Of a DNA stretch of 64,000 nucleotides, positions 1 to 64,000 are shown in pieces. A program made the translations under genes and the position numbers. The stretch's first letter is position 1, and every line of letters begins with the position of its first letter. This DNA is from Tetraselmis striata. Its lineage: Eukaryota > Chlorophyta > Chlorodendrophyceae > Chlorodendrales > Chlorodendraceae. The notes under the pieces were generated by a model, which had not been told where the DNA came from, did no database searches, and saw only the letters and a list, made by a program, of their open reading frames with translations. The stretch lies in the NCBI GenBank assembly GCA_006384855.1, contig VCJN01003285.1, positions 62,001 through 126,000 on the forward strand, in the 5' to 3' direction.

Positions 1-64
1 CAACAGTGCACGCCCCCAATTCACAGTGTGGCTGCGGTGTGCTGCTGACCTGGCAGGCATGCAG

Positions 65-2154
65 GACGGGGATGTGACGCCGTCCATCCGCCGGCGCTAC
101 AAGGGGTGGGCCATGCTGCAGCATAGCCTGGCGCCGCGCTCGCTCACCGGCATCGAGGACATCGGCAAGCGGCTGGAGGTGTTGTTCCCGGCGGAGGGGG
201 TGTGGTACCGCGGCCGGGTGACGCAGTACAGCAACCGCAACCGGCGCCACATGGTGCGCTACGACATGGGGCAGATCACGCTGCTGGACCTCGGCAAGGC
301 GCGCTTCCGCTGGGCGCCCGACGGCGCGCCCTTCCTGCCCAGCCCCATCGAGCACGTCCCGGGGCCGGAGGGTACGCCACCCCGCTGCAGCTCCCTGCCA
401 TGACGACCCCTCACCCGCCCCCAGCTGCCCGTCCCAGTCCCAGTTCCCTTTCTCATCCGCATCGCGGCGCACTCTGCCCCCGGCTGCTGCAGACGAGGCC
501 GCCGCCGCAGAGGCCCCCCTTTCCAGCCAGGTGCCCTCCGACGCGGCAGTCGATCCCGGCAGTCCCTCGTCCTGCAAAAGCTCTCCGGGCTCCGAGGCAG
601 CTGCTCCCGCCGAGACACGACCGCAGCTGCAGCTGCCGTCGCATTCGGGTGAGCGGCCACCGTTTGCGCGCTGACACTGGCACACACACAAACGCTCTGC
701 TCTGCCCTGCTGGCCGCCCCTGCCGACGCTAACCAAAAGGGGCAAATAACAACGCAGGTGAGACACCGGGGGGCTCTCGACCGGGGACACCCCCCAGGTC
801 GCAGGCAGGGGACGCCACCACGCCGCGGTCCACCAGGTTCCAGGGCGGCATCGCGCTCGCCGATCGCGTGAAGCTGTTTTCGTCGCGGCGCAAGGCGGTC
901 GCCAGGCGCAGCGCTGCGCTGGCCGGCCGTGGTGAGCCCTGCCTTCCGGCCTGGCAGCACCAACCACATACCCCGATGCCGCACGCTATACTCCAGCAAG
1001 CGCATTTGCTGCCAACCTTGAACCATGTGGCAGCCCAGCGCCGATCCGCATATCAGCGCCAAGTTTGTGTTGTGCGTGTAGATGCATTCAAAGGTATTCG
1101 AGTGTATATGCATTTAAAAAATTTAGTCTTGTGGATGTCGTCGCACCTATGTAAATATGCATTATAAGGGTTGGTGGATTTGGGATTGCACTTTTGGTTA
1201 TTAGGTTTTTAAACCCTAAACCCAGAACCGTAAAGGCTCATATTTGGGGGGGGGGGGGGGGGGGGGGGGGGCATGCAACCAGTAGAACGTTGGCTCTAGT
1301 TATGCAAAAAAAAAAACCGACCACTAAACATAGCTGAAAATAACATCCCTCGGGAGATCGCTGTCGCATTCCTCATTGCTGTACGTTTCGATGCTGCATG
1401 GCGTGTGCTATAACACATTGTATTATGCCATGGACCGCTGCATGTGCCCCGTAAGCCGGGGCGGTGACCTCCCGATGGGAGAAGGACCTTTCATGCCAGC
1501 GAGGGAACTATACCGACTCGCTGCTGCCCTGACCGGGGGGTGTTGCTCTCCGCAGGTGGCCCCCCAGGCGACTGCTGCGGGCATGGCGGCTGCCCCGCAT
1601 GTGTGCCCCCTTACGCCGCAGGCCTGGACGACATGTCGCTGGCCAAACGGCGGCGCATTCTGCACGGCGGGGACGCCCAGCTGGCGGCGCCCTGCGAGCC
1701 GGCGTGCAGCGCGGATCGGACGTCGGAGCACCTGCGCCCAGCGAGCCCCGCCAAGGAGGAGGAGTGCCCGCCCGCGCCGCCCTCGCCCCGCGCCGCCAGC
1801 TGCAGCGGCTCGGCGGAGGCGGTGGACGAGGAGGAGGCGGCGCGGCGGCAGCGCGCGGAGCATCGGCGGCGGCAGGCGGGGGAGAGGGCGGCGCGCAAGG
1901 CGGCGGAGGCGGCGCGGAACGCCGCTGGGATGGCGGTGATGGGCCGCCGGCTGGAGGTGTACTGCGCGGCGGAGGGCGGCTGGTACCGCGGCCGCGTGGC
2001 GCAGTTCAGCGCCAAGACGGGGCGGCACACGGTGCGCTGCGACAACGGTGCCATCGAGGCGCTGCGCCTGGAGGCGGACCGGCACCGCTGGGTGGATGCC
2101 GCGGCGCCCTTTGCGCCCATGCTCATCGCGGAGGAGGCGGACGAGCTGGCGTGA
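65..2154 (+). CDS. Tudor-domain protein, 3' part (5' end outside window)
   Basis: Exons inferred as 65-371, 493-648, 809-931 and 1556 (or 1622)-2154; all junctions are phase 1 and join in frame. The first exon follows a CAG acceptor and starts with Asp-Gly-Asp, as the second half of each split Tudor domain does in the gene at 16310-23153, so an upstream Tudor half probably lies outside the window. Two further Tudor-like modules are visible. One is in the first exon, built around GKRLEVLFPAEGVWYRGRV. The other is in the last exon, built around GRRLEVYCAAEGGWYRGRV, preceded by an Ala/Arg/Glu-rich helical stretch. Both resemble plant PDS5-type Tudor domains, which bind modified histone tails or chromatin partners; that role is inferred. 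The middle is low-complexity (Ala, Ser, Pro). Intron 932-1555 carries a long poly-G run and a short CCCTAAA motif. Confidence 0.72.
1201..1271. repeat. Telomere-like CCCTAAA motif and poly-G run in an intron
   Basis: A short TAAACCCTAAACCC motif near 1210-1222 is followed by about 25 consecutive G near 1246-1271, inside the last intron of the Tudor gene at 65-2154. Confidence 0.7.
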
Positions 2155-3469
2155 GGGGAGGTCGCTGCCCGCTGTCTTGCATTGCCCCTTCCCTCCAGGG
2201 TAGAGGGGATTATTGACAAGGGCACCGTTAGGCTGCTGTATACCTAGCTGGGGTATATACGCCTTTCATCTCTGCCCCGTCGACGGGGTACGCGTTGTCA
2301 GCGGGCGCTGGCGCCGGCGGCGGTTGGCCTGCGGGGCGCTGCATGCGTGTAATCCGCCTTATCAAGAGGCACCTACCCCGGCGCGCTGTGGCTGGCGCCT
2401 GGATGCTGGCCTACAGTGTGAACACATGTGTTCCTATTCGATAATGAAAAAGGCTGTACATGGGCTTGATCCCTTGTGGGGTGTGTACGCTCAGCAGCGG
2501 CGATCTGCGCTGGTGTCGGAGCCACGAGTTGTTTACGAATACAAAAGCGTGATGGGATCTAGGTGGGATCATGCCATTATTGTGGTGGGCATCCTGCCAG
2601 GAAATGGCTGGTATTTTATTGCTTGACAGTGCTGGTAGCCCTGTGCGAAGCAGCCATGATGCCCCGATGTTGAAATCACGTACACTGCTGATCGTTTCAC
2701 ATTCCTAGTTGTTGGGGGTAATAATAGGAGCTGAACGGCCGCGTGCGCGCGGCGCTGCTGTATCGCTCCACTAGCTTTGCCGGCGGGATCCTCCCCCGGG
2801 CCACTTCTGCAAGCACAGCTCTTCCGCTCTGAGCGCTTCCCACGCCTACGCCTGTCGCTACGCCTGTCCCACACTGGCCCAGAGCCGCGTTGGTGTTATT
2901 ACCCGATAGCTGTCACGGGCGTGCTGCGGTATGCACTGATACGGCATCACTCTGCCACTGTGTCCGGTTTGGAATAAAAAAGCGTCTGGTTTAGAATTTA
3001 AAAACGTATAACATACGAGATATCCCATAGAGGGGCCGCGGCCTTTCATGGAGCCAAAGTTGGTTTGAGAGGTAAGGGAACCACGAGCTCCCAGTTGAGT
3101 GTCGGAAAGCAGAGAAGCCCTCCGAGATACTATGTGCATATGTTAACACAGATGTAAAATATTTTATTCTACTCTAGTCTAGTCTAGTCCATTGTATCCT
3201 ACTCTAGTCCATTCCAGTCTATTCTATCATATTTCCTTGAATTACATGATGTTGTAAATATTAGCTGTTCAATACATCTGCCTTTGCTGTTGCCGTGCGG
3301 AGGGCTTCCATCCCTGTCTGCACTCTCCTTTCTGTTGTTTCTCACAAACCCTCACATCATTCAATATCAAAAGCTTTTCCACGGCGAAGTTAGAATCTTC
3401 GAGGAATCCAGGAGGCGGCGCTCTTGCAAACAGGTACAGGGATACATATATCACACGGCTTCTTCTTTC
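2155..3469. other. Spacer without a convincing gene
   Basis: No open frame here has domain content or splice-compatible extension. It is AT-richer than the genes and holds the short CTAGT-type satellite at 3168-3235. Confidence 0.6.
3168..3235. repeat. CTAGT/TCTAGTC-type imperfect short satellite
   Basis: Imperfect tandem copies of TCTAGTC and TCTAGTCCATT units run through this short stretch of the spacer. Confidence 0.7.
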
Positions 3470-4046
3470 TCAGCACCAGCTGCCGGCCCGCGTACAAGCC
3501 CTGCAGCTGCTCCGCAGTGTCTGGACATCCGTCACCTCATTGCCGCCGGAATGGCCACCAATGAGTCCTCTGCCGGCACCCGCAACCACCTCCAGGAAGG
3601 AGTTGCCGGGGGTGCGAGGCGCCAGGCCCTTGCGGACGACCTGCACAAACTCCACGACATCGCCCCCCGCGTCGAGCACCAATGGCTACAGCGCAGGCAG
3701 CTGCGGCAGAGTCCGCAGGACGCTTGCTGCATCGACGTTGTCAGCCTCAGGGTGAGGGTTGCTGAGGTCATCGATAATTACCAGGCGGGTCATGGAGCAG
3801 CGGCCGTTCCTCAGCTCGAGCTGCATAACGGCTGCGCCGATCGACCGGAGCGTGCACACCACCGTTGGCATGTCCAGCGCATCGGGACGCCATCCGCCCG
3901 TTCGGGAATATTCCAGCCTGGCTCTGATGGACATGTCCAGGCCGAGATGCCCGTCCGCGACCTGCCGCGGCTCCTGGAGCTGCCTCGTAAACCCGCGAGC
4001 TCTTGCTGTCGATCGGTTGCGCCTTACGTGCCTTCATGGGAATCAT
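3470..4046 (-). pseudogene. Unidentified ORF relic with one in-frame stop
   Basis: The minus strand has two consecutive open stretches in the same frame (3686-3934 and 3470-3682) separated by a single TAG at 3686-3688. The composition is protein-like, including a stretch around LVIIDDLSNPHPEADNV. I do not recognise the family. It could be a mobile-element fragment or part of an exon whose neighbours I cannot identify. Confidence 0.35.
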
Positions 4047-4049
4047 GGC

Positions 4050-7000
4050 GAGTGACGCTGCCGGTGGCGCGATGACAAGCGGACAGTCTCGCGTGTTTAC
4101 AACTTCGCCGCCGCTATCATCAGCAGGTCTCGGCAGGATTGAAGCCTGTGACTGATTCGAATTTAACGGGTGTAGGCATCCAGTCGACTAGTGCTCGTTG
4201 ATGTTAGTTAACTACAACTGATCACTCACGACTGAGCTAAACCAGGCCTCAAGGGTAGGTCGGTCGTCCCGGCGGGCGCAAACGTAGTTGGGTCGCTGCC
4301 GAGTTCGGCGCGCCAGCAACAGCAATAAGTGGGCAGCGTGCTCTGGCACGGCGTTATAAGAGTATGGCGTGCCTGACACGCCGTCAGACATAATCGGGAA
4401 GGGTGAGCATCTGTGGAGGCTTTGCTACCCCTCAGGGCTGACGCCGGGACCTCGCGAGCAGAAGCGCGCAAGCAGCTGCAGGAGGCGAGTGGGGGCCGCT
4501 GAGGATGCTGCCTGTCGTGCGTCATGCCGTACTCATCGCGGAACTGTTCAAACCCATCCCCAGCCGCCCAGCCCGCTGGTGGACGCGACTTGGGACGGTT
4601 TACCGCGAGTACGAGCGGTGGACCAGGTGGCAGCACTGCTCCGGGCGGTGCTATGGGAGGTGACGAGCCCTATACTGTACTCCCCGCGGGGTCGGCGCAA
4701 CGGCGCAGGGAGCAGAAAAATGATAGCGGAAATTTGCAGCGCTGCTCATCGCGCTAAAATAGCCGCCCACAGCATGTGTGCCGCCCGGGGGCTGGGGAGC
4801 CATACAACTTGGTTTCGGAGCATGGTTTCGGAGCGCGAGTTCTTCGTTAGTTCTGCGCGCCGGCCACATAATTGAGCTTTCATCGTATATATTACATATC
4901 GGGGTAGCGCTGAAAACACATATGATTATATGCCGCGTCGATCTGTCGCTCGCCGTAGAAATGGATATTCGCTCCATTCGAAACGCGTTGGAGAAACTAT
5001 AAACTCGTGGCCGACAACCGGACTACACACGCAAGGTAAGCAGAAAAGTACATCGATACACCAACTGCGACAGTCAAATGGGCACGCATGTCAAATGATG
5101 GACAAGCGGGGCCAAGCAGACCGCATCATGACTGAAGTAACATATACAACGAATTCATCACATCATGAATGTTTACGAACACATGCACGGACGCCCTGTC
5201 GTCTCTTCATGTACATGCTAAGCTCTCATATAATTCCTTATCGGTCGCGGTACGAGGTGCCGGTTTGACGAGTAGCGACACCTTATTACCGTGCTACATA
5301 TAGGCACATAACATAACCACATAACGGTATTGCTTCAAATGTAATGAATTGTGTACTTTCATTTAGCCGAAACTGCCTCTGTAAGCTCACATTTCATGCC
5401 ATTTCACTCGCTTGCCCGGTATGGTACGTGTTATGTATACTTACAGCACCAACCAACTCGTCCTACTCGTGCTCCCGACACGCATCTTCTCATTCCCACG
5501 TATGCCTCAGTCTCCGACAAAGCCGCCTCATGCACCCTGACAGAGATCTTGGAATAGTAAGTATTTTTTTTGCCACTTCTCCATGTCAGGCGTGCAGCAA
5601 GCGCGAAGTCCGCGCGCCGCGGCCGCATTGGCCCGGCCATCGTCCCATCGCCACCGCGTGAGGAATTCCGTTCTGTTGGGGCGGTTCTCAGCTCCCGCCC
5701 GCGGTCGCCGCAGCAGCCATGCCCTCCCTTGCCACCGATGTGCACGCACACATAGCCGCATGTATAGCGGACAACCTCCTTACCGGGATCACGTCGTGAT
5801 GTAAACATTCATGGAATTCATCCGAATCTGCATACCACGCACACAGCGATCGTTCTCTACTGCATTTCAGCCAATAACTCGCTCAATGTGTACCGGTATG
5901 AGTGCACTTTTGCGGGGGCATGAAAAAATATATGCACAGCCGTGCAACGCCGTCGATATACGTACCTACAACGAAGATTTCCTCGAGATTCGGGAAACAC
6001 CTTGGCGACAAGACGTCACCCTCGGCGACTGCGGTCTTCTTCAGCCTAGCTATTCAATGATTAATATTAGCGCGGCAGCAGCAAGCAGACTGCCACCTTT
6101 GCTCTTGTCACCACACGGAAGACGCGCGGTGGCGTCGGCCGGAGTTACACTCGCGCAAAAAAGCAAACCTCCTCTTCCCTGCCTCCCCGACTCCGCGCTG
6201 CTTGTATTAGTGTATTATGTGCAATATAGCATCAAAATTCAAAATGCGCGGGTGTTGTGTACGTGATGCTGTATATGTGTATTAGTTTCGAAATTTGCCG
6301 ATCAGGTCGTCCACTTTCTATTTCATAACGCAACGCACCGACTAGAGACCCAAAGTCCGCAATTAGGCAATTTTCACATCGACAACACATCGCAGGTTGG
6401 GCCAACTTAACATTTAAAATGACTTGTGTTAGGCGCCCCGCCCGCCCACGCCGCCGTCCCTGCCTCCACCGCGTCCACGACATGTATATGGTGGGTCGCT
6501 TGCCCCCGAAACCACTTGCTGCATCTACAAGATAATTATGTAGATATGTATGCATACATATCTGTAGAGTGGCCACTGCCTCCTCTCCCCATCAGATATT
6601 ATTCATGTAATCGAGCAGTGTCGATTGGTGGCAATACCGCCTGCAAGTTAAGTTTATTATTCAAAAGCGAAACCAATTCACATGTCGCACTTCCACCTTG
6701 CCCCCAACCAAGGCAAAATCGTGATGGGATACATCATTATTCGGCGTGCATCAATTCACGTCCAATCAATCCATTGGCTTAGGAACCAAGAGCAGCTGGA
6801 CACCCACTTTGCGCAGTAGCCTCGCTCGCAGGCTCCAACGGCATTGAAGCGAGCCACTTCAGTGTCGACGAGGCAATTACGCTATGCGCTGAAAATGCCG
6901 TCGAGTGGGGCCAAACGAATAAAGGGGGTGCATCACCTCACAAACGTTGAAGTCGTAGTACAACTTGCGCGGTTTATGCGTGGCGGGGTGCGGGTGGCGC

Positions 7001-7470
7001 AGTGACTCGGGTGTCCAGCGTGTCATATTGCAGCGAGGGCAGCGGTCGTCGGAATTCACACATGTGGTTACACATGTGTGCATTGTGGATGTGTGCATGG
7101 CAGCGGATAGGTCATGGGGTACCGCGTTGCAGACGACGGCCAAACGCAAACATTGCATCCCGCTGCGCTCGTGGTTCTACCTTGCGCGGCCACATCGCCA
7201 CAATGTATTTACTTACAGCTCTTTTCCCGTGTAATCTTTGATGATACACATACCAGTTGTATTACGGCCCCGCGGCACGAACCCGCATAAGGTCCACTTA
7301 TTGAACAGTAGACCATGTGAAGGCCAGGCCCCTCATCTAACGGGCGGACCCCGCTTCCTTTGATTTTCCTTACTGATTTTTGTACACCCCCTCCCCGACC
7401 CTACATGTACCCTATTCCTCTCTTGCGGACATTCCTTGTGCTTCTGAGGGCCCCATACAAATCCGTCAGT
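4050..7470. other. Gene-poor spacer
   Basis: The ORFs here are short, overlap on both strands, and lack recognisable motifs or consistent splice sites. I see no RNA gene or ordered repeat. Confidence 0.5.
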
Positions 7471-7477
7471 CTCCCTC

Positions 7478-10231
7478 CTAATGATAACCACCGCCCGCTA
7501 TCCCGGCGGGTGAGGCTAGGACGCCCCAAAGGCGCTTATTCCCCTTCCGTCCCTTCCCCACCAGCAGAGCTATGACGCTCCGGCTGAGCAGGCAGGCGAG
7601 GCATCCCGCCGGCAGCGTCGTAGATGCCGGGCTCAGGGGCGGTCGGGGTCGCTGCGTGAAAGGCTGCCCCAGCGGGTTGTTGGCTTCCCCCGGGGAGAGG
7701 GGCGGGCTCCCTTGTGGCTCGTCGTCGGTAGTCGCGCCGGTTATCCGGGCTGCCGCGTGTGCGGCACACCCGTCGAAAATGACGGCCAACTGTTGTACCG
7801 TAGTGCATGCCGCCGCGCCGCCGCTCTCGGCGCGAAGCTCCGGTAGCGCGCCGCCCCCATCTAGATGGAGGATTACGGCCTTAGTCTCAGCTTGCTCGAC
7901 GGGCTCCTGGCGGTGGACCACCGCCCTCACCTCCGCCAGAAGGTCCACTCGGAGGAGGTGGTCTTCCAAGGACTCGCCTCCACGGACGCCCGTCCTCGGG
8001 AGGCCGCCCGCGGACGAGTCGACGCTGACCTCCGGAGTAGTAGTAGTCGTAGGGCCGGTACTGCCGCCGAGGTACTGTACTACCTCCTGGAGGGAGGCAG
8101 CCGGTATATCGTCGTCGAGGCATGGGGGGGGGGGGGGGGGCTCGTTCATATCGACTGCGTGCAAGGCACCACTCGTTGTGGCGGCCCGGTTGGGCCGTTC
8201 CTCGGGGCGCGCCCCACGGCGCCCGAGCTAGCGGGCACCTCGATCGCTTGTAGACGGTGAAGTTGGGCAATCGCCCGGGACGGGAGGTCTGCGGCCGAAT
8301 CGTTTCGGGTAGTTTTCAGCCCAAGCCAGCTGCTGCCGTGGTTGTCTCGGATTGCCATGATGAAAATACCATCCCGTTTCACGCCAGCGGCCGGGGCACG
8401 CAGCAGCTCACGGCACCGTCAACGAGTACTCGCGCGCCCGACCGAGTTGGCATGCATAGAAGGATGCACCGGCTCTGGCGGCGCGATTTTGCCGGGTTGA
8501 ATCGCCGGCACGTGTCGCACGCCGAGGGAGACCGGGCCGTGCGGATCTTGCTCCAGGCTAAACGGATGTGGTGAGCTTGCACCGCTAGAATGACAACAAT
8601 GGGCGACTTGAAGGCCACCACGAATTTGCGCGCGTCGCCGTCGCGTCGCGCGTCGCCGATCGTGGCGGTATCTGCCCCCACCATGACGGTTATCTCGCTG
8701 CTTGCCCCCGAGGGCCGAAGGTCGAACGTGTGAGAGTAGGCCGCCGTGTCTAGGCCCTCGTCGGCTATGAGCTTCATTATCGCTGCGATGCGCATCTGCC
8801 GCATGCAGCCTCGGCTGAAGCAATAATCGAGAGCCCCCGCTACTGCTCGCGCCATCTCCACCTCCTCCGACCGGGGGGGGGGGGGGGGGGGGGGTGGCAA
8901 TCGAGGCCAGAGAGCGGGAGCCGGCACCCTATAGCATACGGGAAATGTTTTGCCGGCACACTCCTCCGTAGTGTTGTTACCGTCGGCCGCCGCGCTTGGC
9001 CGCTCGCCGCTGACAAGCAATGGCCACTCTCTGCGGCCCATGCGGCCGGGGATATAGAGAAGGGCGTCCTCCAGATAGGCCGTTGGCGCATGATCTGCCT
9101 GCGCCGATGCTACCTCCACTCGGGCAGACGTAGCGTGCGGCGGAGTCTTGGAGATGAACTTGATCCAGCTGCAACTCCAAAAGGCATGATGGAGGCAGGC
9201 GGACCTCTGCGTCCGGGGCACGGTTGTCGGCGTGGTCATAGAATTCCCACGCTGCGCTCGCGGCGTCGCGCAGCGTGGCTTTAAGCTCCTGCGGCTCGAC
9301 TCCCCCTAGGCCCTCCGCCTCGTATAGGGCTTCAGGAGGGTGTCGACGAGGTGTCGGGTGGTGATCTCTTCTCCCGTGAGGCCCGACATCTGTGGGATGT
9401 CGAACCACACGACGTGGGATAACCGTTCGATGCCGTCCATCTTCGGGTCCTCCGAGTCCACTCGGGGCTGTAGCGGGAGTTGGTAATGGTCGATGAGGAG
9501 CAGCTCCGACATAGTTTCCCCGTCATCGGTCTGCCGCAAAAGGACCCGGCGGGTGCCCTCGCGCGGCAGCGGTACTTTCACCGGCCCGGTAGTCGCCACG
9601 CGGCGGGTTTGTCTGGCACCTTGGTGCCTAGGCGCCAAGAAGGGCAGCGGCTTGGTGCAGACGCGGAGCCGGCCGGCGCTCGGGGCGTAGCCCCAACACG
9701 GGTCGATCTTTGCTACCAGTCGCCGCTCCGTCTCGGCGCGGCTGGCAGCGTCGATAAGATGCCCGGCTTTCACTGCGTCATTGTGGATCAGCGACACGTA
9801 GGGAGACTCGGGGTACCCTCTCGGTCTGCCCATCAGTGTCAGTTGCGGCGGAAGAGCCAGTGGGCGAGGGTAGTGCGGCGGCAGCCGCGGAGCTGCCGCG
9901 CCCGGAAAATTAATTAGGGCGAGGTAGTCGTCGGAAGGGCTGGATTTCGCGGGCTGTGGCCACGTTGGCCCGCGATAGGACCGGCGCGGCCGGCACCGGG
10001 GCGCGTTTTGCATGCCTTGGTCCATGGTTGCTGGAGCGATTGGTGTGTCGGCGGGGTGCGGCGGCGCGATGCCGGCGGCTGAGTCGGTGGTGGGTGGGTA
10101 GGCCATGGTTGCGGCGGCTACTCCGTAGAGAACTGTCTCCGGCGACCTTATCCACGCGGGTTCCAACGCGGGAATAAAGTACTACTCTCTTAACACCGTA
10201 AAAAGCGGCGGAGAAGTATGTTCGCCACATA
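7478..10231 (-). mobile_element. Degenerate element-like multi-frame coding block (gag/ORF1-like?)
   Basis: Protein-like sequence runs from about 10166 down to 7478 but switches frame several times. The longest piece (9306-10166) is a Pro-rich 286-residue stretch with a charged, globular-looking C-terminal half. A second piece (8379-9239) contains a proline run encoded by a poly-G tract and a CDTCRRFNPAKSR segment that could be part of a metal-binding site. A third (7478-8164) contains helical sequence around EVRAVVHRQEPVEQAETKAV. There is no reverse transcriptase or integrase motif. Frame breaks on one strand over 2.7 kb fit a decayed element ORF, but a poorly assembled gene is possible. Confidence 0.4.
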
Positions 10232-10522
10232 GGAATCAATTATGTCAAAACCATTTGCATCTGTCATCATCGTCAAACTTAAGTCGTGGCCCGCGGCCAC
10301 TTAAATATGGTAATATGCAATTGGATGATTTGATAACGCATGTTTCCGATGCGTGGGTAGACTATTGCGTATACACGCACGGACTCCAATGCCAATATAG
10401 ACGCATGTATATGACGCTCTCACCATGTTTGCAGCCATATGCATGTAGATGGACAAGCCGACATACACATGGCATGCTTGCATATAGGGAGAGGGCGGGG
10501 GGAGGTGTGGGTTGTGTTGGTA

Positions 10523-10523
10523 T

Positions 10524-10573
<50 letters not shown>
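10523..10573. repeat. (TAG)n trinucleotide microsatellite
   Basis: About 17 consecutive TAG units, essentially uninterrupted. Confidence 0.95.
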
Positions 10574-10579
10574 TGGGGC

Positions 10580-12798
10580 TGCATGTAGGCGGCCGATTGT
10601 TAACCGAAGATAAGAGCCTACCCCTACTGCGAGCTTGAGAAGGCGCGTCCAACATACACCCAGCTCATATGCCCAAGCCAGCCTAAAGCAGGATGCCACC
10701 GCAGTTTTCAATTACTCGTTTAATCACCCCTCCACAGAAGTCCTTGGACCCTTCGTCGCCGAATCTGAGTTTACGAATAGTTGGGTAGCTGCATTAATTT
10801 ATATATAACGCCACGAAACCCTGTAATGTTGCACATTTACGTTCAGTCTTTATCACCATAGAGTTTAAGCACGCCTTGTGGCCCTAAAAAGTGTCCGACA
10901 CGAGTGGGACTTGCGCCACACTGGGTGTTTCCAATACCCTCATAACAATTGGGTTACTAAGGTTCGTGCCCCGCACGTGCCGCCGCGCACGCATAAACAA
11001 TTGTATGGTGATGGCACGCATGGCCATGGATGGGTGAGGAAATATTTCAGCAAAGAGGCTAAGGCATTGTTGGCTGGGTTGGGTCCATAGTGGCATGCGC
11101 CCGTGCACGATATGGCGCGGATCTTGGGACCATCGCCAATGGAATGCAGTGCTGCCATGTGGTGCAATTCTCAAACTCACGGTGTTGAAATGGGTTATTT
11201 TTTTCAACAATACTACCACTAAAATTCCTTCAGTAGCGGTATGGTTGTCCGAGGTCTGATAGGCCGCATTTTCCAAATGTTTGAAAGTCATAGGTCAAGA
11301 TATGGCGCTTTTGATGACCGCGTGTGGTCACCACATTGGCGGCGTGGAAGTTTACGCCAATTTGATTTCAAACCTAACAAATATACAGTGCCGTGAGAGT
11401 GTGTTGGGTGTTATTCTCGTGCTCGGACCACTCATGCTTGGCACATGCCCCCCTCGAGCGATTTCCACGGCCGCCATGCCGGATCCCCTTTCACAACATT
11501 ACTTCCACGAGCATCGTCGACGCATTAAAATGTACGCTATTCCCGTGCCACTCGGCTCAAGATAGCCACGTTGTATAGGCATGCGGCCATGCACTACCGA
11601 AAAGCTTCGCCATGTGGCAAGGGAGGCGCGTGAACCCTTTCCCGCTTGCGCATGCAACGATCACAATAACATTTGTCCATGATTTCATTGCCCGTAAATC
11701 AGTGTAATCGATACATGGGGCTTGTCGTCCCATATTATGAATGATCGACCACATTTCATGCGCAAATGGTGGATTGTAGTTAATTATGATCATACAAATG
11801 GCGATGTGGTATGAATGCGGGGGCAGTGGTATTTCATGTGGCGGGATGCACATGGATGGCGCTATTTATAGTTTCGAAGCTCCTATTAGTGCGCTATTGC
11901 GAGCTAGAAGCTCTGCTTTTGCCTAAATTAAAGCGATGTTGACGGCAGCGGCTACCGCAGGGCAATACATGATTTATCGCGCTATCGCGGCAGTAATTTC
12001 CCCTCTATGGGACAAGCCGTACGACCCTGCGTAACATGCCTCATGCACGCGCGCATGACTTCACTGTGTGCACGCCCATGAGCATGTCGATTGAATTCGC
12101 ACACCGTATTTACATGGAAAGGTGTACATATAGTACCACTGCTCATCGCGCTGTCCTAGTTGTACATATAGCCTTTTTAGAACACCATATGGGCCGATAA
12201 TCCTTTGATCCGATAATGACGGCGGCGAGCTATGCCCACTGTAGGTATAGGGTAGCAAGCTCAGGTAGCTATATAATACTAATATTGCGCTGCGCGGCAT
12301 CTCATCATTATTGCGACTACAAACCGCGCAAATAACGCGACGCCACAGCCGCATCGTCGGCGGCATTAGTCGCGAGCGACTATCAGCACCATCAGCCAGC
12401 AGATGACCGCGATCTGCGCTACAGGGTACGTTTATTTATCGTACCTGTAGTACCGGAATGGGGCGGCAGCGAAACGCCGGGGCGGCCGCAGCTGTTCACC
12501 GCGGCAGCTGCTCACGGCTCACCGCAGCTGCTCACCTCGACACCTCGTGCGCTCGTCAGCGCCACCGTATGGCCGCAGCACGCAGCAGCATCAGGTACAC
12601 CGTACAGTACAGTAAATTTCCCGGGCGTCAGATGCAGCACGGCAGCTCCGCGTGCAATCGAAGCTGCCCGAGCGACTTCAATAATAGCCCGAGTGCACCA
12701 GAATTGACATCACAATCCGTCAATCCCAGCGTAGAACCCGTCCCCAGCGTCCACGCATACGGCTACACGGGACTGGTGGCACATATCTGATTTGAAAG
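10580..12798. other. Gene-poor spacer
   Basis: No coding model could be supported. Short open frames overlap on both strands without motifs. The last few hundred bases probably hold the promoter of the repeat protein that starts at 12799. Confidence 0.5.
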
Positions 12799-15753
12799 AT
12801 GATGTCTCGCCAGCTTATCGCTATTCTGGTGGTATTTGCTCTACTGATGCCAACATTCGTTGAATCGAGATTCGGGGCGAAGCCGCCGAAGCAGGACGAT
12901 ACGGCCGGCCCATTCAAGAACAATGCTTCCTCTCCAAAAAGTCCGAAAGGGAGGCCCGGCGGTGACGACGACGATGGCAACGACGGAAACGACAATTCTA
13001 TCCATTCCGGCGACGACAGCGACTTTGGGCTCGTTCTCCCCCAGGCGGCCTGGCAGTGGACGTGGGCCACCAGAAGACTCCGGCTCCGACCCCATGCCTC
13101 CAGGGTTTGCTGGCAAGTGCTGGACGCCACCCAGGGGCTCCGGTGTCTCTGGAAACCCCAGGCTTCCATTCTTCAAGCGCGACTACGTCACCTGCCTCAC
13201 ACCCGGCAAAGTGGAGCCACTGAAGGCGCTGGTCGCAGACGAGAACGGGTTTATCGACCTGTCCGGTGTCCTCTCTGGTCTCGTCACCACGCCGTCAGCC
13301 ACCGCGCCACCATCCACCATTGTGAGCGACGGCGTCGCGACAATGGAGGCCGGCACAATCTCGGGTCTCGTGTCCATCGTGCCAGGCAGCGTCGCTGAGA
13401 GCTTGGCCCTGACTATTGTTGGTGACACCGTCGTTACGGGCTCAGTTTCTGCTGGTGAGTGCCCGCCCTGGCCGCTTTGGCGGTACGCTCCGTGGACCGG
13501 GTCGCCGGATATGATGTTGAATACAGATGTAGCGCACGCAGAAAAGGATACGCACTTTCAAATACTTGTGTAGTATATACAAACGTACGTATAGCGATAG
13601 GCGCTGTTTCAGTTTAGATATGACAGTCACAGTCCAAACCACGATTTTCGGAACGCAAATTCGACAGTAAAGCAGTTTTTAATGATCCTCAAGCAGACTG
13701 TATGCTGCGACTTCGGTATAGAGCACTATTTGCGATAATACATGTGGCCCATTTCAGCTTGCACGTTCTTGATACGAGAGGCTGAGCAAGAACTGAGTAC
13801 GTGGTGTATCTGCTGCCACAGGCGCCGTCACAGGAGGATCCATGCTTGCCACCGACGCAAGCTTCAGCACGCTCAGCGTCAGCAGCATCACAGCCGACGG
13901 ATTGTCCTTCCGGGCGGGGCATGTCAACATCAGCTCGTCCTTGTCCACACCAACTGTGAATGTCACGACCCTCAACGGCGACTCCGTCGAGGTGTCCGGT
14001 CACATCCAGGCTGCGTCCGTCTCTGCCACCGGAGCAATCAAGGGCGACACTGTAGAAGCAGTGTCTGGCAACTTCGCCGTCATCACCAGCGGCCATGCTG
14101 TATCCCTCGGAGAGGCCAGGGCCGCCAACATGAGCGCAGCGTATGGCAACTTCACCACGCTGCGCACAAGCGCGCTCTACATTGGCGAGGCTTTCATCAG
14201 CACCCACGGCGACATGACCTTGCCGTCTCTCACCGCCACTGGCTCCATCTTTGGCAGCTCCCTCAGCGCCATCGGCGACATTGTGAGCGTCTCTGGGAGC
14301 GTCAGCGGAACGACCATCAACGCCTCGGGCTCCATTGCTGGCTCCTCCCTGGCCATTGACACTGACATCAGCGCCAGCTCCATAGCTGTTGGCGGCCACA
14401 TCGCCTGCGACTCCCTCACTGCCGCTACAGACATCCACGGCGTCAACGTCAGCGCTGCCAGCTCCATCACCTCCGCCGGGGCGATCAGCGGCGTCACCAT
14501 CATCGCCTCTGGCGACGTCACCGCCGCTGGCAGCATCGCCGGCAGCTCCCTCCGCGCCGCCGGCGACATTGTGAGCGTCTCTGGGAGCGTCAGCGGCATG
14601 ACCATCAACGCTTCGGGCTCCATTGCTGGCCTCTTCCTGGCCATCGACAATGACATCAGCGCCAGCTCCATGGCTGTTGGCGGCCACATCGCCTGCGACT
14701 CCCTCACTGCCGCTACAGACATCCACGGGGTCAACATCAGCGCTGCCAGCTCAATCACCTCCGCCGGGGCGATCAGCGGTGTCACCATCATCGCCTCTGG
14801 AAACGTCACCAGCGCTGGCTCCATCTTTGGCAGCTCCCTCAGCGCCGCTGGCGACATTGTGAGCGTCTCTGGGAGCGTCAGCGGAACGACCATCAACGCT
14901 TCGGGCTCCATTGCTGGCTCCTCCCTGACCATCGACACTGACATCAGCGCCAGCTCCATGGCTGTTGGCGGCCATATCGCCTGCGACTCCCTCACTGCCG
15001 CAACAGACATCCACGGGGTCAACATCAGCGCTGCCAGCTCCATCACCTCCGCCGGGGCGATCAGCGGTGTCACCATCATCGCCTCTGGAAACGTCACCGC
15101 CACTGGCAGCATCGCCGGCAGCTCCCTCAGCGCCGCTGGCGACATTGTGAGCGTCTCGGGCGACGTCAGGGGCAGCGCCATCACTGCATCTGGTGCCGTC
15201 TCTGCTGAGTCCGTCACCGCTTCCAGCACTATCAACGGCGACACCGTGAGCAGCAACGTCTACCAGGGGGGCACCATGAGCCTGACCGGCGCAGCCATCA
15301 GCGCCGCCTGGGGTCTGACGGCCGACGCATTTGTAGATATCCACATCTTTGAGGGCACTAGGGACATGAACCTTGCCAACTCCAACGGGAAGACGTTCCT
15401 GCTGTCCCCGGCCTCCAGCGAAGGCGGCGAGGAGTACTACAATGACGAGTACTCCATGGCTCACGTCATCAACTTCGACCCCCAGGGCGTTGGGCATGCG
15501 CAGTTCTTTGTCTCAGAGTCGCTGGAGTTTGCGACGCTGCAGCTGTCCTGCAATGGCGCGCCTCTCAAGGGCGGCCTTTTCACCATGAACACGCGCGCGG
15601 CCAGCCTGGTGTCGGTCCCGCGCGTGCACAGGGCGGTCCTGTTCCAAGACGTGCTGGCGGGGAGCTTTTGGACTGTCACGGTTACTGGGAAACGAGTGCC
15701 TGCTGACCGGCGGATTCGCCGCCAACGCGGCCTCTTTCTTACGCACCTTCTGA
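12799..15753 (+). CDS. Secreted repeat (beta-solenoid-like) protein, two exons, two apparent frameshifts
   Basis: The protein starts MMSRQLIAILVVFALLMPTF, a clear signal peptide, then an acidic Asp/Gly linker. Exon 1 ends at 13454 (GTGAGT donor) and exon 2 begins at 13822; phase 1 joins to give SVSAGAVTGG in frame. Exon 2 encodes many short hydrophobic/Ser/Gly/Ala turns with the rhythm of a beta-solenoid or trimeric fibre, including four copies of a 96-residue unit, then a non-repetitive C-terminal domain with an Asp/Glu-rich segment. Two frame breaks are apparent, each from one extra base. One is in exon 1 around 13030-13065. The other is near 15690, where GGGAAACG replaces an expected GGGAACG; past it the frame gives NECLLTGGFAANAA and a stop at 15751-15753. 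An extracellular-matrix, cell-wall or adhesion role is inferred from the signal peptide and repeats only. Confidence 0.7.
14277..15172 (+). repeat. 288-bp tandem coding repeat (four copies, last partial)
   Basis: The phrase GACATTGTGAGCGTCTC recurs at 14277, 14565, 14853 and 15141, exactly 288 bp apart each time (96 codons). Copies differ mainly at single bases, so the array expanded recently or is homogenised. It lies inside exon 2 of the secreted repeat protein and preserves frame. Confidence 0.95.
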
Positions 15754-15759
15754 GGCACA

Positions 15760-16309
15760 CGAGTAAAAAGCTCTGTCATGGCCGCTATGCATCATTGACC
15801 ATTGCGGTTCAAACCTGTCCGCAAAAGACAACCAGCACAACATGAACAGAGAATACGCAATGCACCAAAATTCATAGAGCTGCTTTGTTTTGAATGTGCT
15901 GCTTTTGGGCACCAGCTCTGTAACATTTTAATGGCCGATCAAACTCCGCTGTCATACCCGCCCGCCCTCCACAGGTCAGACCAGCCGTTGCTGGGTGGGC
16001 ATTGGTGTCAGCCGTTACATGTCACTCGTCACCATGGTTAGCAACTTTGAGCCGCTCTACGTTCCACTGGCCCTCGCGCAGAGGCGGCTGTCATGCGCGG
16101 CACATGAGCACTGATGCCGCGGGAGGGTTTGTACACATCTGGATAGGTGAGTGGGCGCCAAGTACCACCGCATGACCGCCACGCGTGAGCCACACAGCAA
16201 AGGGCCCCGGCAGAGCCATGTACCTAGGATGCACGTGTGGCAGCAACGCTGCACGGGCGAAGCGGCGAAGGCGGGCGGCGAAGCTTGGGCGGCGGAAAGG
16301 AATGCGAAC
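15760..16309. other. Convergent 3' spacer
   Basis: It separates the stop of the secreted repeat protein (+) from the stop of the multi-Tudor gene (-). No gene is supported; it probably contains both 3' untranslated regions. Confidence 0.5.
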
Positions 16310-19300
16310 TCAGTAGTCGTCGCTGGCGGCCGCCTCCTCCAGCGCCGCCATTAGAGGCGCAAGGAACGCCGCGTCGTGCTCGAAGCTTGGCTCCGCCGGA
16401 TGCACCAAGCCGGACCGGATCTTCTTGGCTCCCCACCGGAGCTGGGGCGAGTGCGCGCGGGGCCTCTTCTGCTTGCTGCCACTCTCAGTGGGGGGCGACT
16501 TCGTCTGGGGTGGCTGCGGCGGAGCCACCGCCGTCTGAGCACAAGGCTCAGGCAGCAGAATCTCTCGGGCCTCGGTCAGACTCACTTCCTCAGTACCCCC
16601 ATCCTACCACGGTGCAACATTCCAAATTTGAACAGAATGTCAGCGCGGCAATTAACGAGGCGAAGTGCTGGGGAACATTCACAAGGTGCGGCGTCGACTG
16701 AGAGCCCGTTGCAGCATTGACTGGGTGCTGGGGAATGTCAGCTGCTTCGGAGAGTGCAGGAGCGGGATGGGGTCATTCACCTCGTAGGTCACATGAAGCC
16801 AGCCTGGCTGGACGGCGCGGTCGTCGATGACACCCTCATGCCACACATGGCCAAAGCGCTTCCTGACGCGGCTGCCAACCAGCGCGGCACCAATGTGTGG
16901 CCCGTCGGGCTGCGACGGCTGCATTGAGCACGCGAGATGGCCAGGGGGAAAGTGAGTACAATGCAACGCCAAGGAAGCTGGGTGGGTCTTGCCCCCCGCC
17001 CCCTCCCCCTCCCCTGCAGCTCAGCTACTGACACGGCCAGGCATACATCAGCACCACCCTGGAATAGCAACAGTGAGTACTTATTGGGCACAACCTATCC
17101 ACACAAATACAAAATTTAAAAGTGCCAGCGGCTATTGAACTCAAAAACTTACCAATTAATTAACATGGTCTCAAATCAAAGCTAAGACAAAAGTGCTACA
17201 TACGACCCCCCCCCCCCCCGCAATTTCCCATTTATTTTGGATTTTCTTCGAGTCGGTCGGTAAAGGCCATTTCACCCTCAGCGCGGTTATCACCATCAAC
17301 GTAGTCGTTGCTGGCGGTATTGAGCGTTGAGCAGAAAAAGGGAGGAGGGGAGCGCTGTGGCAAACGAAGACGCAGGGTATGCTATGCCCAGAACGGGTCC
17401 AGCATGGACGCCAACAAATTGGATGCATGTCGAGACTCCTGCAGATGATGTTGCTTGTAGACGACTGAGAAGAGGATGAGGGCTGACGAGGAGCGTTGGT
17501 CTGCTCTCGGAACTAGTCTGAGGTGGTCAAGGGATTGAAGGGGAGAGGGCTCTGGGTGGCAATTACCAGTATCAAGGGCATTGGGATAGAGACGAAAAAG
17601 CCGGGGAAAAGGGGGGGGGGGGGGGGGGGGGGGCGCTGGAGCGCGCACCTCACTCACTGCCGCGGGGCTTGGCACGCTCCTGCTGTGGTGGCGCACCAAC
17701 ACCTTGACCGCCTCTGAAGGCCGGTCAGGGCAGTTTTTGCACCAGATGGGGGTGGTGCTGCCAAAGGGCATAGCAAAGGACGCCATCCCTGCTCCGCAGC
17801 GGCAGTTGACAGGCCCCTGGCTCCTGACCTTGGGGGCGGCAGGGCTGGCCATGGCTGTCGCCTGCATGAGCGCATCGAGAGCTGACGGACGTGGCTCCGT
17901 GCGCTCGGCTTCCTGGCTGCTCTTCTCCTTGCGCCTCGCGATCTTGGACTTGGTCTTGCTGCCGGGCGGCCTGCCCATCCTCCGCCTGGCGGGCTGCTCG
18001 TCCTCCTCCTTCTTCTCCTCGTCCCCCTTTCCCTCCTCCTCCTCCTTTCCCGCCTCCTCCTCCACCTCCTCTGCCGCCAGCTGCTTCTTGCCCCTTCGCT
18101 TCTGAACACGAGGCTGCTTGGCTCCGGTCTTGCTGCCCGGGGGGCGGCCGGGCCCCCTCTTGATCGGCAGCTAAGAGTGGCAGAGGCACACAGCGGACAA
18201 AAGTTAGCGCAGGGCGGCGTCCCAGCATCGTACCATCTGCCTTTGCCGGTCCACGTTCTCGACACCACAGCACGCTGGCGGCACTAGCACAAGACAAGGC
18301 TGGGGGTCCAAACACCTCGGAGGGCTTTCCTGGGCTGCGCACCTTTGCCTTGTTCTTACTGCCAAGTGGCCTGCCCGGCCGCCGCTTCAGCACCTTCTCC
18401 ACGGCCTGCCTGCCCCTGCCGCGGCTCGGCCCCGCCGTTTCGGGGTTGGCTGGCGATCGCGTGACCCGCCCCCTCCGGCCGCTCAGGGGCGGATTGACGC
18501 GCTCCAGGCTGATGCCGGTCTTGCTGCCTGGGGGACGGCCCATGCGCTTCTTGGGCGGCGCCACCTCTCCCTGGCCGGCCGCCGAGGCTGGATCGGCACT
18601 GGTGCTCCGCCGGCTACTGCTCCGCTTCACCATCGTCAAGCTCCTCGCCCTGTTCTTGCTGCCAAACGGCCTGCCCATCTTCTTCTTGGGCGGGACTGGA
18701 CCGTCCGGCAGGCTGGCGGCCGAGTCATCCTCCAGCTTGGCGCGCTTGGGCGCTCGCAGTGTGGGCTTGCTGTCAGTGCCTCGCAGCTGCCGCTCCTGGG
18801 TCGCCGCATCCCCGCCTACCGCCGCCGCCTTGTCGGCCGCACCTGGCCACCTGCCGCGCCGCTTCTTGGGGCCTGCTGCCTTGGCGGGTCCGGCCTCTGG
18901 GGGAGGTGCCTGGCTGTACTCCGCCTCGTTGCCTTCCTGCCAGAGCCTGGCCCTGGCTTCTTTGGCATTCATGTTTTCGTCGTCGCCATCCTGAAAAGCA
19001 ACCATACACCAATCAGGCACAGAGACAAGCCAATAGAAGTTTACTTAAGTCATGACATCTTCCCCCTCTGCTAAATCTGGAAAGACCCAGACCATGTGCA
19101 AGGAAATGGGCAAGGTAATGTGTCAGGGGGACATTGGCAGCATGTGGTGTGACGAGCCACACCTGGTAGGTGATGTGCACCCAGCCACGTCTGGCAGAGT
19201 AGCCATCGATCACGCCGATGTACCAACCCTCCTCAAACGGTACGCGCACCTGCTTGCCAATGAGATCAGGTGCGCCTGACCAGCGGCCAGCAACAAATTT

Positions 19301-22300
19301 GAGGGGTGCGGCGGATGGCGCGGATGGCGCGGCGGCGGCATTGGTGGTATCCTTGCCTGACGCACGGGGCACGGCGGTCGACGCTTCCTGCGGGCTGCCG
19401 ACAGCGTCAGGCGAGCCGCCCTGCTTGGTGGTGGCGGAAGGCTGGTGATCCTCCTTGTGCGCTGTATCTTGTTGCTTCCTGGCGATGCTGCTTCTGCTCG
19501 CGCTCTGCCACGGGCAGAAGTTGCCCCTCCACGGGCTCAGCATGCTGCTGCTCGGCCCCAGCTCCGGTCAACCGCGGCTCTTGCTGAGCTGCAGATCGCA
19601 GCTGGTCCGCGCTAGAATCAGGTTGGTTCGGCTCCAGAGCAGGCGTAGGCAGAACTTGAGCACCGTGAACTGCGGGTGCTTGCATGTCCTTCCTGGCCCC
19701 CTGCAAATTCGGATCCTGCCCGGGCATGGAGGACCGAGCATCGTTGCTGCAGTCTGCCGCCGGCTTGTCGGGGCCTGGTTCAGCCGGGTGGTGCGCCGCA
19801 TCAGGCTGAGGCAGAGCTGGCTCCGGGCCTGCCTTGGGTAGCTGGTGCGCCTGCCCAGGCGCGGATGAACCAGGCTCCCTGCTGCTCTCACGCACCATCT
19901 GGGGTGTGGCCCCCCCAGGCAACAGCACAGCGGTCCCAGCATAATACCCAGGTGACTGCGGCGCAGCGCCAGCGTCCGGCAGGTGCCCACCGCCAGGTGG
20001 TGGCTGCAGCGGCTCCAAGTGGGTCTCAGGCGGCTGCAACTCCTTGCTGGTCCCGGGTGCTCCCTCCTCTGCAGACTCAGGCAACTGCGCCTTTGCTGCA
20101 GCCGGGGCCCGTGCCTGCCGCGCCCCCCGAAGTGCCTGCGTATCTGTCGCGCTCTGGGGCAGCTCTGGCTCCTTGCTGCCTGTTGGCGTTGCTGCCTGCT
20201 GCACGCTTTCTGGAGGCAGTGTCTGCTTTGTGCTGGCCACGCGCGCCTCCTGCACGCCGTCCGCTCCTGGAGATTTCAGGCCCCTGTCCACCACTTTCAC
20301 CAGCTGGGGGCGGCCCTCTGCTGCCCCCTGCTGCTCCTTGTCAGGGGTCGGTGAGCTCTGTCGCACCTTTCTTGCTGGCAGCTGCACCTCGCTGTCAGCA
20401 GCAGGCGCAGACACGTTGTGCCTTGTGTTCCGCATGGGCATCTGCTGCTCCATCCCAGCTTCGGACACCGGACGCCTCTTGCCTGCCGGAGATGTCTGCG
20501 ACTCCTCCTTGGTTGCCTGTGGAGGCTGCGTCTTGGTCGTAAAAGCTGGCCTTTGCCTGACACCCGGCCCGAGCAGCATTCGTAGCTCAGTGCTGCCGGC
20601 CGGTAGTTCCTGCGGGTCCTTGTCAGACAAACTTTGCCGTGCGCTGCTGTGCTCAGGGGTTGGCAGCTCCTTGCTGGTCGCCTGCGCAGGCTTTGACTTG
20701 CTTGTTGAAGCTGGCCTCTGCCTGACCCCCGGTCCGAGCAGCATCCGGAGCTCAGTGTTGCCTGGTGGCGACTGTTGCTCCTCCTTGGTAGGGACGCTTT
20801 GCATCGTCCTCCGCTCTGGTGTCAGCAGCTCCTTGGTCGCCTGAGGCGGCTGCGTCCTGCCCGTTGAAGATGGCCTCTGCCTGATTCCCGGGGCCAAGCA
20901 GCATCCGCAGCTCGGTGTTGCCCGGTGGCGAATGCGGCTGCTCCTTGGCGGACGTGTTCTGTCTCGTGCTTCGCTCCGGTGTCTGCGGCTCCGGCTGTGG
21001 CACAACTGGCACAACTGCTTGCTTGCCCTTATCCGCAGCAGGAGTCTTTGCCTGTTTATCACTTCCCGGAACCGCAAGACCCTCCCTTGATTTGGAGCTG
21101 CCTGCACCGCCTCCAGCTGCCGGCTGCTGTCCGCTGCTGCTGCGGCTACTCCCGATAGCTGACGCCTCATGAGTCTTGCTGTGCGGTGTCTTGCCGGCCT
21201 TTTTGGGCTCCGGCAGCAAGACTTGCCTGGCCTCCGCAATGCTCATGTCCTCAGCGTCGCCATCCTACGAGTGCGCCAAAGGGCACATCAGGCCGGCATG
21301 CCGCAAGGGAGTGTAAACACGTACAGGTTAACCAGGAGCATGAGGGTGAGTAATCCTTCCTGGCACATGGAAATCTTTCGACAACGTCTGTCACGCTCAA
21401 AAGGCCTGCGGCTCGCACCTCGTAGGTGACGTGGATGCAGCCGCGCTTGGCGGAGTCCCGGTCGATCACCCCCACAAACCAGTCCGAATCAAACTTGACG
21501 CGCACCTTCCGGCCCATGAGGTCGGGTGCCTGCCCAGGAATCACAGGCTTGGAGTTGCCAGGCACCAGCATACTGTGGGACGCTTTAGAGCTGAGAAAAT
21601 CCTCCGTCCCATCCTGCCAAATGAGAGGGGACAAGAAGTGAGGGGGGAGAAAAGGGGCGCGGGAAAGCAAGTAAAGGGAATGAAGAAAATCCCCCGTAGC
21701 GTATGGGGAGTACGCATGTTAGTTGTTACTTCCGCCCTGTATGTGTTGAGGCCGTTGCTTGTCTTCTTATTGCCGGCGCCGGTCCATATACCAGTAAGCG
21801 ATGCTGGGACACATAGGGGTACTTCCTATAACAGCAGATGAGAAAATCGAAAAGATAACAATCCAAAGTCAGAATGCCCCCCAAAAGTACTTCTTGATTA
21901 ATATGTGCGCCCACCTTTCAACACTTGCACGCCGTCAAACATGCGCAAGAAAGCTTTGCTACTGCTGCTCGGAGCTTTAATATGAGTGTCCCAGCGGGTA
22001 TCGAAGCACAACTTATAAGAGATCACTGTGCCGGTGCAGCGAATCGTGCTAAAGTTTTGGCCCGTCACTTCCGACTCGAAAACGTGCAAGCTTTTGTCAA
22101 CGGTCTTGCCAGGGTCTCCAATAGGCCGGGAGCAGGGACCCAGGTGCTGTATGCATGTTCGAAAGGGCGCTCTTATAATAAAAGACGGCATGCCTGGCCA
22201 TACTGGGGTGAGGGGGGGGGGGGGGGGGGGGTTAATGGTTAAGTGGCAAAACTGTGGTTCTCAGGCAGGCAGGTAGCGGCTGGCATATGTGGTACGGCGC

Positions 22301-23153
22301 CACTGACCGCGACGGGTATAGCTGCGCGAGTTGTGTGTGTATTTTGGAAAAGGTGGATGCAATCAGGAGAGCATATCTCGTTTATTGGGGGTTTTCGGAG
22401 GCGGTGGGGAATGGTGGTGGACTGTCCACAGGGACAGAGCTGGTTGCATGTGAGATCAATAACCGCGAAAGGGCGAACCGCAGTTCGGACGCCCCGCCTC
22501 ACGTGCCCCAGCCGGCCCAGCAGGCCCCGTACCTCGTACATGACATGGAACTGGCGTTTCCTGGACGAGTAGTCGCCAATAACACCCTCCAGATCGCCGT
22601 CCTTGACGCGCTTGCGCACCCTGCGACCTACCATCTCTGCGACGAGCTGCTGCGGGGTCGAGGCACCGCGCGAGGTATTCGGCAACAGCAGGCTCCGCGT
22701 CTCCGCAGGCCCCAAGTGCTCGTCATCTCCGTCCTGCGCCAGCACAAAGAACATCAGCAGAAAGACAGGGGCGAGCCTGGTCCGGAAGGCTGGCACGGAA
22801 TGCGCGGGCTCCACTACCACGCGCGGCGACAGTGTGCGCGGAATAGGCGCCGCGGAGGTGGAGTTGATAATAAACAACATTAAGCAGCGAGATGAGATAA
22901 AACCCCCCGTTCGTCGCCACGCCCAGTAAGGCCGGTTAGGGCGAGGGCGGGGGCAAGTCGCAGAAGTCAGCCGGCGGTCGGCATGTTAGGGTAGTGGCAC
23001 GCCCGTGTGGGTTTCAACCTTATACTTGATGTGGTACCAGCGCCGCTTAGAGTTGTAGGCGGCGACGACGCCCTCAAACCAGCCGTTCGCAAACTCTTTT
23101 CTTATGCGCCGGCCTACGAGTGCCTCCGCCTCCGCCTTGCTCATCCGCGACAT
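16310..23153 (-). CDS. Multi-Tudor, AT-hook nuclear protein (PDS5-like Tudor domains)
   Basis: Eight exons: 23019-23153, 22533-22733, 21419-21613, 19163-21264, 18343-18990, 17649-18170, 16781-16918, 16310-16603, all phase 0. Five Tudor domains are visible, each split by an intron at the same place. The first half ends in Tyr-Glu/Lys/Gln (e.g. GCIHVTYE) and the next exon starts with Asp-Gly (e.g. DGDAEDMSIAEARQVLLPE). They resemble the plant PDS5 Tudor domain. Exons 5-6 carry five AT-hooks (cores such as MGRPFGSK, MGRPPGSK, PGRPLGSK), an acidic Glu/Lys stretch and a CRCG...CKNC knuckle that may bind zinc. The long exon 19163-21264 is Pro/Gln-rich with an internal repeat, TELRMLLGPG followed by RQRP. 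It is 2102 nt, two more than a multiple of three, and the frame shifts near 20895 and 19460-19520. A DNA- and histone-binding chromatin role is inferred. The start at 23153 is chosen by context; an in-frame ATG lies at 23426. Confidence 0.82.
20700..20930 (-). other. Frameshift located by an internal protein repeat
   Basis: Two DNA copies of the TELRMLLGPG..RQRP repeat lie side by side. On the plus strand the intact copy reads CTGACCCCCGGTCCGAGC near 20730; the other reads CTGATTCCCGGGGCCAAGC near 20885-20900, one base longer at a G run. That extra base moves the frame of the multi-Tudor gene by one. Confidence 0.75.
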
Positions 23154-23159
23154 ACCGCC

Positions 23160-25301
23160 ACAGCCTCCGGTATATATTCCCAGATTCCGTAAGCCCGGGG
23201 AGATAGGGCCCTGTATCGGGCTGTTTGGAGAAGCCGGGCAAGTGCGCTCCGACTGTTTGAGGTGGGTGCGCTGTGGAAGGCGCCGGCTGCTTGCGCTGGC
23301 AGTCCGGGACGCAGCGGCGGCGGTGCTCGCGTAGTTTCTATTTGTGGCGCGCACTGCCGCAGGACCGTACACGCATACGAGTAAGCTTGCACGCGCGCGG
23401 CGAGTAGCGAGTAGTATACAAAGCACATCTTTAAATTCTACTGATATCTTCTTTGGTGATTTCCGATATCGCCTCCTACTGCTAGCTCATGTAATTATAA
23501 TTCTACTGATATGTGAATTACAGACCTCGCTAGTATAGTACTTTATTGATTTCCGCCTTCCACTAAACAGTATATGGTGCTAGCATTCCCCGCCAATGAT
23601 ATATCATCAGCCCCACCATTGGCGATAAATGCTCGTACGCACGATCAACACGGCGTACGTCGACATGACAGGTTGTCTGCATGGTATCGAAGCGAATATT
23701 AGGCGGATTCAAATAGCCCTTCAAAAACGATGGTATTTTGGGATTTAATATACGACTACGGCGAAAATCACAAGTAACGTACTCGGGCACTATACGAGCA
23801 TAATATAAAGCACCGACCATTGCATGCAATAATATTATTATCATATCAACTGCGCTCATTTAATGCGTCCTAGCGACTACGTCAGCCTAGAGTACGAGTG
23901 GGGGTATCGAATGATGCCTGAGGGTTTACTACTTGTCTATACTATGCCCCTAAATTCTCGCAGGGCTCAACGTTGAAACATTGACACAGCCAGGGCCCAG
24001 CCAGGGAAATGCTCATAGATGATGCTCCACTCACGTTCCCTGAGAGTCTCCTCAATTTGCTGCCTACGGGTAAATGAATAAGGCCGTCACTGACCTGATG
24101 CTTGACAAGCGTCGAACTGACGCGTGGAGTCTCCAGGCTGCCGGCAACCCCGAGTAAACGTAGGACGTCCCGAAGATTCTTGGAACCGACGCACCGCGCA
24201 TATACAATCGTCACACGGTACCTGTAATTATGTTGCATAATACAGGCACCGCCCACTAGCCAGCTATTCCATGTATTCATCTCGTACAGTGCATTGCTAT
24301 CTCCCCCCCACCCTCTCCTTCTCCCCGAGTCTCCGATGATTGCTTTCACCTTGAACATATTTACTCCAGGTCTTGCTCAGCATGCAAACAGCCAAACAGG
24401 AAGCCGAACAACTCCAGGTCACCACCAGGTAACTATCTATACTTACCATGCGCTACTCTGACTAATGCACATGAATGCCACCACTGCCACGGGCAATGAA
24501 ATTGACAGTATGTATTCGCATTCCTTGTTTCTAGTAGTTCTCATGTTACACTGCAAACATGACTCCATGTGCATACGTCATGCAGTTGGCATGCTGAGCG
24601 GAGCTTGTCAAACATCCCCAATTATTCAAGCACTAGCACAGATACCGCGCCATGCTATCCGCAGTGCATATACATCACGCTATCAAATTAGGCGAGTGCT
24701 AAATGAAAAATTATCTGCTGATGCCGTGCATAGCTAATAAAAAATCTATATAAAGTGCTATGTGCCGTTTTGATGTACTGTGCAGTTAATCATGGACCGG
24801 ATCCTGCCTGCTGAGCTACAATCTAAGATGCTCGTAGGTATGCTGTGAACATATGGCAATGTGAAGTCCCTTGGCTTATATGTTTAGGTAGGGCCTCAGT
24901 TTTGGTCATTTTACCGCATGTGAAGGTGTGAGCTACCGTGCATGCTGATCATGACAAGCGTTTGAAAATTCTCACAAGGTTTGGGTGCGCAACACTACCA
25001 ATGGCTTGTGAATCATCAAGCAGGATTTGCTGATGTCGATATACTCATTGTGTCATCGTACACCTTGGCACTAACCAGAGTGCCTTTGTAATGGCCTCTG
25101 GTAATATCTGAGCGCGCCCTGCGCCCATTCACAGCGGTGTCACAAACACAGGAGAGCATCAGAACCTCCAAGCAGCTGCACACACCCTTAAAATTGCCAT
25201 TTTGCATTCATATGCCTAGGCCGAGCCAGGTGATTCCAAGTGAAAGCTCAAAATAGGCATAATGTGGGGATGTTTTGCCTACAGCAGATTGAGTTTACCT
25301 A
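23160..25301. other. Spacer without supported genes
   Basis: It lies upstream of the multi-Tudor gene and downstream of the EF-hand gene (both minus strand). It is AT-rich with short, unsupported frames. The first 300 bases may hold the 5' region of the Tudor gene. Confidence 0.5.
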
Positions 25302-27140
25302 CTACCCAGCAGGTTCTGCACGCCGGCCGTGCCTAGGTGGGGATGGCAACAGCCAACTATTTTTAGAGAAGTCAATGTCGGCAGCAGACTGTCTAGTGGC
25401 GGCAACCAATCTGCCCTGCAGTGCTTCCTGAGGCTTGCGCCAGACCCCAGGCAAGATGCCGTCGGGTCCAAGACTTTCCTCAGATGTTGGCTCGACCCGC
25501 ATGCCAGTTGTTGGCGGCATCTTGGATGGCGCCGAGCGGCGGAGCAGCGCCAATATATCTTCCCGCCACGGCAAGGACTTCTGGTAGCCTGGGGGGGGCG
25601 CCATGCTTTGCCGAGTTGCTGCCGAGCCGTATCTTGCTGCGGTGGATAAATCTGTGAGGTCGGCATGCAGTGGTCGACGGCGCCGGCGCAGGTGGCCAGT
25701 GTGCACGCCAGGCACAAGCGGCATGACTGCGGGGACCGCTGAACCGAGAACACGGCCAGTGGGATGTCCCGCAGCTCGTCGGATCGTCAACGTCGGCTGT
25801 CCATCGCCACGGCTCTGGGCGGCTTTCCTGGCGCATCTGGGCAGCCCCAGCTCCGATGGGTTTCTAGTCCTACCGGATGATGTTGCAGTGGTGGACGATG
25901 CCTGGCGGGCAGAAGCTTGGTCGTGATTGCCCTGCATCCGAGCGCGAAGCTTTGCGGGAAGCTTGGCGGCGACTGCGTCATGCAGCTGCTGTGCATCACG
26001 GCTGGAGAACAGCGCGGTCTCCGCTCGGGCACCGCGCGCCTCAGTAATGTCGGTGCCGGGTTCAGCGGCCTGGTCTGCCAGCTCCTGCAGCTGGCGGATC
26101 CGCTTTCCGAGCTTGTCCTCCGCACTGAGATAGTCGTACGCCAGGAACGAGCACAGAATATGCTTGCGGCGGTGGCTGGACGCAACAACGCCAAAGGAAA
26201 TTGGCAGGTCGGCAGTGCTGATAATCTCATTGGAGTTCCATGCCACAAATTTGCGCATTCGGATCATCTCCTTGAAGTCGTTGAAAGTGACAAGGCCGGT
26301 GTCTCCGGTATCAACAAATTGATGGTTCCTGCCTTTTGCTTGCGACTTGCGGCAGTAATGGATAATCCTGCGCATGGTGGCCTTGCTGATGTTGATGCCG
26401 GACATTGCGTACGCGTCCTGCAGCTCCGAAAGATCCAGCAGGCCAGTCTCGTCTATGTCCATGGACATGAAGCACTGCCGCATGTCCTCTTCCTCCATTT
26501 GAACATCCTTGGGGTTTGTACTGAAACTGACGCTGGCTTGTAGCAGTTTGGTCAGACCCGCCTGCATGTTGATCTTGCCAACCGCGTTGCCCAGCTTTTT
26601 GCGCAGGCTTGGACCCGCTGGCTCCGTCTGCGGCCCGTCCTCTGCCTCGTCCTCATCGTCATCGACTGTAAACGATTTCATGGAGACGCCAGCCATGGTT
26701 GACCACTTCTTCTGCATCTCCGTCTGTCGCTCAGGCTGCGGAGTTGTCTCCTCCAGCAAGTCCTGCGCAAGCTCCAATTTCTCGCGTAGAGAGTGGTCAT
26801 GCTTCGACAGGTCGGCGATGCTCACCGTCCGACTCTTCAGCTTCAGGAGGTTGCTCTTGGCACGCTGCGGCGCCTTCGCCCGCTGGCTGACCTCCCCGGC
26901 ATTGCTGTCGCTGTCTACAGCAGTGCCACTGCCATCGCCCTTATCATCATCGACCAGGTGAGCGATGTTCACCGTCTTCTTCCTTGTCAGCAATGCACCT
27001 TTGCCACGGGCTTGCTCCCCTGCATCATCTGCGCTTGCTTCTACACCTTGTCCGGGCATGCCGGTCCGCAGTATACTAAAGGCAGGGTTCTTCATCCTCA
27101 ATCCTCCGCGATGGTCTCCCTGATCATTTTCGTTGGACAT
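25302..27140 (-). CDS. EF-hand calcium-binding protein, 612 aa, intronless
   Basis: A single uninterrupted frame from ATG at 27140 to stop at 25302. Residues 228-239 form a canonical EF-hand loop (DIDETGLLDLSE) preceded by a helix. Residues 277-288 form a weaker paired loop (DTGDTGLVTFND) followed by a basic helix. Two short matching motifs lie upstream, KTVNIAHL (about 55-62) and RTVSIADL (about 104-111), possibly docking or phosphorylation sites. Residues 158-170 are acidic. The last 200 residues are Arg/Pro/Ser-rich and likely disordered. A calcium-sensing or scaffolding role is inferred from the EF pair. No signal peptide or membrane segment is seen, so it is probably cytosolic, axonemal or nuclear. 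It is unusual locally in lacking introns, which could reflect retroposition. Confidence 0.82.
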   Translation of the reverse strand: MSNENDQGDHRGGLRMKNPAFSILRTGMPGQGVEASADDAGEQARGKGALLTRKKTVNIAHLVDDDKGDGSGTAVDSDSNAGEVSQRAKAPQRAKSNLLKLKSRTVSIADLSKHDHSLREKLELAQDLLEETTPQPERQTEMQKKWSTMAGVSMKSFTVDDDEDEAEDGPQTEPAGPSLRKKLGNAVGKINMQAGLTKLLQASVSFSTNPKDVQMEEEDMRQCFMSMDIDETGLLDLSELQDAYAMSGINISKATMRRIIHYCRKSQAKGRNHQFVDTGDTGLVTFNDFKEMIRMRKFVAWNSNEIISTADLPISFGVVASSHRRKHILCSFLAYDYLSAEDKLGKRIRQLQELADQAAEPGTDITEARGARAETALFSSRDAQQLHDAVAAKLPAKLRARMQGNHDQASARQASSTTATSSGRTRNPSELGLPRCARKAAQSRGDGQPTLTIRRAAGHPTGRVLGSAVPAVMPLVPGVHTGHLRRRRRPLHADLTDLSTAARYGSAATRQSMAPPPGYQKSLPWREDILALLRRSAPSKMPPTTGMRVEPTSEESLGPDGILPGVWRKPQEALQGRLVAATRQSAADIDFSKNSWLLPSPPRHGRRAEPAG

Positions 27141-28173
27141 GGCTGCTGTCCTTCACGTCTTCCCCCTTTCAAGCATCTGACAGTTTCTGCAGCACCCTAC
27201 ATAACGGGGGGTGTAAGAATAGCGGTCTGTTGGTCCATTCGGTGGTCGCTCCGACGCGTGCACTGCCGGTGATTCAAAGGCGTTCGAGCAAAGACACCCC
27301 CTCTTTGGCTCTGTCCTTGTGTCCAGCCGGGTGGTATGTGCACGGATTAAGCTGACCCCCCCCCCCCCCCCCCCCCCCGCCTCCTTTGCCTCACCCGGCA
27401 GCTCTGGGGAAAGGAGCGCGACACATGCTCCAATGAAAGGTTAGAAAATGCATAAGGAGCGGAATTACCTGGTGGATAGCCGAGGAATGGTCGGAGCAGG
27501 TCAACACACCGGCTGGCTATCCTATCGGCGAGCATCCAGCCTCGGAGTGAGGGCCCAACGATTCCGACCGGCCGTCCTCAATGGCGGCAGCGGTCGTTTC
27601 GACGGCACGGCGCAAGCGGAGGCGCGGTGGTTGGCCTAGGCGAGGAGTGGTGGCTGGCACGCGGCCTCGCTATGAGAAGTCGCACGGCTAGGTGTACTCT
27701 GGGATGTAGATAACAGGATAAGGGTCAGCAGGGTATATACGCACGCATAGACTGCGGCGCCACTCCTCGTCGTACCTGTAGCTTGTCGGCGATGTCGCCG
27801 TGGCGGTCGTGCACATCTTCGAGGCGGCATGCCGGATGCTCCAGCACCGCCCTGCTTGATCATGCTCCAAAACCCTAGTACTTGTAAGCTGCCCCCAAAC
27901 CCAGCTACCCTGGTACTAACCCTGTAACAGCACCACCACGCACGCTCCGAACCTGCCCCCAAATCAAACCTTGCTACCACAGCGCAGGTAGTGACTCCCT
28001 GTAGCCTGAAAACCGTAAAACCCTAAAATATTAACCTAGTCGCTATTAAAGGTCAAATAAGGTAGCAGAAATTGAAATTGAAATTGATTTACAACATGCT
28101 GACTTGCTGCTCTCCACTGCCCAAGCCGAGTCGCTTTTATTAGGACCCGCTTGATCCAACCGCTGTGGGAACC
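27141..28173. other. 5' spacer of the EF-hand gene
   Basis: No gene is supported. It contains a run of about 23 C at 27356-27378, short CCCTAAA-like motifs near 28019, and a small GAAATT tandem near 28070. Confidence 0.5.
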
Positions 28174-31100
28174 CTAGGGATTACGAATGCAGCTTCCGGC
28201 CTTCCTCCTTTTCGCCCGCGCCCCTCCTCCTTCCATGCCGCTTGGTATTGCCCCCCCCCCCCCCTTGCCGTGGCGGGGGTGTCGTGTACGGTGGTCTACG
28301 GAAGCGTGTGTTAACGGTGGGTGTGCGTGCAGGGTTTGTGGGAAGTACAAGGGTCGGACATGGCAGGTTTGAGGGAATGTCGAAATATGCGGAGTAGAGT
28401 AAATATGTAGCCATCCGATTGAGTGTCTTTGGAGTTTCCTACAAAGGCGGATTGCAGCGGCGCTGGGAGGCGGAGAGGGTTTGTCCGGGGGTTGCTTCTT
28501 GGGGCGGAGGACCGTAAGGCTATGGATGGCTTCTAGTGTGAGTTTGTGCATGGTGCCGCTGCGGCTGAGGGTGACGGGGATGATTTCAATCGGACGCTGC
28601 CAGCCTTGTTGACGTAGGGCGCTCACCATGTGTTGGTATTTTCCGCGGATGAAAGCATGCACGGTGGCATGATTGAGATCATTACAGTATTTGAATTCGA
28701 TTATTTGTATTTTTTGACTGCTCCGGGATCGGTGCTGGGAGATATGGTTTCGGTGACCGGGTCCCTGTCGAATCCGAGGATGCGTACTGCGTCCGGCTTG
28801 CGGTGTTTAGGGCGGAGGTGAGGGGGTAGCATGGTCGCGGGGAGCAGGGTGGGTGCTTGGGCGGCGCTGGAACCTTCGGTTGCCCCTTCTTGGGTGTCCG
28901 CTAGGAGATCGGGATGTTGATCCACGGGGTTGTGTGTGATTATGTCGGTTAGGTCGGAGATCAGGGTGTCTCTGTTGGGGGAGGAGAAGTCGGGCACATG
29001 GTTGTTGCCCTCGTCCGTGGATAGTATGTGCCAGCGACCGCCATTCATGACTTCCAGCTCGTTGAGGAGGAGTTTAAGCGTGCTGTTGTGTCGGTCTGTC
29101 TTTAGGCCGGCCATGGAGGGCAATTGCCTGCCTTGTGGCCATTGCTGAGGTGCTGTCCGCATTTTCCGCATGTGAAGGGCGGCTGGCCTTTACGTCTCAT
29201 TCGGCTTCAGTGTGTTCCCCACATGAATTCCACCGCGTGTGGATTCTTTCCGAGGTGGTGATGTCCGAGGGGGTGACGAGGTCCGACATTACACCTGTGG
29301 CGAACGCCCGGTCCATGAGATTGGAGTGTAGGGTTTCGTCGGAGGCGTCGCAGCCTATTGTAGCGTTGGCGTGTTTCCGAAGGGCGGCTTTCAAGTTGTG
29401 GGGGGTGTGAGCGGTGGTCAGCGCACCTTGGCATGGGTTTAGCCACACGTCATCGGTTGGTTCGGGAGTTGCGCCTACGGATACGATAGTGTCATGTGGG
29501 ATTGTCCCGTTGGCTGCTTCGCCGGCGGTGGTGTCGGCTTGTTCGTTGCCTTCGAACCCAATATGGGCTTGACTTTCTGGAGGATGGTTCGGAGTCCCAA
29601 ATCCGCTCGGTGTCGGAGTTGGCGTACTATATGTTCGAGTAGTATTTTGTGAGCGTGACGTCGTAAGGTGACCGGCCGGTACATCATGCGTTCTATTTGG
29701 TGAAGGGAGACTGCGCTAACTGAGAGGATGTGCTTCGGAAGGTCATACTCGAGTGCCACCGACATGGCGGCCAGTTCGGCTATGGTGATGGTGCGGCGAA
29801 TTTCGCCTGCGTCCACTCCCACTGATATGGGTTTATTGCCCGGCGTGTAGACCCCGGCGACGATTCCCACCGCTCTGCCGCGGTGGATACGGGAGCCGTC
29901 GGTGTGTGTAAAGCGTTTCGGGTCGTCGTGCCGTCGTTCCATGGGTTGTATGGACGAGATTGGTGACGTCAGTGGGCGGAGTTGTAGTGCGGCGGGTGGT
30001 ATCTGCCAGTCGCGAGGCGGTCTAGGAAGACGGGGGCTTGTAGTTGCGGCTCTCGCTGCGTCCGAGCCTATAGGTCGTTGGGTGGTGTCAAGGTGGAAGT
30101 GCGGCGTGCGGCCGGGGTACATGACCTTGAGGGCAGCCGACATCTTGGTCGAACCTTCCGCTTCGTTGACGTTTGCGAGGTAGGGGGCGGAAGCCACCAA
30201 GTACACTCCCACCGGCCATTTGGTTCCGAGGTCCTTGTTCGGGGCTGTCTCGGTGTGTTGGTATAGGGACCGGAATTTGGTGAGGTCCGCGGAGAGCTCT
30301 CATGATTTCTGCATGTAGGGGTGGTTGAGGAGATGAGCTTTCTTGTGAGATGCGTCTATCCACTCGGGAGGGATGAGCACCGTGGCGGTAGACTCGTGTC
30401 TCTGAGCGTGCACGCTACGCTACGTACGGAGAGCGTGCTGCACCGCTTTCAGCATACATTTGTCATCGTATTCGGGGTTGGCGAGGGACGTTTCAGCCCA
30501 CAAGTACATGTCGTTGGGGGGTCTAGCGCCGAAAACTACATCTTCGGGACACATGCTATGATACTGGGAGGTGTAGATCGACTTGTTCAGGGGGTCGCTA
30601 AAAAGTTATGTGCGGGCATGGAGGGCGGTCATGATTCCCTGTGTAAAGTGATCATCCGTGGCCCATCTGTTTCTTCGGATTTGGTGTTTGGAATTCTCGT
30701 CGTCACTCGTAAGGGTGCCCACTCGGGCCATGAGCGCATAAACCTCCTATGCAAACGTCTTATTTGTTCGGTCTGGTCTGAAGAAAAAGTGAAGGTGCTC
30801 GACCCTTCGGCGATCGAGGGTATGGGAGGCTTGTGGAGCACTAGTTGGTGTGCGTCCCGGACGCTGAAGTAGAATTCCCCCATAGATAGGGAGTCAAGGT
30901 CCGGATTGATGGTGGCGAGTCTGATTTCCACTAGGTGTTTGGGGCGGTGCCACGCGGCCGGTTGAGCGGGGGGGGATTCCGGGGTTTCGAGTCTGGTTCG
31001 AATGCGATGGCTTGCATTGAGTGCGCGCGGTCCGGATTTCGTATCCATAATGGATTCGGCTAGCTGCCAGGCTGGTTCACATTGGAACTCGAATAGGTGG

Positions 31101-32184
31101 GTGGTGTCGTCCTGATTGTTTTTAAGGACGCATTTGGCACACCTGGCATCCGTGGCGAGGACGCAAGCGGGATGGACCACGTCATGGCACCCTATGACTG
31201 GGCAGTTCCAGACTATGCCTGCAGCGGGGAGGTGACAATGGGTACAGTGACGTCGACCGGCGTTATTTACTTCTCGTGGCGGAAGACAGTGTTGTGTGAT
31301 GGGTGTGCACGAGGCCGGGATGACGCCCATGTGCTTTTGGGCGTTGATTTCCGCAAGGTTGAGGATTTCCGGGGCCCGGTGGACGAGGTATTGGTTGACG
31401 CCATCTGGTCCTCGTGCTGTAAAGGTAATGCGGGTCACGTCGCTGGCTGGCAGGGGGCGGGGTTGCATGGACTGTGAGGGGTTGCGTGCGGAATTGGGCC
31501 GTGCGAGCCTGGGCTGGGGCGCGCTGGGGGTGTAGGACCGGCGGGTCGAGTTTTGGGCGGCATGCGGTGCGCGGAAGGACAGATAATCTTGTGTTGTGTA
31601 CGGAGAGCCGACGCATGTCGGGGGAGTGGTAGCGCGGCGGGGGTACGGTACCTCTTGGTAGGGTGAGAATTTGCGATAGGGTATGTAATGCCTTCGGGAG
31701 GGCGGATCGGATGGCGGTCGGGGTGTGGGTGGGGGCGGCGCTGGTAATCTCTGTGACCGTTTTGAGGCGGCGGTATATGGGGGCGTCGTTTCGTCGTTGG
31801 GTTGCCGAGGCGTCCCCCTGCATAGGTCTCAAGGCCGACTGCCCAGAGCGGGGCCAACCTGCGCATTATGGTGGCCGCGGTTTTAGGTTTGGCTTTGTAT
31901 TGCTTATTCGTGGCGGTCCTATCAACGGGGGATAGATGTTCCGAGAGTTTGGTCCGTGTTGCTGCCTTCGCGGCCTCGTGCCGGTAGTTGAAGGCCTCGC
32001 GGTTGGAGGTGGCGAGGTGTGTGTCCTCGGCGAAGGCGTACGAGTGCCCCGTGATGTGGAGGAGCAGGTCGCTGTGAATGGTATGTGCGTGAGGCTTCGC
32101 AGTGCCGGGTAGGAGGGGGAGGATGTTGTGCATTCCTCCGGCCACTTGGTAAAAGTAGAACATCAAATCATAATAAATCCACAC
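28174..32184 (-). mobile_element. Degenerate retroelement with RNase H domain
   Basis: Coding-like sequence on the minus strand is broken over several frames. At 30629-31468 there is a Cys/His cluster (CTHCHLPAAGIVWNC then HPACV and CAKC), a PHD/RING-like zinc-binding pattern. At 29475-30212 there is an RNase H domain with FTHTDGSR (first Asp), ITIAELAAMS (Glu), and after a frameshift KVKAHIGFEGNEQADT (last Asp). The position of the second catalytic Asp reads Val in SVSAVSLHQI, so the enzyme is probably dead. A FAEDTHL segment at the N-terminal end could be a decayed reverse-transcriptase YADD motif. It resembles the 3' part of a LINE-type element. It ends about 135 bp before the left repeat of the recombinase element. 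Confidence 0.6.
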
Positions 32185-32318
32185 AAATTCAAGGTAAAAG
32201 ACTTTACTTTACATGCATGGGCAGCAACATATATAGGCAAACACAAGCCCAGGAACTCATCACGACGATGGCTCGGCACGCGAGCTTGTAGTCGAGGGCG
32301 GTGGGTACTCGGGATTAT

Positions 32319-32590
32319 GTTTAGAGCTGTGTTCTTGGGGTTTCCTTTTTCCCTCCCTGCACCTAGGGTATGGGGGGTCGACACCAGTACTGGTGTTGTA
32401 GCACCGGTGCTTTATTTAGCACCAGTGCTTTGGTACTAGTGCTTATACACGGAGAAGCCGATGTACGTGTACGCATTTGCCACGGCGATAACAACGTTCA
32501 CCCCCGCACCCATTAAATCTTATAAAACCATCACCGTCCGCTAGACTGGACCACTCTCGTAGATTTGTGATGGCCTCCTGCTTGCACAAC
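32319..32590. repeat. Direct repeat A1 of recombinase element
   Basis: It begins GTTTAGAGCTGTGTTCTTGG and matches 34970-35217 with indels until GCACAAC. It contains several palindromic ACCAGTACTGGT / GCACCGGTGC motifs. Confidence 0.88.
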
Positions 32591-32680
32591 ACTAACTCGC
32601 GGTTTCGGACCGTGCAGAGTGCTCAGGCCCTCGGATGAACCGGTACTAAACCTTCAACCCTCCGCTCACGCCGCTACCAC

Positions 32681-33780
32681 ATGACCAGCTCGAGCTATTA
32701 TACTACCACGCCGCGTGCTACTACGGGGCTTTCATCGCCGACTCGACCCGTCGAGCTGCGTAAGCTGTTGGCGGCGGCATGTGTCACCGAGGGGATTACT
32801 CCGGTCTGCGGGCAGTGGCTCGAAGCCATCGTCCACAGCATGGAGGCCATCAACGACGGCCATCGGTTCCGTCTCGCGTACCTCCGCAAGCATTCAGACA
32901 CACAGATGCACCACGGCGACAGCTTTGCGCTCGAATTGGTTCGCGAGCGTTACCTCCGCCCGGGTATTGAGAACCTGGGGTCGCCCGAGTTCTCCGAGCT
33001 ACTGGGCTCTACAAGGACCGCGTCTACGACGCCAACATCGCGAGCGCCGCGAAAACCACCGCCCGCCAGCGCTTCGGCGGCGCCCTCCGGCGCAACGACC
33101 GCGACCGGGACGGCGGCGGCGGCAGCCGCGAAAACTTCAAGACTACGCGCCCGGTGCGCGAGGCGGTGGCACCTCGAGCCCCCTTTGCAAAAGACGCCAT
33201 CATGGTCTCTAGTAAGGGCAAGGCGAAGGTCGAAGCCCCTTCGGTCGACAAGGCCGAATGCTGGGGTGCTCCGCCGTGCCTACCCAGGCAGCCGCGTTTC
33301 GAGGACACGCCTCCGGGGCTCCGGGCGCGCCTTCCAAGTAGCGTTGCACTGCGGTCGTCGGCATGAGTGGGACTCCATCACCTCCTACGCGAGCCTTCAT
33401 CCTCCCCTTACCCTCGTCAAGGGCAGCCCCTCCGGCGCTACCATGTCCATCAACATCCACATCACGAGTATGCACAGACTCCCCCTTCTTGGCGCGCCCC
33501 CCGACCTGCCGCGCTAAACCTATTCGCCCGCCGCCATGGCAGCGGCCTCTCACGGGCAGCTAGACGAGCCATGCACTCACGCGACGCTCGCTACGAGGTC
33601 AGCGGCTATAGTACCCTGCCGTCGTGGTATCAGCTTCGTGCCGCCCTTGGTCCTGTCGACACCGCCACCCGGCGAGGGCCACCCTCATACCCAACCGCGG
33701 CGTACGCTGGGTTTCGGCGTGTCCGCCGCACCACGAAGACACCTACCTACTTCATCGCCGACGCCAAAGCAAAGGCTCCC
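32681..33780 (+). pseudogene. First ORF of recombinase element (gag-like, frameshifted)
   Basis: An ATG at 32681 opens a globular-looking region of about 110 residues ending in FSELLG. The reading then continues in another frame (LYKDRVYDANIASAAK) and again later (CGRRHEWDSI). It sits just after repeat A1 and before the recombinase gene, where DIRS-type elements carry their first ORF. I see no clear zinc knuckle. Confidence 0.45.
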
Positions 33781-33783
33781 TAG

Positions 33784-34880
33784 AGCGAGCTCATACGAGG
33801 TAGTAGCATCGAGACCCTCTACGGCACAGACGACTGGGGCGCCAAGGTGCTCAATCTGCTGACTATCTCGCTCACGGCCAGCACCTACTCCAACTACGAA
33901 GGCAAGATTCGTCCCTTCGCCGAGTTTTGCATCGACGATGAAGGCATCTCTCCCTTGGACTGCACCGCGTCTACCTGCGTCCACCACCTCGCCTGGATTG
34001 CGGAGCGCGGCACCATCCGTGCCGGCTCTCTGCCATCTACCTCCCGGCCATCAACACCTTCTTTCGTCACACCGGTCGAGATGACGCCCCGGCCACCGGC
34101 CCAGCCATCGGCGACATGAAGCGGGCACTTGAGATCCGTCAGCTCAAGACTAGCGAGGAGCTGCAGCGCATCCCCTACCCTATGACGTCATCTCCGACAT
34201 CCTCGACGACCGTGCTACCCTTCCCATGACCACCCCCGGCTACGGCACCATCCTCCGCGAGGGCGCTGCGGTATGCTCAACATTTATGCTTTACTCCCGT
34301 GGCGAGTCCATCGTCTCCTGCCGACTCCGCGACATGGCCGTGGACACCCACAATATTACCCTCTTCGTCAACCGCGAGAAGGGGGGGCATCGCAAGCGTC
34401 GAGACGGGTTCAAGCCCCTCCTCCTAATCCCTGCCACCGCCGTGCCCGCGTGGACAACCCTTCTCCGCCGCTCCATCGCTTACCGCGACGTGGCGTTCCG
34501 AGCAGCCTCCTCCGCCAAGCAACCGGACCGATTTTGGGCGCTCCCTGGCGACAGGGCTACCCCGCCCCTCACGTGGAACGCCTCCACCCTCAGCGACTAG
34601 CTCACGTGGGCCGTCGCCCGCATCAATCGAGCCCCCCCCCCCCCCCCCCCTCGATGGATTCGTGTGGACCTCGCACTCCATACGACGAAAGGGCGCGGTG
34701 TCCGACGCAAATGCAGCGGGCGTGCCCCTGAACAAAATCCGCCACTTGCTAGGGCGGTTGGGCCCGCAAATCTGCGGTAATCAACGACTACATCGACCTG
34801 AAGACGCTTTCTACCCGCGCCGCCGAGGTTGTGTTCGGCTGGCTCTCCCCCTCTGTGGTCCTTCGCAGCATTCTCGGCAG
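33784..34880 (+). pseudogene. Tyrosine recombinase (broken)
   Basis: The N-terminal core-binding domain is visible (TASTYSNYEGKIRPFAEFC ... HHLAWIAERGTI). The catalytic domain shows Arg in MLYSRGESIV (codon 34298-34300), a candidate Lys near VNREKGGHRK, the H-x-x-R pair in SHSIRRKGA (His 34674-34676, Arg 34683-34685), then GGWARKSAVINDYID with the probable nucleophile Tyr at 34789-34791. These lie in at least three frames, with a stop before a C run at 34629-34650, so the gene is inactive as read. Such recombinases integrate circular element DNA in DIRS-group retrotransposons and Cryptons. Confidence 0.8.
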
Positions 34881-34937
34881 CGCCCCCGCTCCGTCGGACG
34901 CCGCGCCGTCCCCTCGGCAGCCATGAAGACCGAGGTG

Positions 34938-34969
34938 GCAATTTTTCCCTGCTTACCTCCCTTTGAAAT
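34938..34969. repeat. Repeat B1 of recombinase element
   Basis: 32 bp ending CCCTTTGAAAT. It matches 35296-35327 at 27 of 32 positions and directly abuts repeat A2. Confidence 0.75.
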
Positions 34970-35217
34970 GTTTAGAACTGTGTTCTTGGGGTCTAGTTTT
35001 CCCTCCCTGCACCTACCTAGGGTATGCAGGGGTCGACACCAGTACTGGTGCTTTAGCACCGGTGCTTTGGCAATGGTACTTTAGCATTGAGAAGCCGATG
35101 TACGGCACTTTGCGTAAACATCGGTCATCCCCGTACCCATCAAATCTTATGAAACCATCATCGTCCGCTAGACTATACCACTCTCTTAGTTTTGTGCTGG
35201 CCTCTTGCCTGCACAAC
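34970..35217. repeat. Direct repeat A2 of recombinase element
   Basis: It begins GTTTAGAACTGTGTTCTTGG and ends GCACAAC. It is the diverged partner of 32319-32590. Confidence 0.88.
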
Positions 35218-35295
35218 CCGCCCTCCCTCCCTCTTTGTGGCTCTTTACCGCAAGTACCCCACCCTTTCAGTGTAACTAAGCATGCGCATTTTCTG

Positions 35296-35327
35296 GCTAA
35301 TCTTCCCTGCCTACCTTCCTTTGAAAT
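35296..35327. repeat. Repeat B2 of recombinase element
   Basis: 32 bp ending TCCTTTGAAAT; the partner of 34938-34969, lying 78 bp after repeat A2. Confidence 0.75.
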
Positions 35328-35812
35328 AGTGGTGTGGGAGAACATATTTGTCGGCAACAACGCGGTGGGTGCCCAAAGTTCGGTCGAATGCTCCCGGCGC
35401 TGCGCGCCGCAATGCCCCTCACCAGCCTCTCGGGCCGACAATGGGCCGCTCCCCACGCACACCCACCGCGGTCGCGCACCGTATTAGTATCGTGACGGGC
35501 CGACGTACGTTTTTCCCCCGCTCTGTGGCTCACGGGTAGCGAGGGGGCTGGGAGATGGACACTGTGCATATGGGGACTGGAGTATGCGGTTGCGGCCGAA
35601 AGTGGGACGTCACTTTTCGCTTGGCCGGCCGTGACCCTAAACCGACCGAATCTGCAGTTCGTAAGAGAAAAATAGTACCCGTATATGAATATTACGACTG
35701 CGGCTATGACTCAAATAATTGAAATGTGACCTTAGTAGCGATAGAAGCGGCCTGCAACCCGCACGAGGCGGGCGGCGGATGATGTCCATATGCGCGCCCG
35801 GCGTGAAGATCC

Positions 35813-36010
35813 CGGGCCACGCGAGCACGTGATGTGTAGCAAGGGTGCTCCGCGGACGCGCTGTGCAGCTTTGGTTACGGCGGGAAGGCGGGCGAATCTA
35901 TAACGCCGTCATAGTAGGCAGAGCACGAATCTATAAATCGCGCGAGACGAGACGATCGCGAGCGAGGCCGCGGGCTCGATCTCGAGCCGCCAGCACGTAA
36001 AGTCTATAAG
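35813..36010. repeat. Diverged dispersed repeat, copy 1
   Basis: It starts GGGCCACGCGAGCACGTG and ends near TCTCGAGCCGCCA. A shorter diverged copy lies at 36348-36475 in the same orientation. Confidence 0.6.
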
Positions 36011-36347
36011 ATTAATTACCTACGATACCCAGGACATGAATTTTACAATCATCGTACAACATTGCGCACATCTCAGAGCTTGGTTTTGCTGGGGGTTTGC
36101 CCGCGTGTGAGGTTTATATGCGGGATCCTTAGTGATTTGCCTTCGCCCGACTCTACCCTGCGTAACAAAGCCCACAATTATATGCGGGGACACGAAAATA
36201 TGCTTTTTCAAGTGGACAACACCGGGCCGACCAATATTAGCGACTGCCGGTCTCTATACGTAAAAGCAGTGTATTGATGTTTAGCGCGACAGTTAACATT
36301 CTTACACATGCGGATGAATGAGTGATGCACGCACGGTTCAGAGTTCG

Positions 36348-36475
36348 GGCCACGCGTGCACGTGTGTGCGAGGGTGATCAAAGGACCTGCCGTGCAGCTT
36401 CGGCAACGGGATGGCGGAGGAATATGCGCCGTATGATGAGGCAACGAGCACGGTCTCGAGCCGCCACCAAACTAA
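36348..36475. repeat. Diverged dispersed repeat, copy 2
   Basis: It starts CGGGCCACGCGTGCACGTG and ends TCTCGAGCCGCCA; the partner of 35813-36010, about 530 bp downstream. Confidence 0.6.
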
Positions 36476-36920
36476 GGACCCCGAGGACATTTCTGCGAGT
36501 AAGGCTTTCTGGTGAGCCCGGGTTGTGCACCGAGTGCCCCGCGATGAGAGAGCACCCCGATCCACGGCCATGTATGCGACACCTCGCACAGTGCGGCACA
36601 CCCCCTGGCTCACCTCACCCACTGTGCCGAAGACCATGCTGCCCGTGTACTACTCCGACATATGCAAGATGTCTCGAAGAGAGCCCTTCTGTCCCGGCTC
36701 CGCGTTGTGCCATGCCGCATCCCGCACTGCCAACCCCCGTTGTATGTTGCCCAATATATATAGGGAGCGCTCAAACCGATCCACAGCCGTAGTAGCGCAG
36801 GGCACCGCAGTGTACTTGACACTGCGTATATTACCGCATAGTCTTGAACTTGAGAAGCGTGGACTTCAAGCTTAGGGGATCATAGCCCCCGGTCACGACG
36901 TTGAATGCCGGGAGGGAGAG

Positions 36921-38748
36921 CTATGCGTCCGGTACCAAATCCTTGAGTTCATCCGCCATCAATGGGTACGGTGTTGCCGAGAGGCACCGCTGCCTGCCGG
37001 AACAAGTCTTCCACCTCCCGGCGTACCGCGATACCCAGGTTGTGAACACAGTGATCGCGGAAGGCGTATGCGACAGCGTCGTGATGTACACGCCAGTGAG
37101 CGTCCCCCATGTGCCGGGAGGTTCATGAGCGCGTCGCCATACATGTCGACAACGACAGGGGTGTGCTCTATCGAGGGGAAAATGAACTTGCTCCCAACCA
37201 CCGTGGCCATGCATGGACTAGACAGAAAGAAGTACCCGGCAGCGACCTCCCGCGGTAGCTCATGATTGCGGAGTCATGACCGTCCGCCGGGTGGCGATGG
37301 CCACCGTCCATATGCCCTACGCCGCGTCGAGCTGGCCGAAAATATCCGTACCCCACATGTGACAGGGAGAGCGGCCACCTCATTTCGAAGCCGAGAGTTG
37401 TTGCCATGGTCTAGAAATCCCGTCAACTCCGTTTGCGAGCCCGACGCAGCCTCCGCCTCCCGCTCGGCCGCTCCATCATCCGCATCCGCGTTGCTGAGGT
37501 GGCCAACAGTAGCCTCCTGGAGGCGGCCCCACGCCTCGCGCACCTCCGTGGCGTAGCTGGCCGACCCACGATCATCGTCGAGGTAGTGGTCATACCGGTG
37601 GGCGGAAGAATTTGCGTTGAAGCTGCCTCGGCCAAGTAGTACGGATTCGACTTGTGGGTCACAGAACCCATGGGTGGGGGTGTTGGTGTCGGAGTTCCTA
37701 GTGAAGAATCTCGGGAGGATGTCATTCATGCAGCCGATGAAGGCGGCATCCCGAACGGTAGCCATGCGGCGGATACCATGCGCTGGTACATGGCGCCCTA
37801 CCTTCAACCAATGAGGGGGGAGGTGAAGCCTGCTGCGCGCTCTGGCCAATGCATCCTCGCTCAAAGTAGCCGTCTCCGCTGCCGTGGGGTCAAGGTCGTG
37901 CAAAAACCCCGCCTGGAAATCGGTGACCACCGCATTGGTGTCGGTGCCGTACGTGGAGGGATCAAAAGAGACCCCTAGCACCCGCTCGACCGCCGTGAGG
38001 ACGGTGGTGGCATCCACCGCTTCCGCGAAGGCCTCCCCTCGGACGGGAGGCAGTTGCGGGGCCAATACTCCGCCATGTGGTGCATGCTATGCTTGAGCAT
38101 GGCTCGTGCGTGGTGATGTAGGGCGTGGGTGTACCGACGGGAGGGCTTGGCAGATAGGAGCTTGCATGCTGCTCAAACATGTTGGAGTCCACCTCCTCTT
38201 ATAGATGTACCGCCTTGTCGCGCATTTAGGCCTGCACATACCTTTGCAATCCGAGCGGCACGTCGAGGACCGGGATCGATGCCGCGGTGGCCATCCAGCT
38301 CGGGCCACTCGATGTCGGCAGGGGCCTCACGCCACGCGCCCTCCATGTCCGCGCTGTACGCGTGCATCGTTTTGTCGAAGCGCACCTCAAGCCCCACGGA
38401 CGCCTTGATAGACGTGCGAAAGGCGTGAAGGGCCGGCCAAACGTGCTCCAAGAGGCCTACCAAATATCCATCGTCGGCATTGAAGCGAGCCGCCCCGTTT
38501 GTGACCTCAAACGTGTTGTCGCACTCAAGACATGCTACACCTCGGACGGGGTGAATCGCGACGCAGAAGGAAGTTGTGGCCAACGGCGTGCCATGTTGCA
38601 CGGTCGCCGTCCTCCGACCGCAGAGGGGCGGATCGAAACCTCCACGCGCAGTAATACTCAGACTGGTAGCGACGATCTCATACCTGATCATCGAAGCGTA
38701 TCTGTCAGTCTCTGGGTCCCCGTACGTATAACAATTGAATTCGTCCAA
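36921..38748 (-). pseudogene. Reverse transcriptase relic of a non-LTR-type element
   Basis: At 38173-38748 the frame contains VQHGTPLATTSFCVAIHPV (motif B; QGDPL expected) and FNADDGYLVG (motif C; the Asp-Asp at about 38470-38475). The thumb and linker follow with frame changes: DAAFIGCMNDILPRF near 37700, and near 37060 GVHHDAVAYAFRDH and VRREVEDLF, typical of the C-terminal part of algal LINE-like polyproteins. At least three frame breaks make it non-functional. The 5' end with the fingers domain is missing. Confidence 0.75.
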
Positions 38749-38749
38749 A

Positions 38750-39118
38750 TTTCCTATCCTGTGTAAACAACTAATAACTAGTCATTGTTCTCATCTTTAT
38801 TCTTAAGTAAAGATGTCCGGGTGCGACCATACATTCTTTAAATAAAGGAAGCTGTGCCTGTAAAGGTAGGGGTACAGGAACAAGCATTTTGTCGCGAGCG
38901 ATGGGCAGCATAAAATTCTAGCGAGCGGGGCGGGCCGGAGCAGCGCGAACGCTTTGGTGGCGTCTGACGACGCTGCGACAGACGACGGCAGCAGCCGGTA
39001 GTAGCCGACTCGCTATCGACGGGCAGGAGCGGCGAAATCGTCGCTTTCCTCCCACGCCGCGCATTTACGGCGGCTTGGCCTGTCATAAACGAGCTCTCAG
39101 CCCCGAAAGTCAGGCACC
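38750..39118. promoter_or_regulatory. Upstream region of threonine aldolase (likely promoter)
   Basis: There is no gene in this 370-bp spacer, which precedes the start codon at 39119. It is GC-richer toward the gene. No TATA element at a convincing distance was identified. Confidence 0.35.
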
Positions 39119-41947
39119 ATGGGCCAGGTTCACGCGGCGGGCACGCTGCCGCCGGAGGGCGAGCTGGAGGCGGTTGAGTACGCGGTTAAGCGCGTCAATG
39201 TTAACAGCGCGCAACTGCCGGCGCCGAGCGAGCGCTGCGTGGACATGCGCAGCGACACCGTGACCAAGCCCACCGCGCAGATGCGTGTGGCGATGGCGCT
39301 GGCGGACGTGGGGGATGATGTCCTGGGCGATGACCCCAGCGTGGCGCACTTGGAGGCGGAGGCGGCGGAGCTGTTCGGCAAGGAGGCGGGCCTGTTCGTG
39401 CCCTCCGGGACCATGGCCAACCTAGTCGCCATCATGGTGCGGTAGCCAGCACTAAACCACCAGCTTGGCGGCTTCCCGCTGTGCTTCTTGGCCAATTGCC
39501 AATTCCATTACTGTCTCAAACCGAGCAGCCCCGACATAGCGCGGTACTTGGACAGCGATGGCACGTACACCAGCGAAACTGCCGCAAAATGGACACAGTC
39601 TGTGTCTTCGTTTTGTTTCTTCATTCTGCTGCTACTGTTACCGTTTCTCCGTACTCGTTTAGTTTTGTCTGTATATCGTCTTCCTGTTGATGCTCTTCGT
39701 ATAAAACGCGCACGCGCAAGCGTGTGTGTTGGAAGTGGGGGGGGGGGGGGGGGGGGGGTTTGCTGGCGCTCCCGACTTCACCATGGGATCCTCCATGACA
39801 ACAGCTCGTGCCTGGCCACTTGCAGGTTCACTGCGAGCTACGCGGGAGCGAGATCATTGTAGGAGACAAGAGCCACATCCATGTGGGGATCTCCCACCCC
39901 CTCCTTCCCCCCACCGCGAATCCAATCCTTGTCTCATCAGACATCGGCGCTGCCATCCCAGCTTACTGATTGCGAGCCTCTGCAAGTTGGCTTACCCTGG
40001 TACACTGGTGACCGAGCCGTGACAGCCATTCCGCAGTCTCCATACTGTAGCAGCTTCCGGATTGCACCAGCTCAGGCATTACCTTTATCATCCACCAGCT
40101 GCTGACCTGTGAGATGCCTGACAGCGAACGCCACTGAAAGCGAACGCCCCTCCCCCTCCCCACGCCCCTTCCCTACGGACAGATCTACGAGCAGGGAGGC
40201 TGCGCCACTGTGGCTGGGGTGCGTGTCCACCGGATAGCTTGTTGCCACTGCTATCTGAGCCGACTGCGGCGTCAACAAGGCCAGCATCGGGAGTACTGCT
40301 GTGGGGTTTTTACTCCCCCCCCCCCCCCCCCCCCTGTGGCACAGGTGCATCCCCGCGCGCTGCCCAACCTCCCCGACGGCACGCTCGACCTGGCGACCGT
40401 GGCGGCGGCAGTGCGGCCCAGCAACGAGCACTTCCCTGTCAGCCGGCTGCTGTGCCTGGAGAATACGCACAACAAATGCGGCGGCAGGGTGCTTCCGGTG
40501 GACTATATGGACAGGTGGGCGGCCAGCGGCCAGGGCCCATCCCAGCCCAGCTCAGCCCATCTCTCTCTCTCTCACAGAAAGACCTCAACAAGGATGAGAT
40601 GCTGGGATGCATGGGCGCATGTGGCACTGGCATAACCCCACGCATTGTTACGCTGTGGTCATGATTGGGCTGAGGTGGGTGAGGAAAGTTGAGAGGGAGG
40701 AGGGGGGACATGGGGAGGGCACGAAGGGGGGGGGGGGGGGGGGGGAGGTCCTCTCGCCGCAGTTGATGACGCGGGTGCGCCGCTGCCGGTGCGCTGGCTG
40801 CGCTCCACAGGGCCGCACAGGTGGCGGGCGAGCATGGCATGAAGGTGCACCTCGACGGCGCGCGCCTGATGAACGCGGTGATGGCGCTAGAGACCACCCC
40901 CGCGCGCATGGTCCAGGCGGTGGATTCTGTGTCCGTGTGCCTCTCAAAGGTGTGTGGACACCCCCCCCCCCCCTCCCATCCCTTTAAATAAGGGCTAACA
41001 ACGACACCACATCCCTACATATATGTCCACACACACACACACACACACACACACGCGCGCGCGCGCACTTACATTGTTAGCTCGGCTGCCGAGGGCGCTG
41101 CCATGCACATCATTCTCTGTAGTTGCGTCAGGTGGCCCTGCCTCTGCGTGTGAAACGGATGGGGATGTGGATGGGGATGGGGGTGTCAGTCATGGCCTGC
41201 GCAGCGGTGATATCAGAGCGCCGCGTCACGGTGGCTGCGCGGCTACCGCCGCAGGCACTCGGTGCCCCCATCGGGTCCGTCCTGCTCGGGCGTGCAGACT
41301 TCATCGCCAAGGCAAGGCGCATGCGCAAGGTGCTGGGCGGCGGCATGCGGCAGGTGCGCCCCCCGCTGCGTCCGCGCGGGGCGCCCGCACTCGCTTGTGG
41401 CTGCGTCAAGGCCATCGTTGGCTGGCGAGGCACGCAGCCGAATCTGGTCACTCTGGGCGGCAGGGAACAGCGCGCTGAGCGGCCCTGTCTGCGCCTGTAG
41501 GTGGGGCCTCTGGCGGCGGCTGGCCTCTGCGCGCTGCGGCACGGCCCGGCCCGGCTGCTGCTGGATCACGCGCACGCCAAGCGCGTGGCGGCGGCGCTGG
41601 ACGGGGTGCCGGGCGTGAGTGTGGACATGCACAGCGTGCAGTCAAACATCATCATGGTCGACACGGGTGCGGCGGCCCCATGGACCCACTCCAATCCGCC
41701 TTCCCCCCATGGAAACGTCCAGCGCACAAACTCCCCCCCCCCCCCTCCCCCCCCCCCCCCTCCCAACTTGGGTGCCCCCCTCGCCGCAGGCGAGCGCAAT
41801 GCCGAGGCGCTGGAGGCGGCGCTCAAGGCACGCGGTGTACTGGTCATTGCCATCGGCCCCCACACGCTGCGCATCGTCTTCCACCACCAGGTCACGGCAG
41901 AAGATGTGGAGTACGCGGTTCCCGTGCTGACTGAGATTCTGAAATAG
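39119..41947 (+). CDS. L-threonine aldolase (low specificity), 380 aa
   Basis: PLP enzyme cleaving L-threonine or allo-threonine to glycine and acetaldehyde. Eight exons: 39119-39436, 39826-39882, 40183-40218, 40345-40514, 40811-40949, 41255-41353, 41501-41666, 41790-41947; all have GT-AG ends and phases that close to 381 codons with the stop. Family landmarks in order: [79 protein letters not shown], then SVSVCLSK whose last Lys (about residue 240) is the PLP Schiff-base lysine, then GGGMRQ. Length is normal for the family. There is no obvious transit peptide, so cytosolic localisation is likely. Five of the seven introns contain poly-G or poly-C runs. It looks intact. Confidence 0.95.
41029..41068. 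repeat. (AC)n-(GC)n compound microsatellite in an intron
   Basis: About 13 AC units followed by about 6 GC units, inside the fifth intron of the threonine aldolase gene. The alternating purine-pyrimidine tract could adopt Z-DNA. Confidence 0.93.
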
Positions 41948-42448
41948 TCTTTCAGATGAGACACCAGGCATTGGGGAAGTTTGCACCGTTGCAGCATGCC
42001 GATTGAAAGTGCCAGCTGCCTATTCCCAATGCAAGGGTGGTCTTGTCAATGCAGCTCATCGCAATGAGCAAGTCTAATCACGCCAGGGGGTCTATACATT
42101 GTGGATTATACATGCATCCCGAGGCTGGCTCCACCAGCATGGAATGTACCTAGGTCTCTGATGTATCTTCAGTGTTGTCATAATCTGTGTCCTCGGTAGT
42201 GTCGGCCGTGTCGTAGTCTCCTGTGGTGCCCCACTCCGTGTCAGCTTGGGCAGTGTCATCCGTGGTTTTTTTGGCCTCCGGGACAGGACTGGCACCGGTG
42301 AAACCCTTGCAGCATCTCTACGACGGCCGTTTAGGCAGCAATCCAGTTACGGAAAGCCCTACGTAAGCGACGCTCCGTTATAGTCATCAAGCGAATTGCC
42401 GAAGCATTCTGCAAGACTAATTGGAGGCCAGTGACGGAATTTCCAACA
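41948..42448. other. 3' spacer of threonine aldolase
   Basis: No gene is supported. It probably holds the 3' untranslated region and the decayed border of the LINE relic that follows. Confidence 0.45.
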
Positions 42449-42512
42449 TTATTGGATCACCGTCTGAAACACTGCCATCAAAATACCCGGAACTGACCAC
42501 GAAAGGTCCGCC

Positions 42513-43016
42513 CTACCCGTTTGGAAGTCGGCCCATTCGAGTAACGCGTGTTGGAGCAAGCCCCATCTCACGGAGCAAAACATTTTGGGGGTACGATTCA
42601 TGTGCAACAACAAAGAAGGCAATGTGAGGAGGCGCCCGACGCGATAACTGGAAAAATATCCCATTTTCAGTAAAATCCAGGGCGCCCTGAAGGGATGGAG
42701 GGACCCCGCCCAAAAGAAAGGCGGTTACGTCCTCAGGTGTTGACGCAATAACCTGACTACTAATAAAATCCCTGAACTCCGGAACTAACAACCCCAAATT
42801 ATGACGGTGATACCCCCACCGCGGGCACTCGACCAGCATATGTTCGATAGTCTCATATTCACTTCCGCCACATGCATGGCAGTGTTCAAGGAACCGCTCA
42901 GGCATGGCATGAATCCGGGCCAATCGGTGGGGAAGGGAAAATACTCCGGTGCGTAATTTTATCAAGTGCAGCCCGGCCACAACCCCCAGGGGGACACCCG
43001 CATCGTACTGTGGCAA
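42513..43016 (-). pseudogene. LINE C-terminal zinc-binding (zf-RVT-like) relic
   Basis: A 167-residue frame contains LRTGVFSLPHRLARI, then CHACGGSEYETIEHMLVECP and RWGYHR, the C-x2-C ... H ... C pattern found at the 3' end of LINE reverse transcriptases. No reverse transcriptase precedes it, so it is a 3' fragment, as 5'-truncated LINE insertions usually are. It lies between threonine aldolase and the HEPN-RING gene in opposite orientation. Confidence 0.75.
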
Positions 43017-43239
43017 CGTACTGAGGCATGGGCATATATACCCCAGGTTTTAGTACGGGCTAACGCTGCCGACGATTCTTAACGCGCCCACACCGATGCC
43101 TTTGCCCTCCCACTTCTCTTATTCCGACATCCGCAAGCGCGCGCTGCGCGCTACCGCGTACGACGTACGGTACCAGTTCCGGTGTGAGCTACAAAAATCG
43201 ACGCACATGAGTAGCATTGCCTGCTTAATTAATAACAAA

Positions 43240-43281
43240 GCAGTACTGGTACGGTACTCATTGGTACGGTACCAGTACTGC
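43240..43281. repeat. 18-bp-arm inverted repeat (hairpin)
   Basis: The left arm GCAGTACTGGTACGGTAC (43240-43257) and right arm GTACGGTACCAGTACTGC (43264-43281) pair with one mismatch around a 6-base loop. More GGTACCAGT/CAGTACTGG half-sites flank it (near 43170 and 43302). It lies about 300 bp upstream of the HEPN-RING start. Confidence 0.85.
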
Positions 43282-43582
43282 CTGTGTGAATTACAGTACT
43301 GGTACGCGGCGGAGGAAACGTCGCCCATCATGCACATCGTCCGCCAGACCACCCGCGCCGGCCGCCACTTCTCCGCAGGCAGGACGGTACCTGTCCAACT
43401 CGCCCTTCCTTCTGACAGAGGGAAGCCAACGTCGTGGCGCGTTTCACAGCACACTACGGCGAGGAAATAGTCTCCCGCATACGCCCGGCTCGTGCCGCGG
43501 CTTCGGCTCGCGGTACGGCGATCTGTCACGTGATAGACGGCGACTTCACGTTACGAGTAGCAGCTCAGCACGGCGGCACAAC

Positions 43583-46500
43583 ATGGACCCGTCGCAAGTG
43601 CAGGAGGGAGAGGCGATACGGATGTGTCAGTTTCTGGATCGGCCGATAACGGCAGACAATCTCGTGACCGTGAGCAACTTTCTGGCGCAACATGGCGGGA
43701 CGGCCCAGCATGCGGTGGAGGACCCGCTGTGTGACTGGAGCACGTGGAAGGACTTTCTCGAGGTCGGCGGCGATGACGCGGTACAGTACGAAAGGCTTGA
43801 GACTGTGATGCACAAACCCGCCGCGATTATCGTAGTTGTGGGCGCTGTCTGTAGCCTCCCATGCTTCGTAATGAGACATCTGCTGATATGCTGCTAGGGC
43901 ATCACTGCTGTTGAGGCTCTATCGCAGGGCATCCGCGGCGGCTGGCCGCCCCTTGCAAGCCAAAATAAGGAAGAGCACTGCGTCATCGGACCCCTAAGCT
44001 CTCTAAGCGACGCCCCGTTCCTGCCGGTTTGTGCGCGCAGGTCAATCAGGCAGCCCCCCGACAACCAATTGTGCTCCAGCCAGACCAGTCACGGCAGCAC
44101 CCACCTCCATGCTCACCGTCGCGGCATGGACCGCTGCCACGGGATGAGGTGACCAGCGACGTCAAGTCGCTGGTGGGCATATCTAGCGACAGGTATGCGC
44201 GGCGTCATACCACGCCTGATAGCTGCACCTCTAGCCCTAATACTGCTCAACCATATAACGATATCAGCGGTCATTTTTCCGAGGCTGCCATCATGAATAC
44301 TCTGTCAAAATGCCACCCAGTCAGGAGCCAGCCTGCACATCACTGGAACCCCCCCCCCCCCCCCCCCCCCCTGCGCATCTGGTCTATACTTGCCTAAAGA
44401 GTACATTTCCCTAGCCGGTTTTTACCAGTGCGGTGTCTCTGGGTACATGGCACCAATGCACCAACGCGATGACCGGTCACTCTGCTTGGTTGATGCTGAA
44501 ACTGGATGTGTTACCTCTCGGTCACGCGGTCGGAAGCTTGAAGATCAAGCTTGCCAACGGGCGCTGCATCGAGGTCTTCTACCCCTTCATGCTCTTCAAC
44601 GCCGACATTCTCGTGCGCATGCTGAGCGCGCTGCAGCCGGCGCTCGTGTCGCTGGCGCGCTACATGGGCGCAAAGGAGGGGAAGCCCGTCTACGTGAGCA
44701 GCGGCGGCAACGAGGCGGCGGACCTCTTCAACGGGCTTACGCACATGACCGGCAAGCACGCCCAGGGGAACCGCCTCCAGAACAACGCCCGCGACCCCGA
44801 TTGCCATCGCCTCCGTCAGGCTTACTTTGAGATGCTGGTGGGCCGCACAGGGGATGTAGAGGAGGACGCCATCAGGTGGGGCGGCTGGAGGGTCAGGCGC
44901 GGTCGCGGAACTCACAGCCCCATGTGGCCCTGTCTCTGTGCATGCCGGTGTGTGGCGAGGGATGGCAAGCGGCTGACCATCAAGGCGCGTCGCTGCCGCC
45001 GCCGCCACCGCAGTGAGGCGACCTGCAATAGCTGGGCGGAGAAGGTGCTTGACGCGCGAAACAAGCTCGTGCACTCCAAGTATAACAATGGTGATGATCT
45101 CGTGCTGAGCAAGACCGAGCTAGAAGATGTGCTGGTGCGCGGCGGCCCACCCCGTGATGCCGCTTGGGCTGCCGCCGCACACCGATGGACTGGCTTGCGA
45201 TACTTAACACGGGCGTGGCCGGCGCAGCTCTGCTCCACGGCGATCCTCGAGGCGTACAACCCAGAGTTGAAGCCCCGGGCGGCAATGGCCAACGCCGCGG
45301 GCGGCGACGCATCCCTCATGGAGTTACGTGAAAAGTTCCGCATCGCGCTGCAGAGTGTGCAGGCCCTGATGCCGCTGCAGGGGGTGCGTGGCGCCCGGCA
45401 TCATGCAAGCACATCTCATGCATTGGACCCCCCCCCCCCCCCCCCCCCCCCTTGCTCGCTGTTGGGATGTCACAGCGGTGCTCTGAGTCCACCGGGCACC
45501 GCTGGCATGCAGATCATAAGCAAAGCCCGGGCGCTGGCTAAGGCAAGAAAGGCCTCGGAGGTGGATCGCCTGTTCTACAACCAGGCCAGGCCACTGGAGG
45601 CCTCGTGGATTGTGGCGGACCAGTACCGCCCGATGCTGAACGAGCCTCTCCTGGCTGTCCGCACCGTGCGCGTGCTCCCGATTTGTGTGGAGGAGCCAGG
45701 TGCCCTCCCCCCTCAGCAATCTGCCTCTGCACCTGTGCAGCGGGTCCGTACACGGGACGCTGGGGGATGTGCCGTCTGGTTTGTCACGTAGCTGACTCAC
45801 GGGAGGCCAACGCGCACTGTCCAGATATCTGGCGCTTCGTGGCCACCATCCTGGAGAAGAACCTCCGTCCCTTTGTTGAGATCACCAGCACCATGGCGCA
45901 CCTTGGAACCCCCGCATGGGCAAGGGGCCGCCAAGAACCCCGCCTGGAGAGCCCGGACCTGCAGGCCATCCTCAAGCACCTGCGCGGCAAGTGGCTTCGC
46001 TCGGCCTCTGCCCCCCCCCCCCCCCCCCCCCCATTTGATACACGCCTCCTTGCAGAGTCTCCATGCGCCGCTCCGCTGCTCACGAGAGGCACAAATTGAG
46101 ACGGAGCGCCTGGGTGGCTGCTGATGGGCGCTGTCGTGGTGCAGGCTTCCACGAGGTGGCTCCGGGAAGGGAGGAATCGAAGGCCCAGCTCAAGTACCAC
46201 TACCTCAACCTGCTCCTCGGGAACGGGCAGGGGGCAGGGTGGGAGACGTGACCCCCCCCCCCCCCCCCCCCTTCCCCAAGCCCTCATCCCCTTGGCGATA
46301 CTGCACACAAGGGGGGAGGGCATGAAACCTCCAAGTTGCCAACTGTCCTTAGAACGTCCCGGGATTAGTCCTACTACAGCACATGTCTAGCACGTTTTCG
46401 TGAGGGCGGGCTGGCGGGGCGTTCGCTGAGTCACGACTCTCTGTGCCGCAGCCACCGCGACAACTACTACGAGTCGCTGAAGAAGGTCAAGGACCTGCGC

Positions 46501-47683
46501 AACCACTTCTCGCACCTGGTCGGCATGATCGTGGCGGATACCTCCAGCTTTGACATGGAGGACATGTTCCACACCGTCCTGCAATTCCTAGGCAAGCCCC
46601 GCCCTGCCCGCCCTTTCTCTGGCTGCGCACCAGCATCCGACACGCCGGGTGCATCTGCGTGCTGTCCTCAGCCACCCCTTTGCCCTCTGCCTGCGCCGCC
46701 GCGCCGCCCCCACTCCAGAGATATGCAGCGAAAGCAGCTACAGCCCACGCCTGCAGACAGAGGCCGCCTTCAGAGACTGCGCGGACAACATTGACGACGC
46801 ACTGCGCTCCATCAACAAGGTGGGTCGCGGCCGGCCGGTCGCGCTGTGCTTATTCGCGGCGACTGCGCTGGTAGGGTGGGAGTGACGGCCGCGTTGGGTG
46901 ATCGGCCCGGGCAGGTGCGCACCATGTGGCACAGCGTGCGCAAGGCGCGGCGGACGCTGCAGGAGCGCCACTCCATCCGGGAGGGGATGGACGCAGGTAC
47001 GCGCGGGGCTTGCCGCCTGGGCGTGCCGCCGGCGCTGTTCGGACGCTCTCCCAGCGAATGATGGCCGTTCTACGCATTTATATGTTGCTAAGCTGGCATA
47101 GGTATTAACCTTTTCATGACATTTAGTGTGAATCTTTTCGCAAGTTTGATAACCCAAGAGTGATGGTGGAGAAGGGGACAGGGAATGTAATTCCCGATCT
47201 CGCTAATTCTCGCCAAGATCTCGCCAATTCTTGCCAATCAACTAATCGAATAGCAATATCAAGATAGCAAAGTCAACAATCAATGAGAAATCAGCGAGAC
47301 CAGGCGCTGAAGATAGTAACTTCGGTTAGGAAAACAAACCTATAATCTTGTCTACAAGTGATGGGGAGCCAGAGCCTCCCCTTGTATTCTCATGGAAGGA
47401 TATATATGGCTGACGGGGGTGCATGGTGGCAGGCGCGGCGCCAGCAGCCCCCGCGCGCCCGCCGGCCGTGGACAACGAGTGCCCCGTCTGCTTCGACTCG
47501 CACCAGGAGATCCAGCAGGACCCGCGGCGGCACCTGGCCGCCTGCCAGCCCTGCGGGCACGTCATCTGCAGCACCTGCGCCGACGGGCTGCGGAACAGCG
47601 CGCAGCAGTCGCTGCGCCGGGCGCTGACCTGCCCCGCCTGTCGAGCCGCCATTGGCGACTTTCAGCGGCTCCACCTGTGCTGA
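43583..47683 (+). CDS. HEPN-like / RING-finger protein, 741 aa
   Basis: Twelve exons: 43583-43831, 44041-44192, 44429-44875, 45014-45134, 45228-45383, 45513-45699, 45792-45990, 46056-46238, 46452-46591, 46761-46819, 46915-46996, 47433-47683; phases close to exactly 742 codons. Two helical regions carry the HEPN ribonuclease signature R-N-x3-H: LDARNKLVHSKYN (Arg298, His303) and VKDLRNHFSHLVG (Arg581, His586). The C-terminus is a C3HC4 RING: C675-x2-C678, C699-x-H701-x2-C704-x2-C707, C725-x2-C728. HEPN domains often cut or bind RNA and RING domains recruit E2 enzymes; DZIP3 is a known HEPN plus RING E3 that binds RNA. By analogy this may be an RNA-linked ubiquitin ligase; that is inference. 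The intron at 46592 has a GC donor (AG/GCAAGC). Exon 1's donor (43832) and intron 45135-45227, which is in frame and stop-free, are the least certain points. Confidence 0.78.
46592..46760 (+). other. GC-AG intron
   Basis: The exon ends CTAG and the intron starts GCAAGC, with CAG at its 3' end. Only this donor gives the phase (1) that joins to GAGGCCGCC of the next exon. No GT lies nearby. Confidence 0.75.
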
Positions 47684-49027
47684 AAGTTGAGAGCAGCCAA
47701 CGCCCTTCCGCGGACCCCACCATCGACTCAGCACGGGGATGCCCTGCCTGGTGCAAGTGCCGACCTCAGCGCCGTCTTAGGCGCCTCCCCCCCCCCCCCC
47801 CACCCGCGCATCCGCCTGGGTTCGGTGCGTCAGCTGCCACACCCAACGTGAGGGATCCGTCCCGACGAGTTGGCGCCCATCAGCGCAATGTAACACTCAT
47901 TATTATGCACTGTGTCGGGCACTGCAGCCATGCGCGGGCCCTGTGCCATCGCACCACCTACACGCTGCGTGGGGCTGCGCTCTCAACATGTGGGCTACCG
48001 CGCCGTGGCGATGCTAGGAGGTTTTCTGTAATCCGCATGGAGCCTTCTCGGCAAACATGCGGCGCGGAATGTTAAATTCCAGCAATGACGAGTTGTTGCC
48101 CCATCTATTGTCTCCGTGTTAAAAAGTTTTTTGTGAGCCTGCGGCGACGCCTAGTCTGCAAGCACACTGCTAGGTTTGGTATCGGCGCAACATCCTTCTC
48201 TTGTCAGAACAACCGAGTAATGACTTTTTCGTGCTGTACTGAGAGAGGTTTAACGCTGACTCTGCTCAGTCCCTTACTTATATGGACATTTACTCCTTTG
48301 AGCAGGGTAGATACGTTGCTGGTTGCGCTCCGGCGATGGGCAATTGGCTGCGCTGTGTTTTTGATGCCCTGTCGAATGCAAGTTTGGGTCTGCGTCTCCG
48401 CGCGTTGCCTTGCATACATAGCATAAGGATGTTATCCGTGATAGTTGTTCTGGGGGAGCTCAGAGTCAAGTACTGTACTTGTTGGTAGCACCACACACGT
48501 CTATACTACTACGCGTGTGAGTTCGGACACCATACATGGTGGTTGAAGGGCATCACGGCATCCCAGTTGGGTAAGCAGCTAAGCCCTTCCCGAGTATATA
48601 GATATATTTTAGATACATCCTGTTTGTCTACAATATATACTATATGATATCATATAATGTTAAGATATATATACCTGTGTATTTACATGAATCCTGTATA
48701 GACAAATATCGTCGGAATGAGACACAGATCCAACCACCGCAGTGAATTACGCATGGGTTCGCAGAGCCAAGCCGGCACCCGAGCGAGTGCCTTCGTACGT
48801 CAGCGTATGTTTTAAAAGGTGCCAAAAGTTCGCAGCAGGTCCCCCACTCAGACCGGAGCGAGCTCCCCGCTCGCCCCTGCATGAGTGTCCGCGCACATAG
48901 CCAGCAGGCTCAGCGGGAGCCGCCCAATGCCCCGCCCTCTAACCTCCCCCCACTCTCTAGAGGTCCACCCCGCTGCTGCCGCGTGCCCACCCCCCCCCCC
49001 CCCCCCTGGTGCGCCGCGCCGCGCCGC
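47684..49027. other. Convergent spacer between HEPN-RING and RuvBL1
   Basis: No gene is supported. It holds the 3' regions of both genes, poly-C runs near 47790 and 48989-49007, and a segment at 48530-48600 that resembles part of the repeat near 63370 (GGGCATCAC..GATCCCA-like). Confidence 0.5.
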
Positions 49028-54150
<5,123 letters not shown>

Positions 54151-55676
54151 TCACTGCACGTCGAAGCGGGCGAGCAGCTCCGGCGGCAGGAGGTCTCGCA
54201 TGACCTGGTTGCAGTACTCAATCGTCTCAGGGGTCAGCTCGCTGTAAAAGCCCTGTGCCTGGCCGCTGCGCACTTTGCGGTTGTCGCCCTTGGCCCTGTT
54301 GCGCCCAGGCAGCAGCCGCTGGTACTCCATCTTGCGCATGTTTTCGAAGTCGGTCTCGTCCACCACGCGCTTGACGAGCTCCTCCGACGCCTGCGCGCAT
54401 CGATACGGGCCAACGGTCAGCGCGCCGAGCGCAGGCGCAGTGTCGCGTGCAAACGTGCCGCCACGCGCAGCTCACCTTGAGGCCCATGTAGTCCAGCACG
54501 CGGCTGTACTCGCGCACGGGGTCCTCCTTCACATCGCGATACACGAGAATCATCGTCGGGTACAGCGGAGAGACATACCGCGTCTGGTACCAGTACCTGC
54601 CACGGTGGCGAGAGCAGGCACATGAGCAAACAAGCCAATTAATGCCGTCATCATCCATCCACGGGACCATGGCGAATCCGCGGGCGGAGCGACCCGGCCG
54701 CCGCACCAGAAGCCAAGCCACGTGACGTAGTGCTTGATGTATTTCCGGGTATCCTCCTGCAGCTTCTCATTGTCCGCGCCTTCGTGGTGGTAGTGCATCA
54801 GGCTGACCGTCGCGTCACGCGGGTCGCGCACCACGAGGATGTACTTCTTCAGCTGATCCGCCTCGTCCTCGATCGCCCACTCGGGGCCCCCAAAGTCTTC
54901 CATGGCATCATGGGCTCGCTGGTCCATGAAGACCTCATAGTCCGGCAGCCTGCGACGCAGGAGGCCAAGGGGCGGGTAAGGAAGCCGCACGAATAGCCGT
55001 GTGCGGATGGGCTCAAAGGACTTGCCGAGTAATGCAATATCCTTATCTGATACCAACACAATATTAATACACTATTTGATATTGTGTTGATATCAAACAT
55101 TCTATTGTTTATGTTGATATCAAATATATCATTTGATATCAGCATATATATCAAAGAGAATATCAAATGTACTATTTGATAATAAGCTGATATCAAATAT
55201 AATATTGAATCAACTCCTTAGGAAAGAGCGAAAAACTAAGATCAATGCGAATTTTCCAACTGTATCCCGGCTACATGGAGTATCACATCAATCAAACAAG
55301 TGACATGGGGTACATGATGAGCATCAGACAGGCAGTGCGACACCCATCGGCGTCTCTTTCCAGGCAGGAATAGCCGCCTAGCGCATTCGGTGATGGTCAC
55401 TGTCAGCACACATCCAGATAGGGCACTCACGCATGCCAGCTGGGCAGGCAGGCCTCGTAGTCCGTGTATTTCCGGTTCTGCAGGCATTCCTCCCAGGGCG
55501 CCAGCACCCCACGGTCGAAGTCATAGAAGGCGCCCACCTGCAAATGCACAGAGGCAGAAGTGGCAAGGGAGTTGGGGGGGGGGGGGGGGGGGGGGGGTTT
55601 AGCCAAACAAAGAGCGACCCCTGCCGCACAGCCAAACACGTGATGCGCCACCGCTGACACTGGGGCACCTCTGCGC

Positions 55677-55714
<38 letters not shown>

Positions 55715-58191
55715 GGGGGGGGGGGGGGGGGGCGCACCCGGGCATTATCCGGCGCATCAGGCGCCACGCTCATGGGGAAGTCGTGCTTCGTTTCGCACTT
55801 CCATTGCAGGGCAGTGCCGACGTTCTCGCCCTGGTTCTTCACAAACACCGCCACGGCGCCACGTGACGTCGTCTGCGCGTGGCAGTGGTAAACCGTGCTG
55901 TTGCTGCAGATCTCCTCCATCAGGCGGCCCACAAACACCTGAATAAAAGCAAACCGCATGTAAGGTGTTCCTTACCGTTCGTGCAGAAACGTCAAACCCT
56001 TGTGAGGAATCTTTTCGTACAAACGGTAAGTACACCCCCCATCACATCGGGCGGTTGCGCGGTCGTGCAGGCGCACCTCTGTCCAGGTCGTCCCCATCTT
56101 GGGCAGCCCCTTCATCAGCACGGTAGTGGAGCGTGGGTAGGGGCGCGGCATGTGGATGCGCTTCAAGAGGCATTCCTCCTTCAACGGCACCGCTTGATGC
56201 TGCAGCCACAGCAGGAAGGGTGCATGGGGCTGAGCTCACAGGCGCGGCGCCTCAAACAGGCGCGGAGATAGATGTCTGCGGCGGTCGAGCACCAAGGCAT
56301 GGCATGGCATGGCGGCTCACCCATTGGTCGGACAGGTAGAACTCCAAGAGGTCGTCATCGCAATGCTCGGTGAGGCCGTCCTCGACTGAAGGCAGCGCCC
56401 AAAGCCGCAACAAGGCGAACGGGCAGAGGGGGGGACGGGGGCTAGGTCAGCAGCACCCGGTTGGAAACGATGTGGATGTAGGCAGCCATATCCTGAGCAC
56501 TCGGAGGAGCATATAACGAGCCACGCAACGCCATGTGATGCTGGCGGGGCGGCCCCACCAGTGTAGATGTGGGCGGAGTGAATGGGCAGCGTGTGCACAT
56601 GGCGGAACCCCTTGAGCGAGCGGCTCAGGATGTCCATGCCGCGGAGCACTCTCCTGCAGTTCCGGCCAGGGCATACCAGTGCCGTTTTAGTCTGCAGGCC
56701 CACATACTAGAAGGTTGTTTGGAAGCGTCACGTCGATGACCGTGGTGCATTCTGATATTCCTACTCGCGTGGGTGTGTGGTTGGGAGGAAGGGTTACCAC
56801 TAGAGTGGTAACTAGTAAACACACATTGGGTTCGCGCATAATCATTGTTTTTGACACCCCCCCCCTCCCCCCCCCCAACACACACACACGCTCGGCCCCC
56901 GCCTCCCCTTTAGGGGGTGAAGAGGAACAAACTACAAAACAGTCGAACCGCATCAGAGTATGCCACGAAATTCCGGACACAGTGTGGCGAAACATTTCGA
57001 TACTTGGGGCACTGCCGACACAAATAAAGGCAGTACGTGTAGCATGCTCGAACCGAGGGAATGTGTGCAGAGGGAACGGCGCCTGCTGTACCGGTACGGG
57101 CGCCGCGGCGCACAGCAACAGTGGCCGGGATCGGGGGTTGGAGCACGCACCCGAAGACGCTGAACCTGCCGTCCAGTGCCGGCGCGTCCGCCAGCACGAA
57201 GGTGAACGCCGACATGGCGCTGTCGGGGTCGGTGCCGCGAACCATGGTCACGTACCCCGCCTTGTGGGAATAGCTGGTGAGCTCAAGCGGCACCGTCTTC
57301 TCTGCAGCCATCTGTGAAAGGCACCGCACGCGGCGATCAGGCAGTGCCGCCCTATATCTGAGCTCCCCCCCCCCCCCCCCCCGACGATGCGGTCTTGAAC
57401 AGCAACCACTGGCTATGCTGAGGACGCATTAGCCGTATGGGAACCCAAAACACACTCTCCCCATGTCTCTGGCATCATACCCAGAGCAACGTGCGGCGCA
57501 GGGGATAGATGGATGCGCGGCAGTTAGGTGTTTGGTGGAGGATTGGGCCAATTGCCCACGGCCGCCTAGGGCAAACTCACCCTCTGCACTGCGGACAGCG
57601 GCACCTCGCGCGAATCCAGTACCGGGTTGACCTTGGCGCCAAGGTTGTGGCTGATCCAGGTGATGGGCACGGTGTTGTAGGCGCCCAGCTCCACCAGCTC
57701 CAGCACGTGCGCCACTGTCTGCGGCGCCTCCTATCGGTGTGAACCCAGTGGCGGTTCAGCCATTGATGCGCAGACAGGGACGATCGCGACTACGAGGGGC
57801 GAAAATAAGAGGATGACTCCCCTTCCCTTCCGCATAGGGATGAATACTGGTAATCAAGGATGGGCATATCGAATATCACTTTACCGAAGCAAGATTGTTA
57901 TGCACTTTAGGCTGTGTGTGTGTATAGTGGGTGTAGGTATGTCTGACGCTGGAGGGGGAGGGGATTGACGGGCCGCATGCTGGCCGGCGCGGCAGCCGCG
58001 ATCCGTACCCGCTCGAAGAGCCCGATGTGTATGTCGCCATACTGGGTCTGAAACACTATCACGTTGCGACTCATCCCCGTCCGCAGGGTGACGGACGCCT
58101 GTGCGCCGACTGCGCCCGCTGCCAGGAGCAGCAGCACCAGCGTCAGCGCAGCGGTCACGCCCGCGTCGGCGTGGGAGGCTTGGCGAGCCAT
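54151..58191 (-). CDS. Cyclophilin-like / PAPS sulfotransferase fusion, 562 aa
   Basis: Eleven exons: 58009-58191, 57581-57730, 57151-57311, 56559-56653, 56321-56385, 56077-56199, 55738-55938, 55431-55537, 54707-54949, 54476-54596, 54151-54390; phases close to 563 codons. Residues 1-31 are a signal peptide or signal anchor (VTAALTLVLLLLAAGAVGA). Residues about 40-195 are cyclophilin-like: VIVFQTQYGDIHIGLFE, APQTVAHVLELVELGAYN, GYVTMVRGTDPDSAMSAF, DAPALDGRFSVFGRVLRGM. The usual catalytic Arg and FMxQGG segments are not recognisable, so isomerase activity is doubtful. From about 240 on it is a sulfotransferase: P-loop LMKGLPKMGTTW (Lys252), VRDPRDATVSL with Arg403 and Ser411 for the PAPS 3'-phosphate, and a C-terminal RSGQAQGF replacing the RKGxxGxW loop. 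With the leader this suggests a secretory-pathway enzyme. The acceptor substrate is unknown. The start at 58191 is chosen for the leader; an in-frame ATG lies at 58398. Confidence 0.85.
55030..55210. repeat. AT-rich cluster of TTTGATATCAAA-type palindromic half-sites in an intron
   Basis: GATATCAAA and TTTGATAT(C) recur about eight times within 180 bp, in both orientations, inside the intron 54950-55430 of the fusion gene. It could fold into several hairpins and contrasts sharply with the GC-rich exons, as a small AT-rich insertion would. Confidence 0.8.
55682..55712. repeat. (GGCTCA)n hexanucleotide microsatellite
   Basis: About five GGCTCA units beside a poly-G run, within the intron 55538-55737 of the fusion gene. 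Confidence 0.9.
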
Positions 58192-59017
58192 CTGCTGGTG
58201 CTGGCACGCGTCGCGTGGTGGGGCTGGAGGCCACCGGGTTGTGGGTGTCGGCCGCGTTGACCGGCAGCGGCGGGGAGACGCCCTTGGGCAAGCGGGTGGC
58301 TGGCGGCCGGCGCTCACGGCCGGTTGCACGCCCGGATGGAATTGACGAGCGAGGCGACCACGATGGGATCTCTTGTATGGAGCGTGTGCCGCCGGCACGC
58401 TGCGAGGGGGGGTGTTGTCTCAGATTGGTGGGGTGCGACCCAACCGCACGAGCAATCTGGAAATTGCGCGGCATCGGACATGAGCAGCAGCCGGCGGAGC
58501 GCAGTGCTCGATGACGCTGTGCCAGTACGGTACGGTAGGTGCGCAGCAGCCGGCGGCCGATCGAGCGCGCGGCGGTCGTCAGCCTGATAGCGACTTAGCG
58601 ACTGTAGATATACGGGTACGTAAAATAGAGTTGTGATATATCGATGATGCCCCGATGTTCTTCCGGTACAGAAAAATGCGGATGAATTTTGCCCTACTGC
58701 CCAAAGTTCTGGCCCGTAGCCTAACCCATATATAATTGACCTGGTGAATATCTACAAGGCCTGGGAGATTTTATCCGTTGTCTTTGGTGCCCCCCCCCTT
58801 TTTGGGGGCCCCCCTTTGGAAATACTTCCTTCCTTTGCAGTGCTGCTAAAGTACTGCCATGAAACGAATAACAAGGAAACATCATGTTTGTGCCTTGTAA
58901 GCATGCAGGAACAGCCAGGGCAACTAAAAACATGTTATAGATGAACTTCTATGGGTATTTGGGCACCCCCACCTTCAGGTGAAAAAAGGGGGGACTGTGA
59001 CAGTACTTTGTGCAGTA
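58192..59017. other. 5' region of the fusion gene and spacer
   Basis: The first 300 bp upstream of the start are GC-rich with an open frame continuing to 58398. Further up the DNA is AT-rich, with an odd CCCCCCCC-TTTTT-GGGGG-CCCCCC block at 58791-58816. No other gene is supported. Confidence 0.45.
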
Positions 59018-60219
59018 CTATAGACAAGGTTGGGGCAGCAAATAGGCCGTTAATATAGATGCAGGAGGATGCATAAAAGACCACGGCACATAGAGGAATA
59101 TGGCACATAGATGAATGTAATAAATGACAATGTTGTTTACATTGTCAACCCCATATATACCCGCCCGACTGTATGAGACAACATAGACGGGGGTGTCCAG
59201 CAACCGGTGGCTAAGCGAGCGCATGTCGGTTAAGAAATCGCGGTTGGTGGCCAGCGCTTTTAGCGCCTCGATGGTCTCCACATGTGACGCCGTGTCGGCC
59301 GACCGTACCGGCTCCTCCATCAGTTTTGACTTAAGGCCATAGTCGCGCTGCTTGCCGAGCCGCTCCGTCCTCAGCATACCGAAATAGCGAGAGCTCCAGG
59401 GCTTTTAGCAACGCGATGATGCTCGGTCAGTTGCCCTTATGGACCCAATTACCGTTGCGGACAGCGCGGTACTGAGGTACTCCAACGAGCTTCGGAACGT
59501 TTGGCCGATCTGCCTTATGTCCGAGTTTCTTCTTCCCAAAGAACTGATGCGCGAAACGTTTGTCCGGCGGGGCTGGCCTTTTGCAGAGCTGCTCCCATAC
59601 CCCATATACAATGCCAGTTTTGGAACGAGAGCTGGGAGGGAACAAGGCGCGATGGAGGGCGAAGACGAAGTCGAAGCCGACCGATTTAGCCATGTCCGCC
59701 GACCAACCGACGCCCTCTAACTCTCGCCAGTCTATCAGGGAGTTGTATTGCTGTTTTTTGGCAGACAGCGGGGCGCCGCTAGCTAGGCACTTTGTGAGTA
59801 GGGAGGCTGTGATGACTCTCAGGGCTCGGCGCGGCGCTGGCCATCATCAACGTCGGGAACGGGTTGTGCGGTGCTTGCCGAGACCCAGCGGGGCGCTGGC
59901 AATCGACCTTAATTGTAACCGTTCTCGTCTCAAGGAACGCCAGGGTGTCTGTGACTGCCTCTAGCAGGAGGAACGCTGTGCAGTCTCGCGAAAGCCCACG
60001 GTCGTGCCGGGTGCCGGCCAGGCACACCATCTTGATATCGGTGTAAGCAGGCAAAGGGTGGTAGTCGGGGGCGTGGGCCTCGATTGCCTCATTCAGCTGG
60101 TCCGTAGAGTTCTTGTCGCCCCACTCTTGAGCGCCTAGCTTTATCCATACGTTCCGCACTGCGGTCCTGCCGTCAACGGAAATGCTGACGCACGCCGCCA
60201 GTGACGCCAGGAGGTACAT
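59018..60219 (-). mobile_element. Degenerate element-like coding relic
   Basis: Three minus-strand pieces (59779-60219, 59427-59693, 59018-59377) carry protein-like sequence that appears to run on with frame breaks, e.g. TAFLLLEAVTDTLAFLETRTV, FDFVFALHRALFPPSSRSKTG and HVETIEALKALATNRDFL. No diagnostic motif lets me name the family. Decay, and position among repeats, suggest an element ORF. Confidence 0.35.
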
Positions 60220-60860
60220 ATATAGTGGTGCTGCCTGGTGTGGGCGGCGGGTGCTGGTGGTGGTGGGATATAGGGGGGAGGGATATCGGATATATGGAAG
60301 GCAATGAATGCATGGGCATATGAGATGATGGTGGCTATCCTACGTAGCTCCCCGGCTAGGCCCGGCGCAAGGCTCGCAGGCGATAAGGCAGCCCGGAGGG
60401 TATCGGTAAAATTAACCTGTCTGAAACCCGAAACAGATTGTACGGGTCGCACTAGGACAGTTGACTAGTTCTTGAAACCCCATAAACATAGCTTAGAGGA
60501 TGCATTGCGGCGGTTTGTCTCCCCATCAGCCGCTACTGTACTGTGCCGGTGTCGAGTGCGCCGGCGCTGTCGCCTACGACATCGGGGGCATCGACGAGTA
60601 CTGTTCAAAGTACTATTAGACTATAAGTTTTTTTTCCGGAAACGGAAGATTTCCCCCCCCCCCTTTTTCCGAGCAAAATCGCCACCAAAGACAACGTATA
60701 AAATCTTCCAGGCCCAAGCCAGTGAGTGATTCATAATCCTTACCGTTTACTATTTTTTTTGCGTCATCTCCAGCGCGCAAACCCTGCGCAGAATTATTGA
60801 GCGCTAGCTTTGACCTGTAGTCGATAGTGCGCTACGCACTTCAGTACGAGGACATAGGCC

Positions 60861-61325
60861 ATGACAACTAGATGTGTTGTTTTAGGTGCCAATTTCTCCC
60901 TCGGACAGGGCGGGAGGGGGGGGGGGGGGGGGGGGGAGATTGGGTCACCAGAAACATCCGCAAAACAAGATGCTGAATCCCAAACAATATTTAGTAGTTT
61001 CCTAGAGAATCCGCATCGACGCATACGGCTACGCCTGGCCTCACACATCATCAACCGCGCTCATAACATCCACCCCCACCATGCCCGCGAAACCGATTGG
61101 CGGCATTCTGCCACAATGCGTAAGCGTCAACATCGACAATGCCCAACAGTTCAAGCCGTCATGGAGGACGAAGGCGGCGGAGTTATTCGGCCCGACGGCG
61201 ACATGCGCTCAGAGGTTATGTTGACGACATGCGTGCGTGGTCTTGCCCCCACGTCCCTGCCGCTTAACGATGCCGTTGTTGCCGCCATGAGTGTCCCAAA
61301 GAACACCGTCGACACCGCGCAATAA
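60861..61325 (+). other. Weak 154-codon ORF, possibly part of a decayed element
   Basis: Open from ATG at 60861 to stop at 61323. A poly-G run encodes glycines near its start. The later part (VMLTTCVRGLAPTSLPLND...) looks protein-like, but neighbouring frames hold equally plausible fragments. Unidentified. Confidence 0.2.
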
Positions 61326-62716
61326 GAGTACAATGGGTTTATTGCCGACACCTTCTCGACGAGATGTGCTTCGTGTCTATCTGCACATAGTGTGCATATG
61401 CAGGGGGGGGCTAAGCCGCTCGTACGAGCGCGCGACAATATCGGAGCAGAACGGCAGGCGCAGCAAAGCATGACATCCGTGTGAGGGGAGAGTAGAGCAG
61501 CAGCTCGGCAACAACCAACATGCGATCAGAGCATGCGCGGCGCACCTGAGCACCTGCCGCGAGGCGCATCACAACGAAGCGTAGCGTGCAAGAGATTATG
61601 CGACCGTGACATCATTCGTAGCTTTATTTTATCCATCATTACACATCCATAGTATGGTATGCTTCGGCCGTGAAGGCAAGGACTTAACACTTCCACACTG
61701 CAATATCATGTGGTTTTCTTCATAATTGTCCTTTTTCGCGCATGTACTGCCAATGGCAATAGCTTGCTAGCCAACAATGTGCGCTAGCTAGACATCATGC
61801 AGTGCTCTTGTGTTTTGACTGTACTTTGTAGTATCTGTGGATGCATCAGGAGAGAAAAACAAGGTGCTCAAAAAAGGGAGCACCTAAAACAACAAATCAT
61901 AGCCTTAATTTCTCCTGTCCTAGAACCACTACTTTATGTGTAGACATCTCGATCCTTACTATATCATAATATGTACCTGCAGTAGCGACTACATCTAGAT
62001 CGCCCCACAAGCCCCCCCCCCCCCCCCCCCCCCGTCCCCCCCCGCGCGCGCGCGCATTCGCTATATGTGACTACTATCCTCACCGCGCGACTCACAGAAT
62101 AACATAGCGACCATTACGGCAAAATACCGCGACAAAGTAACTGCCGGTATCCGACAAGGATGCGAGGTTGAACCGGTCATTTCACTACGGTTTGAAACGT
62201 GCAAGCAATCGTTATTGAAGGGGTTTGAAAACCAAACACGAGACTATTAGGATATGTGCTAATTCGGAGCTTCATTTCCACCGGTCTCGGTTCTTGAATT
62301 TTGCCCTAAAGAAGGTGGGAAACACCTCGGGTTAATTTGCTGAATAGGGTGTTTTCTGCTCTAATTCCGAACCGACATGACCGATCATCGACGGAATTGT
62401 TTCTCAAAGTGGGCCGCATAGGGCTGTGGGGTCAGCTTCACCCCTACCCTGCTAATGGTTGCTTGCGCGTTTGCATTGTTAATGTGCATAAGGTTTCAGG
62501 GTTGGAGGAAGTACCGCATCTATACCCCAAAAACCGGCGGCGAGCAGATTTTTTTATTGTTTTCTGACGATGACAATAAAAAAATTGTTGAAATCGCCGA
62601 GTTTTGCCAGTTTGACTGAAATCGGACATGCAACGGCCAAGTTATGGGCGGAAAACTCGAAGTCATTGTTGGACCAGCAACCTCTTTGTGGCAATTACGA
62701 TGGGTGCGATAAATAT

Positions 62717-62875
62717 TGCTAAGGGTTAGTACGAGCATGATTTGTACCAATGCTAGTACGATGCATGTGTACGAGACTAATGCGGGTACACAATATATAT
62801 ACAATGATATATATATGCTACCCCCCGTGTGGTAAGCGTTATGCTTTTGAGACGAATATATCGCCTCGATTGTTA
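62717..62875. repeat. Direct repeat, copy 1
   Basis: It contains GGGTTAGTAC and, at its end, GTAAGCGTTATGCTTTTGAG then ATCGCCTCGATT. Both blocks recur in the same order in 63240-63500. Confidence 0.7.
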
Positions 62876-63239
62876 CACTGGTCTCGGAGCACGAGTTCGC
62901 GACCCAGCAAGACATAGAAATAGTTTTTACATCAGGGCTTCAGCATATGCGCACTACAAACAGAACTAACAAAAACTATGAAAGGTTGCCAGCAAAAGAG
63001 AGACATAAGCATGAAACCAAGGTCGAGTAGGAGGCCAGGGAGCCAAGAACCAAGGGAGAGCCAAGGGAACCACGAAGTCGCCAAGCTACCAGGAATCAAA
63101 GGGACCACCGCCCCGGGGTGGGACATCAGCCGCGGCGAGCAGGAGGTTGCCGTTTCGATCCCCATTGAAGTCTCGGGGGAGGGAGGGGGTACGTAGGTCG
63201 ACTACAATTACGAGTGTGATATACCACCCGCATACGTAC

Positions 63240-63500
63240 GGGTTAGTACTATTAAGATGTGTTCGGGTACTTTCTTTGCTACGATATGTACATGAGACTA
63301 TGGTCGTATCCCTTGTTTGGTTAAACGCGCCCGTCCGTGAAGCCATGGGGGTTGCTAGAGGGCATCACCCGATCCCAATTGGGTGCTTGGCTGCAGCCCT
63401 AGGTACCTGAGATTCCTGAGACTACGAGTATATGTGCGATACAATGATGCCGTGTGGGAAGCGTTGTGCTTTTGAGACGCATATAATGTCGCCTCGATTT
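63240..63500. repeat. Direct repeat, copy 2 (with internal insertion)
   Basis: It shares GGGTTAGTAC, a GTACATGAGACTATG segment and GAAGCGTTGTGCTTTTGAG...GTCGCCTCGATT with 62717-62875. An extra stretch of about 100 bp in the middle includes GGGCATCACCCGATCCCAAT. Confidence 0.7.
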
Positions 63501-64000
63501 TTTCATCCCAGCAGCCTCGTAGCAGTAATCCTTAGCACGTTCAGTACCACAGCGCATGGATCTGACAAATCACACAGCTGCTTTTCAGCTACGGTCCGTG
63601 ACATATTCGTGAAGAATTTGGAAATTGTTTTTTAAGGAATGTTGAAGCAACATGTACATTTGGATTTAATTTCTGAAATTGTCTTTTACACCCGGAGATC
63701 GCCTTTCAATTTCCTTTCTTGTCGAAACCGTGATATCTCTGGGGGTATTTCGCAATGGTCGATGTTGTAACCATAGAAAGCATGCATATCCCCCTTATAT
63801 TCTGTGCTATGTGACCGAGAAAGCGACCCGCGGATGCTGAGATGACGAGCGACGCGACCTTACTTTAGTCACCCAAAAACAAATTAAATAGAACCGCCGC
63901 CAGCAGGTAGCTGAGCGATTAAATTGTAATGAGTGGTGTGATACTGCGGTTAATTGATTGTTAATTTCTGCGCTAAACTACGCTTCGGGCCACCCAAGTA

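Follow-up and report, generated by a model that had tools for sequence, protein, structure and literature searches.

Does the minus-strand locus at positions 54151-58191 encode one protein that joins a cyclophilin to a sulfotransferase, or do two neighbouring genes meet there? And if it encodes one protein, what has become of the cyclophilin half? A sequence-only reading had claimed a single gene whose eleven exons join in consistent phase, with no stop between the two domains. We rebuilt the gene model within the window (the whole 64-kb stretch of DNA that was analysed, C2651:62001-126000, with a GC content of about 59%) and searched the genome, 224 Mb on 2903 contigs, for relatives of each half.

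Gene model and the join between the two domains

The rebuilt reading frame runs on the minus strand from an ATG at 58191 to a TGA at 54151 and stays open throughout eleven exons, all with GT donors, AG acceptors and consistent phases. The spliced product has 562 residues when exon 2 begins at the TAG acceptor at 57730, which is more probably its start than the GAG acceptor at 57727; both are in frame. From N to C terminus, the protein consists of a hydrophobic leader, a cyclophilin domain, a linker exon and a sulfotransferase. Exon 1 (58009..58191) carries the ATG and the leader (AALTLVLLLLAAGAV) and begins the cyclophilin domain, which continues through exon 2 (57581..57730) and exon 3 (57151..57311) and ends in exon 4 (56559..56653). 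Both introns flanking exon 3 are common to a stand-alone CYP23-like gene described below. Exon 5 (56321..56385) is the linker exon EDGLTEHCDDDLLEFYLSDQW, which ends in FYLSDQW; it occupies the position of the last exon of that CYP23-like gene and has counterparts on contigs C1598 and C1979. After the junction intron (intron 5, 56200..56320, 121 bp), exon 6 (56077..56199) holds a cysteine, C228, and the PAPS P-loop LMKGLPKMGTTW. The remaining exons encode the rest of the sulfotransferase: exon 7 (55738..55938) with a candidate catalytic His (TKHDFP), exon 8 (55431..55537) with the stretch WEECLQNRKYTDYEACLPSW, exon 9 (54707..54949) with the motif KKYILVVRDPRDATVS, which we take to bind the 3'-phosphate, exon 10 (54476..54596), and exon 11 (54151..54390) with the C-terminal KVRSG motif and the TGA stop. 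Downstream of the stop, a TGTAA at 54013..54017 is the only one on this strand within 58300-53701 and is a possible polyadenylation signal of the green-algal type.

The exon ending in FYLSDQW thus joins the P-loop exon in phase, as the earlier reading had it, and the eleven-exon frame without an intervening stop is borne out by the GT-AG model. In-phase joining is nevertheless weak evidence, because, among arbitrary three-part GT/AG joins spanning the junction, 38 of 337 also opened into the P-loop, as did 2 of 17 direct joins from exon 4 to exon 6. Phase consistency was therefore set aside as proof of the join, and evidence from paralogues was used instead.

A search of the genome with the sulfotransferase half led to two further contigs, C1598 (locus L017) and C1979 (locus L033). 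Both loci have a leader, exons at the cyclophilin position, a linker exon and a P-loop exon in the order found in the window. The model for L017 has 12 exons and 548 aa, with a stretch around exon 8 that is uncertain and possibly missing, and that for L033 has 13 exons and 591 aa; the exon 8 stretch of the window gene is matched completely in L033 and partly in L017. In all three fusions the start phases of exons 1-7 are 0,0,0,2,1,0,0, and the first six introns, including the junction intron (121, 113 and 109 bp), agree in order and phase. Six of the ten window introns fall at the identical alignment column and phase in L017; for L033, three coincide exactly, four within two columns and five within six. 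In the three fusions intron 4 agrees in order and phase but lies 7-8 columns apart, in a poorly aligned stretch. When introns were placed at random with a tolerance of six columns, the observed sharing was reached in 0 (L017) and 3 (L033) of 20,000 trials.

These data bear directly on the alternative that a CYP23-like cyclophilin gene and an adjacent sulfotransferase gene have been misjoined through convenient splice sites. Joining in frame is not rare, as the chance control showed, and some Met codons could serve such a second gene: exon 6 of the window gene has two Mets upstream of the P-loop Met, and L033 has an in-frame Met within intron 5, after the last stop, so that by the Met test alone these two genes still allow an internal start. 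In L017 the only exon 6 Met lies inside the P-loop motif and, as in the window gene, the stretch from the last in-frame stop of the intron to exon 6 has no in-frame Met. Intron 5 of the window gene contains stops in both the exon 5 and the exon 6 frames; in L017 and L033 the exon 5 frame reads through intron 5 without meeting a stop, which argues against a gene end there. The joined layout is moreover identical on three contigs, the exons on either side are just 109-121 bp apart, and the junction intron contains no TATA, TGTAA or AATAAA. We regard a misjoined pair of genes as very improbable. The join is secure because the two paralogues have the matching exon layout, and the claim of a single gene thus holds: the locus is one real gene and a member of a small family.

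The family in this genome may be larger. A sulfotransferase fragment (L034), closest to L033 (E 1.2e-12), is located at the end of C1128, a short contig; its match contains stops, some of them possibly intronic, and its upstream part would lie beyond the contig. In addition, contig C1921 carries a 275-bp piece that shares 97.8% identity with the exon-3 region of L033. Alignment-based scans of viral contigs (281 pattern matches) and of prokaryote genome contigs (96 matches), each of which may have left out records of this genome or of one very close to it, contained no match that encodes a relative, and neither scan lends support to a viral or bacterial origin of the fusion.

Origin of the cyclophilin half

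Outside its own locus, the cyclophilin half retrieved from the genome a gene on contig C22 and a weak match on C1860. Neither C1598 nor C1979 was recovered in this search, which indicates that the cyclophilin parts of these two fusions are far diverged. The C22 gene, which we take to be CYP23-like, is modelled with five exons and 257 aa and matches PF00160 alone (E 2e-30). Of its four introns, the last three (introns 2-4) show the phases 0, 2 and 1 of introns 2-4 in the fusions. Introns 2 and 3 match those of the window gene in column and phase; intron 4 agrees in phase but is 7 columns off, and this third matching intron coincides with that of L017. The first intron of the C22 gene differs from that of the fusions. 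Random placement reached the sharing of two introns between the C22 and window genes in 610 of 20,000 trials, so that this sharing alone is only moderately beyond chance.

The end of the C22 gene adds to this likeness. Its last exon, GGATCEEQLADM...RCLPG followed by a stop, is located where the fusions have their linker exon, and the two cysteines that follow its leader (x24 apart) correspond in the fusions to a pair that flanks the junction intron. The cyclophilin half probably derives from a CYP23-like gene of the C22 type. The window cyclophilin part is about equally close to the C22 gene (60/176 identical) and to L017 (60/172), and the cyclophilin sequences by themselves thus give no sign of one fusion origin. 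A single origin of the fusions is instead indicated by the linker, by the first and junction introns that they share, and by their sulfotransferase halves.

Conserved and decayed parts of the fusion proteins

The sulfotransferase half is well preserved. PF00685 (Sulfotransfer_1) matches the window product at aa 396-550 (E 7.1e-22), and the three fusions score 78.5, 81 and 49.7 bits against a cut-off of 22. The best solved relative of the second half is 1cjm, an aryl/phenol sulfotransferase (E 1.2e-12; residues 174-286 of a 344-residue query), followed by SULT1A entries. The P-loop LPK[MT]GTTWTE, which we take to be the 5'-PSB, a K-H pair, and VxRDPRDAxxS, presumably the 3'-phosphate motif, are invariant in all three fusions. 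The usual catalytic His motif of SULTs is K-[ST]-H; the candidate His of the fusions stands in the context [TSL]-K-H, with the His kept and the Lys one place off.

Each fusion pair is better conserved in the sulfotransferase part than in the cyclophilin part, with identities of 147/310 versus 60/172 between the window gene and L017, 127/333 versus 28/164 between the window gene and L033, and 112/309 versus 32/168 between L017 and L033. In the window product PF00160 (Pro_isomerase) still matches aa 45-176 (E 3.8e-21; 76.4 bits, cut-off 21.7), and the best solved relative of this half is the cyclophilin 5ex2 (E 4.4e-8). L017 scores 35.9 bits, and the Pfam search gave no PF00160 match for L033. 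The first half of L033 is thus not a clear cyclophilin by Pfam: it aligns with a profile of the other three proteins over only 41 residues (hhalign probability 58%) and matches the C22 gene at 39% (E 0.003).

The earlier reading had further claimed that the cyclophilin part has lost its recognisable catalytic positions. We aligned it to the canonical cyclophilin catalytic residues (the Arg of FHR and others). At the R, F, M, Q, A-N, second F, W and H positions the residues of the window protein all differ. The Arg of FHR is replaced by Trp in each of the three fusions (W86 in the window protein), an assignment that in L033 hinges on gap placement, and is kept in the C22 gene. The latter also keeps F and Q but already differs at M, A-N, W and H. 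Replacement of the catalytic positions therefore stands as claimed, but part of this loss predates the fusion.

Over 15 residues the leaders peak at a hydropathy of 2.1-2.8, and further along the proteins no 19-residue stretch rises above 1.3. This profile suits a secreted or lumenal protein, or one anchored by its leader; it is consistent with the secretory leader proposed earlier while falling short of proof. Six cysteines of the window protein (205, 228, 270, 278, 356 and 543) are invariant in the three fusions, which would suit a protein of the lumen. The tail cysteines, C205-C228, C212-C236 and C211-C235 in the respective fusions (x22-23), flank the junction intron, although C228 might belong to the sulfotransferase rather than to the cyclophilin tail.

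Two readings other than loss of isomerase activity with a retained accessory role have to be weighed against these observations. The cyclophilin half might be a passive relic of a real fusion, a leader and spacer decaying without function, and its far weaker conservation and the barely recognisable cyclophilin of L033 are what such a relic would look like. Its frame and exons have nevertheless been kept in three diverged genes, the window copy still matches PF00160 at E 4e-21, and the Trp and the cysteines are retained; on balance we think a pure relic rather unlikely. Alternatively, the half might still isomerise prolines or work as a chaperone, helping the acceptor or the sulfotransferase itself to fold. 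Some cyclophilins with unusual active sites retain binding or chaperone roles, and the C22 gene, too, differs at several canonical positions, so these are evidently not needed in every member of the group. Replacement of the canonical catalytic positions in the window protein, and of the Arg in all three fusions, makes this reading improbable to us. The cyclophilin part is most likely an inactive domain with an accessory or substrate-binding role in a secretory-pathway sulfotransferase. A binding or folding role, as first suggested for this half, is a reasonable reading of the sequence; nothing that we found points to a peptide substrate in particular.

Proposed function and relation to known systems

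As a whole, the observations are best explained by a lumenal enzyme composed of a CYP23-derived, non-isomerising accessory cyclophilin and a SULT-type sulfotransferase, an account that we hold to be fairly probable. A duplicate of a CYP23-like gene would have become fused to sulfotransferase exons within or just after its last exon. With its leader the protein would enter the ER/Golgi lumen, and there the sulfotransferase could transfer sulfate from PAPS to a secreted acceptor. The cyclophilin, its isomerase activity presumably gone, may be an accessory part whose task is to bind the acceptor or to stabilise the enzyme; a disulfide linking the two cysteines on either side of the junction perhaps keeps it in place. 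The likeliest acceptor, if the host is a green alga, would be a polysaccharide or glycoprotein of the cell cover, since PMC10762512 describes Golgi-made scales among green-algal covers and, for some groups, polysaccharides that are sulfated.

More speculatively, the dead cyclophilin could act as a reader of proline motifs, recruiting secreted (glyco)proteins rich in proline to the fused enzyme, such that sulfation is set by peptide context and the Trp lies in the binding site. We consider this unlikely. If it were true, the family would represent a new class of self-targeting sulfotransferase, and the Trp that replaces the catalytic Arg in the three fusions would be part of a new binding site.

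The wider interest lies in what this one genome contains together: a stand-alone cyclophilin relative, three fusions whose cyclophilins have decayed to differing degrees, and a fragment of a sulfotransferase from the same family. Because these forms occur side by side, one can read directly how a domain fusion was born and repurposed. The fusions are also candidates for little-known enzymes that sulfate algal cell covers.

The claim that no cyclophilin-sulfotransferase protein has been described needs qualification. None is described as such in the titles and abstract openings of the literature searched, but one possible case comes from Caulerpa lentillifera. In PMC7554865, transcript g3147.t1 is placed under PF00685 with a peptidyl-prolyl cis-trans isomerase as its best BLASTp match (Table 2), and was excluded from the authors' further analyses as differing in function. 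Going by these entries, g3147.t1 may have the same architecture, or else may be a gene-model artefact. Such genes can drop out of surveys as mis-annotations, and this may have happened to the Caulerpa gene.

Among known systems, the first half of the fusions is closest to CYP23-type secretory cyclophilins. The C22 gene, whose product we liken to Arabidopsis CYP23-1 (AT1G26940), has in common with the fusions the leader, the cyclophilin domain, the order and phase of three introns and the cysteine tail; it stops after the tail and has the catalytic Arg, whereas the fusions have Trp at this position and an added sulfotransferase. The plant protein is mentioned by name in PMC9727951. With SULT-type enzymes (PF00685), the window protein shares the P-loop PKxGTTW, the RDPRDxxxS motif and a C-terminal KVRxG motif. 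We take this last motif to correspond to the RKG motif of SULTs. Unlike SULTs, the window protein has a leader and a cyclophilin in front, and invariant cysteines. The Arg of RDPRD (403) follows its candidate His (311) at a distance of 92 residues, more than the roughly 20 of SULTs. This domain architecture, which we did not find described, brings two known families together in a new way and does not amount to a new kind of system.

Further fragments of the fusion family

Two further loci carry sequence related to the C1979 paralogue of the cyclophilin–sulfotransferase fusion gene. On contig C1921, a 275 bp piece (L047, G000:C1921:100500-110400, positions 2973-3247 in the locus) matches the exon-3 region of this paralogue at 97.8% identity, and the rest of the C1979 gene found no further match across the 9.9 kb of the locus. 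Judged by this alignment, the piece is a recent partial duplication of the C1979 gene. An additional fusion-family sulfotransferase, present as a fragment only, was matched on the minus strand at the end of contig C1128 (L034, G000:C1128:15500-20255, about 4217-2800 in the locus); the match contains stops, and its closest likeness by sequence comparison is the C1979 copy.

Surroundings and intron 8 of the fusion gene

Downstream of the fusion gene, Pfam matches to TIP49 (RuvB-like ATPase, PF06068; window 51327-52638, minus strand) are spread over two frames, and this neighbour is therefore probably split by one or more introns. Upstream, three minus-strand open frames (window 59021-60339) had no Pfam match at E 0.01. 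Within intron 8 of the otherwise GC-rich gene lies an AT-rich tract (window about 55040-55240), where repeated GATATCAAAT-like units can be read.

Sulfotransferase frames outside the family

Two separate contigs, C2448 (L001) and C2399 (L002), each hold one apparently intronless PF00685 frame with almost equal scores, one of the two interrupted by an in-frame TAG. Sequence searches relate both only distantly to the fusion family.
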